This document shows, one piece after another, positions 1 to 64,000 of a stretch of DNA of 64,000 nt. The stretch is from assembly GCA_900317155.1 (NCBI GenBank), contig ONFO01000022.1, forward strand, positions 1 to 64,000. The letters are read 5' to 3'. Position numbers and translations under genes: made by a program. This DNA is from an uncultured Bacteroidales bacterium (GTDB lineage: Bacteria > Bacteroidota > Bacteroidia > Bacteroidales > F082). Position 1 is the stretch's first letter. Each line of letters starts with the position of its first letter. Below the pieces are notes generated by a model. That model ran no database searches. It was not told the origin of the DNA and was given only the letters and a program-made list of their open reading frames with translations.

Positions 1-1
1 C

Positions 2-163
2 CTCTATCTGCTTGGCCTTTCCGATGCCGATGTTTCGGCCTTGATGCAACGTGCCTACACCACAATCAACGAGCGCAACAGCAAGCTGAGGAGGGTTTTG
101 GGCAGCGAAAATGCCATTTCCATCACTTTGCAGGCCATCGCCAACGAATCTATATCCATTTGA
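2..163 (+). CDS. TPR-HTH membrane regulator, C-terminal fragment
   Basis: The window opens inside this gene, which runs in frame for 53 codons to a TGA at 161-163. What remains is the end of a helix-turn-helix domain. LYLLGLSDAD, SALMQRAY and a following RK/K-L-(R/K)-x-V-(L/F)-GSE pattern match the last residues of the full-length paralogue at 13535-15373. By analogy the missing part should hold a signal peptide, TPR repeats, one membrane span and a coiled coil, so the protein would be a one-component regulator anchored in the inner membrane. Its stop codon is followed within 16 bases by a conserved box also found behind the paralogue. The fragment call is secure; regulatory role and DNA target are inference. 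Confidence 0.8.
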   Translation, partial: LYLLGLSDADVSALMQRAYTTINERNSKLRRVLGSENAISITLQAIANESISI

Positions 164-178
164 TGAGCAAGACGTTAA

Positions 179-202
179 CCAAAAATCCGGACAAATCCGT
201 AC
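179..202 (+). promoter_or_regulatory. Conserved box behind TPR-HTH gene, copy 1
   Basis: A 24-base segment of the form CCAAAAA-YCCGSACAAAT-CCGYAC lies 15 bases after the regulator stop and 10 bases before the -33 TTG of the next promoter. Near-identical boxes lie in the same relation at 12591-12614 and 13496-13519 (minus strand). It contains two half-repeats CCG(S)AC spaced 11 bases apart. It may be an operator for the upstream regulator (inference). Confidence 0.5.
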
Positions 203-212
203 CATCTTTTTC

Positions 213-243
213 TTGACAAAGTATTAGGGGCATACTACTTTTG
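213..243 (+). promoter_or_regulatory. Bacteroidetes-type promoter
   Basis: TTG at 213-215, a 20-base spacer and TACTTTTG at 236-243 fit the Bacteroidetes sigma-ABfr consensus. It points toward the toxin cassette at 359 and would give a leader of about 110 bases. Confidence 0.6.
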
Positions 244-287
244 CATCGTCTTTAATTCGTAAAACAATGAAAAAACATCGAATATCA

Positions 288-300
288 GCATTTTCAATGC
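288..300. repeat. Short palindrome GCATT-TTC-AATGC
   Basis: Five-base arms around a three-base centre. It follows the bases AATATCA, as does a related palindrome at 2764-2776, so the two flank the toxin cassettes on both sides. Confidence 0.4.
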
Positions 301-307
301 GAAACAC

Positions 308-339
308 TTGCGCAATAACCTATAAATTCATTATCTTTG
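308..339 (+). promoter_or_regulatory. Second promoter for the toxin cassette
   Basis: TTG at 308-310, a 21-base spacer and TATCTTTG at 332-339. Predicted start of transcription is 10-15 bases before the ATG at 359, so the toxin fragment appears to be expressed rather than a dead remnant. Confidence 0.6.
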
Positions 340-358
340 CCAACAAAACCAGCTTGTG

Positions 359-1111
359 ATGGGAAACCGAGCTGTATATTACGGGGATTGCAAATCCCCA
401 TACTCGGCACCAGCGGATTGCAAATCCGCTGGGACGGGTGCAGTAGCCTCGTTTGTCGCTTCAACTACGGGCATAATGACGGATAAATTGCCGAAGGCCT
501 GGCAAGTGACCTGTATGGTGGCTGCTGGTGGTCTATCGGGTGGCGTAACCGCCACCATGGCTGGCGGTTACTTCTGGGATGGCGTGTGCAATGGACTTAT
601 TTGCTCGGGATTGAACCATGCGATGCATTTGGCTTGCGAGACCATGGAGGGACCAGATGACCCTCCTGGAAGCAAGAAAAACAATGCTCAACAATTAAAA
701 GGAAGAGCTCAAAATGCTTCTACTGTTGTTGGTGCAGAAGCAACAATGGTAGAAAAAGCAGCAGAACTAACCAATTTTGCATTAGCTACGAAAGAAATGA
801 AACCGATTATCAAGTACGCAAAATTAGCTGGGAAGTTATGCATTGGCGTGGATATTTGTACTAACCTAATAAAGGCTTATAAAGGAGAAATTTCGTTAGA
901 TGTTGCTTTATCGAAAATTACTATGACCATTGTAGAATACGGATCATTCGAAATTCCTATTGTAGGTCCCGCTATAGGAGCGGGCCTGATATATTCTGAT
1001 GTGACAGGAAAGTTCGATAACACTCTATATAATGATGCTTGGTTAAAAGAGTATTTTACCCCAAGATACTCTAAGTATAATTATATGCCTCCCTACATTC
1101 AATACTATTAA
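359..1111 (+). CDS. Orphan polymorphic-toxin C-terminal module 1
   Basis: A 250-residue protein. Residues 27-93 (GAVASF, MVAAGGLSGGV, FWDGVCNGLICSGLNHAMHL) match the glycine-rich pre-toxin segment found at the end of RHS-like secreted toxins of Bacteroidetes, but no RHS repeats precede it here. The linker PDDPPG (99-104) marks the usual junction where toxin tips are exchanged. The tip (105-250) is hydrophobic, with two likely membrane segments near 190-215, and its family is not recognised. The first 26 codons are made largely of two palindromes (383-430). A small membrane protein follows after 49 bases, as expected for an immunity gene. Start: ATG 359 rather than the GTG at 356. Toxicity is inferred; a silent recombination donor is the alternative. 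Confidence 0.7.
   Translation: MGNRAVYYGDCKSPYSAPADCKSAGTGAVASFVASTTGIMTDKLPKAWQVTCMVAAGGLSGGVTATMAGGYFWDGVCNGLICSGLNHAMHLACETMEGPDDPPGSKKNNAQQLKGRAQNASTVVGAEATMVEKAAELTNFALATKEMKPIIKYAKLAGKLCIGVDICTNLIKAYKGEISLDVALSKITMTIVEYGSFEIPIVGPAIGAGLIYSDVTGKFDNTLYNDAWLKEYFTPRYSKYNYMPPYIQYY
383..430. repeat. Two palindromes inside a coding region
   Basis: GGGGATT-GCA-AATCCCC (383-399) and AGCGGATT-GCA-AATCCGCT (412-430) share the core GGATTGCAAATCC and both contribute the tripeptide DCK-S to the encoded protein. The same core occurs in the intergenic palindrome at 2731-2749, indicating a dispersed REP-like family. Confidence 0.7.
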
Positions 1112-1160
1112 ATAAGAAGGTACCCATAATTAACATAGTATCTTACAAAGAATAAAAACG

Positions 1161-1586
1161 ATGATAATAACAGAAAAAATATTAAAAGTATATTATAGGT
1201 TATTCTATTTCTTCTTCCGAATAGAGAAGAAAGACAGTCTTGGAAGAGAAGAAACGGATAGTTTTGCCGCAATAGCAGCCTTAATTCCAATAACTGTATT
1301 ATGTTTTGCTAATTTTTTAACTTTGCTTTATGTAATAGCAAGATTCGTTTTGCCTTTTTCACCTCCATCGGATGTCTTTTTCATCATCATTGCCATTGTA
1401 GACGTTGGCATTAATGGATGGCTGTTTCTTTATAAGAAACGTTATTTGCAAATCAAAGAAATGTTTCAAGGAGAAAATGAAAACAAGAGACTTGATAGAT
1501 CATTTTTGTGCCTCGTTTTTTCAATAGCCTCTTTATTTACGATGGTCATATTAATTGCTCTCTTCGGTCTTCCATGGGCAAAATAA
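1161..1586 (+). CDS. Putative membrane immunity protein 1
   Basis: A 141-residue protein with three probable membrane spans (about 35-60, 71-91, 113-137) and a basic patch KKRYLQIKEMF directly after span 2. It resembles the protein at 2309-2716 in span layout and in that patch (RKRYLKVAERF). Each lies directly behind a toxin module, so the pair look like diverged immunity proteins. A membrane location would suit protection from a membrane-acting toxin. Base composition is AT-rich relative to the toxin core, as is common for immunity genes. Function is inferred from position only. Confidence 0.6.
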   Translation: MIITEKILKVYYRLFYFFFRIEKKDSLGREETDSFAAIAALIPITVLCFANFLTLLYVIARFVLPFSPPSDVFFIIIAIVDVGINGWLFLYKKRYLQIKEMFQGENENKRLDRSFLCLVFSIASLFTMVILIALFGLPWAK

Positions 1587-1616
1587 TCAAAGCCGAATCA
1601 ATAAATCTCGTCTAAT

Positions 1617-2300
1617 ATGCAATCTAATACTCACATCATGGGCGGTATTTCCACGGAAGCACGCGGAGGTAAGTTCTGGCATGGCTTCGCCTCGGGAGCA
1701 GTAGCTTCATTTGTGAGTACGATTACTGGCGTTAGCTGCAAGGAGTTCCATGTTCCGGACTCTTGGACGAAGGCGGCCATGGTGGCGGCAGGCGGTCTTT
1801 CAGGCGGCGTGAGCGCCTCGATGGCAGGAGGAGATTTCTGGGAAGGTATGTGCAATGGACTTATTTGCTCGGGACTGAACCATGCGATGCATTTGGCTTG
1901 TGGACCTGATGACCCACCGGGAAGCGGCAGTGCTAATAATAAGAAAAATGAAACAACGAAACAAACTTTTACGAATGTAGGTGAGGCAGGCGGAGGCATC
2001 GCAACGGCTGTGGATGGTGCTGCTTCAAAAGCTACAATGAAGACTCTCTCTCTTACCAGTAAAGTATTAGGTGGGGCTTTTGTTGTTGTTTCCGAAATTC
2101 CCGACCTGCTCATAGCTTGGAACGACCCTAGTCTTGGAAATGTCACAAAAGTCGTTGTTGGATCTGTGCTTGGAGCTGCTACAGTCTTTGCAGGTCCTGT
2201 TGTTGCTACAGGTGCATTTGTCTTGGGGGTCGTCAATGCATACGGAGGGTTTGACGAAGGTTATGATTACTTGAATAACATGAAAACAAATAATAGATAA
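1617..2300 (+). CDS. Orphan polymorphic-toxin C-terminal module 2
   Basis: A 227-residue paralogue of module 1. Residues 8-95 (GGIS start, GKFWHGFASGAVASF, FWEGMCNGLICSGLNHAMH) are the same RHS-type pre-toxin core, here with its natural N-terminal edge. The linker GPDDPPG at 96-102 precedes an unrelated tip. The tip is rich in Gly, Ala and Val, with hydrophobic stretches near 146-160 and 180-210, as in pore-forming colicin-like domains (inference). ATG at 1617 or 1638 are both possible; the second gives MGGIS and fits where the homologous core begins. It starts 31 bases after immunity protein 1 and ends 8 bases before immunity protein 2. Confidence 0.7.
   Translation: MQSNTHIMGGISTEARGGKFWHGFASGAVASFVSTITGVSCKEFHVPDSWTKAAMVAAGGLSGGVSASMAGGDFWEGMCNGLICSGLNHAMHLACGPDDPPGSGSANNKKNETTKQTFTNVGEAGGGIATAVDGAASKATMKTLSLTSKVLGGAFVVVSEIPDLLIAWNDPSLGNVTKVVVGSVLGAATVFAGPVVATGAFVLGVVNAYGGFDEGYDYLNNMKTNNR
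1849..1900 (+). repeat. Recombination-prone repeat in toxin core
   Basis: These 52 bases repeat 585-636 with one mismatch, while the bases on either side differ far more. The near-identity sits exactly at the end of the shared core, just before the exchanged toxin tips. Confidence 0.7.
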
Positions 2301-2308
2301 GACAAATC

Positions 2309-2716
2309 ATGAGAAATAGTTTAGACACATTATTCTATTCCATCTTTGTGAGAGTCGGGAAACAGTACGGAGGAGAAGAACATCCTTTAGGGCCTGCCAT
2401 TCTTTCGGCACTTCTCTTTTCGGTTATGTCGATAAACATGGTAATGTCTTTCATGTTTGTGTTAAAATATTGGTTTAGAGTTTCACAATTTATGGTTTTC
2501 CCAACGTGGCTTTTTTACGTCATTGTTGCATTAATAATGCTTCTCAATTATTTTCTTTTCGTTTTTAGGAAACGATATTTGAAGGTAGCTGAAAGATTTA
2601 AGTCTTTGGACGAAAGAGGAAAGAAAAAAACGACCCGGCCGTGGTTTCTTCTTTTTGTCTTGAAATCTTTTTCTTTACCTATTGTTGGATATATTTACCT
2701 ATTGTTTATTCAATAA
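2309..2716 (+). CDS. Putative membrane immunity protein 2
   Basis: A 135-residue protein with three probable membrane spans (about 28-53, 65-86, 111-134) and the basic patch RKRYLKVAERF after span 2. It is homologous in layout to immunity protein 1. The eight-base gap to the toxin stop implies co-translation. Lysine and arginine cluster between spans 2 and 3 (GKKKTTR), which suggests that loop is cytoplasmic. Assigned as immunity by position and by the paralogous cassette; not recognised as a named family. Confidence 0.6.
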   Translation: MRNSLDTLFYSIFVRVGKQYGGEEHPLGPAILSALLFSVMSINMVMSFMFVLKYWFRVSQFMVFPTWLFYVIVALIMLLNYFLFVFRKRYLKVAERFKSLDERGKKKTTRPWFLLFVLKSFSLPIVGYIYLLFIQ

Positions 2717-2730
2717 AAATTGCCTGTTCT

Positions 2731-2776
2731 GGCGGATTTGCAATCCGCCAACCTAGAATATCAGCATTTGCAATGC
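2731..2776. repeat. Palindromes closing the toxin cassettes
   Basis: GGCGGATT-TGC-AATCCGCC (2731-2749) and GCATT-TGC-AATGC (2764-2776) lie just after the immunity gene. They share cores with the palindromes at 383-430 and 288-300, so the whole toxin region is bracketed by the same two elements. Confidence 0.65.
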
Positions 2777-2911
2777 GAAAACAATCAGCATATCAGAAAA
2801 ATAAATCAAATAATCTCGAAGTCCCGAGGTCCAGTGTCCCAAAGTCAAAAGATAATGTAGTTTATTTTTGAACACTTACTTAATACAATAAAAATCAATA
2901 AAAAAAATGTT

Positions 2912-3487
2912 ATGGAACAAGTTAAATCTAGACTGTTATTGTTAGTATTGGTATTTAGCGGTTTATTTGCCAATGCACAAGAGAATCCCACTTTGGATGC
3001 TTACGAGGGCATGCCCATGAAAATGCATCGCGAGAAACTGTATTTCGGGGAGACTTACAATGCCCCTGGCTCCCATCTTCTTACCGATGAAGAATTAAAG
3101 ACATTGCTGGGCATGGAATTGTTCTATCAGTATGATAATGCCAGGTATTTGTACCGTACAGGCAATCTGGTGAAAACCATCGGATGGACCACTTTCGGTG
3201 TAGGACTGGGTTATGCGGGACTGACGTATTTTGTATATGATTACCATATTAATAGGGAGTCATTGGTCCGAATTATATTAGGTTCTGTTGTCGCTGGTTT
3301 GGGAGTGGATATGTTTACCATAGGCTATATTGTCAGAGGCAACGGCAAAAAGAAACTGGAAGGCATAATGGGACAATACAATATAGACAAGCAAAAGGTC
3401 GCCTTCCACCTTTCCCCCTCACTGATGAGATGCCAACTGCCACAAGACCAAACCGCATTGGGGATGACTTTCAGCATCGGTTTTTAA
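2912..3487 (+). CDS. Secreted/membrane protein of unknown function
   Basis: A 191-residue protein with a signal peptide ending near ANAQ (residues 1-22) and two hydrophobic spans near 88-108 and 116-138 separated by a short polar turn. No catalytic motif is seen. A -7-like TATTTTTG at 2863-2870 lies 41 bases upstream, without a clear TTG. The C-terminus (FHLSPSL ... GMTFSIGF) alternates like a terminal beta strand ending in phenylalanine, which hints at an outer-membrane association but could be chance. Family not recognised. Confidence 0.6.
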   Translation: MEQVKSRLLLLVLVFSGLFANAQENPTLDAYEGMPMKMHREKLYFGETYNAPGSHLLTDEELKTLLGMELFYQYDNARYLYRTGNLVKTIGWTTFGVGLGYAGLTYFVYDYHINRESLVRIILGSVVAGLGVDMFTIGYIVRGNGKKKLEGIMGQYNIDKQKVAFHLSPSLMRCQLPQDQTALGMTFSIGF

Positions 3488-3505
3488 ACACAATCCAGAA
3501 ATGGA

Positions 3506-3682
3506 GTGAGCCACCAAGTTGATGATTATTTTGAAGAATTCGGTTTTCATGTAGATAAATCATGCTATACATTGGAAGAAGCAGCATTGTTTATTCGACA
3601 AAATCTTATGCCTATTATCAAAGGTGAGATGTGGATTGATGAACTTATAATTCGAAAACACAAGTTGGATATGAATTTATAA
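3506..3682 (+). pseudogene. Small ORF or gene remnant
   Basis: An open frame of 58 codons from a GTG, in the same frame as the preceding gene and directly after its stop. It reads sensibly (LEEAALFIRQNLMPIIKGEMWIDELI) and is AT-rich, but has no ribosome-binding site or own promoter. It may be the decayed end of a gene whose start was lost. Function unknown. Confidence 0.3.
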
Positions 3683-3713
3683 TTAGCCTGTCTAAATCAC
3701 AAACAAAGAAACA

Positions 3714-4940
3714 ATGAACAGAACAAAGAGAATCGGCCTGCTTGCCCTCATGCTGGCAACGGCCTTCACGGGTTGCAAAGACCCCGAGAATAACGAAAAC
3801 AACATTGAAATCAAGGTGACCACCTATGCGCCCACCGAAATCACCGCTACCACGGCGCAATGCGGCGGCCATGTCACCGCAACGGGTACGGCCAAGATTG
3901 CCGAACTTGGCGTTTGCTGGGGCACAGAGGAAAACCCAGTAGCCACCGACAGCCACCTTTCCACCACGGTTACCAACGAACCCTTCAATTGTAGACTCGA
4001 AGGGTTGCTGCCCGAGACGCAGTACCATGTGCGGGCTTACGCGCTGTATGAGTCGGAATACTATTATGGTGAAGACAACACCTTCACTACTTTGGCCGGC
4101 AACGGCGGAGGCGATGAACCCGAACCAGACCCCGAAACGCCAGAAGGGCTCACGCAAGGCTTTTTCTCGGTGAACGCGACCCTTCAGGTGCGCTTCAGCC
4201 AAGGCAACCTGCAATACCAGGCCTCTACCGGCACTTGGCGTTTTGCCGAGCGCCAGTCGGACTACATCGGGGAAGGCAACGCCAACATCAACGAGACCTA
4301 CGACGGTTGGATCGACCTCTTCGGCTGGGGCACCAGCGGCTACAACCACGGCGCCAACGCCTATCAGCCGTGGTCGACCAGCGAGCATTACAGCGACTAT
4401 TATGCCTATGGCAATGGTCGCAACAATCTCTATGACCAGACAGGTCAGGCCGATTGGGGCTACAATGCCATCAGCAACGGCGGCAACACCGAAAACATCG
4501 GTTGGCGCACACTGCGTCGAGAGGAGTGGAGCTATTTGATGTCGGAGCGCGTCACAACCACTGGCATCCATTTCGCCACGGCAGTTGTTGACGGCACCAA
4601 TGGCATGCTCCTTTTCCCCGATGACTGGGATGGATCGTATCCTATCAACGAGCCCGACAAATATTTGGCTGATTTCACGAACAACATGGTCTCATTAGCG
4701 GATTGGACCGTACTTGAGGCCAACGGTGTAGTCTTTTTGCCTGCTGCAGGCATACGTGCAGAAGGCACACAGGTTCTTTATGTCCAGACGGGTAGCATAT
4801 ATTGGGCTTCAACCGCCCAATTCAACGACATGGCCTATTCAATGTATTTTGTTGTGGGCGAAAAACAACGTGACGTGGATGTCAACAACCGAGAGTTTGG
4901 CGCATCTGTTCGCCTTGTGATGGATTATTCGGAAGAATAG
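3714..4940 (+). CDS. Lipoprotein with FN3-like and FISUMP-like domains
   Basis: A 408-residue lipoprotein with lipobox TGC at about residue 21. Residues 33-125 form a fibronectin-III-like beta domain (ITATTAQCGGHV, GVCWGTEENP, YHVRAYALY). An acidic and proline linker (DEPEPDPETPE) leads to a C-terminal domain from about 145. That domain has the features of the Fibrobacter/Bacteroidetes major-paralogue fold: a tryptophan-rich W-x-TLRREEW-x-YL segment, LLFPDDW, VFLPAAGIR and a YW-A-ST turn. These surface proteins are probably adhesive or structural; no enzyme site is seen. It stands alone, followed by a convergent gene. Confidence 0.75.
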   Translation: MNRTKRIGLLALMLATAFTGCKDPENNENNIEIKVTTYAPTEITATTAQCGGHVTATGTAKIAELGVCWGTEENPVATDSHLSTTVTNEPFNCRLEGLLPETQYHVRAYALYESEYYYGEDNTFTTLAGNGGGDEPEPDPETPEGLTQGFFSVNATLQVRFSQGNLQYQASTGTWRFAERQSDYIGEGNANINETYDGWIDLFGWGTSGYNHGANAYQPWSTSEHYSDYYAYGNGRNNLYDQTGQADWGYNAISNGGNTENIGWRTLRREEWSYLMSERVTTTGIHFATAVVDGTNGMLLFPDDWDGSYPINEPDKYLADFTNNMVSLADWTVLEANGVVFLPAAGIRAEGTQVLYVQTGSIYWASTAQFNDMAYSMYFVVGEKQRDVDVNNREFGASVRLVMDYSEE

Positions 4941-5011
4941 TTATTGAAATGAAAAACATCACAAAGGCAATCATCCATCCGCTGAGGGAGGCGATAACGC
5001 GAAAAAAACGC

Positions 5012-5866
5012 TTAATGGGTTAAAATCTCCAACCCTGTCTCCGTCATCAGGAAGGTGTGCTCCCATTGGGCGGAGGGCAGTTCATCCTCGGTGATGACGG
5101 TCCAGCCATCGGCGCTGTCGACAAAGACCTTCCACGTGCCCATGTTGATCATCGGCTCGATGGTGAACACCATGCCGGGGACAAGAAGCATGCCTGTGCC
5201 CTTCTTGCCATAATGCAGCACCTCGGGGTCGTCGTGGAACTTGACGCCTACACCATGACCGCAGAGGTCGCGCACCACGCTGAAACCGTTCTTGTGGGCG
5301 TGTTGCTGGATGGCATTGCCGATGTCGCCTACAAAACCAAAAGGCTTGGCGGCCTCCATGCCCACATAGAGGCATTCTTTGGCCACATCAACCAATTTCT
5401 GCTTGCGTGCTGAGGTCTTGCCGATGACATACATACGCGAGGCGTCGGCATAATAGCCATTCAAAATGGTGGTGCAGTCCACGTTGACGATATCACCCTC
5501 CTTGAGAATTTCCTTGGCGGAAGGGATGCCATGGCAGACCACTTCATTCACAGAAACACACACACTTTTCGGGAAGCCTTCGTAACCCAAAGTGGCGGGG
5601 ATGGCACCATGCTCAATAGTGTAGTTATGCACCAGGTCGTTGATTTCCAACGTGCTCATGCCCGCATGGATCTTCTCGCCCACAAGGTCGAGGATGGCCG
5701 TGTTGATGACGCCGCTCTTCTTGATACCTTCAATCTCCTCGGGGGTGCGGATGAGGCTACGTTTGGGCACCATCGCGCCCTTGGCCTCCATCGCCATCAC
5801 CTTTTTGTCCAATGCTGTCGGTTCCTGTCCGGCCGGCACACGCCACTTTTTACGCCTGTTAAACAT
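5012..5866 (-). CDS. map: Methionine aminopeptidase, type I
   Basis: Removes the initiator methionine from nascent proteins in the cytoplasm. The five metal ligands are in canonical spacing: D130 and D141 (NVDCTTILNGYYADAS), H204 (GHGVG), E237 (EPM) and E269 (QWEHT). The substrate-binding His is H112. At 284 residues it is about 20-30 longer than the minimal bacterial enzyme because of an N-terminal basic extension (FNRRKKWRVPAGQEP), which resembles the extended Map forms of Bacteroidetes. It lies 41 bases behind dnaG on the same strand but has its own -7 element (5886-5893). Confidence 0.95.
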   Translation of the reverse strand: MFNRRKKWRVPAGQEPTALDKKVMAMEAKGAMVPKRSLIRTPEEIEGIKKSGVINTAILDLVGEKIHAGMSTLEINDLVHNYTIEHGAIPATLGYEGFPKSVCVSVNEVVCHGIPSAKEILKEGDIVNVDCTTILNGYYADASRMYVIGKTSARKQKLVDVAKECLYVGMEAAKPFGFVGDIGNAIQQHAHKNGFSVVRDLCGHGVGVKFHDDPEVLHYGKKGTGMLLVPGMVFTIEPMINMGTWKVFVDSADGWTVITEDELPSAQWEHTFLMTETGLEILTH

Positions 5867-5885
5867 ATTGTTTGAATTTGGGCTG

Positions 5886-5893
5886 CAAAAGTA
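5886..5893 (-). promoter_or_regulatory. -7 element of map
   Basis: TACTTTTG read on the minus strand, 19 bases before the map ATG. No clear TTG at the usual distance. Confidence 0.45.
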
Positions 5894-5907
5894 CGTTTTT
5901 TTTCAAT

Positions 5908-7860
5908 TCATTTGACTATAACAGTCCCCAACACCTTATTAATCTGCATGCGGATGTCGTCGAGGTCTTTTTTCCGCTTCAACAAAATGAGTTGGTCATC
6001 CAAGTTTTCGGTGGTTTTCAGTTCCTCCTCAACGGCCTTGCGACGGTCTTCAATGATAAGGTCCTTGTAGCGGTAAAGTGAAGATAATACAGTGTTTCTC
6101 AGATTGTTCTCTTCCTGTTTAACAAAAATGCTGTATTTATCCCATTTGTCGAGTTTGTATGGTGAAAACAGCAGGTCGACGGCCAATTGCGCAATGGTTT
6201 CGTCTTCGTTGGAGGTGAAATAATGGCCTTCAGGAATGGGACCTTCATCAATGGCATGGTCGAAAATGTCGAAGATTTTCTTGTTGACGGCGTTGGTGAA
6301 AACGAAACCGTCGTTTTTCAAGTCATCAATAATGAATTGTGCCACAGAAACTTGCTCGTAAATCCTTTGTCCTTCCTCGTCAATGCGCTCGTCCACAATC
6401 ATTTCTTTACCGTACATCAGTAGCAGTTTCACCAACTCTCGTTCCTGATAATAACCTGCAGGCAGCTGCTCTTCGACGGTTTCCTCTTGCTTAGGCACTG
6501 TCGTGGTTTCCGTCTCGGGAACCACATTATCCTCAATGCCCAAGGTTTTCTTCATCTTCGCCCTGAGAATCTTGTTCAGCTCGTTGGTGAGCGTCTGCTC
6601 GGGCATGTCCAAGAGGCGGCTGCATTCCTTCACGTAGGTGATGCGGAAGATGCTGTCGGGGATGACGGAGATGGTCTCCACAATGTCACGAATCACCTGC
6701 CCCCGCTTGATGGGGTCGTTCTCGGCGTCTTTCAGCAGCAGCTCGGTCTTAAAACGGATGAAATCTTTCGCATTCTCTTTCAAGTAGTTGCTGACATATT
6801 CCACCGAAAACTCCTTGCCAAAGGTGTCGGGGTCATGCTCAGGGGGCAGCACCACCACGTGGACGTTCATACCCTCAGAGAGGATCATGTCGGTACCACG
6901 CAGTGCGGCATGGATACCCGCCGCATCGCCGTCGTAAAGCATGGTGATGTTCTTCGTGTATCGCTTAACGAGGCGAATCTGCTCCATGGTCAGCGAGGTA
7001 CCACTGCTGGCCACCACATTCTCGATGCCAATTTGATGCATGCGAAGCACATCGAAATAACCTTCCACAAGGATGCACTCATCTTGTTTGGCAATGGCGT
7101 TTTTGGCGAAATAGATGCCGTAGAGCGTCTGTTTTTTGTCGTAGATCTCCGACTCAGGCGAGTTCTGGTATTTCGGGCTTTTCTTGTCGTTGGTAAGGAT
7201 ACGTCCACCGAAACCGATGACGCGTCCCGTGAGGCTGTGGATGGGGAACATCACGCGGCCATGGTAGCGGTCGTAAAGGCCGTTCTGTCCTTTGATGGAC
7301 AGGCCGATTTGCTCCAAAAGCTCGTCAGAATAGCCATTTTTCTTGGCATGTTCGGTGAAGGCGTCCCATTTGGCGGGATTGTAGCCGAGGTGGAACTTTT
7401 CGATAATCGGGTCGAAATAGCCGCGCTCACGGAAATACTCAAGGCCGATGGACTTACCTTCCTCGGTGTTCCACAACGTATCAACGAAATACTTGTCGGC
7501 AAACTCGTTGATGTTGAACATCTTTTCGCGGATGCTCTGCTGCATGATTTCCTCAGCAGTCTGTTGCTTCTCCTCGATTTTGATGTTGTACTTCTTCGCC
7601 AAGTAACGCAGCGCTTCGGGATAGGTGAAATGCTCGTGTTCCATGAGGAACTTGGCCGAGTCGCCCGCCTTGCCGCAACCGAAACATTTGAAGATGTTTC
7701 GCGCTGGGTTGACGCTAAACGATGGCGTCTTCTCATTGTGGAAAGGACAATTGCCCCACATATTCGACCCACGCTTCTTCAGCGTGACGAACTCGCCTAC
7801 AACCTCCTCAATGTGAGCGGCTTGTAGGATTTGCTCCACTGTTTCCTTTGGAATGGCCAT
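5908..7860 (-). CDS. dnaG: DNA primase DnaG
   Basis: Synthesises RNA primers for lagging-strand replication. The N-terminal zinc finger has ligands C38, H41, C59 and C62 (CPFH ... CFGC). The RNA-polymerase core carries the family block YNPAKWDAF and GRVMFPIHSLTGRVIGFGGR. The TOPRIM metal site is VEGYFDVLRMHQIG plus LYDGDAAG. The C-terminal region (about 450-650) is the variable helicase-interacting part. Length 650 is normal. Start ATG 7860 is supported by the conserved IPKETVEQIL opening and by a -7 element 18 bases upstream. Confidence 0.96.
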   Translation of the reverse strand: MAIPKETVEQILQAAHIEEVVGEFVTLKKRGSNMWGNCPFHNEKTPSFSVNPARNIFKCFGCGKAGDSAKFLMEHEHFTYPEALRYLAKKYNIKIEEKQQTAEEIMQQSIREKMFNINEFADKYFVDTLWNTEEGKSIGLEYFRERGYFDPIIEKFHLGYNPAKWDAFTEHAKKNGYSDELLEQIGLSIKGQNGLYDRYHGRVMFPIHSLTGRVIGFGGRILTNDKKSPKYQNSPESEIYDKKQTLYGIYFAKNAIAKQDECILVEGYFDVLRMHQIGIENVVASSGTSLTMEQIRLVKRYTKNITMLYDGDAAGIHAALRGTDMILSEGMNVHVVVLPPEHDPDTFGKEFSVEYVSNYLKENAKDFIRFKTELLLKDAENDPIKRGQVIRDIVETISVIPDSIFRITYVKECSRLLDMPEQTLTNELNKILRAKMKKTLGIEDNVVPETETTTVPKQEETVEEQLPAGYYQERELVKLLLMYGKEMIVDERIDEEGQRIYEQVSVAQFIIDDLKNDGFVFTNAVNKKIFDIFDHAIDEGPIPEGHYFTSNEDETIAQLAVDLLFSPYKLDKWDKYSIFVKQEENNLRNTVLSSLYRYKDLIIEDRRKAVEEELKTTENLDDQLILLKRKKDLDDIRMQINKVLGTVIVK

Positions 7861-7877
7861 CGATGTGAAATAATTGG

Positions 7878-7885
7878 CAAAACTA
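7878..7885 (-). promoter_or_regulatory. -7 element of dnaG
   Basis: TAGTTTTG on the minus strand, 17 bases before the dnaG ATG; the -33 element is not obvious. Confidence 0.4.
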
Positions 7886-8200
7886 CAAAATTAATTTGAA
7901 TTGAATTCTATTCTGTTTTTGCCCTTGATTTCGTGTAAAAAACATGTACCTCACAACCTTGATTTCGTGTATATTTTTGACAATTCAAAGCTTTCGATGG
8001 CTTGTTAGCACAATAGCACAAATGCATATATTGTCTATCGTCGCATCGTCGATTTCAACGTAGTTAAAGCACGAATAACGAAACTGACCAACGCTCTCTC
8101 ATATTCCGTCCTTTCATCCCCATTCCCCCTTTGTAAAGGGGGCCAGGGGGATTCCGTCGTCAGCAGTCAGCACGAATGACGAAAACCGCAAGTCAATCTT
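7886..8200. other. Gene-free stretch with direct repeat and palindrome
   Basis: No convincing ORF. It holds an exact 15-base direct repeat CCTTGATTTCGTGTA (7923-7937 and 7957-7971), and the second copy abuts a TATTTTTG (7972-7979). A palindrome of C5T3/A3G5 (8125-8142) is followed by a GGGGGATTCC tract, a composition common in dispersed Bacteroidetes repeats. No T-run follows it on either strand, so it is not an obvious terminator. Confidence 0.4.
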
Positions 8201-8683
8201 TTATTTAAACATCTCATCCGTAAGGTTAAGCGTATAAGTCCTAGTGCCATCATACCCTTCATCATCAGGGCTGCATGTCCATGCCTCGCGTGTGAAGAAA
8301 TACCGTTGCGCATCGCTGGCATTCTCGTCATGGCGATAAGTGATGGTGGCTGCGCCATCGGAACTGCGCGTAATCCTCACGCTGTCGAAATCCGACATAA
8401 GCTGCGTGAAAGCTTGCTCTTCAGTAACAGTAGTGGAAGAGCCGCCGCCCGCCCTGAAAGAGCTGATAGTCGTTTTGTCGAACACATCGCCAGAATTGCT
8501 GGCATAAGGACTCGTGTAACAAACTTCGTTTGTCCCATTCCATCCTGTCAGCACAAGTGTATCGTTGTCGTTGTGAGCAATCTTAAAATCGACATTCACC
8601 ATATACTCACAAGAGCTCAATGTAAAAGCCATTGCCGCCAAAAACACCAGCAGCGTTCCGAATCTGAATTTTCTGTTGTTCAT
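8201..8683 (-). CDS. Lipoprotein of unknown function
   Basis: A 160-residue protein with a signal peptide and lipobox LSSC (Cys about 25), so it is anchored in the outer membrane or periplasm. The mature part is beta-rich, with paired segments DTLVLTGWNG and DSVRITRSSDGAATITYR that look like sandwich strands. No family is recognised. It is driven by the promoter inside the 139-base repeat (TACTTTTG at 8730-8737), the same promoter sequence that serves the barrel protein at 9954-10643, so the two are likely co-regulated. Confidence 0.65.
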   Translation of the reverse strand: MNNRKFRFGTLLVFLAAMAFTLSSCEYMVNVDFKIAHNDNDTLVLTGWNGTNEVCYTSPYASNSGDVFDKTTISSFRAGGGSSTTVTEEQAFTQLMSDFDSVRITRSSDGAATITYRHDENASDAQRYFFTREAWTCSPDDEGYDGTRTYTLNLTDEMFK

Positions 8684-8729
8684 AATTCTTTAATTTTAGG
8701 TATTGATAATTTGATTTGGATTTATGATG

Positions 8730-8868
8730 CAAAAGTATAGCAAATTTTAGCTGTTTTTTCAATTCAAAAGGCCATTACAAACTTTTGCAAAGTCACTTCT
8801 TTGTTTTACAACACGTTGCAATTCCTGATTACAACATTTCATTTATCGCTCTCCCAACTGCTCATCCC
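8730..8868 (-). repeat. 139-base promoter repeat, copy 1
   Basis: Matches 10684-10822 over its full length with few differences. On the minus strand each copy holds the last codons of a WESDK lipoprotein, then an intergenic segment, then a -7 element TACTTTTG that serves the next gene. Confidence 0.75.
8839..8868 (-). pseudogene. Remnant of a third WESDK lipoprotein
   Basis: Ten codons reading GMSSWESDK and stop, matching the ends of the small lipoproteins at 9686-9907 and 10793-11026 (GMSRWESDK). The rest of the gene is missing. The next gene upstream (8875-9594) ends six bases away, so that gene appears to have been placed over the missing part. Confidence 0.65.
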
Positions 8869-8874
8869 TTCTAT

Positions 8875-9594
8875 TTATTTCTTTTGCTGTATTGGACATT
8901 GATTTCCTTCGCAAACATTCAGTCCTTCAAATCTATCGAAATCCAAATCAAGTCGATAGATTGAATCGAAATCAACGGATTGGATGCTGTCGAAATCAAT
9001 CTGCCACAGTTGGGCGGTCTCAATGGCCGAACCCGAATGAGGCGTAGTCGTCAGCCGCTTCAAGACGCGGTTGTCCTTGCTAACGATGAACTCACAAGGT
9101 AATCCGAAGTTTCCAGTCACTTCAGGACCATTTGCGAAAATATGGTTGGTCAGATTGTTGAGGACTTGAAGGTTGGCATCCTTACCTTGGTTTTGGTTGT
9201 TGAATTGCGGACTTTCGTCAAGGAAACACAGCACCTTGCCGTCATACATACCTAACCGCTCCAACTCTTCACGACAATACTTGATGCCTCCTGTGCTTTC
9301 GCTGATGAAGTAGAACTTCACATCGCCACGATGCATGGCGTATGCTGGTGCGTAGGTTCTCCTCAAATGCTCCATGCAAGCACCGCACCCTGAACTGTAA
9401 ACCATCACGATTTTGTAATGTGTCGTGTCCGAGGTGATCAAATGCTTCAATTGGTCTGCATCCAGGCATTCAATGTAATCATGGCTTTTGGCGTAGCGTT
9501 CGTTCCATTGGTTAGGAATAGCCACCTGAACCCTAAGGCATGATTGACACAGTATCATAATAATTGATGCGATAGCGATTCTCGTTTTCATCAT
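8875..9594 (-). CDS. Thioredoxin-fold lipoprotein
   Basis: A 239-residue protein with a signal peptide and lipobox CQSC (Cys about 19). The segment KIVMVYSSGCGACMEHLRR places a C-G-A-C redox site after a beta strand, as in thioredoxin-like reductases. Residues 165-175 include GLPCEFIV, whose proline sits where the cis-Pro loop is expected. The C-terminus is acidic and repetitive (FDSIQSVDFDSIYRLDLDFDRFEG), then CEGNQCP, a second cysteine pair. Probably a periplasmic disulfide reductase (inference). It follows small lipoprotein B by 91 bases. Confidence 0.65.
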   Translation of the reverse strand: MMKTRIAIASIIMILCQSCLRVQVAIPNQWNERYAKSHDYIECLDADQLKHLITSDTTHYKIVMVYSSGCGACMEHLRRTYAPAYAMHRGDVKFYFISESTGGIKYCREELERLGMYDGKVLCFLDESPQFNNQNQGKDANLQVLNNLTNHIFANGPEVTGNFGLPCEFIVSKDNRVLKRLTTTPHSGSAIETAQLWQIDFDSIQSVDFDSIYRLDLDFDRFEGLNVCEGNQCPIQQKK

Positions 9595-9685
9595 ATTGGC
9601 ATTATTTGATGTTCTAATACTATATCGTAGGATATGCTTAAATCTTACTTGTTTTGCAACAATTATTCCTCCAATCTTGTCCCTC

Positions 9686-9907
9686 TCATTTATCGCTCTC
9701 CCACCTGCTCATCCCGCCGTGCAACACATGCCACCGCCGCATTTGATCATCGAAGGCCTCCACCGAGTCCTTTTTCAGGCTGTCGGCAGGCTCCTTACCG
9801 CTTTGGATAGCGGTTTTGGCAGGCCCCTTTTGGTCACTTCGCTGGCATCCTGCCAGCAACAGGATGACCACCACAGAAACCAAACTGAAAAACCTTTTTA
9901 TTCTCAT
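9686..9907 (-). CDS. Small WESDK lipoprotein B
   Basis: A 73-residue lipoprotein with lipobox LAGC (Cys 21) and a mature chain of about 50 residues that is highly charged: SGKEPADSLKKDSVEAFDDQ, then MRRWHVLHGGM and the terminus WESDK. It is closely similar to the copy at 10793-11026. It sits 46 bases behind the barrel protein, so it is probably the last gene of that transcript. Function unknown. Conservation of the mature chain between copies argues that it is a real gene and not only a signal-peptide artefact. Confidence 0.7.
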   Translation of the reverse strand: MRIKRFFSLVSVVVILLLAGCQRSDQKGPAKTAIQSGKEPADSLKKDSVEAFDDQMRRWHVLHGGMSRWESDK

Positions 9908-9953
9908 AGGTTATTGTTAGCCAAACTTTAGCACTTTTAGTCACACTTGAACA

Positions 9954-10643
9954 CTACAGCCTAAACATCACCGTCCCCACAATAGGCCTGTTGATGCGCA
10001 AAGGATATCCCATATACTGCGCCGTATAATCCTTGTCGAAATGGTTCAGCAAGCCATAACCTGACGAGATCTTGAAGCAAATGTCGTTGTATTGGATTCC
10101 GATACCGAAATTCCACGACAGACCAATCCAATGCCATGTGGGTTTCCCGCTGTTTTCAAGCGGACTCCCAAAGATATAACTACCGCTTCCTGATATGACT
10201 CCTGAAGCATCCGTTTTGCGGAAAATCACCAAATCAAGGCTCGGACCTGTGAAAAGCTGAAGCTCCGTGTGGTCGCCAAGTCTGTCGTGATATTGCAGCA
10301 TGACGGGAATCACGCCTGTTAGGTCGTGGGCTTTCACCTCGAGGGTTTCTCCCTCTTCCTCGAATTTGGCGTAGGGGTGGCTGTACTCAAGGCGCACACC
10401 TGTCACAATGCCAAGAGGCGTCTTGCCTAACATGTACTCGCGGTCGTATTCCAGGCCGTAGGCAAGTGCCATCTTACCTTGCTCCGAAGCCAGGTATGAC
10501 ATGCTGATGCCGTTACACTGCATTGTCTTGCCCATCATGCAAACGCCTAATGTGTTATTGACTCTTTTTGTGTTCTTGGTTTGTTGTGCCGTGGCCGACA
10601 CGAGGCAGCACATCAAGGCTGCAATAATCAAAGATTTTTTCAT
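9954..10643 (-). CDS. Outer-membrane beta-barrel protein
   Basis: A 229-residue protein with signal peptide MKKSLIIAALMCCLVSATAQ. The longer upstream reading frame is ignored because it would start near the promoter. The chain alternates hydrophobic and polar residues, with repeated barrel-like strands (GIVTGVRLEYSH, ELQLFTGPSLDLVIF, IGLSWNFGIGIQYND, IVGTVMFRL) and a terminal F-x-L. This fits the PorT/OmpA-barrel type of porin found in Bacteroidetes. No plug or peptidoglycan-binding domain. It is transcribed from the second copy of the 139-base repeat, with small lipoprotein B behind it. Confidence 0.7.
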   Translation of the reverse strand: MKKSLIIAALMCCLVSATAQQTKNTKRVNNTLGVCMMGKTMQCNGISMSYLASEQGKMALAYGLEYDREYMLGKTPLGIVTGVRLEYSHPYAKFEEEGETLEVKAHDLTGVIPVMLQYHDRLGDHTELQLFTGPSLDLVIFRKTDASGVISGSGSYIFGSPLENSGKPTWHWIGLSWNFGIGIQYNDICFKISSGYGLLNHFDKDYTAQYMGYPLRINRPIVGTVMFRL

Positions 10644-10683
10644 TGTATTAAAGTTTAATTGTTCGCTTTGCAATTTTGTTCCA

Positions 10684-10822
10684 CAAAAGTATAGCAAAAA
10701 ATCGCTGTTTTTTCAAGTTCAAAGGCCATTACAAACATTTGCAAAGTCACTTCTTTGTTTTACAACATGTTGCAGTTCCAGATTACAACATTTCATTTAT
10801 CGCTCTCCCACCTGCTCATCCC
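10684..10822 (-). repeat. 139-base promoter repeat, copy 2
   Basis: Second copy of 8730-8868. It includes the last 30 bases of small lipoprotein A and a TACTTTTG at 10684-10691, 40 bases before the barrel protein ATG. Confidence 0.75.
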
Positions 10823-11026
10823 GCCATGCAGCACCCTCCACCGCCGCATTTGCTCATCGAAGGCCTCCACCGAGTCCTTTTTCAGGCTGTCGGCAGGCTC
10901 CTTACCGCTTTGGATAAGGGTTTGGGTAGGCTCCTTCTGGTCACTTTGCTGGCATCCTGCCAGTAGCAGGGCGGCTAATGCCGCCACAGCTGCCGTGAGA
11001 ATCATGAATTCAGATGTTTTTTTCAT
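10793..11026 (-). CDS. Small WESDK lipoprotein A
   Basis: A 77-residue lipoprotein, lipobox LAGC, sharing the mature chain IQSGKEPADSLKKDSVEAF, MRRW-x-VLHGGM and the terminus WESDK with copy B. The stop codon of the T9SS gene ahead is only three bases before its ATG, so the two must be co-transcribed. Unknown function. Its repeated placement at the end of different transcription units suggests a mobile or duplicating accessory gene. Confidence 0.7.
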   Translation of the reverse strand: MKKTSEFMILTAAVAALAALLLAGCQQSDQKEPTQTLIQSGKEPADSLKKDSVEAFDEQMRRWRVLHGGMSRWESDK

Positions 11027-11029
11027 GGC

Positions 11030-12523
11030 TTATCTTTTTACCGTAATGCGTTCCGTCTGCGAAACTCCCTTTGAATCTGTAATCCGCAGCAGGTAAATGC
11101 CTTCGGGCAAATCACTCACACTGATTTCGTTTGAGTTCCGAACCCTCTTCACCAACTGCCCAAGGGCATTGTAAACCTTCACTTCGGCAGCCTCAATGCC
11201 GTCTATCGTCACCTTTTCTTTGGCAGGATTGGGATAAACCAAGGCCTTTATCGCTTCTTGCGGCACTTCTTTTACGCCACAAGGAATCGGATTGAAATCC
11301 TCACGCCGCATCTTGATGAGTTTGCCATATCTATAACTAGAGCCACTATTAATGTAATATCTTGATATGCCAACAAGGCATCCTCCGTCCAACATTGGCA
11401 GGACGAAACGACAAGACGAGTAGTCACCGTATTCTGGTTCGACAAATTCCTTCCGACCCAGCATCTCCATGTCTTTGTCGTATAGGCATACGCTTGAGTG
11501 GCTCTCCCCGCCTGCCGTTATGTAAAACCATGCTCCTCCGTATATGGTAGAATCGTTCACATAAGCCATGCAATAGTTTGAAGCCTGAATGGCTGTATCT
11601 TGCTTGTAGTAAACCCTATCCCAACGGTCAAAAGTTCCATCAAGACCAACCTCTGCCATGCCAATAGTCCAACGAGTGTATTCCCCATTCGGTTTCATCT
11701 CTCCCATTAACAATAGTCTATTGTCGGAAAGCCAATGGTCGGAATAGGAATACACAAAACTTTCACGAAAGGCAGGGGACAAAATGAAGCCGTCCTCATA
11801 GTTGAAGTCGTGGTCGTACATCAGAAGCGAATTGTTGTTGTTCAAACCCGCGCAAAGCACAACGATGCCATCATTATTAGGGTTTTGCAGTAATTTGTAA
11901 CACTCATAACCAAACATGGTTGCTTCCGGATGGGGCAGTTCGGCCGTGACGAAACGGCACGACAAAGTGTCGGCGTTCATATCGAAACGGTAGAAACATG
12001 GTTTTGTCCCTTGTCCGTATGTTTCTTGATACTTATAGCCACATGAAAACACCACCGTTCCGTCGTCATCAAGCATCAACTGTCCACCCTTCGAGAAGCC
12101 AAGGACCATTTCAGGCTCTTCGTGATTTTTTACATTGAGGATGTTGAAATCTGAATCAAGAATCAGAAACACAACATCTTCTCCAACCCCCAAATCATCT
12201 GATAGGACTACTGCCGAGGCAAAATAAGTTCCATTGGCCAATTGCACGATGTGGGTCGGTCTCACATTACCTTCGATGGTGTCGAATACCCGATAATCAT
12301 ATTCGCCATCTTCCGTGACACGCATTACCATAGGAAAGAAGTGGTTATTGTCAGGGCCACATTCGCCCATAATCACGGCTTCTCCTTGGTCATTGACGAT
12401 ACCCGTCCGTAAATACGAGTAATTTCCAAGGTCGTCACAGTCAATTTCCCATTGTTGGGCATAACCCGTCGCCACCATCACCATCAGGCAGCAAATCATC
12501 ATAAATCGTTTTGTCGTTTTCAT
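11030..12523 (-). CDS. T9SS-secreted beta-propeller-like protein
   Basis: A 497-residue secreted protein. It has a signal peptide (MKTTKRFMM ... GYAQ), a body of repeated four-strand motifs of the type D-D-G-T-V-VFSCGY and LDDDG suggestive of a propeller, and a C-terminal type A sorting domain from about 415 (YPNPAKEKVTI, VYNALGQLVKRV, LPEGIYLLRI, TERITVKR). The sorting domain directs export by the type IX system and anchoring to the cell surface. No catalytic residues recognised. Its promoter (12549-12580) sits behind a copy of the conserved box. Confidence 0.8.
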   Translation of the reverse strand: MKTTKRFMMICCLMVMVATGYAQQWEIDCDDLGNYSYLRTGIVNDQGEAVIMGECGPDNNHFFPMVMRVTEDGEYDYRVFDTIEGNVRPTHIVQLANGTYFASAVVLSDDLGVGEDVVFLILDSDFNILNVKNHEEPEMVLGFSKGGQLMLDDDGTVVFSCGYKYQETYGQGTKPCFYRFDMNADTLSCRFVTAELPHPEATMFGYECYKLLQNPNNDGIVVLCAGLNNNNSLLMYDHDFNYEDGFILSPAFRESFVYSYSDHWLSDNRLLLMGEMKPNGEYTRWTIGMAEVGLDGTFDRWDRVYYKQDTAIQASNYCMAYVNDSTIYGGAWFYITAGGESHSSVCLYDKDMEMLGRKEFVEPEYGDYSSCRFVLPMLDGGCLVGISRYYINSGSSYRYGKLIKMRREDFNPIPCGVKEVPQEAIKALVYPNPAKEKVTIDGIEAAEVKVYNALGQLVKRVRNSNEISVSDLPEGIYLLRITDSKGVSQTERITVKR

Positions 12524-12548
12524 AACAATTAGGATTTAAATTTTTCGG

Positions 12549-12580
12549 CAAAACTACACCAACACCCCCACGCCTGTCAA
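12549..12580 (-). promoter_or_regulatory. Promoter of the T9SS gene
   Basis: On the minus strand TTG (12578-12580), a 21-base spacer and TAGTTTTG (12549-12556), followed 25 bases later by the ATG. Confidence 0.6.
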
Positions 12581-12581
12581 G

Positions 12582-12641
12582 AAAAACAATGTGCGGATTT
12601 GTGCGGGTTTTTGGCTATCGTACCGATAATCAATTAGATGC
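12582..12641 (-). repeat. 60-base repeat with box copy 2 and regulator relic
   Basis: Matches 13487-13546 with one mismatch. It contains the conserved box (12591-12614), 17 bases of spacer and the last codons of a TPR-HTH gene (ASN stop). The relic runs back to the stop of the kinase-like gene at 12666 and is otherwise missing. Confidence 0.75.
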
Positions 12642-12665
12642 AAATTCCTCAAAGTGCCATCAAAT

Positions 12666-13442
12666 TCATTTCTTCACGAATTTGACGATACAGTCGATGC
12701 AGATGGGAAGCGAGGTCACTTCATCGATAAACACATTGGCGGGGTGCATATCCTCCAATGCAATGTGTTCCGAAATGTAGTTCACTCCCTGTCCTTCCCG
12801 ATTGTCACGGAATCCTTTTTCGGCTGCAAGTTTGTCGATTTCTTCCTTTGAGGCAAGACGCTGACAACGGACGTATGGCTGCGTAAGAATCACACGGAAA
12901 AGTCCGTCCGAATCGCGCGTGAAGCCGATGACGTGCATGGCTGTCTCTGGAAAGATGTAATTGTGTAGCGCAATGGCATCAAGAGCCTTTTGTGTGGTGG
13001 AATAGATGGAGGCCCGTTCTTTCAAAACTGCGGGCGAACCCTCTCTATAATAAACTTTCGCTTCCGCTCCTTCGGCTATCATGGGGCCGAATCCTTTTCG
13101 GACAATATCATCCGACGATTCTACCCAAAGGCGAGCAGCCTTTGCCCATTGCTCAATAAGTTTTTCTTGCAATTCGTCTATTTCCCAGTTGCTTGGGCTT
13201 TTTTGGCCGCTTCCAACATGGCCACTTGCTGTAAGGCTTCTTTCAGCGTAGCTTGCGACGAGGGTCGCCCCGATGAGAGCCGCGCCTGCCTTGCAGACTC
13301 CTGAATGCTCTCGAAGATTAAATCGAGGAAGGTCTGTGGATCCATTTTCTATCTGGTTTACAAGTTCATCGATGATATGAAGTGTTGACTGTGTGAAGCC
13401 GTCATTAGCAATTGCCTCATATAGGTCTTGAAAGCACTTCAT
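12666..13442 (-). CDS. Polyvalent-protein-type kinase domain, stand-alone
   Basis: A 258-residue protein whose C-terminal half matches the kinase-like domain usually embedded in phage and conjugative-element polyvalent proteins. Visible elements are EGAEAKVYY (glycine-loop equivalent), AVLKERAS (ATP-anchoring Lys), LHNYIFPETAMHVIGF, ILTQPYV (hinge), then LEDMHPANVFID and CIDCIV, equivalent to the catalytic and metal-binding loops. The N-terminal 100 residues are helical and unassigned. Here it is a separate chromosomal gene between two copies of the regulator box, with its own strong promoter. Probable transfer from a mobile element; substrate unknown. Confidence 0.7.
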   Translation of the reverse strand: MKCFQDLYEAIANDGFTQSTLHIIDELVNQIENGSTDLPRFNLREHSGVCKAGAALIGATLVASYAERSLTASGHVGSGQKSPSNWEIDELQEKLIEQWAKAARLWVESSDDIVRKGFGPMIAEGAEAKVYYREGSPAVLKERASIYSTTQKALDAIALHNYIFPETAMHVIGFTRDSDGLFRVILTQPYVRCQRLASKEEIDKLAAEKGFRDNREGQGVNYISEHIALEDMHPANVFIDEVTSLPICIDCIVKFVKK

Positions 13443-13457
13443 CGTTTTTCATTTGTG

Positions 13458-13487
13458 CAAAAATACACATTATTTCCAAAACCTCAA
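13458..13487 (-). promoter_or_regulatory. Promoter of the kinase-like gene
   Basis: TTG (13485-13487), a 19-base spacer and TATTTTTG (13458-13465) on the minus strand, 15 bases before the ATG. It directly follows box copy 3. Confidence 0.7.
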
Positions 13488-13546
13488 AAAACAATGTGCG
13501 AATTTGTGCGGGTTTTTGGCTATCGTACCGATAATCAATTAGATGC
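13487..13546 (-). repeat. 60-base repeat with box copy 3
   Basis: Partner of 12582-12641. It spans the last three codons and stop of the TPR-HTH gene, then the conserved box (13496-13519), and ends at the -33 element of the next promoter. Confidence 0.75.
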
Positions 13547-15373
13547 GGATTCGCTCGCAAAGCCTCGAAGCGTCACGGAAAGCGGTTCCTCGCTGCCAAA
13601 AACGCCTTTCAATTTGCGGCTGCGCTCACTCACGGTATTGTAGGCGCGCTGCATCAAGGCGGAAATGTCGGCATCCGAAAGTCCGAGCAGATAGAGGCAG
13701 CAATAGTCCAGGTCGCCACGGGTGAGCTCTGGATAGGCCTTGGCCAATCGGCTCGTGAACTGCCCAAAGTGGCGGTCGGCAGCCTCGCGCAAAGCCATCA
13801 CCTGCTCCTTGCCCAAGGCATAGTCCTGATAAAGTTTGCAATCCATCTGCGCCTTGAATTGTCCTTCGTTCACCCGCTCCATGATGAGGCGGCAGATAGG
13901 CTCATCGTTGAACGACACCGCTTGCGCCTCCTGTTTCGGGGCGCCGTTGCCCGCCTGTTGCCGCATCTGGTCCTTCAGCTCGCGCAGCTCCTGGTTGCTC
14001 CGTTTCAGCCTCCCTGACATCGAGGCTTTCTCCAACCGATGCGCCTCTCGTTCGGCCTCCATTTTCTGGCTCTCCAACCGATGCGCTTCTTGCACAGCTT
14101 CCATCTGTTGGCTCGCCGCGTCGCGCTGCTGCTTCATCTTGCGCCTAATCAGCAGCCAAGCCAACAGCACCGCCACCGCAACCAGAACGCACACCACGAC
14201 GATCATCCTGTTCCTCCGCAGCCGCGCCGCCTGCTGCCTTTCGACTTCGGCTCGCTCTTGCTCCCACTGCAAATGCTGCTGAAACAGCTCGTTGAGTTGG
14301 GAGACCCGCTTTTGGCTTTCGGCTGCTGCAGATACATCTTCTATGAGGAATTGGGCATATTGGTTGGCTTTTAAGGTATCTCCCTCGCTAATGGCAATGT
14401 CATGCAAAGCCTTTGCTGCAAGTTTTTGACCAGTTGCATCCTTTGCAAAATCAAATACTGTTTCCAAATAAACCTTGGCAGAATCGAATTGTCCGGCATT
14501 ATGATAGATGTCGCCAATGGTTTCATATCGGGTTATTCTTTCAGTCTCGCTTTCGGCTTGTGCTACCATGCTTTTCAGACTGTTCAAGGCTTTTGTAGTA
14601 TCGTGGAGATCATAATAATCAAACAATGCTTGCGAAGCCATCAAATCCCTGTAAACCAGATTGTTTCTGTCATGCAAGGCATTAAACGCAGCTTCATAAT
14701 AGAAAACCACACTGTCCGTTTCTTCCAATATATGATATTCTAATCCAATCTGACTCAAAATATTGGCTTTGGCATTAAGCGAAGTCGGCGCAATCTGGTT
14801 GTAAACCAAGGATTGCCTGGCACAATAGATGGCTGGTTCTGGCATAAGTTGGGCCTCGAACAAATCCAACAAACGGTTATAGGTCAACGCCATAAACCGT
14901 GCCTTCTTGCCCACCAATTCATTCTTGGCAAAATGGCTTTCCATGATCCGCAAGGTGTTGAGGTATTCGGCGCAGGCATTCACCAAATCCCCTTGTTCAT
15001 AGAATCCCACACCATTAATATAATGCGCCCGTGCCGCCAAAAACCCGTCATCGATGGAATCAAAATACCCCACCGCCTTCAGCACCTCTTCGCGGTTGCT
15101 CTGCCCATAGTCATTCTTAAACAGCAGCTCCGCAATCAGCACCTGGCAATAATGCCCCTCAAACTCATCCAGGCTATCCGCCTCAGGGCTTGCCGCAAAC
15201 TCCATCATCACCGCCAAGGCACTATCCGGCTGTTCCCACATCAAACTATCAATGGCGGATAATTTCAGGAGAGACGGTGTGGCCACCACCTCTTCAACCC
15301 TATCATCAACGGTTCGGGCACAGCCAACCACCATCAACGATAATAACACGACGATATGCAGATAGGTTTTCAT
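13535..15373 (-). CDS. TPR-HTH membrane-bound regulator
   Basis: A 612-residue one-component regulator. In order: signal peptide with lipobox VVGC (Cys about 18); helical TPR-type repeats (about 30-375, such as DGFLAARAHYINGVGFYEQGDL and AGQFDSAKVYLETVF); one membrane span (MIVVVCVLVAVAVLLAWLLI, about 390-410); a long charged coiled coil (EAHRLESQKMEAEREAHRLE, about 420-470); and a C-terminal HTH (ELTRGDLDYCCLYLLGLSDADI ... SERSRKLKGVFG). This layout, a periplasmic TPR sensor joined to a cytoplasmic DNA-binding tail, recurs in Bacteroidetes. ATG 15373 is chosen over the upstream TTG because the -7 element ends only six bases before it. The ligand is unknown. Confidence 0.75.
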   Translation of the reverse strand: MKTYLHIVVLLSLMVVGCARTVDDRVEEVVATPSLLKLSAIDSLMWEQPDSALAVMMEFAASPEADSLDEFEGHYCQVLIAELLFKNDYGQSNREEVLKAVGYFDSIDDGFLAARAHYINGVGFYEQGDLVNACAEYLNTLRIMESHFAKNELVGKKARFMALTYNRLLDLFEAQLMPEPAIYCARQSLVYNQIAPTSLNAKANILSQIGLEYHILEETDSVVFYYEAAFNALHDRNNLVYRDLMASQALFDYYDLHDTTKALNSLKSMVAQAESETERITRYETIGDIYHNAGQFDSAKVYLETVFDFAKDATGQKLAAKALHDIAISEGDTLKANQYAQFLIEDVSAAAESQKRVSQLNELFQQHLQWEQERAEVERQQAARLRRNRMIVVVCVLVAVAVLLAWLLIRRKMKQQRDAASQQMEAVQEAHRLESQKMEAEREAHRLEKASMSGRLKRSNQELRELKDQMRQQAGNGAPKQEAQAVSFNDEPICRLIMERVNEGQFKAQMDCKLYQDYALGKEQVMALREAADRHFGQFTSRLAKAYPELTRGDLDYCCLYLLGLSDADISALMQRAYNTVSERSRKLKGVFGSEEPLSVTLRGFASESASN

Positions 15374-15379
15374 CGGCTG

Positions 15380-15387
15380 CAAAGGTA
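15380..15387 (-). promoter_or_regulatory. -7 element, possibly leaderless
   Basis: TACCTTTG on the minus strand ends six bases before the ATG at 15373, so the transcript would begin at or almost at the start codon. Confidence 0.5.
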
Positions 15388-15409
15388 GTCAAAATCCATT
15401 ATTCGTTTC

Positions 15410-15442
15410 TTGTCGGAGGTTTCATTATTTATTCTAATTTTG
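15410..15442 (+). promoter_or_regulatory. Promoter of the GH92 gene
   Basis: TTG at 15410-15412 and TAATTTTG at 15435-15442 with a 22-base spacer, 21 bases before the ATG at 15464. The overlap with this promoter rules out a TTG start at 15410. Confidence 0.5.
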
Positions 15443-15463
15443 CCCTTTAAAACTACCAAACAA

Positions 15464-17815
15464 ATGAAAATACATCACTATCTATTGGTTTTCATAGGAT
15501 TAACGATGATCGGTTGCAGCGAACAACCCATTGTGACCACTGAGTCAGAACCCGTTGCCGATTATATCCAATACGTCAACCCCATCATCGGAACCAACGG
15601 CATGGGGCACACCTTCCCTGGTGCTTGTGCGCCTTTCGGTATCGTGCAGCTCAGTCCCGACACCGACACCGTGCCGCACAACATCGACGGCGTTTATCAA
15701 CCTCGGGTGTATGAGTATTGTGCTGGCTATCAACACAAAGACAGCACTATAGTAGGCTTTAGCCACACCCATTTCAGCGGCACAGGGCACTCTGATTTGG
15801 GAGACATTTTGGTGATGCCTGTTACGGGTGAAATCAAGTTCAATCCAGGTACACAGACCAACCCCGATGCTGGTTATCGCTCCCGTTTCAGCCATGACAC
15901 GGAAATAGCCGTGCCAGGCTATTATGAGGTTTTCTTGCAGGATTATGGCATTAAAGCACAACTGACTGCTACGGAACACGCTGGCGTCCACCGCTATACC
16001 TATCCAGAAGGCCAAGACGGCAGCATCATCCTTGACTTGCAGCACGGCATCTACAACTACGACGGCAAGACCCTTTGGGCCAACCTCCGCGTGGAGAACG
16101 ACACCCTGCTGACGGGCTATCGCATCACCAACGGATGGGCGAGAACGAACTACACCTACTTCGCTATCAGCTTCAATCAACCCATCAAGGACTATGGTTA
16201 CCGTGAGCTGGAAAAGCCCAAATATAACGGCGGCTGGGGTAAGTTCAATGTCAAACACAACTTTCCAGAGATGACGGGGCGCAAGATTGTGGCTTATTTC
16301 ACCTTCGACAATCCTCAGACCTTGGAAATGAAAGTCGCCCTCTCTGCCACCAGCACCGAAGGCGCTTTGCGCAACCTCCACGCCGAGACCGATGGCCGAA
16401 ACTTTGAGCGATTGTTGGCCGAAACGCAATCCAAATGGAATAAGGAACTCTCTATCCTTCAAGCAGAAGGCACTGAGGATCAAAAGGCTATGCTCTATAC
16501 CTCGTTGTATCACACCATGATTAATCCTTCCATTTATATGGACGTGGACGGACAATACCGTGGCCTCGACCACAACATCCACCAAGTTGAGGGTTTCACT
16601 AATTATACCGTGTTCTCGCTTTGGGACACCTACCGTGCCTTGCATCCGCTCTTCAATGTGCTGCAGCCGCAAAGCAATGCCGACATGGTGCAATCGATGC
16701 TGAAACACAGTGAGCAGAGCGTCCACGGACTACTTCCCGTTTGGTCACACATGGGCAACGACAACTGGTGCATGATTGGCTACCACGCCGTTCCCGTGTT
16801 GGCCGATGCCTATACGAAAGGCGTGGCCAACCAAAGTGACGCCATGCTGAAAGCCATGCAACGAAGTTCCACCTGCCCCTATTACGTCAACCTTGACGAC
16901 TATCAACAACTCGGCTATGTCCCCTTCGACAAGAACAGCGGCTGTGTCTCCGTGACCTTGGAATATGCCTACGACGATTGGTGCATTTACCAAACTGCAG
17001 TAAAGGCTGGCAACCAAGAAATGGCCAACATCTACAAACAACGCGCCGCAAACTGGCGCAACACCTTTGACACTGAACTGGGTTTCGCACGTCCCAAAAT
17101 GAGTGATGGCACTTGGAAAGCGCCCTTCAGCCTCTTCGACACCGAAGGAGAGGGCTTCGTGGAAGGCAACTCCTGGGTGTATTCGTTCTATGTGCCTCAA
17201 GACGTGAAAGGCCTCATCGAGGCCATGGGCGGCGATGCACAGTTCATCCACAACCTCGACACCTTGTTCGTCATGCACCTGCCCGCAGAGTTCTTCGAAA
17301 ACACGGAAGATGTTACCGAGGAAGGCTTGATGGGCTGCTACAATCATGGCAATGAACCCGCACACCATATCGCCTACCTTTACAACTGGACCTCACAACC
17401 TTACAAGACCCAATATTGGCTGCGCGAGATCATGAACCGCTTTTACAAGAACAACATCGACGGCCTCTGCGGCAACGATGACTGCGGCCAGATGTCAGCC
17501 TGGTACATCTTCTCCGCGATGGGCTTCTATCCCGTCTGTCCCGGCAGTGACCAATATGTGCTTGGAGCACCTTATCTGCCTTATATGAAAGTCCGTTTAG
17601 GCAATGGCAAGACCTTGGAAATCAAGGCCAACAATGTAAACGATGAAAACCGTTATGTGCAGAAGGTGACGCTTAACGGACTGGAGATTACTAAACTTTA
17701 CCTCACCCATGAGCAATTGATGCAAGGCGGGGAATTGGTCTTTGAAATGGGCAGCGAACCTAATCTGGCACGCGGCATGAAGCCAGAGGACAAGCCTTAT
17801 TCGATGACAGAATGA
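15464..17815 (+). CDS. GH92 alpha-mannosidase lipoprotein
   Basis: A calcium-dependent exo-acting alpha-mannosidase family used by gut Bacteroidetes to trim mannose from N-glycans or yeast mannan. The 783-residue chain starts with a lipobox signal (MIGCSEQ, Cys 18), so it is surface- or periplasm-facing. Family hallmarks: YVNPIIGTNGMGHTFPGACAPFG, GFSHTHFSGTGHSDLGD, FSLWDTYRALHPLF, GCYNHGNEPAHHIAYLYN and GLCGNDDCGQMSAWYIFSAMGFYPV. The NEP segment and the DD of NDDCGQ are where the acid and base catalysts and calcium ligands lie in this family. No susC/susD pair or other glycosidase adjoins it, so linkage specificity cannot be inferred from context. Confidence 0.95.
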   Translation: MKIHHYLLVFIGLTMIGCSEQPIVTTESEPVADYIQYVNPIIGTNGMGHTFPGACAPFGIVQLSPDTDTVPHNIDGVYQPRVYEYCAGYQHKDSTIVGFSHTHFSGTGHSDLGDILVMPVTGEIKFNPGTQTNPDAGYRSRFSHDTEIAVPGYYEVFLQDYGIKAQLTATEHAGVHRYTYPEGQDGSIILDLQHGIYNYDGKTLWANLRVENDTLLTGYRITNGWARTNYTYFAISFNQPIKDYGYRELEKPKYNGGWGKFNVKHNFPEMTGRKIVAYFTFDNPQTLEMKVALSATSTEGALRNLHAETDGRNFERLLAETQSKWNKELSILQAEGTEDQKAMLYTSLYHTMINPSIYMDVDGQYRGLDHNIHQVEGFTNYTVFSLWDTYRALHPLFNVLQPQSNADMVQSMLKHSEQSVHGLLPVWSHMGNDNWCMIGYHAVPVLADAYTKGVANQSDAMLKAMQRSSTCPYYVNLDDYQQLGYVPFDKNSGCVSVTLEYAYDDWCIYQTAVKAGNQEMANIYKQRAANWRNTFDTELGFARPKMSDGTWKAPFSLFDTEGEGFVEGNSWVYSFYVPQDVKGLIEAMGGDAQFIHNLDTLFVMHLPAEFFENTEDVTEEGLMGCYNHGNEPAHHIAYLYNWTSQPYKTQYWLREIMNRFYKNNIDGLCGNDDCGQMSAWYIFSAMGFYPVCPGSDQYVLGAPYLPYMKVRLGNGKTLEIKANNVNDENRYVQKVTLNGLEITKLYLTHEQLMQGGELVFEMGSEPNLARGMKPEDKPYSMTE

Positions 17816-17858
17816 ATATAGTTTTCCGCTAAAAGTCCTTTGGTTTAGGGAAAATGAG

Positions 17859-17866
17859 TAATTTTG
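17859..17866 (+). promoter_or_regulatory. -7 element of the AbiEii operon
   Basis: TAATTTTG ending 19 bases before the ATG at 17886. A TTG occurs 16 bases further up, shorter than the usual spacing. Confidence 0.45.
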
Positions 17867-17885
17867 CAAAAAATATTCATTTTGT

Positions 17886-18200
17886 ATGATACAAGCCATT
17901 TCATCTTATCAATTGAAAGACATAAATCCGAGGATTTTTTGGGATATGGATTTGGGCAAATTGGATTATGACAACAATGCGCCTTTAATCATCCAACGTG
18001 TTCTCGAATATGGTGAATTGAGCGATTGGTATGCCATAAAGAGGCACTATGGATTGGATAAAATTGTTTCTATCAGTCAGGGTTTTAGGACTTTAGAGCC
18101 TGAAGCTGTTGCATGGCTTTGTTGCCTTTCTAATGCAAAAGAGGAGGATTTCAGATGTTATCATATCGCACAATTGTACCCCACACCTTGGAACTCTTGA
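17886..18200 (+). CDS. DUF6922-type antitoxin partner
   Basis: A 104-residue protein with the features of the small protein that precedes AbiEii-like toxins in Bacteroidetes: FWDMDLGKLDYD, IIQRVLEYGELSDWYAIKRHYG, a central RTLEPEAVAWLCCL helix and the C-terminal FRCY-x-IAQL-x-P-x-WNS. It overlaps the toxin gene by 46 bases, typical of translationally coupled toxin-antitoxin pairs. Likely the antitoxin and autoregulator (inference from family and context). Confidence 0.75.
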   Translation: MIQAISSYQLKDINPRIFWDMDLGKLDYDNNAPLIIQRVLEYGELSDWYAIKRHYGLDKIVSISQGFRTLEPEAVAWLCCLSNAKEEDFRCYHIAQLYPTPWNS

Positions 18201-18781
18201 AGCAACTATGCCAAGAACCTTATTTGAAAGAATGTCGTTTGGTCGGCGGCACGGCCTTGGCTCTTCAGTATGGTCACCGCACCTCTGTGGACCTTGATTT
18301 CTTTGGCTCTTTTGATAAAGAAGAAGACAAACTGTTCACCATTCTGCAACCCTACGCGGAAGTTCTCAAAATAAAAGACAGTCCAAACATAAAGGTTTTC
18401 TTCATGGACGATATCAAAGTGGATTTCGTAAACTATTCAATATACCCATGGATTGATGACGCTGTTGAGGAAGATGGTTTGAGATTGGCCTCCCCGAAAG
18501 ACATTGCTGCAATGAAAATCAATGCTATAGAGGGAAGAGGCTCAAAAAAGGATTTCATCGACATCTATTCACTGTTACATCATTATTCTCTTGACGAAAT
18601 CTTGCAATTCTATTCCCAAAAGTATCCCAATTATTCCATCTACCGTGCTTTGAAAAGTTTAATATACTTTGCTGATGCAGATTCCAAAGATATGCCAACT
18701 TTGTTTATTGATGTTTTTTGGGACGATGTTAAGGTATACATCAAAGAGCAAGTTGCCAAATACGAAAACACTGCCCATTAA
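18155..18781 (+). CDS. AbiEii/AbiGii-family nucleotidyltransferase toxin
   Basis: A 208-residue nucleotidyltransferase-fold protein. The active-site signature GGTALALQYGHRTSVDLDFF contains the GG and the D-x-D of the MNT/AbiEii family, and KVDFVNY supplies the third acidic position. SPKDIAAMKINAIEGRGSKKDFIDIY is the conserved second half. AbiEii proteins act as growth-inhibiting toxins, in characterised cases by adding nucleotides to tRNA, and form type IV toxin-antitoxin systems that can abort phage infection. The gene is followed after 21 bases by mnmA, so tRNA modification may share its transcript. Confidence 0.85.
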   Translation: MLSYRTIVPHTLELLKQLCQEPYLKECRLVGGTALALQYGHRTSVDLDFFGSFDKEEDKLFTILQPYAEVLKIKDSPNIKVFFMDDIKVDFVNYSIYPWIDDAVEEDGLRLASPKDIAAMKINAIEGRGSKKDFIDIYSLLHHYSLDEILQFYSQKYPNYSIYRALKSLIYFADADSKDMPTLFIDVFWDDVKVYIKEQVAKYENTAH

Positions 18782-18802
18782 CATTAATAAAACAATTGAA
18801 AG

Positions 18803-19885
18803 ATGAACATAGCCGCATTGGTTTCGGGGGGCGTCGACAGCTCCGTGGTAGTGCCGCTGCTCAAGGAGCAGGGCTACGACCCGCATATCTTCTATATCAA
18901 AATCGGTATGGAAGGCAAGGAAGACCTGTCGAGCTGTCCGTCGGAGGAGGACATTGAAATCACAACCTATATCGCCAAGAAATACGGCTGCAAGTTCGAC
19001 ATCGTGGACCTGCAGCACGAGTATTTCGAGACCGTCGGGAAATACACCATGGAGATGGTGCGCAAGGGCCTCACGCCCAACCCCGATGTGATGTGCAACC
19101 GCTGGATCAAACTCGGTGCTTTCGAGGAGAAAGAAGGGCATAACTTCGACAAGATCGCTACAGGGCATTATGCCCGTTCATGGGAGGATACCGATGGCAT
19201 CTTCTGGCTTGGAACAGCGGCCGACTCTTTCAAAGACCAGACCTATTTCTTGGGTCGCATCACCTACGCCCAGCTGAGCAAGGTCATCTTCCCCATCGGT
19301 GACATACCCAAGCCTGAAGTGCGCCGCTTAGCCGCACAATACAAGCTGCCGAGTGCAGAACGCCATGACAGTCAAGGGATTTGCTTCTTGGGCAAAATTA
19401 ACTACAACGACTATATCCGCGAATACCTCGGCGAAATGCCCGGCGACATCGTGGAACTTGAGACGGGCAAGAAACTCGGTCGTCACAAAGGCTTCTGGTT
19501 CCATACCATCGGACAGCGCAAGGGGTTAGGACTCAGCGGAGGTCCATGGTTTGTGGTGAAGAAAGACATCCCGAACAATATCGTCTACGTGTCGCAAGGC
19601 TATGACCCCGTGGCGCAATACACCAACGTCGTCCCCATGGGCGACTTGCAGCCGATGAATCCCAAGTTGCAGTTTGTTGACGGCCAGCGGGTCCGCTTCA
19701 AGATACGGCATCAGCCAGAGTTTACTTATGGTACGATTCGTCTCACCGAGCGAGGTGCCGACATCGTTTCGAAGGTGGCTATCTCAGGCGTGGCACCTGG
19801 ACAGTTTGGGGTGGTGTATCATGAAGTGGAACCTTATGTTATTGGTAGCGGTGTGATAATTGAAAACCATGAATACGATAGCTGA
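18803..19885 (+). CDS. mnmA: tRNA 2-thiouridylase MnmA
   Basis: Transfers sulfur to U34 of tRNAs for Lys, Glu and Gln, using ATP to activate the base. The PP-loop is VSGGVDSSV (residues 7-15). The two catalytic cysteines are C98 (NPDVMCNRWIK) and C194 (SQGICFLG), both in their usual contexts. KDQTYFL and HTIGQRKGLG are further family motifs. At 360 residues it is full length. The stop codon overlaps the next gene, a pseudouridine synthase, so two RNA-modifying enzymes are translationally coupled. Confidence 0.95.
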   Translation: MNIAALVSGGVDSSVVVPLLKEQGYDPHIFYIKIGMEGKEDLSSCPSEEDIEITTYIAKKYGCKFDIVDLQHEYFETVGKYTMEMVRKGLTPNPDVMCNRWIKLGAFEEKEGHNFDKIATGHYARSWEDTDGIFWLGTAADSFKDQTYFLGRITYAQLSKVIFPIGDIPKPEVRRLAAQYKLPSAERHDSQGICFLGKINYNDYIREYLGEMPGDIVELETGKKLGRHKGFWFHTIGQRKGLGLSGGPWFVVKKDIPNNIVYVSQGYDPVAQYTNVVPMGDLQPMNPKLQFVDGQRVRFKIRHQPEFTYGTIRLTERGADIVSKVAISGVAPGQFGVVYHEVEPYVIGSGVIIENHEYDS

Positions 19886-20561
19886 CAGAATCCTCTACGA
19901 AGACAACCACCTCATCGTGGTGAACAAACTCCCCTCCGAGATTGTGCAGGGCGACAAGACGGGCGACAAGTGCCTGCTCGACGACGTCAAGGAATACATC
20001 AAGGAAAAATACGACAAACCAGGCAATGTGTTTGCTGGCCTCGTGCATCGCATCGACCGCCCCGTGAGCGGCGCAGTTGTCTTTGCCAAAACGAGTAAAG
20101 CCTTGTCACGAATGACGGTGAAAGTGAAAGACCGCGACTTCCGCAAGACCTACCTTGCTCTCGTGAAAAACCACCCACCCAAACAAGCTGATGTGTTGGA
20201 GGACTACCTCGTCAAGAACGAGAAGATGAACAAGTCCTTCGTGGTGCCTGAAGGCACCAAAGAAGCCAAACTGGCACGACTCAGCTATCGTGTCGTCGGA
20301 AAGTCAGATACCTTTTATCTGCTTGAAGTCGAGTTATTTACAGGAAGACACCATCAAATCCGCTGCCAGTTGGCGCACATCGGCTGCCCCATCCGTGGCG
20401 ACTTGAAATATGGTTATCCACGCAGCAACCCCGACGCCTCCATTAGCTTGCATGCCTGGCATATCGCCTTCGAGCATCCAGTATCGAAAACACAAATCGA
20501 GGTGAAGGCACCTTTGCCGAAGGTTTCGCCGTGGACGGCATTTGAACAAATAACACCTTAG
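19869..20561 (+). CDS. RluA-family pseudouridine synthase
   Basis: A 230-residue enzyme converting uridine to pseudouridine in rRNA or tRNA. Motifs: LIVVNKLPSEIVQGD, the catalytic HRIDRPVSG (nucleophile Asp), FRKTYLALV and LFTGRHHQIRCQLAHIGCPI. There is no N-terminal S4 domain, which fits the short TruC/RluA-like branch, so the target base cannot be fixed from sequence. ATG 19869 is preferred over an upstream TTG; it overlaps mnmA by 17 bases. Confidence 0.9.
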   Translation: MNTIADRILYEDNHLIVVNKLPSEIVQGDKTGDKCLLDDVKEYIKEKYDKPGNVFAGLVHRIDRPVSGAVVFAKTSKALSRMTVKVKDRDFRKTYLALVKNHPPKQADVLEDYLVKNEKMNKSFVVPEGTKEAKLARLSYRVVGKSDTFYLLEVELFTGRHHQIRCQLAHIGCPIRGDLKYGYPRSNPDASISLHAWHIAFEHPVSKTQIEVKAPLPKVSPWTAFEQITP

Positions 20562-20574
20562 TTTTTGTTTCTTC

Positions 20575-21306
20575 TTAGAGAAAGTGTACAATTCCTCTGA
20601 AAATGATGAAATAAACCCCACAGAGCATCAATAAAATGCCTGCCACTTTATTCATTATCGTAGTACGTTGAGGATTGAAAAACACCTTCAACTTGGCAGC
20701 CCCCCAAGCCTTCAGCAGTTCTAAAATCCAAGTGGTGCCAAGAATGATGGCAAAAAAGACAATGGTGCTTAGTTTGTTACCCCCCATATTTCCAGCCACC
20801 ATAGCCACGGCTGAGAACCAAAAAATCCAAACAAATGGATTCAAGATATTGAGTACAAAGCCTTTGGCTAGGAAAACAAACCATGCCGGCTTATCTTCTT
20901 GCTTCTTTATCATTTCGTTGGTGCGTTTCTCTATGTATTCATCGCGTTCTTTTCGTTCCTGGACTTTTTTTCGGTAAGTGAAAATGCCGAAAAGCAACAA
21001 TATGATACCTGCTCCGATACAAGCCAAAGCTGCCTCGTTAGAGGATTTCATCACGATTTGCACCGAAGTGAGAATGCAGATTGTGACGACCATCGCATCG
21101 TTGAGAATCACTCCTGTGGCAAACCACGCCGCCGAGCGAAAACCTCGATGGAGGCTGGTCTGCACCAAGGTGATGAATGCTGGTCCCATGTTGACAACCA
21201 CGGAAAGGAAAATTCCAATCAAAATGGCCCAAAACAAGAAACTGAATGAGCCTATACGGCTGAATTCAGGCATTTTATCAAAAATAACAGGTGAGTTTTC
21301 CATCAC
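20575..21306 (-). CDS. LysE-family exporter
   Basis: A 243-residue inner-membrane protein with about six membrane segments. The family segment GPAFITLVQTSLHRGFRSAAWFATGVILNDAMVV (about 40-75) and LNILNPFVWIFWFSA (about 150-165) match LysE/RhtB exporters of amino acids or related metabolites. The cytoplasmic loop between them is unusually charged (KKVQERKERDEYIEKRTNEMIKK). It begins one base after the end of the GH3-family gene on the same strand, so they form an operon. Substrate unknown. Confidence 0.85.
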   Translation of the reverse strand: MMENSPVIFDKMPEFSRIGSFSFLFWAILIGIFLSVVVNMGPAFITLVQTSLHRGFRSAAWFATGVILNDAMVVTICILTSVQIVMKSSNEAALACIGAGIILLLFGIFTYRKKVQERKERDEYIEKRTNEMIKKQEDKPAWFVFLAKGFVLNILNPFVWIFWFSAVAMVAGNMGGNKLSTIVFFAIILGTTWILELLKAWGAAKLKVFFNPQRTTIMNKVAGILLMLCGVYFIIFRGIVHFL

Positions 21307-21307
21307 T

Positions 21308-22891
21308 TTATGATTTCAGATCTTTAACATATTCCTCCCACATCTCCAAACGTTTGCCTTTCAACACACGAGGAAACTTGGTGGCACCACCCCATTTGCC
21401 AATCTTCTGCTCCATGAACTCATAGAAGCACTTGGTGGGCAACACATCGATGAACAACTCCTTGATGGCTTGGGTGCGCTCCACAGCATAGTCGTCGTTC
21501 AACTTACACAGGTTCTCGTCTATCTTTTTGATGGCCAACTCTTTGTCAATAGGTTCATCACAACCGAGATACCAATGATGGGCATACATCGTGTCGTGAC
21601 GGATGCCAGCTACGGTGAACTCGGTGATTTCAATACCCAGCTCCTCAGCCATCATATCAACGGCACGGGTCATGTTGTCCTGCGAAAGATGTTCGCCCGT
21701 GATACTCAAGAACTGTTTGGTGCGTCCAGTGATAACAATCTCACAATCCTTTGTGTTGAGGAATCTAATGGTGTCGCCTATAAGATAACGCCAAGTGCCG
21801 GCACAAGTGGAAAGCAACAAGGCATAATCCACACCCTCTTTCACTTCCGAAAGCAACAATGTCTTAGGATTAGACACAATGGTGCCATCCTCGTCAAAGT
21901 TTTCTTCGTTGAAAGGCACAAACTCGAAATAGATGCCGTTGTCGACCAGCAATTGCATCACACGCCTTTTTAAATCGACCTGATATGCTATATAACCCTC
22001 TGAAGCCAAGTAACTTTCTACATATAGCACTTCTTTGCCGAAAATACGGTCAAAGCTCTTCTCGTAAGGCGCAAAAGCCACACCGCTATGGACATACACC
22101 ATCAAATTAGGCCAAATATCGTGAATGGTTTTCAACTTGTATTCCTTGATGATGCGTTCGAGGAGGATTTGCACCCAAGCCGGCACACCCACGATGACGC
22201 CAATGTCCCATTTTGGAGCCGCCTTCACCATGAGGTCCATCTTCTCGGCCCAGTCTTTCACCCTCGAAATCTTTTGTCCAGGCTTATAGAAAGCCTCGAA
22301 CCACGACGGTATCTTGCCCGCCGAAATACCAGAAAGGTCACCGGCGTAATAACCAAACTCCTCATTGTATTGCAAGTCAGTGCTGCCACCAATCATCAAG
22401 ACACCACGGTTATAAAAGCCCACAGGAAAGTCGTAGCGAGTGGCTGAAACCAGTTGGCGGATGCCAGCACGAGTGATTTTGTTGTTCAAACCTTTGGTAA
22501 TGGGGATGTATTTGCTGGACGCCTCTGATGTTCCTGAACTGAGTGCAAAATACTTGATTTTGCCTGGCCAGGCGATGTTGCGCTTGCCTTGCAGATTGAG
22601 ATACCACCACTCATCATGCATCTTATTGTAGTCAAACACGGGCACACGCTTGCGGAAATTCTCCATGATGTCACCTGAAAGGAGAATTTCGTCAAAATGG
22701 TAGAACTTTCCAAACTCCGTGAACTGTGCACGGGTCAGCAATTTACGCAACTCGCGCTTTTGAGCGCGGATAGGATTGGTATGGTTCTGACGAATCTCGA
22801 CAGGTATATTTTTAATCTCAGCAGCAGCCTTCACCAAAGCACCCACCACAGGAATGGGCATATTTTTTCTTCCAATAATTGGTAGTTTCAT
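21308..22891 (-). CDS. GH3-family acyl-adenylating enzyme
   Basis: A 527-residue protein of the GH3 'auxin-responsive promoter' family, whose plant members adenylate hormones and join them to amino acids. Features: YFALSSGTSEASSKYIPIT (P-loop-like), YVESYLASEGYIAYQ, YALLLSTCAGTWRYLIGDTIRF (ATP site) and ITGRTKQFLSITGEHLS (hinge Asp/Lys region). Bacterial members are poorly characterised, and the acyl substrate and acceptor are unknown. ATG 22891 (MKLPIIG) is chosen because the longer frame would run through the promoter at 22914. Coupling with a LysE exporter may mean that the conjugate or its precursor is exported (inference). Confidence 0.85.
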   Translation of the reverse strand: MKLPIIGRKNMPIPVVGALVKAAAEIKNIPVEIRQNHTNPIRAQKRELRKLLTRAQFTEFGKFYHFDEILLSGDIMENFRKRVPVFDYNKMHDEWWYLNLQGKRNIAWPGKIKYFALSSGTSEASSKYIPITKGLNNKITRAGIRQLVSATRYDFPVGFYNRGVLMIGGSTDLQYNEEFGYYAGDLSGISAGKIPSWFEAFYKPGQKISRVKDWAEKMDLMVKAAPKWDIGVIVGVPAWVQILLERIIKEYKLKTIHDIWPNLMVYVHSGVAFAPYEKSFDRIFGKEVLYVESYLASEGYIAYQVDLKRRVMQLLVDNGIYFEFVPFNEENFDEDGTIVSNPKTLLLSEVKEGVDYALLLSTCAGTWRYLIGDTIRFLNTKDCEIVITGRTKQFLSITGEHLSQDNMTRAVDMMAEELGIEITEFTVAGIRHDTMYAHHWYLGCDEPIDKELAIKKIDENLCKLNDDYAVERTQAIKELFIDVLPTKCFYEFMEQKIGKWGGATKFPRVLKGKRLEMWEEYVKDLKS

Positions 22892-22913
22892 AACGCTCAG
22901 TAAAAAAACGGTG

Positions 22914-22941
22914 CAAAGATAATGAAAAAGCCTTACTTTTG
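22914..22941. promoter_or_regulatory. Divergent -7 elements
   Basis: TATCTTTG on the minus strand (22914-22921) serves the GH3 gene. TACTTTTG on the plus strand (22934-22941) serves the gene at 22969. Both lie within 30 bases; neither has a clear -33 TTG. Confidence 0.5.
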
Positions 22942-22968
22942 CGCCACAATCTATCATACTAACTTTAT

Positions 22969-24549
22969 ATGAAAGCAAGATTACTTTTTTTACTATTGGT
23001 TCTCAGTCTTTTGTCAAAAGCACAAACCATCGAAGTGTCAGGTTTACAATCCGGTGTTTGGAATGCCGACACCGTCTTCGTCACCGGTAATGTAACCGTT
23101 GAAGAATCGTTGAGTATCATGCCTGGAACGACCATCCTATTCAATGACTTTTACAGTATCAGCATTGAAAAAAACGCCACATTAGACGCCATAGGCACCG
23201 AAACCGATTCCATTCTCTTTACCGTGGCCGACACGACAGGATTCCACATTTTCAATGCAGGTCGTGGCGGCTGGAACGGTTTACGTATGGACAAAGCAGG
23301 AGCGTGTAAATTGGATTACTGCCGTTTCCAATACGGGAAGGCTGCCTTCGACAATGACCAAGATGGTGGGGCCTTGCGCATCTTTGACTGCGACAATGTG
23401 GAAATCAGCCACAGCACCCTGTTTTGCAACTTCTCGCGCGAACATGGCGGAGCCCTGAACGCAGAATGGTCGACCGTCAAAATATACGACTGTAATGTAA
23501 GCAACAATTTGACTTACACAGAGTTGGACACTGTTTATTTCATGTACGGAGGCGGTTTGCGTTTTATCAACTGCGAGGTTGACATTACCAAGACCGACTT
23601 CCGTTACAATATCGGCGAAACCGCCATCGGAGGTGCTTTGAGCATCGACAGTTGTTCTGTCAATATTGACCGTTGCCGTTTTGAACACAACTATGGCATC
23701 AATGGCGGCGGACTTTACCTTATTCGCTGTTACGACAACCCTTGCAGCATCACTAACTCGCTCTTTGCCAACAACACCTCAGGCCACTTTGGCGGCGGAC
23801 TGGCCATCAGCGACTCCTCGCCCTTGGTGAGTAACCTCACCGTGACAAACAACCTCTCCATCGGAGTCAATTGCGGCGGCATCTTCTTCTACCAACAAAG
23901 TTCGCCTTCCGTATGGAACTGCATCGTCTATGGCAACGCCAATGATATTCCGCTTGAAGAGCCTGTACAAATGTGGTCATGGACTTACGAAGGTTATGCG
24001 CCCGAGTTCCACAACTGCTTGGTACAATACGGTTTAGAGAACATCTCGAACAACGAAATCATCCAGGTTTATGAAAGCTGCCTTGATGAAGACCCGTTAT
24101 TTGCAGCGCCTGAAGACGAAAACTACCGGCTAAGTGCTGAAAGTCATTGCATCAATGCGGGTTCACTTGAGACACCTGCCGAAATTCTCACCGGCCTTGA
24201 CCTTGATGGCCACCAACGCGTAAGCGATGGCCGTATCGATTTAGGAGCTTACGAATTCGACTTCACGGGCATTCATGAAACCGCGCAAAATGAGAATCTT
24301 GCCCGTATTGTTGGCAACCCTGTTACGGCTTCAAGCTACGCTGAAATCGAGTTGGAAAGCTCTTGCAATATGTTTGCCAAGATCTATTCATTAGATGGAA
24401 AACTGTTGGTCGACAAAAATTTAGGGAACGTTCAAACAGGTTTCAACCGTATAGAAATCGGTGAAATGTTCCAAACGCTGGCACAAGGGTCTTATCTGCT
24501 CCTGTTGCGGGGTTCAAACCAACAGTTTGCTGCCAAAGTAATCAAGTAA
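22969..24549 (+). CDS. T9SS-secreted right-handed beta-helix protein
   Basis: A 526-residue surface protein. Signal peptide MKARLLFLLLVLSLLSKAQ, then a long parallel beta-helix (about 80-400) seen as repeated rungs: GALRIFDCDNVEISHSTLF, GGLRFINCEVDITKTDF, GGALSIDSCSVNIDRCRF, GGGLYLIRC, GGGLAISDSS. The C-terminal sorting domain (from about 440) is a variant lacking the usual YPNP opening (ARIVGNPVTASSYAEIEL) but keeping YSLDGKLL and a terminal VIK. Such helices bind or cleave polysaccharides; no catalytic residues could be assigned. The acyltransferase gene follows after one base. Confidence 0.8.
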   Translation: MKARLLFLLLVLSLLSKAQTIEVSGLQSGVWNADTVFVTGNVTVEESLSIMPGTTILFNDFYSISIEKNATLDAIGTETDSILFTVADTTGFHIFNAGRGGWNGLRMDKAGACKLDYCRFQYGKAAFDNDQDGGALRIFDCDNVEISHSTLFCNFSREHGGALNAEWSTVKIYDCNVSNNLTYTELDTVYFMYGGGLRFINCEVDITKTDFRYNIGETAIGGALSIDSCSVNIDRCRFEHNYGINGGGLYLIRCYDNPCSITNSLFANNTSGHFGGGLAISDSSPLVSNLTVTNNLSIGVNCGGIFFYQQSSPSVWNCIVYGNANDIPLEEPVQMWSWTYEGYAPEFHNCLVQYGLENISNNEIIQVYESCLDEDPLFAAPEDENYRLSAESHCINAGSLETPAEILTGLDLDGHQRVSDGRIDLGAYEFDFTGIHETAQNENLARIVGNPVTASSYAEIELESSCNMFAKIYSLDGKLLVDKNLGNVQTGFNRIEIGEMFQTLAQGSYLLLLRGSNQQFAAKVIK

Positions 24550-24550
24550 G

Positions 24551-25651
24551 GTGAGAGGTTTCTTTGACATTGAAGTTGACCGCAAGCGTGTTTTCGGCTT
24601 GGATTTGCTTAGGGCTTTCGCCATTTTCTGTGTTGTACACGGACACGGCGAGCGATTGCTCTACGACACTCGATTAAACTGCTTCACCGATCTACCTTTG
24701 CCCCATGGCGTCGACATCTTCTTCGTCATGAGCGGCTTCCTCATCGGGAAATCGTTACTGTCCTATATGCAGAAACACGATGAATCACTCGACCGACCAA
24801 AAATCCTTTCTTTTTATCTCAGGACCGCTTTGCGCATCTTGCCCAACTACCTTTTCATACTGATTGTCAATTATATTTTGGTTGAGAGTCATGTCATTCA
24901 AGGCAACACGCAAACTTTTTCAGTATGGTATTTTGTCACCTTCACCCAAAACCTTTTCACGCCTTTTTGGGATTTCTATTGGGAGTCGTGGTCGCTGCCT
25001 GTGCAGTGGTGGTTCTATATCCTTTTCCCTTTGATGTTGGCACTGTTTTGCCGTTTCTTGAAACCCAAACAATTTGTGCCTTTTCTCTGTCTTTTCTTCG
25101 TCATATTTTCTATGGGTTACCGTATCATCGTGACCCCAAAGACAACCGATTTCTTTTGGTGGGACATCTGGTTGCGCAAAACCGTGGCTTCAAGAATGGA
25201 TAACATTTTCATCGGAGTGATGGCGGCTTGGGTACAACATTATTATCCTGAGTTTTGGGACCGGAATGCGCTCAAGAGTCTCATCTTTGGCTTGGTATTG
25301 TTCGTCATCACCAATCTCATCCCTCGCGTCATCGGTTCGCTCTATTTCAATGTTCTCCATCTAACCCTTTCAGCTTTAGCCATCGCGCTATGGTTTCCGA
25401 TTTTTACAAAAATCAAATCTTACAAAACCGTGGCCGGAAGCATCGTTTCTCGTGTCAGCATCTTGTCGTACGCTATGTTTCTCACCAATTCGCTGATAAT
25501 CCAAGTGATGGATAAGGTTTGTCCAAAACTAATTGAAGAACAAGGTGTTGCAGCTTATTTTATATATTGGCTAGTGGTGATGGTGGTTTCTTACCTTTTA
25601 TACATCCTTTTGGAGCGCACTTTTATTCGAATCAGAAGCAAAATCCAATGA
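24551..25651 (+). CDS. Acyltransferase family 3 membrane protein
   Basis: A 366-residue integral membrane protein of the OafA/NodX type that acylates surface sugars or other exported molecules. The opening VFGLDLLRAFAIFCVVHGHG carries the family LR-A-AI segment and the catalytic His. GVDIFFVMSGFLIGKSLLSY and FTQNLFTPFWDFYWESWSLPVQWWFYILFPL are conserved blocks. About ten membrane segments. The GTG start overlaps the ribosome-binding region behind the preceding stop. The partner surface polymer is unknown. Confidence 0.85.
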   Translation: MRGFFDIEVDRKRVFGLDLLRAFAIFCVVHGHGERLLYDTRLNCFTDLPLPHGVDIFFVMSGFLIGKSLLSYMQKHDESLDRPKILSFYLRTALRILPNYLFILIVNYILVESHVIQGNTQTFSVWYFVTFTQNLFTPFWDFYWESWSLPVQWWFYILFPLMLALFCRFLKPKQFVPFLCLFFVIFSMGYRIIVTPKTTDFFWWDIWLRKTVASRMDNIFIGVMAAWVQHYYPEFWDRNALKSLIFGLVLFVITNLIPRVIGSLYFNVLHLTLSALAIALWFPIFTKIKSYKTVAGSIVSRVSILSYAMFLTNSLIIQVMDKVCPKLIEEQGVAAYFIYWLVVMVVSYLLYILLERTFIRIRSKIQ

Positions 25652-25671
25652 CTATAAAAGACCGAAAACCA

Positions 25672-26295
25672 TTATTTTATTGCGTTTTCATAGAAGCTGC
25701 ACCTTTGCGCCTTGTTAACCTTGATTTTCCGATATTGCCCCGTTTCAAGATTGCAGTCGAACAATGTCTGGATTTGTGAAAGGAAGAGTCGTGAATAGAA
25801 GCGGTTCTGGTAAGCTTGTTTCTCCATCATGAAGGCGATGGTCTGCTTGACTTGGTCAAGGTCCAAGTCTTCTTTAGTGAAGACGAAAAGGCCAAACTCA
25901 TCGAAATCGCCGTAAAAGCCGTTGTTCACCTTGTCCATCTTGATTTCGAGAATGCGCTTCAGAGGCAAAGCCAACGACCAGAATTCGTACTCGTTGCGAC
26001 CAACGAGGGTGCCATCGCCCAAGCCATAGGCATAACCGCTTTGGTTGATGTGGCGCAAATCCTCCGCATTCACTTCCTTGATATCCTCGCCCGCCATCTC
26101 GTTGACCAAGGCATTGGCCACGTTTTTGTTCTCGCGGATGGCCCGGGTCACCTCGATGCCAATACTTTGTGTTTCATCCTGCAGGTCAGGTCGGTCACGG
26201 TTGACTAAATGGGCATAATGATCGCCCAACAGTGTGGCCAACGAGACCATGGCGTAGCGCTCAAAGAAACAAGTGTCGAATTTCGGGGTCAGCAT
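25672..26295 (-). CDS. Hypothetical protein, nuclease-like motif
   Basis: A 207-residue soluble protein. The segment RPDLQDETQSIGIEVTRAI resembles the core of PD-(D/E)xK-fold nucleases (an acidic residue in a turn followed by I-E-V on the next strand). GYGLGDGTLVGRNEYEF and FGLFVFTKEDLDLDQVKQTI follow. I cannot confirm a complete active site, so the nuclease idea is weak. It starts 12 bases upstream of the esterase gene on the same strand and ends convergent with the acyltransferase. Confidence 0.5.
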   Translation of the reverse strand: MLTPKFDTCFFERYAMVSLATLLGDHYAHLVNRDRPDLQDETQSIGIEVTRAIRENKNVANALVNEMAGEDIKEVNAEDLRHINQSGYAYGLGDGTLVGRNEYEFWSLALPLKRILEIKMDKVNNGFYGDFDEFGLFVFTKEDLDLDQVKQTIAFMMEKQAYQNRFYSRLFLSQIQTLFDCNLETGQYRKIKVNKAQRCSFYENAIK

Positions 26296-26307
26296 CGGTT
26301 TTACATT

Positions 26308-27408
26308 TTATTTCATAAGTAAAAGTTTCTGTACTTTACCGTTTTCGCCTTTGATGAAATATAAGCCTTCAGGAAGGTCTTCCAAGTCAATGTGATTGTT
26401 GCCAGATTTCAATGGATACTGTGCAACTTTGCGACCCTGAATGTCGAAAACCTCAACGGCTGTATTTGTCGCCACTTCAATGGTGACTTGCCCCGAAGTC
26501 GGGTTGGGCCAAAGTTGTAGTGTGTTTTGCCCAAGTTCGGCAACACCGTCGTTTCCGTTGTTGATGTTGAAGAATTTATGAATCTCTGTAAGATAGCCGA
26601 TGTCGTATTGGTTTTCACTCATATACCAAGTGTGGTTGCCGCCAATCACCTTGATGTGTTGCAGTTCGGCATCACCCTCATAAGTATAACGCACAAAACG
26701 CAACCCATCGTTTTTGAGATCGGGGAAGGTGTCGATGACGGGTTCGGCAACGCAATGGTTGGCGTTTTTCCAATAATCAAGGATGGCGTCGACGCTGAGA
26801 CCCAAGTTACCACCAAAGTATTGCGAATTGCCGTCGTAACCCACCACAGGATCCGTAGTGCCATGAATGTGCAGCATTCGCACAGGAGCCACTGCCGTTT
26901 GGTTGGCCATGGAATGCGTGATCAGTCCGCTGACAGGTGCACAGGCGGTGATGCGGTCGCCATGCTCGATGGCCATGCGGTGCGTCATGAAACCGCCCAT
27001 CGAGAAGCCCGTGAAGAAAACGCTGTCAAGATTGATGGGATATTGTTCGGCCAACGAATCAAGCAGCGCCATCAGGAAGCCCGAGTCATCAATGCTACTT
27101 GCCATCAGTCCAGCATTCCACATGGTTGCACCCGACTGCGACAAGGCTTGAGGGAGCACAACTGCCCACTGAAACTCATCGGCCACCTGTTGGAAATGGA
27201 ACTCATTGTCCAACCGAGTGATGTTGTCACCCAAACCATGCAAGAAATACAGGATAGGCATTGTTTCAGAATGGTTTTCTGGTATCTTAATGAGATATTG
27301 CCGTTGCGTGCCTTGCCATTCAAAAGTCTGAATCTGTGAGAAGAGTTGACCGCAAAACAGCAGAAGAGTAGATAATACACTGATTTTAAGTAGGTTTCTT
27401 GTTTTCAT
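26308..27408 (-). CDS. T9SS-secreted esterase (LpqC/PHB-depolymerase type)
   Basis: A 366-residue alpha/beta hydrolase. Signal peptide to about residue 25, oxyanion region PILYFLHGLGDN, nucleophile S136 in GFSMGGF, acid in HIHGTTDPVVGYDG and catalytic His in GGNHTWY. This matches the carbohydrate-esterase-1-like polyhydroxybutyrate-depolymerase group, which includes feruloyl and acetylxylan esterases. The C-terminal sorting domain starts at about 295 (WPNPTSGQVTIEV, VFDIQGRKVAQY, LPEGLYFIKG). It is likely a surface esterase acting on plant polysaccharide decorations (inference). Confidence 0.85.
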   Translation of the reverse strand: MKTRNLLKISVLSTLLLFCGQLFSQIQTFEWQGTQRQYLIKIPENHSETMPILYFLHGLGDNITRLDNEFHFQQVADEFQWAVVLPQALSQSGATMWNAGLMASSIDDSGFLMALLDSLAEQYPINLDSVFFTGFSMGGFMTHRMAIEHGDRITACAPVSGLITHSMANQTAVAPVRMLHIHGTTDPVVGYDGNSQYFGGNLGLSVDAILDYWKNANHCVAEPVIDTFPDLKNDGLRFVRYTYEGDAELQHIKVIGGNHTWYMSENQYDIGYLTEIHKFFNINNGNDGVAELGQNTLQLWPNPTSGQVTIEVATNTAVEVFDIQGRKVAQYPLKSGNNHIDLEDLPEGLYFIKGENGKVQKLLLMK

Positions 27409-27437
27409 AGTGATGAGTGTAATTGGATTAATTTTGG

Positions 27438-27445
27438 CAAAGATA
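27438..27445 (-). promoter_or_regulatory. -7 element of the esterase gene
   Basis: TATCTTTG on the minus strand, 29 bases before the ATG. It separates the esterase from the operon that ends at 27455. Confidence 0.45.
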
Positions 27446-27454
27446 CACTTTTTC

Positions 27455-28492
27455 CTATTGCTTGACTATTCTTTTGACTACAATTCCTTGATGCGTAACC
27501 AATTTGAGAAGATAGACACCAGTAGGCATCCCATCTAACGAAAGACGAGTGGCACCTTGTGTTGTTTTGCGCAAAAGGATTCTATTATCGACACTGAAAA
27601 GAAAGATGTCGGCTTTTATCCCTTCAGGCAAATGAAGCGTTACTTCACCATGGGTCGGATTCGGGCTAACATAAATCTCAAGATCTTGTCCATCGATAGG
27701 CAACGCACTCGGTTCTGGACGCTGCCATTTCCACAATGAGTCGTAAACCACATCGTGAACGGCCGTACGGATAAGATGGGCTGTCTTTGGACTCAAACCT
27801 GCTTCGTATGTGATGCTGTCGGGGTCGCGACCAAACATCATAGTATAGAAAGCGCAAGCAGCGGCATAACTCCCCGCCATTGAAGGATGGCTTCCGTCAG
27901 GCATATACAGCTCTATCTCACTGTGGTTGTCACGGAGGTAATGCCACACGCATCCAACAGGACACACCGACGCATCGTTGGCCTCGGCCATGTACATGTA
28001 ACGCGCATAGAGCAAGCTGTCCATGCCCTCGTAGGTGCTCATCATGGGATACATCGAGCCGTATTCCGTATCGCCGTTCTTGCGACCCCAGGTCATGTAA
28101 AACATGGCCTCGCCTTCGGGATTGAATGCGTATATGGAATCGACCAACCGTTCCGCAAAAGGATAGACCATCTCCTCCACCATTTCAATAGGGAAAGCCG
28201 GCAACTGGCTCTGTTCCTGCAGCACCACGAAATCCCATCCGCCCTGACAAATCTTGTCCATTGTAGCGTTGGAACAATGCAATTCAAAGGTACAGGAACC
28301 GGGTGTATTGCTTGCATAGACCAACTCATCGTCCATGCTTTGGGCTATGTCGGCCACCATCCGAGGCAAGTCATTGACCGACGTGTAACTGTTACCCACG
28401 AAAAACACCCGTTTGCTTTGCTGCGCCCTCAACGGTCCACAGCAAAGCAAAACAATAAGTATAATGCTGATTTTAATGCAATTAGTCTTCAT
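27455..28492 (-). CDS. T9SS-secreted SGNH-like hydrolase
   Basis: A 345-residue protein with a signal peptide and a SGNH hydrolase core. Block I is VFFVGNSYTSVNDLP (nucleophile S35); VVLQEQSQLPAF resembles block III; DGSHPSMAGSYAAACAFY is block V with the catalytic Asp and His. It probably deacylates glycans or lipids. The C-terminal sorting domain (YVSPNPTHGEVTLHL, SVDNRILLRK, GVYLLKL, IVKQ) begins at about 270. Its ATG overlaps the stop of the GNAT gene by four bases. Confidence 0.8.
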   Translation of the reverse strand: MKTNCIKISIILIVLLCCGPLRAQQSKRVFFVGNSYTSVNDLPRMVADIAQSMDDELVYASNTPGSCTFELHCSNATMDKICQGGWDFVVLQEQSQLPAFPIEMVEEMVYPFAERLVDSIYAFNPEGEAMFYMTWGRKNGDTEYGSMYPMMSTYEGMDSLLYARYMYMAEANDASVCPVGCVWHYLRDNHSEIELYMPDGSHPSMAGSYAAACAFYTMMFGRDPDSITYEAGLSPKTAHLIRTAVHDVVYDSLWKWQRPEPSALPIDGQDLEIYVSPNPTHGEVTLHLPEGIKADIFLFSVDNRILLRKTTQGATRLSLDGMPTGVYLLKLVTHQGIVVKRIVKQ

Positions 28493-29016
28493 CGTTCAAT
28501 TTCTAACCTCATCACTCTTGTTGGTTTTGTGGTCCCCGTCAGCTTCTCGTCGATGCAGGTCTCACCAGTAGGCTTGAACCCGCATTTCTCCATCACTTTT
28601 CCTGAAGCGGGATTATCAAAGTAATGGCTGCTAATCAGCGATTTGATGTCGGTCGTCTTGCGAATATGTTCGAGCATTACTCCAAGAGCTTCTGTGCAGA
28701 TGCCTTGGTTCCAATAGGGTTTGCCCACCCAATAGCCCACCAATGGCTCACCTTCGCGTGCCGGGAGCTCACTTTCGGGCGCAGGCAAATAGCCTATTGC
28801 ACCGATGGCCTCACCTGTCGCCTTGAGTTCAATAGCCCAATTGGTGTCGTTATGAAACACAGTGTGGATAATCTCCAGGCTCTCTTCCACACTCTTATGT
28901 GGTGGCCAGCCGGCGCGAGGACCCACATCGGGGTCGGAGGCGTATTTGAAAAGCGCCATTGCGTCATCGTCGCACCAAGGGCGGAGTAAGATTCTTTCGG
29001 TTTCCATTGTTATCAT
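28489..29016 (-). CDS. GNAT-family N-acetyltransferase
   Basis: A 175-residue acetyltransferase of the RimJ/RimL type. TERILLRPWCDDDAMALFKYASDPDVG is the family opening. GYWVGKPYWNQGICTEAL is the acetyl-CoA pyrophosphate loop (variant of R/Q-x-x-G-x-G/A) and NPASGKVMEKCGFKPTGE the C-terminal motif. The substrate is an amino group on a protein or small molecule, not determinable here. It overlaps its neighbours by four bases on both sides, so it sits inside an operon. Confidence 0.85.
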   Translation of the reverse strand: MITMETERILLRPWCDDDAMALFKYASDPDVGPRAGWPPHKSVEESLEIIHTVFHNDTNWAIELKATGEAIGAIGYLPAPESELPAREGEPLVGYWVGKPYWNQGICTEALGVMLEHIRKTTDIKSLISSHYFDNPASGKVMEKCGFKPTGETCIDEKLTGTTKPTRVMRLEIER

Positions 29017-30239
29017 TTGTTTTGTCTTTTCTTCCTATCGTAATATTCTGCCGTAGCTGTGAAGAACACATCGCCACTGCTGTTGAGGGCGGTCTCGACT
29101 GAGTCTTGCACCACACCGATGATGAAACCGATGGCGACTGCTTGCATGGCCACATCATTGCCGATGCCGAAGAAAGAGCAGGCCATGGGGATGAGCAGCA
29201 ATGAGCCGCCAGCCACACCCGAGGCACCGCAAGCGCCGAGGGTGGCGATGAGCCCCAGAAAGACCGCAGAAGCAAAACTGACCTCCACACCCATGGTGTG
29301 CGCCACGGCGAGAGCAAAGACGGTAATGGTCACAGCGGCACCATCCATGTTTATGGTGGCACCCAAAGGGATGCTCACGGAATAGAAGTCTTCGTCAAGG
29401 TTGAGTTTCTTGCACAAAGCCATGTTGATGGGGATATTGGCCGCCGACGAGCGCGTGAAGAATGCGTTCAGTCCGCTCTCCTTCAAGCAAGTGAACAAGA
29501 GCGGATAAGGATTCTTCCGCAACATCACAAAGGAAATGAGCGGATTGAAAATCAAAGCGTTGAATAACATACAACCTACTAAGAGTAGCAGCAGGTGACC
29601 ATAGGTGGTGAAGACTTCAAGGCCGTTTTCCGACACCGTTGTAAAGACCAGTCCTAGAATACCGAATGGGGCGAACTCAATGATCCACTTCACCACTTTG
29701 GAAATCACTGTGGCAAAATCGTGAACCACTGCGATGGTAGACTTATTTGCCAGTTTTTTGAGGGCAATGCCGATGATAATGGACCAAAACAAGATGGCGA
29801 TGTAGTTGGCATTGGCGATGGCCATGATAGGATTGGTGAGCATTCCCGTCAGCAGGTTGGTGAACACCTCGGATAACGAGCCCACGCCTCCTTCCATCTC
29901 GGGCACTTCGCCCAGCTGCAAAGTAACGGGGAACATGAAACTGCCCACCACCGCACAGATGGCCGCGATGAAAGTGCTTAACATATAAACCCCTATCAAG
30001 GCAGCGAAGCGATGCCCGTGACCTTTACCGGCCTTAGCGATGGAAGAAGTCACCAACACCGCCACCAATACGGGAGCGATGCCTTTCAAGGCACTGACAA
30101 ACATCCTGCCTAGGATGCCAATGCCAGTCCAGGAAGGCACAAGCAATCCCAATAGCGCACCGATGACCAATCCGATGAAAATACGCAGCACCAAACTGAC
30201 GTTGGTGTATTTCTTTATGATTTGGGAGGGCCTTTTCAT
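29013..30239 (-). CDS. sstT: Serine/threonine:sodium symporter SstT-like
   Basis: A 408-residue transporter of the dicarboxylate/amino acid:cation symporter family, with eight or more membrane segments and two re-entrant loops. FTRSSAANIPINMALCKKLNL (serine-rich hairpin) and IPLGATINMDGAAVTITVFALAVAH (sodium and substrate site, NMDG) match SstT more closely than glutamate carriers. It would bring serine and threonine across the inner membrane with sodium. It lies in an operon with an S41 protease, five bases away, and a GNAT. Confidence 0.9.
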   Translation of the reverse strand: MKRPSQIIKKYTNVSLVLRIFIGLVIGALLGLLVPSWTGIGILGRMFVSALKGIAPVLVAVLVTSSIAKAGKGHGHRFAALIGVYMLSTFIAAICAVVGSFMFPVTLQLGEVPEMEGGVGSLSEVFTNLLTGMLTNPIMAIANANYIAILFWSIIIGIALKKLANKSTIAVVHDFATVISKVVKWIIEFAPFGILGLVFTTVSENGLEVFTTYGHLLLLLVGCMLFNALIFNPLISFVMLRKNPYPLLFTCLKESGLNAFFTRSSAANIPINMALCKKLNLDEDFYSVSIPLGATINMDGAAVTITVFALAVAHTMGVEVSFASAVFLGLIATLGACGASGVAGGSLLLIPMACSFFGIGNDVAMQAVAIGFIIGVVQDSVETALNSSGDVFFTATAEYYDRKKRQNK

Positions 30240-30244
30240 TACAA

Positions 30245-31126
30245 TTATCTTATTTCTTGATTCTTAAGCCACTCCAACGCATCCTCGAAAGGTGTTTCCG
30301 TCAACATGTCGGGGGCAATGGGGTCGTCACAAAAAGCTTCTCCCGTGCGGGCAATGTCTTCGCCAATGGTGAGCACAAGTTGTGAGCCACCAGGAAGTGC
30401 AAAAGGCTGATTGCAAGAGCAATAACCTGCTGTAGGCGAGCCAAAAGTGCGCGTATTGGGCAACCCTCTGAAGCAAATAAGGACTGCCTCGCCCGAACTG
30501 CCTGTCCAATCGTCGGTCAGCAGGGCAACAGGGCAATTGATAGGAGCTTGTTCTTCCAGTCCAACCGTTTGCAAGACGAAGAAAGTGTTGATACTCATCG
30601 GTCTTTTACGCGAAGAGAATTTCAAGACGACATCATCGGGAAGGAGGCGATGAACAGCGGCAATCATTGGATACATGTTGCCTCCTCGGTTGCCACGAAG
30701 GTCAATAATGGCACCTTGCAAGGCATCGGGAAGGCCGTTAAGCACCGTGTTGGCATATTTGATGCCCTCTTCCGCATTTCCAGAGAACGCTGGTAACTTG
30801 ATGAAAGCGATGTTGTTTTCCAGCAACTCAACCGTCGGCATTTCCCATGAGGAGGTGTCGTTTTCTGTCACTTCATCGGTAGTCATCAGGTAGGTATGCT
30901 TACCTCCAGCCACCTTGCCTGCTTGGACGACAATTTCTTGTGCCTCATCAAGATTTGTTGGCTTTGCCGAGAGCGCTTCTTGTTTGGCTTTCTCCCATTC
31001 AGGTCCTTGGGCATAAATGCCGTGTTTGTCCATGATGCGGACGGCTTTCTTGACATACTTTGCGTTCGGGTCGCTGCAGGAGAACATGACAAGGATGCTC
31101 AGTAAAAGGATTAGGGTTTTTCGCAT
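30245..31126 (-). CDS. S41-family peptidase lipoprotein
   Basis: A 293-residue protein with lipobox FSCSD (Cys about 17). The protease core is GAIIDLRGNRGGNMYPMI (substrate-binding block), LTDDWTGSSGEAVLICF (nucleophile Ser in SSGE) and FGSPTAGYC, all typical of C-terminal-processing proteases. No PDZ domain is evident between the N-terminal 90 residues and the core, so it is a minimal S41. Probably degrades or processes exported peptides; the neighbouring amino-acid symporter would fit peptide use (inference). Confidence 0.85.
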   Translation of the reverse strand: MRKTLILLLSILVMFSCSDPNAKYVKKAVRIMDKHGIYAQGPEWEKAKQEALSAKPTNLDEAQEIVVQAGKVAGGKHTYLMTTDEVTENDTSSWEMPTVELLENNIAFIKLPAFSGNAEEGIKYANTVLNGLPDALQGAIIDLRGNRGGNMYPMIAAVHRLLPDDVVLKFSSRKRPMSINTFFVLQTVGLEEQAPINCPVALLTDDWTGSSGEAVLICFRGLPNTRTFGSPTAGYCSCNQPFALPGGSQLVLTIGEDIARTGEAFCDDPIAPDMLTETPFEDALEWLKNQEIR

Positions 31127-31150
31127 GACATGTATTCCAATCCTGAAGTG

Positions 31151-31456
31151 TTAAAACGCATAATCCAGGCATGACCGTTGAACAGTAAATGGCCGTACCT
31201 TCGTGTTGGCTACCGCCAAATGCTCGGGATGCTGCGCATAGCCTTTCAATGCTTCTTCGTTCTCCAGTGTGCAGTCGAGCATCAAGTCGGCAGTGGATGA
31301 GCTCAGTCGTCCGTTAATTTGGACTTTTACATCAATCAATCCAGGCACCTTGCCAACAAGGCCTTCAAGACCTTCCTTGATCCCCGCTTTTACAGTTTGC
31401 ATTTCTTCCTCCGTCAGCTCTGGATTCAATGTCCATAATATAATGTGCTTTACCAT
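31151..31456 (-). CDS. Dabb-domain protein
   Basis: A 101-residue protein of the stress-responsive dimeric alpha-beta barrel family: MVKHIILWTL opening, PGLIDVKVQINGR and the C-terminal YAQHPEHLAVANTKVRPF, where H is often ligand-contacting. Members range from heme or polyketide enzymes to proteins of unknown role. Probably the second gene of the operon starting at 32111. Confidence 0.85.
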   Translation of the reverse strand: MVKHIILWTLNPELTEEEMQTVKAGIKEGLEGLVGKVPGLIDVKVQINGRLSSSTADLMLDCTLENEEALKGYAQHPEHLAVANTKVRPFTVQRSCLDYAF

Positions 31457-31502
31457 ATTGAATTACTTTTTTGTATTTTGTTTTACGCGAATTGACTTCA
31501 TA

Positions 31503-32111
31503 TTATCTCTTCCAAGCCCCAATCACTTCGCCCACATAGACTGTATGAATGCCTGCATCAAAGCCATCGTACCACTTCTTCGGTGTGTCGTTGCGGAAGT
31601 CTTGTTCCGTTTGATGCCAAACAGTCATGGTTTCGCACTCGATGACCAGATTGGCTTCTTCATAATAGGGTGTGCCGTGTTCGGTGTAAGCTACATGCAA
31701 GCCGAGTGCGGCAGCCTTGTCGCCATCGCGACCGCTGTTGCTACCCATGTATTGCCACACTTTCGGGTCGTCGAACTGCATGATGGTGAAGCGTGGGTGC
31801 TTCTCCATAAATTCCCAGGTGTAGCGTCCAGGAGCCACATAAACAGTCACGGCAGGACGGTCGTGGCCAAGGTAATTGCCTATGCCGCCCCAGCCGATGG
31901 TCATGGCGTTGTTCTCGGTCGTGTCGCCCGAGCATACAATGAGGTTCTCGGTGAACCAGCTGAAGCCGTTTTTCTGAAACTCCTGCTGCACGTCGAAGGC
32001 TGTCAGTTCGTTGTTTTCTTTATCCATGGTTGTATCGATTTGTTCTTGTTGTTGAGGACTGGCACAGCCGATGAGGGCGATGCATAATACAATAATAAGA
32101 TTGTGTTTCAT
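31503..32111 (-). CDS. Flavin-reductase-like domain on a lipoprotein
   Basis: A 202-residue protein. The body resembles flavin reductase/FMN-binding split barrels (FSWFTENLIVCSG, NAMTIGWGGIGNYLGHDRPAVTVYV and YTWEFMEKHPRFTIMQF). FMN-dependent members of this family are usually cytoplasmic, yet here a lipobox signal IALIGCASP (Cys about 16) precedes it. ATG 32111 is used because the frame upstream crosses the promoter. First gene of the operon running to 27455. Confidence 0.75.
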   Translation of the reverse strand: MKHNLIIVLCIALIGCASPQQQEQIDTTMDKENNELTAFDVQQEFQKNGFSWFTENLIVCSGDTTENNAMTIGWGGIGNYLGHDRPAVTVYVAPGRYTWEFMEKHPRFTIMQFDDPKVWQYMGSNSGRDGDKAAALGLHVAYTEHGTPYYEEANLVIECETMTVWHQTEQDFRNDTPKKWYDGFDAGIHTVYVGEVIGAWKR

Positions 32112-32135
32112 TGAAATGATGAGTTTATTGAGTTG

Positions 32136-32162
32136 CAAAGATAAACATTTTTCTTACTTTTG
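32136..32162. promoter_or_regulatory. Divergent -7 elements
   Basis: TATCTTTG on the minus strand (32136-32143) for the flavin-reductase-like operon and TACTTTTG on the plus strand (32155-32162) for the T9SS gene at 32192. Confidence 0.5.
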
Positions 32163-32191
32163 CCGCAAGAAATCAAAGCAAATTTAGCGAT

Positions 32192-33550
32192 ATGAAAAGA
32201 GCTTTATGTTTATGGATGACCGTTATGTTAATGGCCATTCTTGGTATTGCCCATGCGCAAAACACCCAGTGGTACGGCTATGCCCGTACTTGTTTCAACG
32301 GTGAAACCTGGCAGAACAAATTCATCACCTTTACCGCACAGAATCCTAATGAGGTACAAGCGGTTTCCGAAACGCTCCCCGAGCTCTGGGCCGCCACCTA
32401 TTTGGATGGTTATGTGTGGTTCGTCACCCAGACAAGAAGTCTGTGCAAAGCACCTTTTGACCCAGAGACACAAACCATAGGCGCATACGAGACGGTTGTC
32501 CCAGCATTGGAACCCTATAACTTGTACATCGACATGGCCTACAACCCTGTGGATGGCATGATGTACTATTTATGTCAAGACAGCCAGTACAATTGCTACC
32601 TGAAACGCTCTAATCTTGCCACCCCTTCAGACGTTGAAGTCGTTGGGGTTTTTGACGTAAGAATGTGGACGTTGGCCATCAATGCCCAAGGACAAGCATA
32701 CGGCGTGGCATACGAGGGTGGTAACCTATACGAAATAGACCTCAACAACGCGGCCACTACCTTGGTCGGACCTACAGGCAAAGAGGTGTGGTACACGCAA
32801 AGCATGGCCTTCGACCTCGACACAGGGGAACTTTATTGGGCACAGTTTGCCACCACGAGCGACCAAGGATTTTACCAAGTGAATACAGAAACAGGTGCGG
32901 CGACTTCACTCGGCGAGATTGGCCTCGGCACCCAGCTCACAGGCTTGTTTATGGTGCCTCAACCGACGCCTCCTGAGCCTGAGATTATCAACGAGATTTA
33001 CGTGGAAGGCTTCACGGCTCCTGTTTGGGGCGAGCATCCCGATTACGACATAGAGGTGAGTCCAACAGAACCCTATACCATAGTTGATGTTTCATGGCAT
33101 CGCTATGTTAGTTATGATGATCATGTGCTTGAGCCAGACGATTATTTCGATCTTGAATATGTAAATTACTATTTGCTTGTTTTACTTTCCCCAAAGGAAG
33201 GCTTTGTTTTTGGTGAGGATCCTGTGGTCTATTTTGACGGTGACCATTCCGTTTTTGATTCTGGAGGGTTTTCCGGTAATAATTATCGGGTATATACCAT
33301 TGATTATCAGGTAACCGATCCTACTGGCATTGCTGAACTAACATTGGAAAACATTGCCGTTTGGCCAAATCCAGCGACAAACGTCCTATATTTGGATATC
33401 GTGGATGGAACAACTGTCAGCGTTTTCGACATGACGGGGCGTAGGGTGATGCAGGAGCGTTACGAAGGCCAGCTTGATGTGAGCAACCTGACTCCTGGCC
33501 TTTATGCCATCAAAGCCGAGGGCTACACAGTAAAAATCGTGAAAGAATAA
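32192..33550 (+). CDS. T9SS-secreted propeller-like protein
   Basis: A 452-residue secreted protein. Signal peptide MKRALCLWMTVMLMAILGIAHAQ. The body reads like a YncE-type propeller (LPELWAATYLDGYVWFV, YIDMAYNPVDGMMYYL, QSMAFDLDTGELYWAQF), followed by a linker PQPTPPEPE and a beta domain. The C-terminal sorting domain starts at about 385 (WPNPATNVLYLDI, VFDMTGRRVMQ, LTPGLYAIKA, VKIVKE). No enzyme motif. Probably a cell-surface binding protein. Confidence 0.8.
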   Translation: MKRALCLWMTVMLMAILGIAHAQNTQWYGYARTCFNGETWQNKFITFTAQNPNEVQAVSETLPELWAATYLDGYVWFVTQTRSLCKAPFDPETQTIGAYETVVPALEPYNLYIDMAYNPVDGMMYYLCQDSQYNCYLKRSNLATPSDVEVVGVFDVRMWTLAINAQGQAYGVAYEGGNLYEIDLNNAATTLVGPTGKEVWYTQSMAFDLDTGELYWAQFATTSDQGFYQVNTETGAATSLGEIGLGTQLTGLFMVPQPTPPEPEIINEIYVEGFTAPVWGEHPDYDIEVSPTEPYTIVDVSWHRYVSYDDHVLEPDDYFDLEYVNYYLLVLLSPKEGFVFGEDPVVYFDGDHSVFDSGGFSGNNYRVYTIDYQVTDPTGIAELTLENIAVWPNPATNVLYLDIVDGTTVSVFDMTGRRVMQERYEGQLDVSNLTPGLYAIKAEGYTVKIVKE

Positions 33551-33561
33551 TTATTGTGACT

Positions 33562-33589
33562 ATTTGTAGAACCTTATAAATCTACAAAT
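33562..33589. terminator. Hairpin between convergent genes
   Basis: ATTTGTAGA and TCTACAAAT form a nine-base stem with a ten-base loop, 12 bases after the T9SS stop. No long T-run follows, so termination strength is uncertain. Confidence 0.4.
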
Positions 33590-33654
33590 GGACAAGCAAA
33601 CATCATGGTGTACCTTGATACGACACCTTGATTTCCATTTATTTGTGAAATAAA

Positions 33655-34056
33655 CTAATTATTTACAAGTTGCCTGCGCATATTCACAATGTCCATCACA
33701 TTGCCGAAGATGCTGAAAACGCCGAAACCCATAAACAGGGAAAGTGCGGTGGTGACGATGATTCTGGAGTGTTCACTCAACCACAACAGCATGACTGACT
33801 GTACATTGAATGTGAAAAGCGGAATCTCGGCAGGCATGGAAAGCACGAAAGCGATGGTGATGGCACCACTGATGATGCCCACGACAAAGGCTGCCACCAT
33901 AGCCCATTTGTAGCGGCGAATCGTGGCCTCTTGATGCTGTTTGACATACTCCACGGCATCCAAACGCTTGTTGAGCGATGCCATAAAGGCATCGTTGTCA
34001 TCGAAATGCGGTTGCTGGGCGAGGAAGAGTTCCTCAAGTTCTTTGTCTTTGTTCAT
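33655..34056 (-). CDS. Two-span membrane protein, probable anti-sigma factor
   Basis: A 133-residue protein: about 45 soluble N-terminal residues (HFDDNDAFMASLNKRLDAVEYVKQHQEA) and two membrane spans (about 50-72 and 96-118). Its ATG overlaps the ECF sigma stop by four bases, the usual place of a cognate membrane anti-sigma factor. It lacks a ZAS zinc motif, so the assignment rests on position. Confidence 0.6.
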   Translation of the reverse strand: MNKDKELEELFLAQQPHFDDNDAFMASLNKRLDAVEYVKQHQEATIRRYKWAMVAAFVVGIISGAITIAFVLSMPAEIPLFTFNVQSVMLLWLSEHSRIIVTTALSLFMGFGVFSIFGNVMDIVNMRRQLVNN

Positions 34057-34529
34057 GGCTTCAGTTTCTCCTTTAGTTTGTCGCGTCCGCGCGAGAGTTG
34101 TTTTTTGACGGCATCTTCAGAGGTGTCGGTGATGGCCGCTATCTCCTTGATATTGTATCCGTTGAAATAGAATAGCGTGATAGCCGAGCGTTCCTTGGGC
34201 GGCAGGGTGCGCAGGGCAAGATAAAGGTCTTGGTGCGCAAAGGAAGCATCGGTGGAAGTGTTGCTGACGAGTGCACGTGCCTCGTCGAGGCTTTCTGTTG
34301 TGCGGCAACTGGCCTTGTGGCTGAGGAAGGTGTTGTGGGCAATCTTGAACAGCCACGAGCGGAACCGTCCCTTCTCCTGATAGCCAGCCGACGAAAGGTA
34401 AGCCTTGACCAATGCGTCTTGCGCAAGGTCGTCGGCTTCGTCCTTGTTGCCGCAGCAGAGGTAGAGCAAGAAGCCTCGAAGTGCCTCCTGCTCTTGTTCC
34501 ACAAGTTCTATGAATCCTTCGCGGGTCAC
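34053..34529 (-). CDS. ECF RNA polymerase sigma factor
   Basis: A 158-residue sigma-70-family factor with regions 2 and 4 only. Region 2: DEADDLAQDALVKAYLSS and GRFRSWLFKIAHNTFLSH. Region 4: TLPPKERSAITLFYFNGYNIKEIAAITDTSEDAVKKQLSRGR. Directs polymerase to a small stress- or envelope-related gene set. Third bases: the stop overlaps the next gene and the start follows the DUF6249-like gene by three bases. A candidate target promoter (35034-35061) lies at the head of its own operon. Confidence 0.92.
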   Translation of the reverse strand: MTREGFIELVEQEQEALRGFLLYLCCGNKDEADDLAQDALVKAYLSSAGYQEKGRFRSWLFKIAHNTFLSHKASCRTTESLDEARALVSNTSTDASFAHQDLYLALRTLPPKERSAITLFYFNGYNIKEIAAITDTSEDAVKKQLSRGRDKLKEKLKP

Positions 34530-34532
34530 GGG

Positions 34533-35015
34533 TTAGGCCTGTGTGGTTGTTTTGCTTTCTTCGGCTTCAATCTCCTTGGCGAGCATCTTTCTACCTACGC
34601 CATAGTTGATAATGAAGGCGGCACCTATGGCCAGAAGAATCACGCCGAAAGCAATGGCGGTCTGAACATCGTCTGCCATGTGAATCTTCTGCGTATCTTT
34701 GCTTATTGTATTAATAAGGAAGATGCCAAATCCAATCAAGCCGATGCCCGATATGGTGGTGATGCAGCCCCAAAGCAGTTTCGAAAGTAGCTTCTCCTTC
34801 AAGAGCTTTTTCTTAGGGGACATTTTTTTGAGCAGTTCCTCGACATCCATGTCGGGATTTTTCTCCAAGGCCGCCGTGACGATTTGCGTGCGAGCATTGG
34901 TCTCGTTCATTTTACGACGTGTTTCCATCCAAATGAAGATAATGGGGAGTACGCATCCGCATAAAATGATGGGTAACATACTGATGAGTTCATCCCAAAT
35001 AATAAAGCTATTCAT
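34533..35015 (-). CDS. DUF6249-like membrane protein
   Basis: A 160-residue protein with one N-terminal span (about 10-30) and two further spans (about 83-103 and 118-138). A charged cytoplasmic segment lies between (MNETNARTQIVTAALEKNPDMDVEELLKKM). This layout is common next to ECF sigma genes in Bacteroidetes. First gene of the operon with the sigma factor; it may take part in sensing (inference). Confidence 0.6.
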   Translation of the reverse strand: MNSFIIWDELISMLPIILCGCVLPIIFIWMETRRKMNETNARTQIVTAALEKNPDMDVEELLKKMSPKKKLLKEKLLSKLLWGCITTISGIGLIGFGIFLINTISKDTQKIHMADDVQTAIAFGVILLAIGAAFIINYGVGRKMLAKEIEAEESKTTTQA

Positions 35016-35033
35016 TTTCTTTTGTTTTAAGTG

Positions 35034-35061
35034 TTAGACTTCTGTTTTCTGTGTTTATTTC
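35034..35061 (-). promoter_or_regulatory. Candidate ECF-sigma promoter, copy 1
   Basis: On the minus strand GAAAT, 18 bases, then TCTAAC. Bases 35032-35050 are an exact 19-base match to 36876-36894. The motif lies 18 bases upstream of the ATG of the sigma operon. Confidence 0.5.
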
Positions 35062-35068
35062 ATTGTCG

Positions 35069-35090
35069 CAATCTGCGTCCCCGCAGATTG
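35069..35090. repeat. Perfect hairpin in intergenic DNA
   Basis: CAATCTGCG and CGCAGATTG with a four-base loop. It lies between the stop of the propeller/thioredoxin gene and the sigma operon. It may be a weak terminator of the former or another dispersed palindrome. Confidence 0.5.
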
Positions 35091-35108
35091 GTTGTTTATG
35101 TCACCTTA

Positions 35109-36857
35109 TCAATCCAGCAAAACCATATTATGCTTTTCTTTGTCATAATAAAACCCAACGGCAAGGACTTTATTCTTCACAAGACACAATCCTGTGATTT
35201 CCAACTGATGTGACTCTATCATGTTCGGAACAAGAATCGTGTTTTTAAGGTTTCCATCCCTGTCGAATGTCTTTTTGAAGCAGCAGCCGCTTTCAATTGA
35301 CAATGTATAAATGCTTGTTTCATCTATTAAGATGTCAACAATCAAGTCCTGGAAATTGTCCTGAAACTGATAAGCGTATTCTTCTGTACCGTATAGAGTG
35401 CTGTCAATCGTAAAATCATCGGCAGAAACATTGAACACTTCTAAAGTTGACAGCGGTTTTCCCCAATCGTTATTATCGTATATTGATAGGATCCCTGATG
35501 TGCCATCTGTTACCGCTATTGTGCTTCCATGGCTTGTTATTTTTGGGTTGCAGTAGGCATAGCCCAAATGCAAGTCCATGTGGATTTGTCCCAACTGCCC
35601 AATGCGTCCGACAGGCTTTTTATCGGTATCATAAACAGTGTATAATGGTGTTTCCTTATAAAAGCATTCTTCAAAAGGATTTTGATGCTCATTGGTCAAT
35701 TCAAAATACGGATAGCCTTTGAACGAGGCAAAAAACAACAAGTCAAGTTTCTCTGAATAATAAAAGCTTTCATGCCCTATGTATGTGATGCTGTCAATAC
35801 TTCCGAACAATTCCATTGGAATAAATTCTCTCATCTTTTCGTTGTGAATGTTTTGGAAAATAACGGCAGGGGCGTTGCTATAGGCCATGTTGTTTCCTTC
35901 TTTGTATTTAAGATTGGGCACAGAGACGGAAAACACCAGCGTATCCGGGTTAATCATGGAACCAGTAAGACACATGGCAAGTACCATGTTATTGGCTCGC
36001 AATTGGAAATACTTTTCATGCTCGATAGAGACAAACGCCAATTCTTCACTCTCATTCGGAACAAATCTTCCCACAAACGAAAGATTGTCAGCGTTTTCGG
36101 ATAACGAATACAAATAAATGCTATTGTCCAGCTCGTCGGTAAATGAAAGATAGCCTTTGCTTATCTTAGGGAAAGTGATGTTTGACACGATGGTGTTGCT
36201 ATCGGAAGGCACCATCATCCTGCTGAATAGTTCGGCTTTCTTATAATGACCGTCTTCACAATCTGAAGCGGCAGGCTGGAATGAGATGGTTCCTTCCCAT
36301 AACTCGCCGTAATAGGGCATTGGCTCTGTATGTCGAATTAAGGCATCTGCAAATTCATCGTTGATGACGATATAATCGCCGCCGGTAAGCAAACGCCCCG
36401 ATTTCCTGTCTATTTTCATGATGAAAGGTATGCGCGGCTCTTCTGTCCTGAAAGCAAGAAACGACTTGAAAGACAAATCTGTGTCGTAAATCACGTCTTC
36501 AAAATAGAATTTCTTTGCCACATATTTTCTTGCTGCCTGTTCATTGGGAGAAGATGCTATCATAACCATAGGGTTGTCCGGTTTACGCATATAAAGCAAT
36601 TCTTGAACGACGCCAATTTCTGCCTCACAGCGCGGACAGAACATCAACGGGCAGAGAACGACATAAAGCGTATCGTTTTCGTTAGATATTCCCGAGAAAT
36701 AATCTCTAAGGAGATTTTCCGTGCCTTTAATTTGCGCAACCTTGTGAAATGGTTCGGCATCGGCAATCTCATTTAGGTTCATTTGGGCTTCAGCCGCATC
36801 AAGCACCAGAAACAAGGCCAATAGTATAAATGTCGTTTTGATGATGATAGTTTTCAT
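35109..36857 (-). CDS. Thioredoxin-like N-domain plus six-bladed propeller-like protein
   Basis: A 582-residue exported protein. Signal peptide to about residue 25; residues 55-165 resemble a thiol-redox domain (LYVVLCPLMFCPRCEAEIG with a C-P-R-C pair, then YDTDLSFKSFLAFRTEEPRIPFIMKI with a possible cis-Pro). The remaining 400 residues are beta-propeller-like (SKGYLSFTDELDNSIYLYSL, HLGYAYCNPKITSHGSTIAV, ITGLCLVKNKVLAVGFYY), similar to Bacteroidetes six-bladed propellers. Transcribed from a promoter sharing 19 exact bases with the ECF sigma operon, which suggests it belongs to that regulon. Confidence 0.65.
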   Translation of the reverse strand: MKTIIIKTTFILLALFLVLDAAEAQMNLNEIADAEPFHKVAQIKGTENLLRDYFSGISNENDTLYVVLCPLMFCPRCEAEIGVVQELLYMRKPDNPMVMIASSPNEQAARKYVAKKFYFEDVIYDTDLSFKSFLAFRTEEPRIPFIMKIDRKSGRLLTGGDYIVINDEFADALIRHTEPMPYYGELWEGTISFQPAASDCEDGHYKKAELFSRMMVPSDSNTIVSNITFPKISKGYLSFTDELDNSIYLYSLSENADNLSFVGRFVPNESEELAFVSIEHEKYFQLRANNMVLAMCLTGSMINPDTLVFSVSVPNLKYKEGNNMAYSNAPAVIFQNIHNEKMREFIPMELFGSIDSITYIGHESFYYSEKLDLLFFASFKGYPYFELTNEHQNPFEECFYKETPLYTVYDTDKKPVGRIGQLGQIHMDLHLGYAYCNPKITSHGSTIAVTDGTSGILSIYDNNDWGKPLSTLEVFNVSADDFTIDSTLYGTEEYAYQFQDNFQDLIVDILIDETSIYTLSIESGCCFKKTFDRDGNLKNTILVPNMIESHQLEITGLCLVKNKVLAVGFYYDKEKHNMVLLD

Positions 36858-36877
36858 TTTGATTTAAGAGTGAAATG

Positions 36878-36905
36878 TTAGACTTCTGTTTTCTTGAACC
36901 AGTTC
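36878..36905 (-). promoter_or_regulatory. Candidate ECF-sigma promoter, copy 2
   Basis: On the minus strand GAACT, 18 bases, then TCTAAC, 20 bases before the ATG. It shares the run TGTTAGACTTCTGTTTTCT (plus-strand reading) with copy 1. Confidence 0.5.
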
Positions 36906-36941
36906 GCCCTTATAACAAGTCTGGATGGCAAAAGGTGACGT

Positions 36942-37454
36942 TTATTCTAATTTTTTCTTTTTTTTCCTAATGACATGTCCTTCTTGAATGGCGGAAAATG
37001 TCGCAACAACGGCTATAATGACCATCGGAACAATCGATTCCAGAAATACCGTCAAAGGAGCTCCAACAAAAAGCAGGATCCCCGTTACTTTATTTGCAAT
37101 GGTGTGAGGAAAGATGCATTTCTTGTACATCACTAACGCAGAGATTTGATTGATGATTTTGGTGGCGACAATCACTCCGCCCCAGATCCACAGCCATTTT
37201 GGCAATGCCAGAGCAGGTATCAACTTAAAGCAGCAACATATCACGAAGGCCAAATCTGCTAAACTATCCAGCATTGCACCTGTTTTGCTTTCGCATCCGA
37301 GTTTTCGTGCGAGATAGCCATCTGCCATATCGCTGAGGCCACAGACAAAATAAATGACCCAGAAAGCACAACTCTCGACGCCGAAAAATAGAAGGCAAAC
37401 GGCCCCTAAATATCGAAGTGCCGATATAGCATTTGGCATGGATTTCATCAACAA
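36942..37454 (-). CDS. CDP-alcohol phosphatidyltransferase
   Basis: A 170-residue integral membrane enzyme that joins a CDP-linked alcohol to an acceptor in phospholipid synthesis. The family signature D-x2-D-G-x2-A-R-x8-G-x3-D-x3-D is complete in SDMADGYLARKLG and TGAMLDSLAD. About five membrane segments. Its role (phosphatidylglycerophosphate, inositol or other head group) cannot be read from the motif. It starts three bases after the zinc-ribbon/PNPOx gene. Confidence 0.88.
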   Translation of the reverse strand: MLMKSMPNAISALRYLGAVCLLFFGVESCAFWVIYFVCGLSDMADGYLARKLGCESKTGAMLDSLADLAFVICCCFKLIPALALPKWLWIWGGVIVATKIINQISALVMYKKCIFPHTIANKVTGILLFVGAPLTVFLESIVPMVIIAVVATFSAIQEGHVIRKKKKKLE

Positions 37455-37457
37455 ACC

Positions 37458-38189
37458 TTACTCTAACACAAAGCTCCTCGGATAGAAGTCGCTGTAGAAA
37501 CGGCCATCTGTGGCGGTGAACTTCAGCACGCAATAGTTTGGGTCGGTCACACCACCTGGGTAGTATTCCGTGTCGCCATCGCGCCAAATCATCTCTTTGC
37601 TCTTGGCATCTGTCAGCACCTCCATCGTGCCTCGCAGCATCATGCCCTTGAAACCCTCGGCATCGCAGAAATAGATGCTGGCCTTGGGGTTGGCCTTGTA
37701 GTGGGCCACACGCAGCGAGAAGGTGTTGGTGGTGAAATAGAACACCTTGATGCCTTCGCGGACCCGAGGTGACAGCATGGCCTTGGTGCAAGGGAAGCCC
37801 TCCTCATCTACAGATGAAATCATAGTAATTGGCAGTGTATCTGCCATTTGTGAAATAAGGTCTTTAACACCCGCCAAAGCAGGGTTTTCAGGTATTTTTT
37901 CGTTTCCCGTTACTGTCAGAGACTTGCGCCAGCGTTTCAAATGCGGGAAGTACATCTTCATCTGGCCGATGTATTCTTCCCTCGTGATGGGCTGTGGCAG
38001 TCCTTTGTTTACCTCGTCCACAAACTGGGCACAATGCTCTATCATCTCATCCATCGTGCAGTCTTGCAGGAACTTGCCATCCTTGTAGCAATAGATGCAA
38101 TAATCCTCATTTTTGCTTCCATCGGCATTGGTGCCGAGGATTTCGTTAGTGAGCGGCATACCGCAGCTTTGACAAAACTTTTGTTCCAT
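37458..38189 (-). CDS. Zinc-ribbon plus PNPOx-like oxidoreductase
   Basis: A 243-residue two-domain protein. Residues 1-88 form the putative zinc-ribbon domain (CQSCGMPL and CIYCYKDG supply four Cys, then FLQDCTMDEMIEHC). From about 115 the chain matches pyridoxamine-phosphate-oxidase-like FMN split barrels (ITMISSVDEEGFPCTKAML, VFYFTTNTFSLRVAHYKANPKASIYF). The first domain is repeated as a stand-alone protein at 57882-58151. ATG 38189 is chosen because the -7 element lies at 38218. An operator shared with the CAT-like gene lies upstream. Confidence 0.85.
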   Translation of the reverse strand: MEQKFCQSCGMPLTNEILGTNADGSKNEDYCIYCYKDGKFLQDCTMDEMIEHCAQFVDEVNKGLPQPITREEYIGQMKMYFPHLKRWRKSLTVTGNEKIPENPALAGVKDLISQMADTLPITMISSVDEEGFPCTKAMLSPRVREGIKVFYFTTNTFSLRVAHYKANPKASIYFCDAEGFKGMMLRGTMEVLTDAKSKEMIWRDGDTEYYPGGVTDPNYCVLKFTATDGRFYSDFYPRSFVLE

Positions 38190-38217
38190 GGCTAAATAGT
38201 TTATATCTAAACGTCTG

Positions 38218-38275
38218 CAAAAATACAGTATTCTCCGTTCCAAAATGAAAACCATATATGGACAATTCTATGGAC
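38218..38275 (-). promoter_or_regulatory. -7 element and TGGAC operator, copy 1
   Basis: TATTTTTG (38218-38225, minus strand) and, 33 bases further upstream, TGGACAATT-CTA-TGGAC (38259-38275, plus reading). The same 17-base pattern lies at exactly the same distance from the -7 of the gene at 42313-42960. Confidence 0.6.
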
Positions 38276-38302
38276 TTTGCGACATTTTGTTCCTAAAACG
38301 CG

Positions 38303-38332
38303 TTGAAATTGCGTATGATTTCCCTACTTTTG
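38303..38332 (+). promoter_or_regulatory. Promoter of the TetR-type regulator
   Basis: TTG (38303-38305), 19 bases, TACTTTTG (38325-38332): a full consensus match, 31 bases before the ATG. Confidence 0.7.
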
Positions 38333-38363
38333 CAGCGGATAATAACGGAACGCTTGTTTTATT

Positions 38364-39287
38364 ATGGCACGACCGACAAGCATATCGAAAGAAAAAATAC
38401 TCGCTGCTGCTATTGACATCGTGAGAAAAGGCGGCACTTCCGCACTTACTGCCCGAAACCTTTCCTCGGTGTTAGGTTGTGGCGTCAATGCCGTTTTCTC
38501 GAAATTTGGCTCCATGGAAGGTGTTATGGAGGCCGTCCGCACTGAAGCCCGCCGTTTGTTCAAGGAGCGTGTCGGCGCAGGTTTTTCCTTGAACCCTCCT
38601 TTCAAGGGCATGGGGTTGGCTTTCGTTTGGTTTGCGATAGACGAGCCTCAACTCTTCAAATTGGTGATGGACGACAGGGCTTCGGCAGCCTCTTTCGAGG
38701 ATTACATCGACACCCAAGTGGGTTTCAAGCAGGAGTCGATTGCCGCCATTGGCCAGTCTTTCGGTTTGCAGGGAAAAGACGCAGAAATGCTGTATTACCA
38801 ACTGATGCTTGTCGGAATCGGGCTGGCGCATACTTGCGTGGAAGGCGGTGCGGCGCTCAGCATCCCGCAAGTTTCCGAAATCTTCGGCAAAAATGTTAGG
38901 GCATTCCTGATGGTCATTCGCGCCGGCAATGATGAGCGCGAATCGTTTATGCCTCATGAAGGCAAGGGACCCGAAGGCGACGTTGAATCCTATCTCCTGA
39001 TACATTCCCTTGCGGGCCAGAACCACCTGCTGCAAGAGCTTCACGCTGCGCCACGTTATATCCAGGACAATGAATGGGTTGAAATGGAACGTGTGTTCCG
39101 AAACGGTTTCTCCCTCACGCCTGAATCGCTTCGGGAGAAGCATCCCAACCTCACCCGTGGCGATATCCGCCTGATCATGCTTTCTCGACTTCAGTTTTCC
39201 GTGACAGAACAGGCCCTTCTTTTGGGCATCTCGCCCGCCTCGGTCACGAAAGCCAGACAAAGGCTCAAAGCCAAGTTGGGAATGTGA
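38364..39287 (+). CDS. TetR-type regulator with extra C-terminal HTH
   Basis: A 307-residue regulator. The TetR DNA-binding domain is residues 7-55 (ISKEKILAAAIDIVRKGG, LTARNLSSVLGCGVNAVFSKFGS). Residues 60-200 look like a helical ligand-binding and dimerisation domain. TetR proteins normally end near residue 200, but here a further segment continues to HPNLTRGDIRLIMLSRLQFSVTEQALLLGIS and KARQRLKAKLG. That segment resembles the C-terminal HTH of the TPR-HTH regulators in this window (ELTRGDLDYCCLYLLGLS). Divergent from the zinc-ribbon/PNPOx gene, its likely target. Confidence 0.8.
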   Translation: MARPTSISKEKILAAAIDIVRKGGTSALTARNLSSVLGCGVNAVFSKFGSMEGVMEAVRTEARRLFKERVGAGFSLNPPFKGMGLAFVWFAIDEPQLFKLVMDDRASAASFEDYIDTQVGFKQESIAAIGQSFGLQGKDAEMLYYQLMLVGIGLAHTCVEGGAALSIPQVSEIFGKNVRAFLMVIRAGNDERESFMPHEGKGPEGDVESYLLIHSLAGQNHLLQELHAAPRYIQDNEWVEMERVFRNGFSLTPESLREKHPNLTRGDIRLIMLSRLQFSVTEQALLLGISPASVTKARQRLKAKLGM

Positions 39288-39303
39288 TGAACCCTCCTCC
39301 CAC

Positions 39304-41652
39304 CTATGATTTCATTCTTTCCTGCGCATCCTTACCAGCACCAGTTCCTTTGTATTTGCTACGGGTCGAGTTTAGACGATAATACACCGACACTTGGAAC
39401 TTATGCGTTGAGAAAACATTGTTTTGCTGAATTTGGTAGTAACCCATGTCGCTGTATTCGTTCATTCCACAATGTCGCAGGATGTCGAGTACCGCGGCAC
39501 GGATGGTGAGCGACTTGTCCTTCAAGAAGCTCTTCTGCACGACAACGCCAAGGTTCATGTAGTTGTAATCGTTGTAGAAATTCAACTGATGGCCGCGCGA
39601 GCGAAACATGAAATTGATGTCAACTTTCCAATCGTGCTTGAAACTGAAGGTGTTGAAGGCATTGAAGGTAAAGACTGGTTTGTCGAAATAGGCCCTGCGT
39701 GTACCTTCTGGAACGTGAATGTCTTCGAGGTCGAGCCAAAGGTCTTGTTTCTCCATGCCTGCGGTGGCGTTGAGCGACCAAATGCCCGCTCTTGGTGTTG
39801 CCGAAATGTAGGCGCCAATCGTATTCACAGGTTTGTCGAGGTTGATATGTTTGATGAGGGCGGCATCGCCATCGGTGAGGTAAGCCCACTGCGTGATGGG
39901 GTTCTTGCAATGTCCGTAGGAAGCCGTGAACGCGAGCCATTTGTAGCCCACATTCAGCGTGAGGTCCTGAATTCGCTCGTTGAGCAGTTGCGAGTTGCCC
40001 GCCTGCATCGAATAGCGACTGATGTAGGTGACGGCGTCGTTCATCGCGAAAAAACTCGGGCGGTTGGTCTTGATGCCATACGACAGGCCCATCTCCACCT
40101 TGCCCAAAGCAACGGAATAGGAGGCCGTCGGGAAGAACTCGTCCTGCGGACGATAGAGGAAATCGTTGTTGGTCACATCTCTATAGTCCAAAAGCGTGTG
40201 TTCGTAACGCATTCCAATACTGGCTTGTCCCCATTTCCCGAAATCGCAGGCATATTGCGCAAAGGCAGCGATATTGTTTTCCGTGATGTCGGCATCGGTG
40301 TTGGCAATGGTTTGTTTGTCAATCCAATAGGTGTTGTGACGTTTGGCGAAGGTCATCTCCGTGCCTGCCTCGATACTGCCTTTCCAAACGGGATAGGAAA
40401 GCACCAACTTGGAAGCATAGAGCCTGCTCTCCGCTCCCGACCTGCTTCTGACAAAGTCATCTTCTATCAGGCTTTGCTCCACATTTTCACGGTCGGTGTT
40501 GGTCGCCGTGTTCAGGAAGTCGAAGTTGAAGTCGATGCCGAGTTTGCCCGATGTGCCATTGTAATAGGCATTGGTGAGGATTCCGAGCGGCTTGGTTTCC
40601 TTGCTGGTCTGCACGCTGTAGAGATGGTCGAGGAAGACATCGTTTTCAAAGACATTCTCATCATAGATGACCTTATTCTCGCCGCCGAGATAATGCGTCA
40701 GGTCGGCGCGGATGCCCAAGGAATGATTGTCGGAAACTTGCCAGTTGGCGCCAGTGGTATAAACGAGTTGGTCGTTTTTCCAGGTCATGGTGTAGGGCCC
40801 TGCCTGACGGAACACCTTAGTGGTGTTGGCGATTTCCTCCAAGCTGCTGTATTGGCGGTAATCCGTATGCCTGTAATACACCGAGCCAAACACATCGACA
40901 CCGTTTTTGCGGTAGTTCAAGCCAAGTTTTCCGCGGGGTGTGTTGCAACCGTACTGCAAATCTTGGTCGTCGGTCAGGTTCAGGTCAAGGCTGAGGCCAT
41001 CGCCTTGTTGTTTCTTAGTGCGGATGCGGACCACAGCCCGCACCGTAGCATCATATTGCGCTCCTGGGTTGTTGATGACTTCCACATCGCGGATGTCATC
41101 GCTGCGCAGGCGGCGCAGTTCGCTGTCATCGCGCATCAGCCGCCCGTTGATATAGATAATCGGTGAGCCTTTGCCCAAGACCTCCAAACCATCCTCACTG
41201 CCGGTCATTCCAGGCACTTTGGTTAGCATTTCTTGTGCCGTCCCCGAATCCTCAAGCACCGAACCTTGGATGGTGGTAATCATCGAGTTACCTGTCAGCC
41301 GCGTTTGGGGCAACTGGCTCTTCACAACCACCTCGCCCAGCATTTGTGCATCCATCGTCATCTGGATGGTCAAGCCGTTTGTGGGCTTTGCATATTGGGT
41401 TTGGTAGCCCACGCACGACACTTTCAGCAGGCCGTCTTTTTTGTCGGTCGGCAAGAGGAATGAGCCTTGCTCATCGGTTACCGTTCCTTGCACAAAGGTC
41501 GAGTCGGGAAGCGAAAGCAGCATCACATTCACGAAGGGCATAGGTTCGCCGTTTTCATCGGTGATGTGGCCAACCAGGTTTTGGTTTTGAGCCAATGCTG
41601 AAACCGTCATCAGCAATGCAGCGGTAAGAGTTATTAATTTCAGTGTTTTCAT
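39304..41652 (-). CDS. TonB-dependent-receptor-like outer-membrane protein
   Basis: A 782-residue outer-membrane receptor. Signal peptide MKTLKLITLTAALLMTVSALAQ, a carboxypeptidase-regulatory-like domain (about 25-100: GHITDENGEPMPFVNVMLL, GTVTDEQGSFLLPT), a plug (TAQEMLTKVPGM, SPIIYINGRLM, DIRDVEVINNPGAQYDA), then a barrel to the end. It belongs to the outer-membrane beta-barrel/receptor group of Bacteroidetes without a SusD partner. ATG 41652 gives the proper signal peptide; the earlier ATG at 41673 overlaps the upstream gene. The ligand is unknown. Confidence 0.85.
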   Translation of the reverse strand: MKTLKLITLTAALLMTVSALAQNQNLVGHITDENGEPMPFVNVMLLSLPDSTFVQGTVTDEQGSFLLPTDKKDGLLKVSCVGYQTQYAKPTNGLTIQMTMDAQMLGEVVVKSQLPQTRLTGNSMITTIQGSVLEDSGTAQEMLTKVPGMTGSEDGLEVLGKGSPIIYINGRLMRDDSELRRLRSDDIRDVEVINNPGAQYDATVRAVVRIRTKKQQGDGLSLDLNLTDDQDLQYGCNTPRGKLGLNYRKNGVDVFGSVYYRHTDYRQYSSLEEIANTTKVFRQAGPYTMTWKNDQLVYTTGANWQVSDNHSLGIRADLTHYLGGENKVIYDENVFENDVFLDHLYSVQTSKETKPLGILTNAYYNGTSGKLGIDFNFDFLNTATNTDRENVEQSLIEDDFVRSRSGAESRLYASKLVLSYPVWKGSIEAGTEMTFAKRHNTYWIDKQTIANTDADITENNIAAFAQYACDFGKWGQASIGMRYEHTLLDYRDVTNNDFLYRPQDEFFPTASYSVALGKVEMGLSYGIKTNRPSFFAMNDAVTYISRYSMQAGNSQLLNERIQDLTLNVGYKWLAFTASYGHCKNPITQWAYLTDGDAALIKHINLDKPVNTIGAYISATPRAGIWSLNATAGMEKQDLWLDLEDIHVPEGTRRAYFDKPVFTFNAFNTFSFKHDWKVDINFMFRSRGHQLNFYNDYNYMNLGVVVQKSFLKDKSLTIRAAVLDILRHCGMNEYSDMGYYQIQQNNVFSTHKFQVSVYYRLNSTRSKYKGTGAGKDAQERMKS

Positions 41653-41662
41653 CTTTTTGAGT

Positions 41663-42094
41663 TTATTTTTCAACTTCTATTCTCATTTTGCAATCCGCTC
41701 CCCCACCCAAGATGGAGTGACAAAGCGTTACGGTGAAATTTTTGCCTTTCCACAAACTTTGCATCGAATACATCACGCTTTGGCGCGAACATTCACAGAG
41801 CAAAGGTGTTGTGACATATCCTTTTTTGCACAATTCACAAGTGCATTCCAAAAAAACCAGCCGATAGACACGACCTTTTTCGACAACCTCACCTTTCACT
41901 CCTGGCAAATCATTGGCCATCTCAAAGAAAACATCCATGTCACCTTTAGCGTCCTCATAGAGTTTTTGGTAAACCGAAAGCGTACCACCTTTCACACAGT
42001 TCTTTCCGCATTCCGCGAAGAAAACTGACCGTTGTTCTGGTGAAAGCTGTGCAACGCCTTTCTCGAATCCCTTAAACCAATTTGATAATTCCAT
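41663..42094 (-). CDS. Cysteine-rich protein, V4R-like
   Basis: A 143-residue soluble protein with nine or more cysteines, among them FLECTCELCKKGYV and LLCECSRQSVMYSM, and the ending CHSILGGGADCKMRIEV. The last pattern (hydrophobic strand, glycine turn, C-x-M-x-I) resembles small-molecule-binding V4R-type domains. The cysteines could bind zinc or a cluster. This is a resemblance, not an identification. It ends 10 bases before the receptor gene, so both are co-transcribed. Confidence 0.5.
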   Translation of the reverse strand: MELSNWFKGFEKGVAQLSPEQRSVFFAECGKNCVKGGTLSVYQKLYEDAKGDMDVFFEMANDLPGVKGEVVEKGRVYRLVFLECTCELCKKGYVTTPLLCECSRQSVMYSMQSLWKGKNFTVTLCHSILGGGADCKMRIEVEK

Positions 42095-42141
42095 AACGAT
42101 GTGATTTTAAACCTGTAAGAATCTTAGGGACACGGGACAAC

Positions 42142-42247
42142 GGGACTTATAAAACTATGACCATTGACCATGACCACTTTCACAGGAATGTTGAGGCTTC
42201 TGCCCTTGGTTGAAGTGGTCATAGTCATAGTCACAAGTCATAGTCCC
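42142..42247. repeat. Long hairpin element with repeated arms, copy 1
   Basis: Arms 42142-42179 and 42213-42247 pair imperfectly over about 35 bases. They begin and end with GGGACT/AGTCCC, and the inner ends are ATGACCACTT/AAGTGGTCAT. Each arm is made of degenerate ATGAC(C)-type units. No ORF inside. Confidence 0.6.
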
Positions 42248-42312
42248 TTAGTCTCGCGTCCAATATGTAAACTAAAGTTGTTCATCTACTTATTCACTAT
42301 ATGGTTGATCAT

Positions 42313-42960
42313 TCAGCGGGCGAGTACAATATTATTGTCATACTCAAAGACCTTTATGGTTTTTTGTAATTCATCCAAAAATCTTGCTCCATGTCCACCA
42401 TCCATCTGCACATGATGGAACTGGAAGGATATGGGTAAGGTGACCTTGAGCCAACCTTTGCGATATTTGCCCCACATTACCATAGGATTGCAAAACTGGT
42501 CTGTATATTGGTTGATGATGCCATCCAACTCGGTAATAGTCATTGCCGAAGTCCCGATGACCATAGAATCAGCCTCGAAAGTGCTTTTACAAGACAAACT
42601 CACCGATTGAGTCGAAGTCAAGTATTCAGTACTAAACTGCTCAAAATCATCAGTATAAGGAATGTCGCACGAATTGATACCACCAACCTTGTTGTTTACG
42701 ATGATATTGACGGCTAAACGGTCGTACTTGAACAATTTCCCATGCTCGGGAAGCAAGTAGAATTCTTCCATCTGGCTTGCTGCCTTGCCGATGCACCAAC
42801 ACAAAATCGCATTGAATTTCAACCCTTTTCGTCTACTCACCTTATAAAGCCGCGTCACGTCGAAGGTCTTGGTGAGTGTCACCATCGGCATGGGCGACTT
42901 CATCCATAGCTCAAATGCCTGAGCCCGATTCGTGTCTTGTGGGTTGATTTCTTGTTTCAT
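42313..42960 (-). CDS. Chloramphenicol-acetyltransferase-like enzyme
   Basis: A 215-residue protein of the CatA fold. The catalytic signature F-H-H-V-Q-M-D-G (His182-His183 to Gly188) matches HHxxxDG, and the trimer-interface segments WMKSPMPMVTLTKTFDVTRLYKV, FNAILCWCIGKAAS and FYLLPEHGKLFKYDRLAVNI follow the family order. It would acetylate chloramphenicol or another hydroxyl compound with acetyl-CoA. Several chromosomal homologues are not resistance genes, so resistance is not claimed. Shares an operator with the zinc-ribbon/PNPOx gene. Confidence 0.85.
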   Translation of the reverse strand: MKQEINPQDTNRAQAFELWMKSPMPMVTLTKTFDVTRLYKVSRRKGLKFNAILCWCIGKAASQMEEFYLLPEHGKLFKYDRLAVNIIVNNKVGGINSCDIPYTDDFEQFSTEYLTSTQSVSLSCKSTFEADSMVIGTSAMTITELDGIINQYTDQFCNPMVMWGKYRKGWLKVTLPISFQFHHVQMDGGHGARFLDELQKTIKVFEYDNNIVLAR

Positions 42961-42992
42961 TAGAAATATGTTTTTTCCAATCAAAGCGAATG

Positions 42993-43050
42993 CAAAATTA
43001 GGGTATTATCCGTCACGAAGCGAAAACCCAATGTGGACAATTACGTGGAC
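42993..43050 (-). promoter_or_regulatory. -7 element and TGGAC operator, copy 2
   Basis: TAATTTTG (42993-43000, minus strand) and, 33 bases upstream, TGGACAATT-ACG-TGGAC (43034-43050, plus reading). No canonical TTG lies between them, as at copy 1. Confidence 0.6.
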
Positions 43051-43087
43051 ATTATTAATCAAATCACCATTGATAATGAAAATGTTG

Positions 43088-43095
43088 TAGTTTTG
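43088..43095 (+). promoter_or_regulatory. Possible -7 element for the C10 protease
   Basis: TAGTTTTG at 43088-43095 with a TTG only 15 bases upstream. The transcript would include the hairpin element at 43151-43230 in its leader. The rest of 42961-43261 holds no ORF. Confidence 0.3.
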
Positions 43096-43150
43096 CGGTG
43101 TAAATCAAATTTTGAGCAAAATGAGTTTGTAGATACGAGAAAATAGCTGT

Positions 43151-43230
43151 TTGGCTGTCAGCCTTCAGCCATCAGCAATCAGCTATAGTGCTACCAAGCT
43201 GAAAGCTGACGGCTGATAGCTTACAGCCAA
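43151..43230. repeat. Long hairpin element with repeated arms, copy 2
   Basis: Arms 43151-43184 and 43197-43230 pair over 34 bases with few mismatches. Each arm is a run of seven- or eight-base units of the form (A/T)TCAGC(C/T). Same architecture as 42142-42247 but different unit sequence. Confidence 0.65.
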
Positions 43231-43261
43231 TGAACCAATAGAAATTGAAAAAACACATAAT

Positions 43262-44344
43262 ATGTCAAAAGTTCTTTCCTTATTACTAATTGCTCTTTGC
43301 GCTTTGAACAGCTGGGCGCAAGCTCCTCTTCTGAAAACCGTTGAAAAACCTGTTGCGGCTACTACAACGCTTCGCGCGGATGGATTGCTTCATTCGCATT
43401 GGACACAGGATTATCCATACAACCAGCTTTGCCCCAGAGACCCAGTGAATGGCAATGCCTACAGCGTTGCTGGCTGTCCTGCCGTTGCCATGGGGCAGAT
43501 TATCAACTATTTGCGAACAACAGAATGCACCCGCTTTACCGACGATGACGACTACAACCATTACTATGCGGGTCGCAATTATGTCATCGACGACGATTGG
43601 GCAAGCTTGAAATTTCCGTCCTTCCCGATGCTGAACGAAATGTTGGATTCCATCGACGCCACTTTCCAACGCGGTGAGGAACTGCCTGACGAGTTGGCCG
43701 CCGCCTTGGTCTTTGCTTGCGGCACGGCCTGCACGCAGGTCTATACTTCGGAGGGTTCGGGCACCTTCTATGTGGACCAAGCATTTGAGGCCTACCAACG
43801 CTTTGGCTTTACGGACTGCGTGCTGTATCGCGAGCCCAGTGACGAAATGTACGCCACCTTGATTTCCAATCTGCAAGCTGGTTATCCCGCCCATCTAGCT
43901 GTTGAAAATCCTGCTGGAACAGTAGGACACAATGTAGTGGTCGATGGCTATCGCGAGTCGGATGGCAAGTTCCATATCAACTTCGGCTATGGCGGCACTC
44001 TAGACAACTGGTACGACATCCCCGACCCGAATTTCTATTACGGCATGACCAAGGTGGAAGGTATCATCTTGAATATTATTCCTAAAGATGGACCTTTGGC
44101 CGTTCACGAAAACGCCAAACAACAACCGCTTGAAGTTTATCCCAACCCCGTTTCCGATGTCCTCTTTATTAAAAACCTTCCTTGCAAAAAGGTAGAGTTT
44201 TCCATTTTCAATATGTTAGGCCAGGAAGTGACTACAGGTTACTCAACTGGAACCATTTCCGTGGCCGGATTGGAAAAGGGGCTTTATTTCTTGCAGGTTA
44301 AGGGAGAAGGCATCTGTGAGACGGTGAAATTTGTGGTGAAGTAA
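43262..44344 (+). CDS. C10 (streptopain-type) cysteine protease, T9SS
   Basis: A 360-residue secreted protease. Signal peptide to about residue 19; catalytic C72 in VAGCPAVAMGQII and H223 in VGHNVVVDGY; FHINFGYGG supplies the Trp/Asn region. Only about 30 residues lie between the signal peptide and the mature-type segment HWTQDYPYNQLCP, so the long inhibitory propeptide of streptopain is absent. The C-terminal sorting domain starts at about 290 (VYPNPVSDVLFI, IFNMLGQEVTTGY, GLYFLQVKG, VKFVVK). Confidence 0.88.
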   Translation: MSKVLSLLLIALCALNSWAQAPLLKTVEKPVAATTTLRADGLLHSHWTQDYPYNQLCPRDPVNGNAYSVAGCPAVAMGQIINYLRTTECTRFTDDDDYNHYYAGRNYVIDDDWASLKFPSFPMLNEMLDSIDATFQRGEELPDELAAALVFACGTACTQVYTSEGSGTFYVDQAFEAYQRFGFTDCVLYREPSDEMYATLISNLQAGYPAHLAVENPAGTVGHNVVVDGYRESDGKFHINFGYGGTLDNWYDIPDPNFYYGMTKVEGIILNIIPKDGPLAVHENAKQQPLEVYPNPVSDVLFIKNLPCKKVEFSIFNMLGQEVTTGYSTGTISVAGLEKGLYFLQVKGEGICETVKFVVK

Positions 44345-44375
44345 TCAACGCTTGCGTATTCTTGCAACGGCAAAA

Positions 44376-44596
44376 ACTAATAGTCGCAAGACAAAATAAA
44401 CTAATAAAAAAAGCCACAATTATTGAAATTCTGCAGCAAAAAGTGGAGTGTTTTTTCACTTTTTGAGGTATGTAGTTTATTGAAATAGAAAAAGATTTGT
44501 ATCTTTGCAGCGTCAAAAACTAATGTTAGTAAGACAAAATATACTAATGTTAGTAAAGCAAAATAAACTAATAACAGCGGTGCAAAATATACTAAT
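44376..44596 (+). repeat. 24-base tandem operator repeats before fic
   Basis: Units of the form ACTAATGTTAGTAAGACAAAATAT, here split as ACTAATGTTAGT plus AAGACAAAATAT. They lie at 44519-44542, 44543-44566 and 44567-44590, with a partial ACTAAT touching the ATG. One earlier unit with a half follows the protease gene (44376-44405). Each strong unit contains the palindrome ACTAA-TG-TTAGT. The array lies between the -7 element and the start codon. Confidence 0.75.
44480..44507 (+). promoter_or_regulatory. Promoter of fic
   Basis: TTG (44480-44482), 17 bases, TATCTTTG (44500-44507), 90 bases before the ATG. The tandem operators begin 12 bases downstream. Confidence 0.55.
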
Positions 44597-46108
44597 ATGG
44601 CAACAATACAAGAGAAATTGGCGGAGTCATTGGCGGTGTTGAAGGCATATCAGGACGCCCACGGGGACAATCTGGTGATTCAAGGAGCGGACACACTAGG
44701 ACGGACACATACAGAACGGTTGGTGAACAGCGGATACCTTCAGATGGTCATGAAGGGATGGTATATCCCGTCATCGCCAGGGAGCGAGGGTGATTCAACG
44801 GTGTGGTATGTGTCGTACTGGCACTTCATTACGGCTTATTTAGACAAGAGATTCAATGGGGCTTGGTGCCTGTCGCCGGAGCTGTCACTCTATTTCCACA
44901 GCGGGAAGACGGTGATTCCCAAACAATTGATTGTGCGCTGCGAGAACGGAACAAACAACATCCTGCAACTGCCTTTCGGAACTTCGCTTGTGGACATCAA
45001 GGCAAGCCTTCCGCCAGAGGTGATACGGGAGCCGCGTTATGGCGTGCGATTGTATCCCATGGAATATGCCTTGTTGATGGTGGGACCGGATTATTATCGC
45101 CGTGATGCGTTGGAGGCAAGGACTTGTCTGGCCAGCTTGCGCGATGTCTCGCCCATCGTCTTGGCGGCCATCGACGGAGGACATACCACCCGGGCGGGTC
45201 GCGTGGCAGGTGCGTTGCGCTCCATCGGACGCGAGGAGATGGCTGATGAGTTATTGCGTATGATGCGCCAAGTGGGGCATACCGTGACGGAGGAGAATCC
45301 GTTTGAGGAGAATATGCGGATAGCGACATTTGTGGAATCGCCATACGCATCGCGTATCCGCTTGATGTGGATGCAGATGCGGAAGGTGGTAATAAACACG
45401 ATAAAAATCCAGCCAGTACAGCAAGATGCGGCATCGGTGCTGGCGATGATGGATGCAACGTATGTTAAGGACAGCTATAACTCCTTGTCGATAGAAGGCT
45501 ATAAGATTACGGAAGGTCTGCTAGAGCGTGTTCGGAGTGGCAACTGGGATCCTGAGAAAAACGAGGAGGACAAGGAACGCAGGAATGCTTTGGCCGCCCG
45601 TGGATATTATCAAGCATACGAATTGCTGAAGCAAGGCGTAAAGGAATGTTTTTCGGGCAAGGCACCTGCGCAGTTGTATGTGAAAGGGCATCAGGACTGG
45701 CACTTTCAGTTGTTTGAGCCATGCGTCAGGGCAGGCATAGTGAAGGCATCGGATTTGATAGGATACCGCAGGCATCAGGTATATATCCGGAATTCCATGC
45801 ACACGCCATTGAATCCTGACGCTGTGTTGGATGCGATGAGTGCCTTGTCGGATTTGATGATGGAAGAGGAGAACGCGTTGGTGCGTGCCATTTTAGGGCA
45901 TTTCTTCTTCGTTTATATCCATCCCTACATGGACGGCAACGGACGCACGGCGCGTTTCGTGATGAACAGCCAATTGGTGACGGCTGGTTACCCCTGGGTA
46001 GTGGTTCCCGTGGCACGCCGACAGGAGTATATGGCGGCATTAGAACAGGCCAGTGTGGAGGGAAATATTGAAGGGTTTGTGAGGTTTATTGGGAGGGAGA
46101 TGGGATAA
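44597..46108 (+). CDS. Fic protein with AbiEi-like N-terminal domain
   Basis: A 503-residue fusion. Residues 1-180 resemble the AbiEi-type antitoxin: a winged-helix-like start (NSGYLQMVMKGWYIPSS) and GAWCLSPELSLYFHSG. The C-terminal half is a Fic domain with catalytic motif HPYMDGNGRTAR beginning at H442, so it should transfer AMP or another nucleotide monophosphate to protein hydroxyls. An inhibitory helix of the S-x-x-x-E-G type is visible N-terminal to it (NSLSIEGYKIT, about 298), placing it among self-inhibited class II Fic proteins. A DNA-binding head on a self-inhibited toxin, behind tandem operators, suggests autorepression (inference). Confidence 0.85.
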   Translation: MATIQEKLAESLAVLKAYQDAHGDNLVIQGADTLGRTHTERLVNSGYLQMVMKGWYIPSSPGSEGDSTVWYVSYWHFITAYLDKRFNGAWCLSPELSLYFHSGKTVIPKQLIVRCENGTNNILQLPFGTSLVDIKASLPPEVIREPRYGVRLYPMEYALLMVGPDYYRRDALEARTCLASLRDVSPIVLAAIDGGHTTRAGRVAGALRSIGREEMADELLRMMRQVGHTVTEENPFEENMRIATFVESPYASRIRLMWMQMRKVVINTIKIQPVQQDAASVLAMMDATYVKDSYNSLSIEGYKITEGLLERVRSGNWDPEKNEEDKERRNALAARGYYQAYELLKQGVKECFSGKAPAQLYVKGHQDWHFQLFEPCVRAGIVKASDLIGYRRHQVYIRNSMHTPLNPDAVLDAMSALSDLMMEEENALVRAILGHFFFVYIHPYMDGNGRTARFVMNSQLVTAGYPWVVVPVARRQEYMAALEQASVEGNIEGFVRFIGREMG

Positions 46109-46210
46109 TGTGAATTGCATCTTTCCCTCACATATATAAGTTTCACTCTCACATGGTATAAAAGCAATATAAGGTCTAATCTACTCTTGTGGTTTTAGCC
46201 TAAAAACGCA

Positions 46211-49200
46211 TTAACAAGCATCATCATTGTTACTTGAGTTGTTTTGTTCCGTCAAAGTGCCTCCGTTTTTTACGAATAGATAGTTTGATATGAATGTCTG
46301 ATAACATTTTACTATGCGCTCTTTCGAAATATTTTTATTAACATTATTCTTTTTAGTATACTCTATTAATGCTAGAGGTATCAGGCTTTCCGTATGTTCT
46401 GATACATATTTTCGAACATCATCAATAGTTGAGCCTATTATATCCGATGTGTACAAGGAAAAATCAAACAATCTTGTAAATGGCGATATTATTCTCAATC
46501 TACCTATTTGTTCTTTACCTTCTCCTTTATCAATCACGGCCAAATCAACATAATCTTTAATGGCTAAATAAGATTCTCTGAATTCATCATAGTATTCATT
46601 TTCCATGTACATCATGTGATATTTCCATAAATTAGCACAATCAACTACAGATGCAGCGTCTTTTCCCTTTTTTGCAAAGAAATAAAGGCGTTGACCATCT
46701 TCCATGAATACGAGTTTTTCTAATACCTTATCACGCGCAAATATCTCCTTCAAATAATAATTTGTTATTATAATGCAATCATTGGTGTTTTGCAAAATCT
46801 TTTCTGTAATTTTCTCTTCTCCTTCAGAATTATATAAAACAGCAATCGTATCTGCATTTAATAACTTTTGAAGAATCACTTGTTTTCGTCCCTCTTGTGC
46901 ATATGATTTTGGCAATTTGAGGTTGAGCAAATATGTTGTTTCATTATAACAGTAGCCTAATCTTATACAGGTTAGAATATAATGCAAATATTGCAAATCT
47001 AATAATGCATTCTCATTACTAGTATTATTATGAATTCTTTTCTCAAATTCATTTTGAATGGGAGCAAAAATCATCGGTAATACTTTATCAAACAGCAACC
47101 CTTTTATAGTGAAAAAACCTTGTAGAGTTATATTATCCCTTGAAATATCAACAATTTTATCACTCGCTTCACTATATAAATCCCAAGAAAGTGTGGATAA
47201 ATCTAAATCAGAAATCAAATGTTCTGCATTTTTCACAGCAACACCTCTTACAAGAAACTGAACACCATAGGAATATCTGGGGACATTTGTGGTTTCGTTA
47301 AAAGAAATAGAAACCCTTGACCCAACCTCACTTTCAATAAAATGAAATCTTAGAATGTTTTTGTCAACCTCACTGCTCATTTTATATTTCTCTTGACAAG
47401 AATCAAACTTAGGAAATCGCAATGATAACGTTTCTATTGCTGCACCTGGGTTTACCGAATGGTAAGATAATTTGTTTGTTCCATTAGTATTAAATGTAGA
47501 CGAAACATAGGCATCAATCATAGAAATATATTTGTCGTCATTATCATTCAAAATACTATCAATTTGACTCCTAATCTCCCAACGACACTGGTCATCATAT
47601 AATGTTTTAAAAAGACTTCGATTGATCTCTACAGTCACACGTGTACCACGACTAATATCCGTTCCATACTCCAAAATTGTACTATATTGACCATGTTCCG
47701 CTGATCTAAAAAGTATTCGTTTCGACTCTTCTCCGATACATTTTGTTTCCACAATAAAAGAATCAGCAACAAAGAAAATAGATTGCAAACCGACCCCAAA
47801 AGTTCCCGTCGGCTTTAACCAATATGGTATATCTTTATCGATTCTATTTCTGTTGCTTTCTCCAACTTTCTGAGTCATGTGCAATAATGACTCTTCTGAA
47901 ATACCTGTTCCTTTATCTTCACAAATAACAACTATTGTATCTTTATGATCGTTTTTCCATCGGACAGTTAAATCTATTGGATATTGATTATATACTTCAG
48001 TTGGAATGTCATCTGGGAACTGCAAATCTGATAGTTTTTTCCCATTTAACGCATAAGAATGTGTTCCCATACGGATATCATTGCACAACTGAATATTACT
48101 TGCATCAAACGCATTTTGCACCATTTCTCTGATAAAAACAAAGCCAGGGTCTCTATAGATGCCGCCCCCTCTAAGAATATTAAAAATCTTCTGTTGTGAC
48201 ATCGTGAATTTAAGATTCATCAACTCCGGCTTCACTTTCAAACCATTAAATAGAATCTTTATATTTCCCTTACTAATCATTGGCGGCAATCCACTTAAAT
48301 CTTCAGGTGCTATATTTGACCATTCTCTACTTTGAAAGGACACTTCGTCTTCCAGCCAATCAAACCATTTCCTAGCCACTCTATATACAGCATCTGACTT
48401 ACAGTTCAATTCTGCTTCTATTGAGGTGGGAGATACCAACATGTGTCGCACTGAAGAATGTTTCTCTTTATGCATCGCTGAAGTGTCTGGAATTTCCTTG
48501 AGCAATGCAAGTGAGTATTCATCAAATCTATCACTATCAAAATCCAATAGATCACCTAATCGGATCATACATGCTATAAAACGAGGATGAATATAATCCC
48601 CCTTCCATCCATCGGCCCTTTGGTATAATTTTTCCATTACTTCAGTCGATGATGCACCATGCAAATAAGCTACGGCTGCTAACATATCCATATATCGTCG
48701 TGGTAGTTTTTCTGCATGGAAGCCCGAAGCTAATTTTGAGAATTCATCTTGCCCTGACAAATGAGAACTTCCCATTAATGCGTGATTTCCTCTACAAATC
48801 TCAGATGTTATTATTGTCACAGCATTTTTTACATCCAACGCCCAAACTAAACTGTTTTCATCCTCTTTTGTAAATGATTCTCCTCTTTTTAGAATTAGTT
48901 TTGCAGCATCAGAAATTACCTTATCTTCATTTTGTGATAAACGTTCAACAATTTCTCTTATTTCCTCGCTATTCCATACTTTTTCAATCATTCTATATGT
49001 CAAAATCATACCAACATCATGTGTCAGTCCCGCCATTAACAACAAAAAAGTATCTGTTGCTCCAAGTTCTTTTATACGTTGTTCTCCAAGGAAGCATTGT
49101 ATCTTATCAATTATTTTATTTGAATGGGTTATACCATGGTCACTAAAATGAGGATAATTACTTTTTATTGTAGCCAATCCTTCTTTTAAATTCGAACGAT

Positions 49201-49291
49201 TTAATTCCCAAATTGAAGCTAAAATATCATAATCATGGTCTTCTGATGCCAGCGTTTTAAGATGTTTTTCAAGTGTATAGTTTTTATCCAT
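46211..49291 (-). CDS. HD-domain plus GHKL-ATPase protein
   Basis: A 1026-residue protein. The N-terminal third is an HD-type metal hydrolase-like domain: HFSDHGITHSNKI (H52, H56), AGLTHDVGM (H91-D92) and a later RLGDLLDFD. The middle is a GHKL (Hsp90/MutL-like) ATPase: FIREMVQNAFDASN (N box), CEDKGTGISEESL (D-x-G-x-G), GTFGVGLQSIFF and SRGTRVTVEI. The C-terminal 350 residues are unassigned. It may be a nucleotide-sensing defence ATPase, given its place beside restriction genes; this is inference. The gene is visibly AT-rich relative to both flanks, suggesting recent acquisition. A single gene with its own -7 element at 49352. Confidence 0.8.
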   Translation of the reverse strand: MDKNYTLEKHLKTLASEDHDYDILASIWELNRSNLKEGLATIKSNYPHFSDHGITHSNKIIDKIQCFLGEQRIKELGATDTFLLLMAGLTHDVGMILTYRMIEKVWNSEEIREIVERLSQNEDKVISDAAKLILKRGESFTKEDENSLVWALDVKNAVTIITSEICRGNHALMGSSHLSGQDEFSKLASGFHAEKLPRRYMDMLAAVAYLHGASSTEVMEKLYQRADGWKGDYIHPRFIACMIRLGDLLDFDSDRFDEYSLALLKEIPDTSAMHKEKHSSVRHMLVSPTSIEAELNCKSDAVYRVARKWFDWLEDEVSFQSREWSNIAPEDLSGLPPMISKGNIKILFNGLKVKPELMNLKFTMSQQKIFNILRGGGIYRDPGFVFIREMVQNAFDASNIQLCNDIRMGTHSYALNGKKLSDLQFPDDIPTEVYNQYPIDLTVRWKNDHKDTIVVICEDKGTGISEESLLHMTQKVGESNRNRIDKDIPYWLKPTGTFGVGLQSIFFVADSFIVETKCIGEESKRILFRSAEHGQYSTILEYGTDISRGTRVTVEINRSLFKTLYDDQCRWEIRSQIDSILNDNDDKYISMIDAYVSSTFNTNGTNKLSYHSVNPGAAIETLSLRFPKFDSCQEKYKMSSEVDKNILRFHFIESEVGSRVSISFNETTNVPRYSYGVQFLVRGVAVKNAEHLISDLDLSTLSWDLYSEASDKIVDISRDNITLQGFFTIKGLLFDKVLPMIFAPIQNEFEKRIHNNTSNENALLDLQYLHYILTCIRLGYCYNETTYLLNLKLPKSYAQEGRKQVILQKLLNADTIAVLYNSEGEEKITEKILQNTNDCIIITNYYLKEIFARDKVLEKLVFMEDGQRLYFFAKKGKDAASVVDCANLWKYHMMYMENEYYDEFRESYLAIKDYVDLAVIDKGEGKEQIGRLRIISPFTRLFDFSLYTSDIIGSTIDDVRKYVSEHTESLIPLALIEYTKKNNVNKNISKERIVKCYQTFISNYLFVKNGGTLTEQNNSSNNDDAC

Positions 49292-49351
49292 AATTTCATT
49301 GGTTTACAAGTTGTCATCCTAAGATAACTTATTCATATATTTCTTTTTTTG

Positions 49352-49359
49352 CAAAGATA
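49352..49359 (-). promoter_or_regulatory. -7 element of the HD-GHKL gene
   Basis: TATCTTTG on the minus strand, 60 bases before the ATG; no clear TTG. Confidence 0.45.
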
Positions 49360-49410
49360 CGCTTTTTCTTTAGATTGAGAAAAATATTCTGTCATCTCGT
49401 GAGATTTGCA

Positions 49411-49418
49411 TATCTTTG
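49411..49418 (+). promoter_or_regulatory. -7 element of the methylase operon
   Basis: TATCTTTG on the plus strand. If used, the mRNA carries a leader of about 218 bases containing the structured element at 49508-49642. Confidence 0.45.
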
Positions 49419-49507
49419 CACCCATAAACCAACAAAAACACCCAACATATCGAACAAACAAAATAGAACATAACTAACATATTATAAAAGCGTTTTCGCT
49501 CTAACTT

Positions 49508-49642
49508 GCCTACTTGAAGTTCCACAAACAAGCCAAGCAATAGTATAGCGGTAAACGCCTACGAGTAATCGTGGGCTTTACTTACTTGCTTGGCAGGTCG
49601 TGGAACACCTAAGTAGGCGTAAGAAAAGTTCCACGATTTTTT
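49508..49642 (+). promoter_or_regulatory. Structured leader with switchable hairpins
   Basis: Outer stem: 49508-49540 pairs with 49586-49618 in three perfect blocks of 8, 7 and 9 base pairs. Inner hairpin: 49551-49581 (GTAAA/TTTAC, GCC/GGC, ACGA/TCGT, loop GTAA). Alternative hairpin: TCGTGGAAC (49598-49606) with GTTCCACGA (49628-49636), followed by six T directly before the ATG. TCGTGGAAC cannot be in both, so the RNA can form either the long stem or a terminator-like hairpin. Confidence 0.65.
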
Positions 49643-50293
49643 ATGCCAAGCAACGAAAACACAACACAAATCAAAAGCCGCCAAAGGGTGGCTGACCATG
49701 GCGAGGTGTTCACCAATCCGCGCGAGGTGAACGCCATGCTTGACTTGGTGCGCGACGAGTCGTTTCGGCTCGACAGCCGCTTTCTTGAGCCTGCCTGCGG
49801 TGACGGGAATTTCCTTATCGAGATTCTGCGCCGCAAACTCTCTCTTTTGAATGACATCAAAACCCCAACCGAGTGGGAGTTCAAGAGCCTGATCGCCGTA
49901 GGCTCCTGCTATGGCATTGACATCCTGCCCGACAACGCCGAGGCTTGTCGTGAGCGGTTGTTTGCCGAAGTGATTGACCAAATTGGCAAAAAGGGCTGTA
50001 CAAACGGTTACGAAAAAAGCCTCAGATACATGCTGCAAAAGAATATCGTCTGCGGCGATGCGCTGACCTATCGTACTGCCGAGGACAAGCCCATCACTTT
50101 CTGCGAGTGGACACCCATCGCGGGCAGCATGCAGTTCTCGCGGCGCGACTTCCAGTTTGATTTCCTTGTCACAAAAAACCACCAGTACAGCCTCTTCGAC
50201 GAGCAAGGCGAAGTGCAAAGTTTTGACGAGCCTGTGCGTACCTATCCCCCATTGCATTACACTCAACTTTACCGATATGAAGAACAACTATAG
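49643..50293 (+). CDS. DNA N6-methylase, N-terminal-type subunit
   Basis: A 216-residue S-adenosylmethionine-binding protein. Motif I is RFLEPACGDGNFLIEIL (about 45-60) and CYGIDILPDNAEACRERL follows as the acidic motif II strand. NIVCGDAL is motif III-like. The catalytic NPPY is absent; instead the chain ends with FCEWTPI and a basic strand. It therefore looks like a half-methylase that pairs with the next gene product, with which it overlaps by 17 bases. GC-rich, unlike the HD-GHKL gene. Confidence 0.75.
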   Translation: MPSNENTTQIKSRQRVADHGEVFTNPREVNAMLDLVRDESFRLDSRFLEPACGDGNFLIEILRRKLSLLNDIKTPTEWEFKSLIAVGSCYGIDILPDNAEACRERLFAEVIDQIGKKGCTNGYEKSLRYMLQKNIVCGDALTYRTAEDKPITFCEWTPIAGSMQFSRRDFQFDFLVTKNHQYSLFDEQGEVQSFDEPVRTYPPLHYTQLYRYEEQL

Positions 50294-51830
50294 CCCCGAC
50301 ATCCTCAATTGCTTGGCCAATCTGAGCAGCGATGAGGTCTTCACCTCGCCCGAGTTGGCTAACCGAATGCTCGACCTGCTGCCACAGGAGTTGTTCCGTT
50401 CCAGCAAGACGCGCTTTCTTGACCCTTGCAGCAAGAGCGGTGTCTTCCTGCGCGAGATTGCCAAACGACTGCTGACTGGGCTGGAAGAGCAGATTCCCGA
50501 CTTGCAACAGCGCATCGACCATATTATGACCAAGCAAGTCTTCGGCATTGCCTGCACCGACCTCACCGCCGAGATGAGCCGCCGCACGCTCTATTGCACC
50601 AAGCAGGCCAATGGTGAGTATAGTGTGGCCACCTGTTTCGACGATGCGCAAGGCAACTTGCGCTATATGCGTTGCCAACACACTTGGGAGAACGGCAAGT
50701 GTAAACATTGTGGGGCCAACCGAGCCCAATACGACCGCATAGAAACTATCGAGACCTACGCTTATCCATTCATTCACAAAGATATAAACGAAATCTTCAA
50801 AAACATGCAATTCGATGTAATTATAGGAAATCCGCCGTATCAGATGGGAGATGGAGGAAATGGTGCGAGTGCGCTCCCTGTTTATCATAAGTTTATTGAA
50901 CAAACAATAGAGCTAAAGCCAAAGTATATGATTTTTATAGTTCCTGCTAGGTGGCTTAATGGTGGACGTGGATTAGATGATTTTCGAAAGAAAATGTTGG
51001 AAGATTCAAAGATTCGTGTTCTCCATGACTATCTTAATTCGACAGATTGTTTTTCTGGCGTTGAGATTAAAGGAGGAGTTTGTTATTTCCTTTGGGAAAA
51101 GGACTATAAAGGGATCTGTAGTGTATACACCCATAACCAAGATAATGTTTATCATTCTGAAAGACCGCTGCTTGAAAATGGAGCAGAAATCTTCATTAGA
51201 AGCGAAGAACAAGTGACTATATTTCACAAAGTTCTTGCTAAACAAGAAGAATCTTTATCAACATGGTTAAATGCTGGTAGATACTTTGGCTTCCATACAA
51301 AAGTAGAGTGGGTCTCTGAAACTGAAGGGAAAATACAGTCAGCTGATGGTAAAGCGTTCTATCCAATTAGAAAGGTTAGAAATGACATATTCTCTACAAA
51401 AGTGTATGTTCATGGCGGGCAATGTTGGATTTCGCCCAAAACTATACCAAGGAATGCCCATAGAATCTCTTCATATAAGGTACTTATTCCAAGATCGGGA
51501 AATCCTGGATTTGGAAATACAATTATTGGTAAACCAAAAATATCAGAACCTAACTCTTGTAGTTCTAATACATACATGGTTGCTATTCCTCCACAAGCTG
51601 ATATGTCTATTGGTGAAGCAACTAATCTTTGTTCATATTTGAATACCAAGTTTGTCCGTCTATTAGTAGCAACAAAAACCTCTACACAAAGTACACCTCC
51701 AGATGCATTCGAATTTGTTCCTTTACAAAACTTCTCCCACCCCTGGACAGACGAGATGCTATACAAGAAATACGGCTTGGACAAGGACGAAATTGCCTTT
51801 ATTGAGAGTATGATTCGCCCAATGGAATGA
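50277..51830 (+). CDS. Eco57I-type DNA adenine methylase/specificity protein
   Basis: A 517-residue methylase. Motif I is TRFLDPCSKSGVFLREIA (about 46-62); the catalytic motif is FDVIIGNPPYQM with NPPY at 185-188. Between them lies a zinc-ribbon-like CQHTWENGKCKHCG. The C-terminal half would hold target recognition. Start ATG 50277 lies inside the preceding gene. Base composition changes sharply within the gene: GC-rich to about 50770, AT-rich to about 51730, then GC-rich again, as if the catalytic and recognition core had been swapped. With the GIY-YIG helicase behind it, this looks like a restriction-modification system. Confidence 0.8.
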   Translation: MKNNYSPDILNCLANLSSDEVFTSPELANRMLDLLPQELFRSSKTRFLDPCSKSGVFLREIAKRLLTGLEEQIPDLQQRIDHIMTKQVFGIACTDLTAEMSRRTLYCTKQANGEYSVATCFDDAQGNLRYMRCQHTWENGKCKHCGANRAQYDRIETIETYAYPFIHKDINEIFKNMQFDVIIGNPPYQMGDGGNGASALPVYHKFIEQTIELKPKYMIFIVPARWLNGGRGLDDFRKKMLEDSKIRVLHDYLNSTDCFSGVEIKGGVCYFLWEKDYKGICSVYTHNQDNVYHSERPLLENGAEIFIRSEEQVTIFHKVLAKQEESLSTWLNAGRYFGFHTKVEWVSETEGKIQSADGKAFYPIRKVRNDIFSTKVYVHGGQCWISPKTIPRNAHRISSYKVLIPRSGNPGFGNTIIGKPKISEPNSCSSNTYMVAIPPQADMSIGEATNLCSYLNTKFVRLLVATKTSTQSTPPDAFEFVPLQNFSHPWTDEMLYKKYGLDKDEIAFIESMIRPME

Positions 51831-51923
51831 TTATTATAAAACATAAACAGAACGTTCTTTGAAATTTTAGGAGAAAACTGGCATGGTTTAAGAAAGATGT
51901 GTGTCTGCAAAAAATCAACAATT

Positions 51924-52091
51924 ATGGAATATAAGTATTCACAAGAAATATCTGAGAAACAAAAAGTTATCGATTCAATTGTTCCAAGAGTGTATTCTAT
52001 CAAAGAAGCACAGCGCAGAAGCATGACGATCAACCAGTTTACCAGCAAGTTACATGCAATGGTAGATACATTTTACAGTACAAAGGTATGA
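51924..52091 (+). CDS. Small protein between methylase and helicase
   Basis: A 55-codon ORF (MEYKYSQEISEKQKVID start) rich in charged and helical residues, with KEAQRRSMTINQFTSKLHAMV resembling a short ribbon-helix-helix or helical bundle. It lies between two parts of the restriction locus on the same strand, in AT-rich sequence. Family not recognised. A coding role is suggested by its position and sensible composition. Confidence 0.4.
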   Translation: MEYKYSQEISEKQKVIDSIVPRVYSIKEAQRRSMTINQFTSKLHAMVDTFYSTKV

Positions 52092-52165
52092 AGATTCTTT
52101 TCTCCTAACTATTTCTGCATAAGGACGCTCGCTTATAAAAACGTAAACGAACAAACTGACATATT

Positions 52166-54660
52166 ATGCAGACGATAGACCAGATACTTCCTAACGAGCG
52201 GCGGACGATACCGCAGATTTACATGTACGACGACACATCCTTTCCAGGATGGATTAAGATAGGACAAACCACCCGCGCCGATGTGCGGAAACGCATTGAT
52301 GAACAACACCCCATCACCGAGCCACACAAGACCTACCACCTTTTGTGGCACGACAATGCTTTTTATGCCGACGGCAGCGGCGAGAGTTTCAGCGACCACG
52401 ACCTGCACGAATGCTTGCGCCGCATGGGCAAGGAACTCATCGGTGAGTGGTGCCGTTGCTCGCTACGCGAAGCACAAGCAGCCTATATGGCCGTGCGTCA
52501 CCGCGACACACAGGTGAAGACGGATCGTGACCTTGACTACAAGATGCGCGACGAACAAGCACAGGCAGTAAAACAAACCGCCGACTACTTCGCCAAGATG
52601 GACATAGAGGAACCTAACCGTCCCAGCCATTACCTTTGGAATGCCAAGATGCGTTTCGGCAAGACCTTCGCCACCTATCAACTCGCCAAACGGATGGGTG
52701 CCAAACGTGTGTTGGTGCTCACCTTCAAACCCGCCGTGGAAGACTCGTGGCGCGACGACCTCTTGCGCCACCGCGATTTCGAAGGCTGGCGGTATTACAG
52801 CAGTCGCATGGATGAAGAGTTTCCTTCATTGTCCTCGCCCAAACCATTGGTGGTGTTTGGTTCGTTTCAAGACTATCTCGGCAGAGACCGTTACGGTAAC
52901 ATCAAGCCCAAAAACGAGTGGGTGCATTGTGTCAATTGGGATTTGATTGTGTTGGATGAGTATCATTTTGGGGCCTGGAACGACAACGCCAAGAGCCTTC
53001 TCGACCTTGGGGATGCCGATGCCAAAAAGCGACAGACAGAAGAGGACGAGGTGATGACAGAAAGCGGCATCGATGTGGAAAGTGGTCGCGCTTGGGACGA
53101 CGAGGATGTGCCCATCACTGGCAACCATTACCTCTACCTCAGCGGTACGCCGTTCCGAGCATTGGCCACTGGCGAGTTTATGGAAAGTCAAATCTTTAAC
53201 TGGACTTATCAGGACGAACAGGCACGGAAAGAAGCAGTTGGCGGTCCCTATCTGGAGATGCCCACCATGGTGATGATGACCTACCAGATGCCGCAAGACC
53301 TTGGAGCCATGATTGAGCAATGGGACATGGATGGCTTTGACCTCAATGAGTTTTTCCGCGCAGAAGGAAAGAAATTTGTTCATGAAAAAGCCGTCCAAAA
53401 ATGGCTCGACATCATCCGTGGCAAAGCCTCCATGTGCGACCTGCTCTGCCATTCGAGGACACCCGTCTGCTTGACCTCTGCGCCCACACGATGTGGTTCC
53501 TGCCCAATGTGGCCTCATGCGATGCCATGGAAGCACTGCTTCACCGTCCGGCTAACGGATTCTATCAGAACTACACCATCATCAACTGTAGCGGCACCAA
53601 GGCAGGCATCGGAATTGATGCCCTAGGACCAGTGCGTGAGGCTATGGGCGACAACCCTTTGAAAACACGCACCATCACGCTGACATGCGGCAAACTGACC
53701 ACAGGAGTAACGCTGCGTCCGTTGGGAGGACTGCTGATGTTGCGTAACTGCTCTAGTCCCGAAACCTACTTTCAGACGGCTTTCCGTGTGCAAAGTCCAT
53801 GGACGGCCACCGACAAGGACGACCCCACGAAGCATACGATTCTCAAACCCACCTGTTATGTGTTCGACTTCGCACCCAACCGTGCCCTGCGCGAAATGGT
53901 GACCTACGCCAACCAGTTGGATGTGGACAGCAACCGTCGGATCACTGACAAAGTAGATGAGTTCATCAACTTCCTGCCTATCCTTCAGTTTGATGGCAGT
54001 TCCATGAAACGGGTTGATGCCACCGAGATACTTGATTTCGTTGACAATGGCACCAGTGGAACGTTGCTTGCACGTCGTTGGAACAGCGCACAATTAGTCA
54101 ATGTGGACAACGCCACCCTGCAACGAGTGCTTGACAATCCCGAGGCATTGGCCACCATCATGAAGATTGAAGGCTTCCGCGCCTTGGGTAGCGACATCAT
54201 CGAAAACATCGTGAACCGAGCCGAGAAAATCAAGAAGTTGAAACGAGAAGCGGGCGACAATAACGACCCCAAGAAGAAGAAAGAACTCACTGCTGAGGAG
54301 AAAGAATACCGTTCCAAGCGGCGCGAGGTGCAGGAAAAACTGATGAAATTCGCCACCAGAATCCCCATCTTCATGTACCTCACCGATTATCGTGAAGAAA
54401 GTCTGGAAGATGTCATCCGCAAACTAGAACCAAGATTATTTGAGCGCGTCACAGGCCTCACCATCGACGACTTCAACCTGCTTTTGAGTGTCGGTGTCTT
54501 CAACCGCGCCCAAATGAACGACGCCATCCTGAAATTCCGCCGCTACGAGGATGCCTCATTAGAATACACTGGCGTAAACCGCCACGCCTCCGACACGCGC
54601 ATCGGCTTGATGGACAGCACCGTGCCGATTGAGGCGATGCTGGGGAGTGGAATGGGGTAA
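52166..54660 (+). pseudogene. GIY-YIG nuclease/superfamily 2 helicase, frameshifted
   Basis: With one base restored the gene encodes 831 residues. Residues about 15-65 form a GIY-YIG-type nuclease (PQIYMYDDTSFPGWIKIGQTTRADVRKRI). The helicase follows: Walker A NAKMRFGKTFAT (162-167 core), LIVLDEYHFG (about 265), LYLSGTPFRAL, then after the break TLTCGKLTTGVTLRPL and TYFQTAFRVQSPW (motifs V and VI). It would be the DNA-translocating restriction subunit. The frame breaks at 53447-53450: CTGCTC-TGCCATTC reads correctly if CC were CCC, so one C is missing from a short run. It may be a sequencing indel, a true null, or phase variation. The stop at 53624-53626 truncates the first half. Confidence 0.8.
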
Positions 54661-54661
54661 T

Positions 54662-54677
54662 ATGGCTTCTCAGCCAT
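54662..54677. terminator. Short hairpin after the helicase stop
   Basis: ATGGCT and AGCCAT with a TCTC loop, directly behind the stop codon. There is no T-run, so it is only a weak candidate. Confidence 0.3.
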
Positions 54678-54717
54678 AAACTTCATACGAAAAAACAATT
54701 AATTTTCAACAAAGCAC

Positions 54718-54747
54718 TTGCGAAATGGGAAAATGTTTGTATTTTTG
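54718..54747 (+). promoter_or_regulatory. Promoter with no protein gene behind it
   Basis: TTG (54718-54720), 19 bases, TATTTTTG (54740-54747): a full consensus match. The only thing downstream before a terminator is about 110 bases without an ORF. Confidence 0.7.
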
Positions 54748-54753
54748 CAGTGT

Positions 54754-54863
54754 CAGATTGTCGTCAGAGGGCGCGAACAATTTGCTTTCGCAGCATTATT
54801 CAAGCTGGACCTTTCTGACCCCCATATGAGGACATAGCCCCAAAGGTTATGTCCTCAGTTTTT
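54754..54863 (+). ncRNA. Candidate structured small RNA
   Basis: About 110 bases from promoter to terminator. Stems: GTCAGA (54763-54768) with TCTGAC (54814-54819) closing a domain that contains GCGAA/TTCGC (54773-54777, 54787-54791) and CAGC/GCTG (54791-54794, 54804-54807). The end is an intrinsic terminator: GAGGACATA (54828-54836) with TATGTCCTC (54848-54856), then AG and TTTTT. It is not tRNA, tmRNA or SRP-like in sequence. Its terminator overlaps the stop codon end of the convergent gene 54847-55359. Confidence 0.55.
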
Positions 54864-55359
54864 CTATTTCATCCTCTATCTGGTTTTTTACTGTATCCTT
54901 GTCAGAAACGGCAAATAAATCGGGCTTTACGACAACAGCCTTGCTGTTGTGAACTACATAACATTCGTTGATGTTACCACTCGTAAAATCCTCATGCCTA
55001 CCATAAAGACCCGAAGCTATCTTTTTGGTTTTGAGTATGCTTTCAGCCATGTGCATATCAAAATCGAGCACCACAGTCTGGCAACCTTGTTCTTTGGCTT
55101 TGCGAAAGGCAGATTTAATTCCGTTTTCACTTTCTATGCCTTTTCTATCACCAAGTTTCTCATTGATGGTATACTCTGGATTCTTATGGCCAAAAACCAG
55201 CAAATGCTCATTAATACGAATATTCATGTCGGCAAAGCAGCCAAGTAGCACCCTTGCCACACGAATGTTTTCAACAAGTTCTGTTTGGTCAGCTTGCTTG
55301 CTAATCAATAGCCGTTCACCATAAATCTCATCAACTAGAAAATCCTCTATTCTAAACAT
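54847..55359 (-). CDS. Orphan CDI-type (BECR-fold) RNase-like protein
   Basis: A 170-residue protein resembling the C-terminal tRNA nuclease domain of contact-dependent inhibition proteins. The usual order is present: a helix of acidic and basic residues (KQADQTELVENIRVARVLL), NPEYTINEKLGDRKG, the segment ENGIKSAFRKAKEQGCQTVVLDFD, and a strand SKAVVVKP. It stands alone, without the large exported carrier or an obvious immunity gene. ATG 55359 is used because the -7 element ends five bases upstream. Its stop overlaps the terminator of the convergent small RNA. Catalytic activity is not proven. Confidence 0.6.
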   Translation of the reverse strand: MFRIEDFLVDEIYGERLLISKQADQTELVENIRVARVLLGCFADMNIRINEHLLVFGHKNPEYTINEKLGDRKGIESENGIKSAFRKAKEQGCQTVVLDFDMHMAESILKTKKIASGLYGRHEDFTSGNINECYVVHNSKAVVVKPDLFAVSDKDTVKNQIEDEIEKLRT

Positions 55360-55363
55360 GGTG

Positions 55364-55393
55364 CAAAGGTAAAAAGAATTGCGAGAAGTGCAA
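55364..55393 (-). promoter_or_regulatory. Promoter of the CDI-type gene, leaderless
   Basis: TTG (55391-55393), 19 bases, TACCTTTG (55364-55371) on the minus strand. Only four bases separate the element from the ATG. Confidence 0.65.
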
Positions 55394-55454
55394 TAACTGT
55401 ATCTGCACGAGAAAATAAAGAACAGATAATTGATGTTCATTACAATATCAAATG

Positions 55455-55482
55455 TTGTTTAACCGAAAACTTTGTATCTTTG
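55455..55482 (+). promoter_or_regulatory. Promoter of the iminopeptidase gene
   Basis: TTG (55455-55457), 17 bases, TATCTTTG (55475-55482), 24 bases before the ATG at 55507. Confidence 0.55.
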
Positions 55483-55506
55483 CCCCAAACAAAAACACCT
55501 AACCCT

Positions 55507-56388
55507 ATGAATCACCCCATTCAAGAAGGCTATATGCCTTATCTCGGCTACCAGACCTACTACCGCATTGTCGGTGAACCTTCAAGCAAGCCCGCATTGC
55601 TTTGTCTGCACGGCGGACCGGGCAGCACACACAACTATTTCGAGGTGCTGGACCGCATCGCCGACACAGGCCGTCAGGTCATCTCCTACGACCAAATCGG
55701 CTGCGGCAACTCCTACCTCGACGGCCACCCCGAACTGTGGACCCAAGAGACCTGGATCAACGAACTCATCGCCCTGCGCGAGCACCTGCACCTCGACCAG
55801 ATCCACCTCCTCGGCCAGTCATGGGGCGCCATGCAGGCTATCGCCTACATCATCGACTGCCAGCCCAAGGGCATCAAGTCGGTCATCCTCTCTTCGGGCC
55901 ATGCCTCCAGCTCGCTGTGGGCCAGCGAGCAGCACCGCCTCATCAAATACATGTCGGCAGAAGACCAAGAGGCCATCCGCCATGCCGAAGCCACCGGGAA
56001 ATGGGACGACCCCGACTATCTCCGCGCCAACGAGCATTATTATGAGCGTTATGTCATCAGCGTGGATGAAAACTCGCCCGAGTGTATCCGTCGCCCGAAA
56101 CGCGCCGGCAACGAAGCCTACCTTTACGGCTGGGGACCCAACGAATACCAACCCCTAGGCGATCTGGCCGACTTCGAATACACCGACCGTCTGCACCAAA
56201 TCACACAGCCTTGCCTGATATGCAGTGGCACCCGCGACATCTGCACCCCCGTGGTGGCTGCCTCGCTCTACGAGAACATCCCCAACAGCCGTTGGGAAGT
56301 CTTCAAAGGCGCACGCCACACCTGCTTCGTCGAACAGACCGACAAGTACTGCGAGATACTGGAAAAATGGCTGGAGGAATTTGATTAA
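55507..56388 (+). CDS. Proline iminopeptidase-like alpha/beta hydrolase
   Basis: A 293-residue S33 peptidase family protein that removes N-terminal proline (or another residue) from peptides in the cytoplasm. Oxyanion motif LLCLHGGPGSTHNY (33-44), nucleophile S105 in LLGQSWGAMQ, acid in CSGTRDICTP and His in GARHTCF. YDQIGCGNSY is the family G-x-G-x-S loop. The cap region (residues 150-210) is charged. No signal peptide. Start ATG 55507, as the longer frame would begin inside the promoter. Confidence 0.9.
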   Translation: MNHPIQEGYMPYLGYQTYYRIVGEPSSKPALLCLHGGPGSTHNYFEVLDRIADTGRQVISYDQIGCGNSYLDGHPELWTQETWINELIALREHLHLDQIHLLGQSWGAMQAIAYIIDCQPKGIKSVILSSGHASSSLWASEQHRLIKYMSAEDQEAIRHAEATGKWDDPDYLRANEHYYERYVISVDENSPECIRRPKRAGNEAYLYGWGPNEYQPLGDLADFEYTDRLHQITQPCLICSGTRDICTPVVAASLYENIPNSRWEVFKGARHTCFVEQTDKYCEILEKWLEEFD

Positions 56389-56410
56389 ACTTCATCTTTT
56401 CCATGCTGAA

Positions 56411-57877
56411 TTATGCCCCGACGAACTCCACACCAAGGTCCTTGCAAACCGTTTGTGCAGTGGTGCGACCGCTTTGGGCTGCCGGGGGAAGTCCGCCGGA
56501 ATAGGCCGTCCGTTGCCCCGTAAAATATAAGCCTTCGCGGTAACGAACAGGCGCGTGGTACAAGCGTCGGAAGGGCGGCCAGTCCGTCATGTAGCTTCCC
56601 TCAAAGGTGCCGCAATAACGCTCGTATGTGAGCGGCGTGGCCATGTCGGTCACAGCCACAGCATCCTTGATTACGGGAATAACCTCACTGATGGCTGCAA
56701 TGAAATCAGCCATCACCTCTTTTTTCTTGTCTGCATAGCTGCCGTCTTCCTTGGCCGCTTTCCAATAACCGTAAGTGGGGCCGTGAAGCAGACAAGTGAT
56801 GACGCTGCAACCTTCGGGAGCATAGCCTTCCTCTGTGACATAGTTGTTCACGACAATTGTTTTGTAGGTGCGCCTAGCAGCTTGCAGAGGATGAGGCAGC
56901 ACAATCTGCATGGAGCGAGGCCACGAAGACAAATCGGCCTTGACTCCGATACCGAGAAACATGCATTGAGTCGTCCGAAGCCCCGACCGCATCTTTTTGG
57001 CCCAGCTGTCTTGTAATGGCTCTTTGAAAAGCGTGTCGATGGCACTTCGGGCATCCGCCGAAATGACTACGACATCTGCCGTAAGCATCTCGTCCTTGGT
57101 ACGAACCGACCACTGTTTCCCTTCAAGGAAGATCTCCTCCGCAGGGGTCTGGTATCGAATTATTCCACCACAACTTTTGAACGTTTCGGCTATGTTTTGC
57201 GCCATGCGTAGCGAGCCGCCTTTAGGATAGCCGCTATCGCCCACATTGAAGGTGCCAAGGGTGTAGATGAACGACAACGCATTGATTTCAGGCTCCACAA
57301 CGGCGGCCAAAAGTGCCCTTATCCGTGGATTTTTGAACCATTTGGCATAGGCTCGCGCCGACTGGGCCATCAAAAATGGTGTGACGAGGACGGCGGGCAA
57401 CATTTTGACATATTCCCAAACGGAAAACGGCTTGGGGTTTTGGACTTTTAGGCTCCATAAATCTCCGATAGGCTGATGGAAATGCTTGAAACAGGCCAAG
57501 TGAAAACGGAGACGCCACAAGGCAAACTTATCCATCAAGCCAGTGATTTCCAGCCCATGCAAGTCGCGAAACAGGGGCATGGTACCTTTTTCGTCCACCA
57601 AGGTATAGATAGGATCTTTGAAAAAGACGGGGTTGTTATCCTGCAATGCGCCGGTTTCCAACCAAACCTGATGCAAAGGGATTTCCTTCTTGGCTCCGAT
57701 GAGCCAGTGGATGCCACCCTCGAAGGTGTAGCCCTTGCGCTTCCAGCTGGTTGAGACTCCTCCTGGACCAGCAGCCTTCTCCAACACAAGCGTATGGATG
57801 CCTGAACGTTGCAGATAGACAGCGGTAGTGAGTCCCGAGATGCCTGCGCCGATGATTATTGCTGTCCGTTGAGCCAT
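56411..57877 (-). CDS. FAD-dependent phytoene-desaturase-type oxidoreductase
   Basis: A 488-residue flavoprotein. The N-terminal FAD loop is IIIGAGISGLTTAVYLQRSG (7-26). GPGGVSTSWKRKGYTFEGGIHWL follows, as in carotenoid desaturases and retinol saturases. The C-terminal FAD segment is YREGLYFTGQRTAYSGGLPPAAQSG. Substrate is unknown; no carotenoid genes adjoin. Last gene of the operon that begins at 61254; it starts four bases after the zinc-ribbon stop. Confidence 0.85.
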   Translation of the reverse strand: MAQRTAIIIGAGISGLTTAVYLQRSGIHTLVLEKAAGPGGVSTSWKRKGYTFEGGIHWLIGAKKEIPLHQVWLETGALQDNNPVFFKDPIYTLVDEKGTMPLFRDLHGLEITGLMDKFALWRLRFHLACFKHFHQPIGDLWSLKVQNPKPFSVWEYVKMLPAVLVTPFLMAQSARAYAKWFKNPRIRALLAAVVEPEINALSFIYTLGTFNVGDSGYPKGGSLRMAQNIAETFKSCGGIIRYQTPAEEIFLEGKQWSVRTKDEMLTADVVVISADARSAIDTLFKEPLQDSWAKKMRSGLRTTQCMFLGIGVKADLSSWPRSMQIVLPHPLQAARRTYKTIVVNNYVTEEGYAPEGCSVITCLLHGPTYGYWKAAKEDGSYADKKKEVMADFIAAISEVIPVIKDAVAVTDMATPLTYERYCGTFEGSYMTDWPPFRRLYHAPVRYREGLYFTGQRTAYSGGLPPAAQSGRTTAQTVCKDLGVEFVGA

Positions 57878-57881
57878 GAAA

Positions 57882-58151
57882 TCATTGTTTCCAACGCTTG
57901 AGCGTCGGGAAATACTGCCGCATCATGCCCTTGTACTCGTCCTTGGTCATGGGTTTGGGCATGTTCTTGTTGACTACATCCACGAACTGCGAGCAGAACT
58001 CTATCATCTCGTCCATGGTGCAGTCCTGCGTAAACTTGCCGTCTTTGTAGCAATACATGCAGTAGTCTTCGTTCTTGCTTCCGTCGGCATTGGTGCCGAG
58101 AATTTCCTCTGTGAGCGGCATTCCGCAGCTCTGACAAAATTTTAGTTCCAT
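57882..58151 (-). CDS. Stand-alone zinc-ribbon protein
   Basis: An 89-residue paralogue of the N-terminal domain of the gene at 37458-38189: MELKFCQSCGMPLTEEILGT, YCMYCYKDGKFTQDCTMDEMIEFC. The Cys pairs C6/C9 and C33/C36 (C-x2-C) are the likely zinc ligands. Here the PNPOx domain is missing and the chain ends after the LKRW segment. It may be a partner or a partially duplicated gene. Fourth gene of the M28 operon. Confidence 0.85.
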   Translation of the reverse strand: MELKFCQSCGMPLTEEILGTNADGSKNEDYCMYCYKDGKFTQDCTMDEMIEFCSQFVDVVNKNMPKPMTKDEYKGMMRQYFPTLKRWKQ

Positions 58152-58160
58152 TTTTTAGTG

Positions 58161-58910
58161 TTATTTGATTGTCTGTTTGTCCTGTTCAAGCTTCTCTTTG
58201 GCCTGACGGATTATTTCATCAGCTTCTATCGTCTCTTGAAACAACTGTTGGCTAGAAGTTCCTTCTTCGTCGTGTTCATTATTCACTGAACGCATTTGGC
58301 TGAATTCTTTCAGTTCCTCTTCGCTTACTTTCATCATCTGCATACAACGGTTGCGTGTTGTCTGTAAGGACTTCAAAAACGCGTAACTGACATAATAATA
58401 CATTGGAAAACCGAGGTCAAGGAAGCTTTCTATGTATTGAGCGTATCCCGATTCGAGTACATCCTTTTTCAATTCATCCAACACTTGTTGTTGGTAAGAA
58501 CGACGCAGGCTGTAAAAAGAAGAGACCTCGTGGACAAAGTTGACATTGCCGAGGGTGTTGAACGTCTCGATATTAGAAGAAAAAATGTTTTCTGTCGTTT
58601 CAGAAAACTCCTCAGCGGCAACCGTAACGGCTGGCATGATATTGAAACGCAGGCTGTCGAAATACTCGGGGTGACGCGCAACCTCTAATTCTGCTTCTTT
58701 TGCCCGATGAATTGCGGATTCGGCTTTTTGCACCTGTTCAATGGTCTTGTCAAAGTCATAGAGGATCATCATGACCATTTCCTTCTTGGCCGCTGCTTTA
58801 TGGCGCCTGTCGATGATGGCAGAGGTGCCGAAGGTGAGTATGATGGAGAAGGTTGTCGCGAGAAGCGTCAACAGAAACTGTTTGGTGCCGGACGAAGGTT
58901 TTTCTTTCAT
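58161..58910 (-). CDS. Membrane-anchored helical protein
   Basis: A 249-residue protein with one membrane span near the N-terminus (FLLTLLATTFSIILTFGTSAI, 12-32) and a long helical body rich in Glu, Lys and Gln. Heptad-like stretches (IEQVQKAESAIHRAKEAELEVA; ADEIIRQAKEKLEQDKQTIK) suggest coiled coils. It resembles the DUF6090 type of Bacteroidetes membrane proteins in layout, not in a way I can confirm. It follows the AlkZ-like gene by seven bases. Function unknown. Confidence 0.5.
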   Translation of the reverse strand: MKEKPSSGTKQFLLTLLATTFSIILTFGTSAIIDRRHKAAAKKEMVMMILYDFDKTIEQVQKAESAIHRAKEAELEVARHPEYFDSLRFNIMPAVTVAAEEFSETTENIFSSNIETFNTLGNVNFVHEVSSFYSLRRSYQQQVLDELKKDVLESGYAQYIESFLDLGFPMYYYVSYAFLKSLQTTRNRCMQMMKVSEEELKEFSQMRSVNNEHDEEGTSSQQLFQETIEADEIIRQAKEKLEQDKQTIK

Positions 58911-58917
58911 ATACTTT

Positions 58918-59985
58918 TCATTTTAGTTGGTATGTCTTATATCGTTTCCATTCTTCTTGTATGTCAGTCTCGTGCTCACCCATGAAGAATGTGGCTTGTA
59001 ATTCATCCTTGAAAGGCGTCCAGTTGCCGCAAATCACGCCGTCATGGGCAATGATAGGCTGGAAGATGCCGCTGTTGTTGTGCGCCTTGTGGCTATAGTC
59101 TGGCGAGAGGACGATGTCGCGGCTCTTGTAGCCGATGAGGTATTCGTCGTAAGGCGGAATCAGGAGATATTTGCCTTTGCGGAAACCACGGGTGCGGCAA
59201 TCGTCTGTAAAATAATATTCCCTGCGTGGTAGAGACGCACGGTCGTGCGTCTCAACATACAGGTAATCTCCTAAAATCTCAATTCCCCGCCTGCAATCAT
59301 TGATATTCAGCCCCGACCACCACACAAAATCCTCCAAGGTGGCAGGCTGGCGGCTTTGGAAATATTTCCGCGCAAGCATCGCCAAAGCCTCGTCGCGGTC
59401 GGCAGAGGATGTATTGCAACGCTTGGAAGCGTTGCCTACCTTATCGGCGGCAAGGGCATAGGTCGCCTTCATCGGCAACAAGTCGCCGCTGCAAAGCGTG
59501 CCTGACAGTTCAGCATAGCGGATGTGATACGACAGGCGATGGTCGTCCATGTAGATGTCTTTCTCCGCCAAGGCCTCAACGAAGTCTTCCTTGGTGACGC
59601 TGCCCTTTTCGGCAGCCGTCTGGACAAGAATCTCCCTAATGCGTTTCACTTCCTCTTCAGGAATGGTAATCTTGTTACTACTCATCCATCCCTTGATGAC
59701 CGCCAATGCCTTCGCCGAACAGAGTTCGAGCAAGGGCCAATAGTCCTCGGCCGACACGAGTTGCCAAGTGCCGCGCATCAGGTGCATACGGATGATCTGA
59801 CCGCTGTCGAAGGCCTTCTTAAAGGCTTTGGAAGAGGGTTTCTTGGTCCGCATCGCCACCGCCCAACGCATCAGGCGATATTCCTGCGCCTGCATCGCGC
59901 CCATGTGTTTGACCACCTCTTCGGGCTTGTCAAATTGGGGGCAGATGAGCTGCTGGTTGAGTAAACGAAGGGCTATGGAGTTCAT
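58918..59985 (-). CDS. AlkZ-like winged-helix DNA-binding protein
   Basis: A 355-residue protein of the HTH_42 family to which the AlkZ/YcaQ DNA glycosylases belong. Signature MGAMQAQEYRLMRWAV (Q-x-Q core) and RMHLMRGTWQLVSAEDYWPLL; further YELxxx-type blocks VWWSGLNINDCRRGIEIL and LLIPPYDEYLIGYKSRDIV. AlkZ enzymes excise bulky or crosslinked bases; whether this one is active is unknown. Two palindromes are embedded in frame (59232-59253 and 59416-59435), adding peptide segments to the middle of the protein. It starts three bases after the M28 gene. Confidence 0.8.
   Translation of the reverse strand: MNSIALRLLNQQLICPQFDKPEEVVKHMGAMQAQEYRLMRWAVAMRTKKPSSKAFKKAFDSGQIIRMHLMRGTWQLVSAEDYWPLLELCSAKALAVIKGWMSSNKITIPEEEVKRIREILVQTAAEKGSVTKEDFVEALAEKDIYMDDHRLSYHIRYAELSGTLCSGDLLPMKATYALAADKVGNASKRCNTSSADRDEALAMLARKYFQSRQPATLEDFVWWSGLNINDCRRGIEILGDYLYVETHDRASLPRREYYFTDDCRTRGFRKGKYLLIPPYDEYLIGYKSRDIVLSPDYSHKAHNNSGIFQPIIAHDGVICGNWTPFKDELQATFFMGEHETDIQEEWKRYKTYQLK
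59232..59253. repeat. In-frame coding palindrome 1
   Basis: GAGACGCAC-GGTC-GTGCGTCTC: perfect nine-base arms inside the AlkZ-like gene, encoding part of VETHDRASL on the minus strand. The sequence resembles dispersed palindromes seen in many Bacteroidetes genomes. Confidence 0.7.
59416..59435. repeat. In-frame coding palindrome 2
   Basis: GCAACGCTT-GG-AAGCGTTGC: perfect nine-base arms, encoding part of GNASKRCN on the minus strand, 160 bases from the first palindrome in the same gene. Confidence 0.7.
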
Positions 59986-59988
59986 GCG

Positions 59989-61254
59989 TCAATGGTATTG
60001 TTCAACAAAATCGCGCACCAGGCGAAACACTGGTTCGTAACTGTCGAAAATGGCGTTTTCGTAGGTATCGTAAATGGTGTGGTAGTATTTATAAGCATCG
60101 CCTTCTTGGTTCTCCAAAAAAATGCACGGTACATGTCGCGTCGCAAAAGAATAATGGTCGCTATTGGCGGCCAACTTGCCCCGATTTAAGGCTTTGAAGT
60201 AGTGTTTCTCATTATTGATTTGCTCAAACAAAGCGAATCCGCACAAACCTTCATCGCTGGTCTCACAATATTGCACCGGGTTATTGTCGCCAATCATATC
60301 GATGTTGAAGAGGTACTTGATCTGCTCCAACGGCACGATGGGATTCTTTGCGAAATATTCCGAGCCACGCAGGTTGGCGTCTTCGCCCGAGAAGGCGATG
60401 AAATACATGTCGTATTCGGGTTTGTTTTTGGCATAATAGGCGGCCAAAGTGACGATGGCGGCCGTGCCCGAGGCGTTGTCGTTGGCGCCAGCGTAATACA
60501 CTCTGCGGCCAAGGTTGCCCAAATGGTCGTAATGCGCCGTGAAGACATAGCAGCTATCGTGTCGGCGACCTTCCACCTTGGCGATGACGTTAAAGCACTC
60601 GTAATCCTTCAGGAATTTGTTGTCCACTTTCACACGGATGTTTTTCACGCCATCGATGGCTTCGGGCGTTACCCAGATAATGGGTTTATCGACCACACGA
60701 TGACCATAAGCCTTGAAGAACTTGATGGGCGACGGCCAAATATAGAGAAATCCAGCATTGGGGGCTTCCTTTTTTTGCAGCGGCTTAAAAACATCACCAT
60801 GCCGATAAGTGAACCAGAACTCACAAGCAACGAGACAGTTGACATACTCGGGCTTGGCTAAGTCGGCCATCATCTTTTCAGCATCGAAGTTCAGCGTATC
60901 AACGTGATACACAGGGAATGTACCATAGATGCCAGGTGAGTATTCACGCATGGAGAAATCATGTCCAGGCTTAAGTTTCTTTCCATCGGCCCACATCTTC
61001 ATCTTGCCAGAGAAGGTGTTGATATCCAACGTGAAAGGCTGGCAAACCACCTCATCAACACCAGCCTTGACAAATTCTTTTTCAAGGTACTTTCCAGCCT
61101 TGTTGGCCCCATCCTTGGCATAACCTCGACCTTGGTATTTCGAAGAGCTCAATTCCTTGACAATCTGCTTGTAATGCACCAAATCCTGAGCATTTAACTG
61201 TATCGTAGCAAAGAAAAAGGCGAACAGGATCCCGATAATTACTCTTTTTGTCAT
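59989..61254 (-). CDS. M28-family zinc aminopeptidase, secreted
   Basis: A 421-residue exopeptidase. Signal peptide MTKRVIIGILFAFFFATIQLNAQ. Zinc ligands appear in order: H and the following Asp context in FTAHYDHLG, D in AGANDNASGTAA, E-D in FSGEDANLRGSE, D in NIDMIGD, and H in SDHYSF. A protease-associated-like insertion (residues about 110-230) precedes the core. ATG 61254 is preferred: the frame upstream has no sensible signal and crosses the -7 element. Head gene of an operon ending at 56411. Likely trims peptides in the periplasm or at the surface. Confidence 0.9.
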   Translation of the reverse strand: MTKRVIIGILFAFFFATIQLNAQDLVHYKQIVKELSSSKYQGRGYAKDGANKAGKYLEKEFVKAGVDEVVCQPFTLDINTFSGKMKMWADGKKLKPGHDFSMREYSPGIYGTFPVYHVDTLNFDAEKMMADLAKPEYVNCLVACEFWFTYRHGDVFKPLQKKEAPNAGFLYIWPSPIKFFKAYGHRVVDKPIIWVTPEAIDGVKNIRVKVDNKFLKDYECFNVIAKVEGRRHDSCYVFTAHYDHLGNLGRRVYYAGANDNASGTAAIVTLAAYYAKNKPEYDMYFIAFSGEDANLRGSEYFAKNPIVPLEQIKYLFNIDMIGDNNPVQYCETSDEGLCGFALFEQINNEKHYFKALNRGKLAANSDHYSFATRHVPCIFLENQEGDAYKYYHTIYDTYENAIFDSYEPVFRLVRDFVEQYH

Positions 61255-61278
61255 GACTTTTTTGTTTAAAAATCGTCG

Positions 61279-61309
61279 CAAAAATAGGGTTTTCCTGTTT
61301 TTCCAACAA
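61279..61309 (-). promoter_or_regulatory. Promoter of the M28 operon
   Basis: TATTTTTG (61279-61286) with TTG at 61307-61309 (20-base spacer) on the minus strand. Confidence 0.6.
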
Positions 61310-61634
61310 ATTTCTCGTAACATACGGCACTGTCCTAATGATTTTTTTGGAAAAGGAGTCTCAAATCGCCTTGATGTGTTCGAAAGCCAATCCATCGAAA
61401 TGCCATCATTTTGCCCTTGTCTCACGTTATTTCCGTTCGTGTTTTTTTGAAACTAACGGTTGTTGTAGCATCTCTTAGACCAAAAAGAATGGTAATCAAT
61501 ACGTTACAAAACCAATAATTCTTAAGTTTCAAAGTCAGGAAAATATAAAGCTGTCATACCATGCAAGCCGCACTGGAATCCAACTATGCGACTGCCATGA
61601 TATGACAGCCTTACCATTTCCGTTTTTCGGATAA
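61310..61634. other. Gene-free stretch with hairpin
   Basis: No ORF with sensible composition. It includes an imperfect hairpin from 61550 to 61609, arms beginning GCTGTCATA and ending TATGACAGC, about 24 bases each with a 10-base loop. It lies 25 bases behind the lipoprotein stop (61635) and is followed on that strand by a T-rich segment, so it may be the terminator of the lipoprotein operon. Confidence 0.45.
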
Positions 61635-62213
61635 TTATCTACCACTCAAGAACGAGTCTTCTCTGTATGGACGCGAAGGCTGGCTCTTTCTGCTTTCCGA
61701 TTTCGAAGTCGTATTGGAAAGACGCTTCAAATAGGCCTTTTCCACATAGTCTGTACCATATTCATTCTCATAAATGAACGAATCCTTGTTCAAATCGACA
61801 ATATTCATCTTATAGGTTTTAACAGGATGTTCGATATTCATATAAAGAATGGCATCAGATTTATCATACGAATAGGTGAATTTGGTAACCAAAGTAGTGT
61901 CAGGGCAAATGATGGTATCGTAAACCGCTGGATTGTCGCTGATTTTCTTTATAATGGTGTCTTGGCTTCTGTCGCGCATCTCACCCGTCTTGTCTTCCCT
62001 GAAAATCAAGTCAATACCACTCTGTGAGTCACCAGGAACCATGTCGTAAGTTTCCATGGAAGCAGCAATGGGGTTGCCTGCATAGTCAATGTTGTAATAC
62101 TGAATTTTTTCCACACCCCAAGTGCCTACAAACGACTTATAGTCATTCTTCCCGCATGAGGTGAACAAAACTGTGGCAATAGCACACAATGTCAATAATT
62201 TAATTCTCTTCAT
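61635..62213 (-). CDS. Lipocalin-like lipoprotein 1
   Basis: A 192-residue lipoprotein with lipobox LFTSCG (Cys about 19). The mature chain opens with FVGTWGVEKIQYYN, the W-G-x-x-x start typical of lipocalin-like lipoproteins of Bacteroidetes, followed by DLIFREDKTGEMRD and paired strands (LVTKFTYSYDKSDAILYMNIE, YKMNIVDLNKDSFIY). The function is probably binding of a small molecule, not determined. It follows lipoprotein 2 by 19 bases in the same operon. Confidence 0.7.
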   Translation of the reverse strand: MKRIKLLTLCAIATVLFTSCGKNDYKSFVGTWGVEKIQYYNIDYAGNPIAASMETYDMVPGDSQSGIDLIFREDKTGEMRDRSQDTIIKKISDNPAVYDTIICPDTTLVTKFTYSYDKSDAILYMNIEHPVKTYKMNIVDLNKDSFIYENEYGTDYVEKAYLKRLSNTTSKSESRKSQPSRPYREDSFLSGR

Positions 62214-62232
62214 TTTTAGATTTATTTTATAG

Positions 62233-62715
62233 TTAATCAATTCGTTTCAAGAAAAACCTTTCAAAGAAAGGCGTAGGCTCTGAGAAATAGTTGATCCACG
62301 AAGCAGTAATGCTGCTGTCAGTCAATTCCTCAATGTCCATATTGGCACTGGTCGCATCCGAAAAAACGGAAACAATCCAAGAGGTGTTGTAAATGGTAAG
62401 TATATGATTTACAGAATCATAATCATAATCACAATTAAACTTCTTAATCAAGGCGGGACTGTCGTTCAGCAAGAGTCTACCCGTGCCGTCGGCATAAAAA
62501 AACACCTCATAGCCATGACCTTCGCCTACCTCATATTGGAAAGTCTCCCATTTTTCGTAGCCTGTACTATCGGTCCGACAACTGACATATTGTTCACATC
62601 CCCAATGTCCTACCAAAGGTGAGTTGGCATATTTCTCCTGTTTGCGACATGAGGTCATCGCAAGCAAAACCATGGTCATCAGGGCCAAGACATCGATTTG
62701 AATCTTTTTTTTCAT
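62233..62715 (-). CDS. Lipocalin-like lipoprotein 2
   Basis: A 160-residue lipoprotein (lipobox MTSCR, Cys about 23) with the same LVGHWGCEQY opening and strand order as its downstream neighbour (EVFFYADGTGRLLLN, NCDYDYDSVNHILTIYN, ANMDIEELTDSSITASW). It is the first gene of the pair and has its own -7 element. The pair look like an old duplication. Confidence 0.7.
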   Translation of the reverse strand: MKKKIQIDVLALMTMVLLAMTSCRKQEKYANSPLVGHWGCEQYVSCRTDSTGYEKWETFQYEVGEGHGYEVFFYADGTGRLLLNDSPALIKKFNCDYDYDSVNHILTIYNTSWIVSVFSDATSANMDIEELTDSSITASWINYFSEPTPFFERFFLKRID

Positions 62716-62729
62716 TGTATTTTTCGTTG

Positions 62730-62775
62730 CAAAAATAGGATTAATTCAAATATCGCGCCAAATTTTCTAATTTTG
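62730..62775. promoter_or_regulatory. Divergent -7 elements
   Basis: TATTTTTG on the minus strand (62730-62737) for the lipoprotein pair and TAATTTTG on the plus strand (62768-62775) for the gene at 62795. Confidence 0.5.
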
Positions 62776-62794
62776 CATCATTAATTCTCACAAA

Positions 62795-64000
62795 ATGAAA
62801 CGAAAAATACACCTTCTTATTATAATTTTGTGGACGACCTTGTTCGTTCAAGCCCAAGATACGCTCACGGTGATGCAGTACAATCTGTTGTATTACGGCA
62901 ATTATAATAGCGGATATGCTGATTGCTTCGAGACCAACAATAACACGCAACGCAAAGACGAATGCATTCGCACCATCGTCAATTATGTGAAGCCCGACAT
63001 CTTCACCGTCTGCGAGTTTGGTGCCACGCAACAGCTACAGAATGATTTTTTGCGGCACAACTTGAATATTAATGGCGCCGACTATTGGCAATCCGATAAC
63101 ATTATTAATAGTGCAGGCAGCAATATCATCAACCACATCTTCTTTGACTCGCGCAAGATGGGTCTGAAGAAACACGTAGCCCTACGTACCCAACCTCGCG
63201 ATACCGATGTCTACGAGCTTTATCTGAAGACCCCTAGCTTGGCTGCCGGCGACACCATCAAGCTCGTGTGCATCGTGGCGCATCCAAAGGCTGGAATGGG
63301 CTTTGAAAGCGACCGCCGCGCATTAATGCAAAAGGCCATGGATTATGTCAACGCAAGCTATCCCACCGACAACGTGCTGATTATGGGCGATTTCAATATG
63401 TATGGAGCCAGTGAACCAGGTTATCGTTTGCTCACCCAGACCTACAGCAATCCGAGCATCTGTTTCATGGATCCTTTGGCACTGGTAGGCGGCGTAGGAG
63501 AGTGGAACAACAATGCATCGTTTACCCCTTTCCACACACAGTCTACAAGGAGTTATTCTGACGAATGTTTCTCCAGTGGCGGTCTCGACGATCGCTTCGA
63601 CTTCATCCTGATGGCTGATGAGATTGCCTTTAGCTACAATCATATGCGCTATGTCCAGGGCTCTTATCATGCCGTGGGCAACGACGGCAACCATTTTAAC
63701 CAAAGTGTAAACCAAGGATATAACTCAGCTGTGCCCGCCGAGGTCGCAGAAGCCCTCTTCAATAGTTCCGACCACCTCCCCGTGACGATGAAAATCGCGG
63801 TGGATGTGCATCTTGGTGTGGAAGACCACGAGATACAGAGCCTCTACGCCACTGTGGCTCCCAACCCTGCATCCGACAGGGCTGTCGTGGCTTTCTTCAA
63901 TCCCTTACAAGGACAGGTACAATTTGAATTATATTCGCTGCAAGGGCAATTAATGCAACGTGAAGCAGCCGCTTTTGACGAGGGTTCGCAGCAATATGAG
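62795..64000 (+). CDS. T9SS-secreted endonuclease/exonuclease/phosphatase, partial
   Basis: The gene runs open from ATG 62795 to the window end (402 codons). Signal peptide MKRKIHLLIIILWTTLFVQAQ. The EEP fold is seen as MQYNLLYYG, then PDIFTVCEFG (metal Glu), VLIMGDFNMYG (Asp/Asn pair) and SSDHLPVTM (catalytic Asp-His). It would cleave phosphodiesters, such as extracellular DNA or lipids. A C-terminal sorting domain has begun at about 345 (VAPNPASDRAVVAFF, YSLQGQLMQ), so only the final 20-30 residues are missing. Confidence 0.9.
   Translation, partial: MKRKIHLLIIILWTTLFVQAQDTLTVMQYNLLYYGNYNSGYADCFETNNNTQRKDECIRTIVNYVKPDIFTVCEFGATQQLQNDFLRHNLNINGADYWQSDNIINSAGSNIINHIFFDSRKMGLKKHVALRTQPRDTDVYELYLKTPSLAAGDTIKLVCIVAHPKAGMGFESDRRALMQKAMDYVNASYPTDNVLIMGDFNMYGASEPGYRLLTQTYSNPSICFMDPLALVGGVGEWNNNASFTPFHTQSTRSYSDECFSSGGLDDRFDFILMADEIAFSYNHMRYVQGSYHAVGNDGNHFNQSVNQGYNSAVPAEVAEALFNSSDHLPVTMKIAVDVHLGVEDHEIQSLYATVAPNPASDRAVVAFFNPLQGQVQFELYSLQGQLMQREAAAFDEGSQQYE

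Follow-up and report, generated by a model that had tools for sequence, protein, structure and literature searches.

The window analysed in this study is a stretch of 64,000 nucleotides from an uncultured Bacteroidales bacterium. A structured leader RNA copy occupies its positions 49490 to 49642, between a promoter-like box and the start of a methylase gene at 49643 (Table 1). Behind the leader, an MmeI-like methylase fragment, an Eco57I-type methylase gene, a small ORF and a region with T5orf172 and ResIII helicase matches follow one another on the same strand, and from their spacing and strand the methylase and nuclease-helicase genes appear to form one operon. The last region is covered by two overlapping frames in the window; single ORFs of 855 and 842 aa stand at a similar place behind the methylases of two related loci (L009 and L033, respectively), and the split frames may represent a broken gene or an assembly error. 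On the other side of the leader lies a divergent gene of 1026 aa (46211-49291) with HD-CE and HSP90-like ATPase matches, adjoined by a Fic gene (44597-46108), and these two genes may mark a defence island. A small gene on the minus strand (54847-55440) gave a weak CdiA_C domain match, at the curated cut-off.

Table 1. Features of the leader and of the genes behind it in the window
Feature	Position	Strand	Partner or remark	Basis
Promoter -7-like box TATCTTTG	49411-49418	+		Sequence; similar box often upstream in relatives
Strand 1 (W) GCGTTTTCGCTCTAACTT	49490-49507	+	Strand 2	Own-versus-swapped tests; step-by-step folding
P1, 5' side	49508-49515	+	49611-49618; 8 pairs in the window	Double changes at every pair of a seven-pair block
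PA, 5' side GTTCCAC	49519-49525	+	49600-49606; 7 pairs	PA covariation
PB, 5' side GCCAAGCAA	49532-49540	+	49586-49594; about 9 pairs	Co-varies in methylase leaders
Strand 2 (Y)	49543-49564	+		Competing-pairing tests
Strand 3 (Z) ATCGTGGGCTTTACTTAC	49568-49585	+	Strand 2 (putative antiterminator) or strand 4 (putative terminator)	Swap tests
PB, 3' side TTGCTTGGC	49586-49594	+	Alternative partner: coding sequence 49645-49653	Covariation
Possible hairpin hpB, AGGT..ACCT	49595-49610	+	PA 3' side (49600-49606) in the loop	Closing test
P1, 3' side	49611-49618	+		P1 covariation
Strand 4 (Y2) GTAAGAAAAGTTCCACGA	49619-49636	+	3' arm of the putative terminator	Energies, swap tests
U-run touching the start codon	49637-49642	+		Family-wide U-run count
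Gene 1, MmeI-like methylase fragment	49643-50293	+		Pfam PF20473, E 9.8e-06 (below curated cut-off); PADLOC MTase_II, E 1.7e-10
Gene 2, Eco57I-type methylase	50280-51830	+		Pfam PF07669, E 2.8e-34
T5orf172 and ResIII helicase region	52166-54660	+	Two overlapping frames (52166-53626, 53401-54660)	ResIII just below curated cut-off

The consensus of the Bacteroidota -7 promoter box is TAnnTTTG, and the box of the window implies a transcript start near 49425-49427. Among the 126 of 130 family copies that have at least 300 nt of upstream sequence, TAnnTTTG was present within 120 nt upstream of the RNA in 97, compared with 8 of 126 control stretches. Because of this enrichment, transcripts probably begin 5' of the structure, and the promoter box speaks against starts further downstream.

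The 218-nt leader of the window folds at -64.9 kcal/mol, compared with -36.2 kcal/mol (sd 3.8) for 200 shuffled sequences, none of which folded as well (z -7.5). An earlier note on this DNA had described an outer stem with blocks of 8, 7 and 9 pairs around an inner hairpin, and these blocks (P1, PA and PB) are present as described, enclosing a hairpin at 49557-49576. The same note had pointed to a segment of the right arm, TCGTGGAAC (49598-49606), as complementary to GTTCCACGA, which lies within strand 4 (49628-49636) and is followed by TTTTTT and then by the ATG at 49643; this was confirmed. Within strand 2, two parts with different partners were distinguished, AGCGGTAAACGC (49547-49558) pairing with strand 1 and GCCTACGA (49557-49564) pairing with strand 3.

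Two covariance models, to which alignments A4 and A5 were fitted, were built: R1 from 37 leaders and R2 from 76 copies. A sequence that went into a model matches it by construction; most of the genomes matched in the phylum survey, as well as the divergent methylase loci, lay outside these training sets. By DNA search the leader was found in 6 of 60 genomes (the window's own genome included). Of 393 genomes sampled from the order, 104 were found to contain the RNA (R1), as were 61 of 395 sampled across the phylum (R2) and all 60 of the genus, where a genome has between 1 and 26 copies; the own genome is counted in each of these surveys. The own genome gave 7 matches at E <= 0.001, and another copy in it (L121) sits before an EcoRI-type methylase. 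A total of 80 methylase loci were gathered by a search with the Eco57I-type protein, and 66 of them carry the RNA in the orientation of the methylase. R1 gave high scores at 39 loci, and R2 added 27 of the 41 that were left, at E <= 0.01; for these 27, the methylase is expected to start 37-207 nt behind the RNA at 19 loci and about 1 kb behind it at the other 8. The other 14 loci gave no R2 match at E <= 0.01, and some of their contigs end close to the gene. Similarity searches of the leader against plasmid and phage DNA gave no match. Tandem RNA copies were noted in single leaders (L131, 1001-1167 and 1383-1551; L118, 1501-1650 and 1280-1449 on the minus strand), and L081 has an apparent second copy, as judged by eye.

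Across the alignment of 98 copies, 92.9% of cells are paired in the long-stem form, which has double changes at 27 of 31 pairs, a level reached by 0 of 500 shuffles, and a one-base slide of the partner destroys the signal. The seven-pair block of P1 is 97.8% paired and PA is 99.1% paired in these sequences, with all four Watson-Crick types in each and with double changes at every pair of the P1 block. Since the alignment had been fitted to the long-stem structure, an own-versus-swapped test was also employed, in which two strands taken from one copy are compared, by their duplex energy, with strands exchanged among copies. For the main set of 89 copies (the 98 rows with nine methylase rows removed), this test gave z -37 for P1, z -21 for PA and z -35.7 for PB, and two controls with mismatched strands were null (1166/3000 and 2336/3000). 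The fold and covariation check that the earlier note had proposed therefore came out in its favour, with massive compensating changes in homologous leaders. An additional closing stem, P0, formed by the A-rich 5' and U-rich 3' flanks, was tried and rejected (1618/2000 in the methylase set and weak elsewhere, 31/2000).

The same test was applied to the strands numbered 1 to 4. In the 89 non-methylase copies, 1:2 (z -11.8), 2:3 (z -13.3) and 3:4 (z -16.8) were each reached by 0 of 3000 swaps, the test ignoring relatedness among the copies; of the pairings that were not predicted, 1:3 was marginal (z -1.7, 130/3000) and 2:4 gave 2263/3000. With wider windows, for which 128 of 130 copies were parsed, the 36 methylase leaders again gave 0/3000 for each of 1:2, 2:3 and 3:4, relatedness being ignored here too, while 1:3 was null (1409/3000) and the 2:4 control was unclean, with a small effect (39/3000). 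A strand 1:strand 4 outer helix, which occurs in single-sequence folds, was discarded at 2900/3000 in the refined test on the 89 copies; an apparent 1:4 signal in the wider-window test was obtained with windows that contained P1 letters. At the level of sequence, covariation demonstrates the P1/PA/PB stem together with the pairings 1:2, 2:3 and 3:4. The mutually exclusive forms and the attenuator logic proposed by the earlier note are borne out to the extent that the competing pairings co-vary in homologues, with column counts for 1:2 and 3:4 that are only modest: the columns of 1:2, 3:4 and the hpB closing pairs were 90.9% paired compared with 88.5% in shuffles, and they held 62 double-change cells compared with 26 (0/500) and 10 double-change pairs, a number reached by 50 of 500 shuffles. 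Modest counts would be expected if conserved strands serve two partners, yet they are a real limit.

Part of strand 2 is echoed in strand 4 (ATAAG, then CCACG), so the two would compete for strand 3; as strand 4 also precedes the U-run, 3:4 looks like an intrinsic terminator and 2:3 like its antiterminator. In all 113 copies that could be parsed (of 130), strands 3 and 4 close on each other when folded by themselves, at a mean of -24.3 kcal/mol compared with -19.4 kcal/mol for swapped tails, and at least 5 T occur in the first 6 nt behind strand 4 in 100 of 107 parsed copies (of 110). The earlier note had placed the terminator in TCGTGGAAC:GTTCCACGA. That pairing exists in the window, but the stronger candidate terminator is strand 3 with strand 4 (49568-49585 with 49619-49636), at -25.7 kcal/mol alone compared with -14.0 kcal/mol; as a general terminator TCGTGGAAC:GTTCCACGA was rejected, being missing, by eye, from six subtype-2 methylase leaders, and the family-wide tests were made on 3:4. 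In stepwise folding of the window transcript, 1:2 belongs to the lowest-energy structure when the transcript ends at 49570 and is replaced by 2:3 at 49590. For the full leader, energies calculated without pseudoknots were -82.2 kcal/mol for the long stem, -71.5 kcal/mol for the form with the start masked and -57.2 kcal/mol for 1:2 plus 3:4; because the long-stem form is so much more stable in this calculation, the terminator form would need kinetic or factor help.

Conserved letters flanking PA (GAAA/TTTC and GGT/ACC) can close two small hairpins that carry PA in their loops. The 5' side of PA can form the loop of one of them (hpA, closed by CTTG/CAAG), for which the closing test gave 0/3000 with a cap applied for duplexes without energy. 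For hpB the closing test gave z -5.3 (0/3000), and its closing pairs are 92.3 and 96.4% paired in aligned copies. This arrangement suggests that a loop-loop contact between the PA-carrying hairpins may nucleate the long stem.

In the methylase subfamily the start codon may itself be part of the switch. Type-1 leaders, defined by the GTTCCAC motif in PA, repeat these letters in strand 4, so that the stem's right arm, TTGCTTGGC..TCGTGGAAC, is able to pair with strand 4 and the first codons; in the window, the alternative partner of the right arm extends beyond the T-run into the coding sequence, where GCCAAGCAA recurs at 49645-49653. The 36 methylase leaders were reduced to 26 distinct segment pairs (20 type-1 and six subtype-2) for a test of the bases behind the ATG. 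These bases co-vary with PB: at least 7 pairs are formed in 15 of the 20 distinct type-1 leaders, with 14 different segments, a level reached by 8% of swapped pairs. The other 5 keep fewer than 7 pairs, two of them at most 4, and the pairing was found in 0 of 6 leaders of the second subtype. In a set of 30 leaders, from which six unparsed subtype-2 leaders, L001, L002, L016, L081 and duplicates were excluded, the pairing of PB with its 5' copy and that with the post-ATG bases were each reached by 0 of 5000 permutations, L068 and L007 failing the post-ATG test individually. Since the post-ATG bases co-vary with the same stem, the methylase start can be masked, and type 1, in which one co-varying strand is shared between the two pairings, can thereby add a second, translational switch.

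Away from the Eco57I-type methylase, a same-strand ORF starts within 450 nt of the RNA in 85 of 94 copies, at a median distance of 66 nt and at 20-130 nt in 68 of the 85. When only ORFs of at least 150 aa are counted, a same-strand start lies within 450 nt in 69 of 94 copies, compared with an opposite-strand end in 3 of 94 as a control. A hydrophobic N-terminus was found, by a crude measure, in 51 of the 85 downstream proteins. Pfam analysis of ten downstream proteins returned BspA-type repeats, a C10 peptidase and a TonB plug domain among other names, and that of 45 downstream proteins returned sorting domains, LytTR, sigma-70 and CsgG among others. A set of ten proteins gave ResIII with SNF2 and PLD, HSDR_N, EcoRI methylase twice, GmrSD, HNH with EVE, and RmuC, no family being assigned to one of the ten; as they were chosen for their DNA-related look, they give no rate. 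PADLOC on the 45 others gave two weak matches only. One copy is followed by a first ORF that resembles, by eye, a reverse transcriptase (L182, 1595-2551, minus strand). At L007 (1462-1499) and L008 (1624-1650), type-1 copies stand before a lipoprotein-like gene, and the stretch behind the U-run resembles, by eye, what is left of the beginning of the methylase gene, as though another gene had taken its place downstream. Short elements recur, again by eye, in the first 40-60 nt after the RNA and before the start codon (L106, L108, L109, L112 and L117; L166, L168, L170 and L179), some TTTGGG..CTG-like and others TTATTCTTAGCA-like before large TonB-receptor-like ORFs; they are possibly a second regulatory part. 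The earlier note had imagined that the leader delays or senses expression when the locus enters an unmethylated host. This role is not supported, as the RNA also precedes genes for BspA-type surface proteins, a C10 peptidase and a TonB receptor as well as several further restriction genes, and as the nuclease-helicase genes follow in the same apparent operon, where attenuation would probably reduce restriction and modification together.

Attenuators of the trp type form the exclusive pairings 1:2, 2:3 and 3:4, and a leader peptide over strand 1 sets the switch. The new RNA resembles them in its three overlapping exclusive pairings, in the U-run after strand 4 and in a strand 1 that can free or capture strand 2, a hairpin directly followed by a U-run being present as far as the letters can tell; it differs in having an extra co-varying P1/PA/PB stem that joins the two halves and many unrelated target genes. 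No conserved leader peptide was found: among copies with a promoter box, 4 of 27 before the methylase and 35 of 74 elsewhere have an ATG ahead of the point where strand 1 ends, and short ORFs over strand 1 (GTG and TTG starts uncounted) occur in 2 methylase and 17 other copies and are not conserved. In its predicted pairings the RNA functions as a trp-type attenuator would, yet the lack of a conserved leader peptide sets it outside that class. Expression platforms of riboswitches use one strand common to the ON and OFF helices. The new RNA likewise places one strand in both and occurs in tandem copies, but unlike riboswitches it has almost no conserved unpaired base: 42 of the 44 columns conserved at 85% or more fall in the switching helices or the U-run, and 2 of 44 lie outside, a pattern that speaks against a classical aptamer.

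Rfam 15 at gathering score gave no match to the window, and 31 loci (13 plus 18) gave only DUF805 twice in L116 and two tRNAs. With permissive settings every match stayed below its threshold, and two of these matches overlap an RNA copy (ryfA, opposite the window leader on the minus strand, 16.4 bits against a threshold of 80; L20_leader in L109, 23.7 bits against 58.7). The two DUF805 RNAs (RF03081) of L116 lie at 1698-1763 and 2662-2730, the first just downstream of a new RNA copy; this family is also cis-regulatory, but has 68 positions and a separate sequence and was met at one locus of the 31 plus the window. As far as the accessible part of PMC11697453 goes, FopS consists of a single-stranded 5' stretch and a terminator hairpin and acts on mRNAs in trans. 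FopS/GibS and the new RNA are alike multicopy Bacteroidota families with SusC-type genes among those concerned, whereas the new RNA is predicted to be a long bistable leader in cis. The candidate RNAs from the human microbiome in PMC8040213 include, in the part available, palindromic and terminator-like ones in Bacteroidetes, one of them near tonB, and those that are named measure 80-132 bp; identity of the new RNA with a listed or unnamed candidate of this set is possible, the two being set apart by description and not by alignments. No description of the RNA was found in the accessible parts of PMC11697453 (FopS), PMC12255303 (RptR), PMC8040213, PMC7366714 and PMC7160235, nor in the wider literature as far as titles and abstract openings tell. 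By the searches made, the RNA belongs to no Rfam 15 family and appears uncatalogued.

We consider it likely that the leader acts in cis as an attenuator RNA and belongs to an uncatalogued family that spans the Bacteroidota. During transcription, strand 1 would first capture strand 2. In the ON form, strand 3 would take over strand 2 and the P1/PA/PB stem would close, perhaps nucleated by contact of the two small hairpins with PA sequences in their loops, leaving strand 4 free while RNA polymerase continues. In the OFF form, strand 1 would retain strand 2, and the hairpin made by strands 3 and 4, with about 17 pairs and U6 behind it, would stop transcription before the operon. Leaders of the methylase subfamily could, in addition, hide the AUG by pairing the 3' side of the P1/PA/PB stem with strand 4 and the first codons. 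Since almost no conserved base lies outside the switching helices, the likeliest regulator would be a protein, a trans RNA or transcription speed rather than a small metabolite. A bolder version, to which we give somewhat less than even credence, is that a phylum-wide bistable leader, with as many as 26 copies in one genome, acts as a four-strand attenuator, closed by a loop-loop contact within the RNA, and so subjects surface proteins, TonB receptors and restriction genes to a common cue, and that in the methylase branch the enzyme's first codons became a switch strand.

Other readings of the same data were weighed against attenuation. The leader might be a translational switch only, with the start codon free or masked and the U-run serving as an unstructured ribosome landing site. 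All 36 close methylase leaders have their ATG no more than about 8 nt from the RNA end, the post-ATG bases co-vary with PB, and the masked form is 14 kcal/mol better than the 1:2 plus 3:4 form, but most other copies with an ORF (68/85) end 20-130 nt before it, distant methylase loci start at least 37 nt behind the RNA, the second methylase subtype lacks the post-ATG pairing (0/6), and strand 4 and the U-run are kept across the family, which makes this reading unlikely. A metabolite riboswitch with an unrecognised aptamer we regard as quite unlikely: although competing strands like those of an expression platform are common to many gene classes and tandem copies occur (L131 and L118), just 2 of the 44 highly conserved columns lie outside the switching helices and the U-run, no pathway common to the downstream genes is evident, and there was no Rfam riboswitch match.

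The promoter box, the terminator-like hairpin of all 113 parsed copies, the multiple copies per genome and the possible loop-loop contacts would also suit a free-standing small RNA that acts in trans from its own promoter and terminator, nearby genes being read by leak-through. The strong excess of long ORFs on the same strand (69/94 within 450 nt, against 3/94 on the opposite strand), the retention of the RNA in the same orientation at 66 of 80 methylase loci and a pairing with downstream coding sequence that is in cis render it very unlikely. An element of the DNA level, a mobile repeat or recombination site whose symmetry only resembles RNA folding, is hardly credible. Its copies would indeed be multiple and palindromic, as observed, and restriction genes adjoin some of them; however, compensating changes at 27 of 31 stem pairs include G-U pairs, stem sequences vary among copies while pairing is kept, the promoter box stands on the 5' side and the gene on the 3' side, and a closing terminal inverted repeat is unsupported in the methylase set and weak elsewhere.

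The family-wide finding exceeds the original observation at the methylase locus. As a candidate, the RNA may be a general on/off control of surface-protein and restriction genes, and the family makes sharp predictions on transcript ends. If attenuation is right, a phylum that is dominant in the gut and the environment has a sizeable family of regulatory RNAs that had escaped cataloguing, surface proteins and restriction systems would be linked to one common signal, restriction-modification would gain a layer of control besides protein regulators, and the methylase branch would be a clean case of a coding sequence evolving to remain complementary to its own leader.
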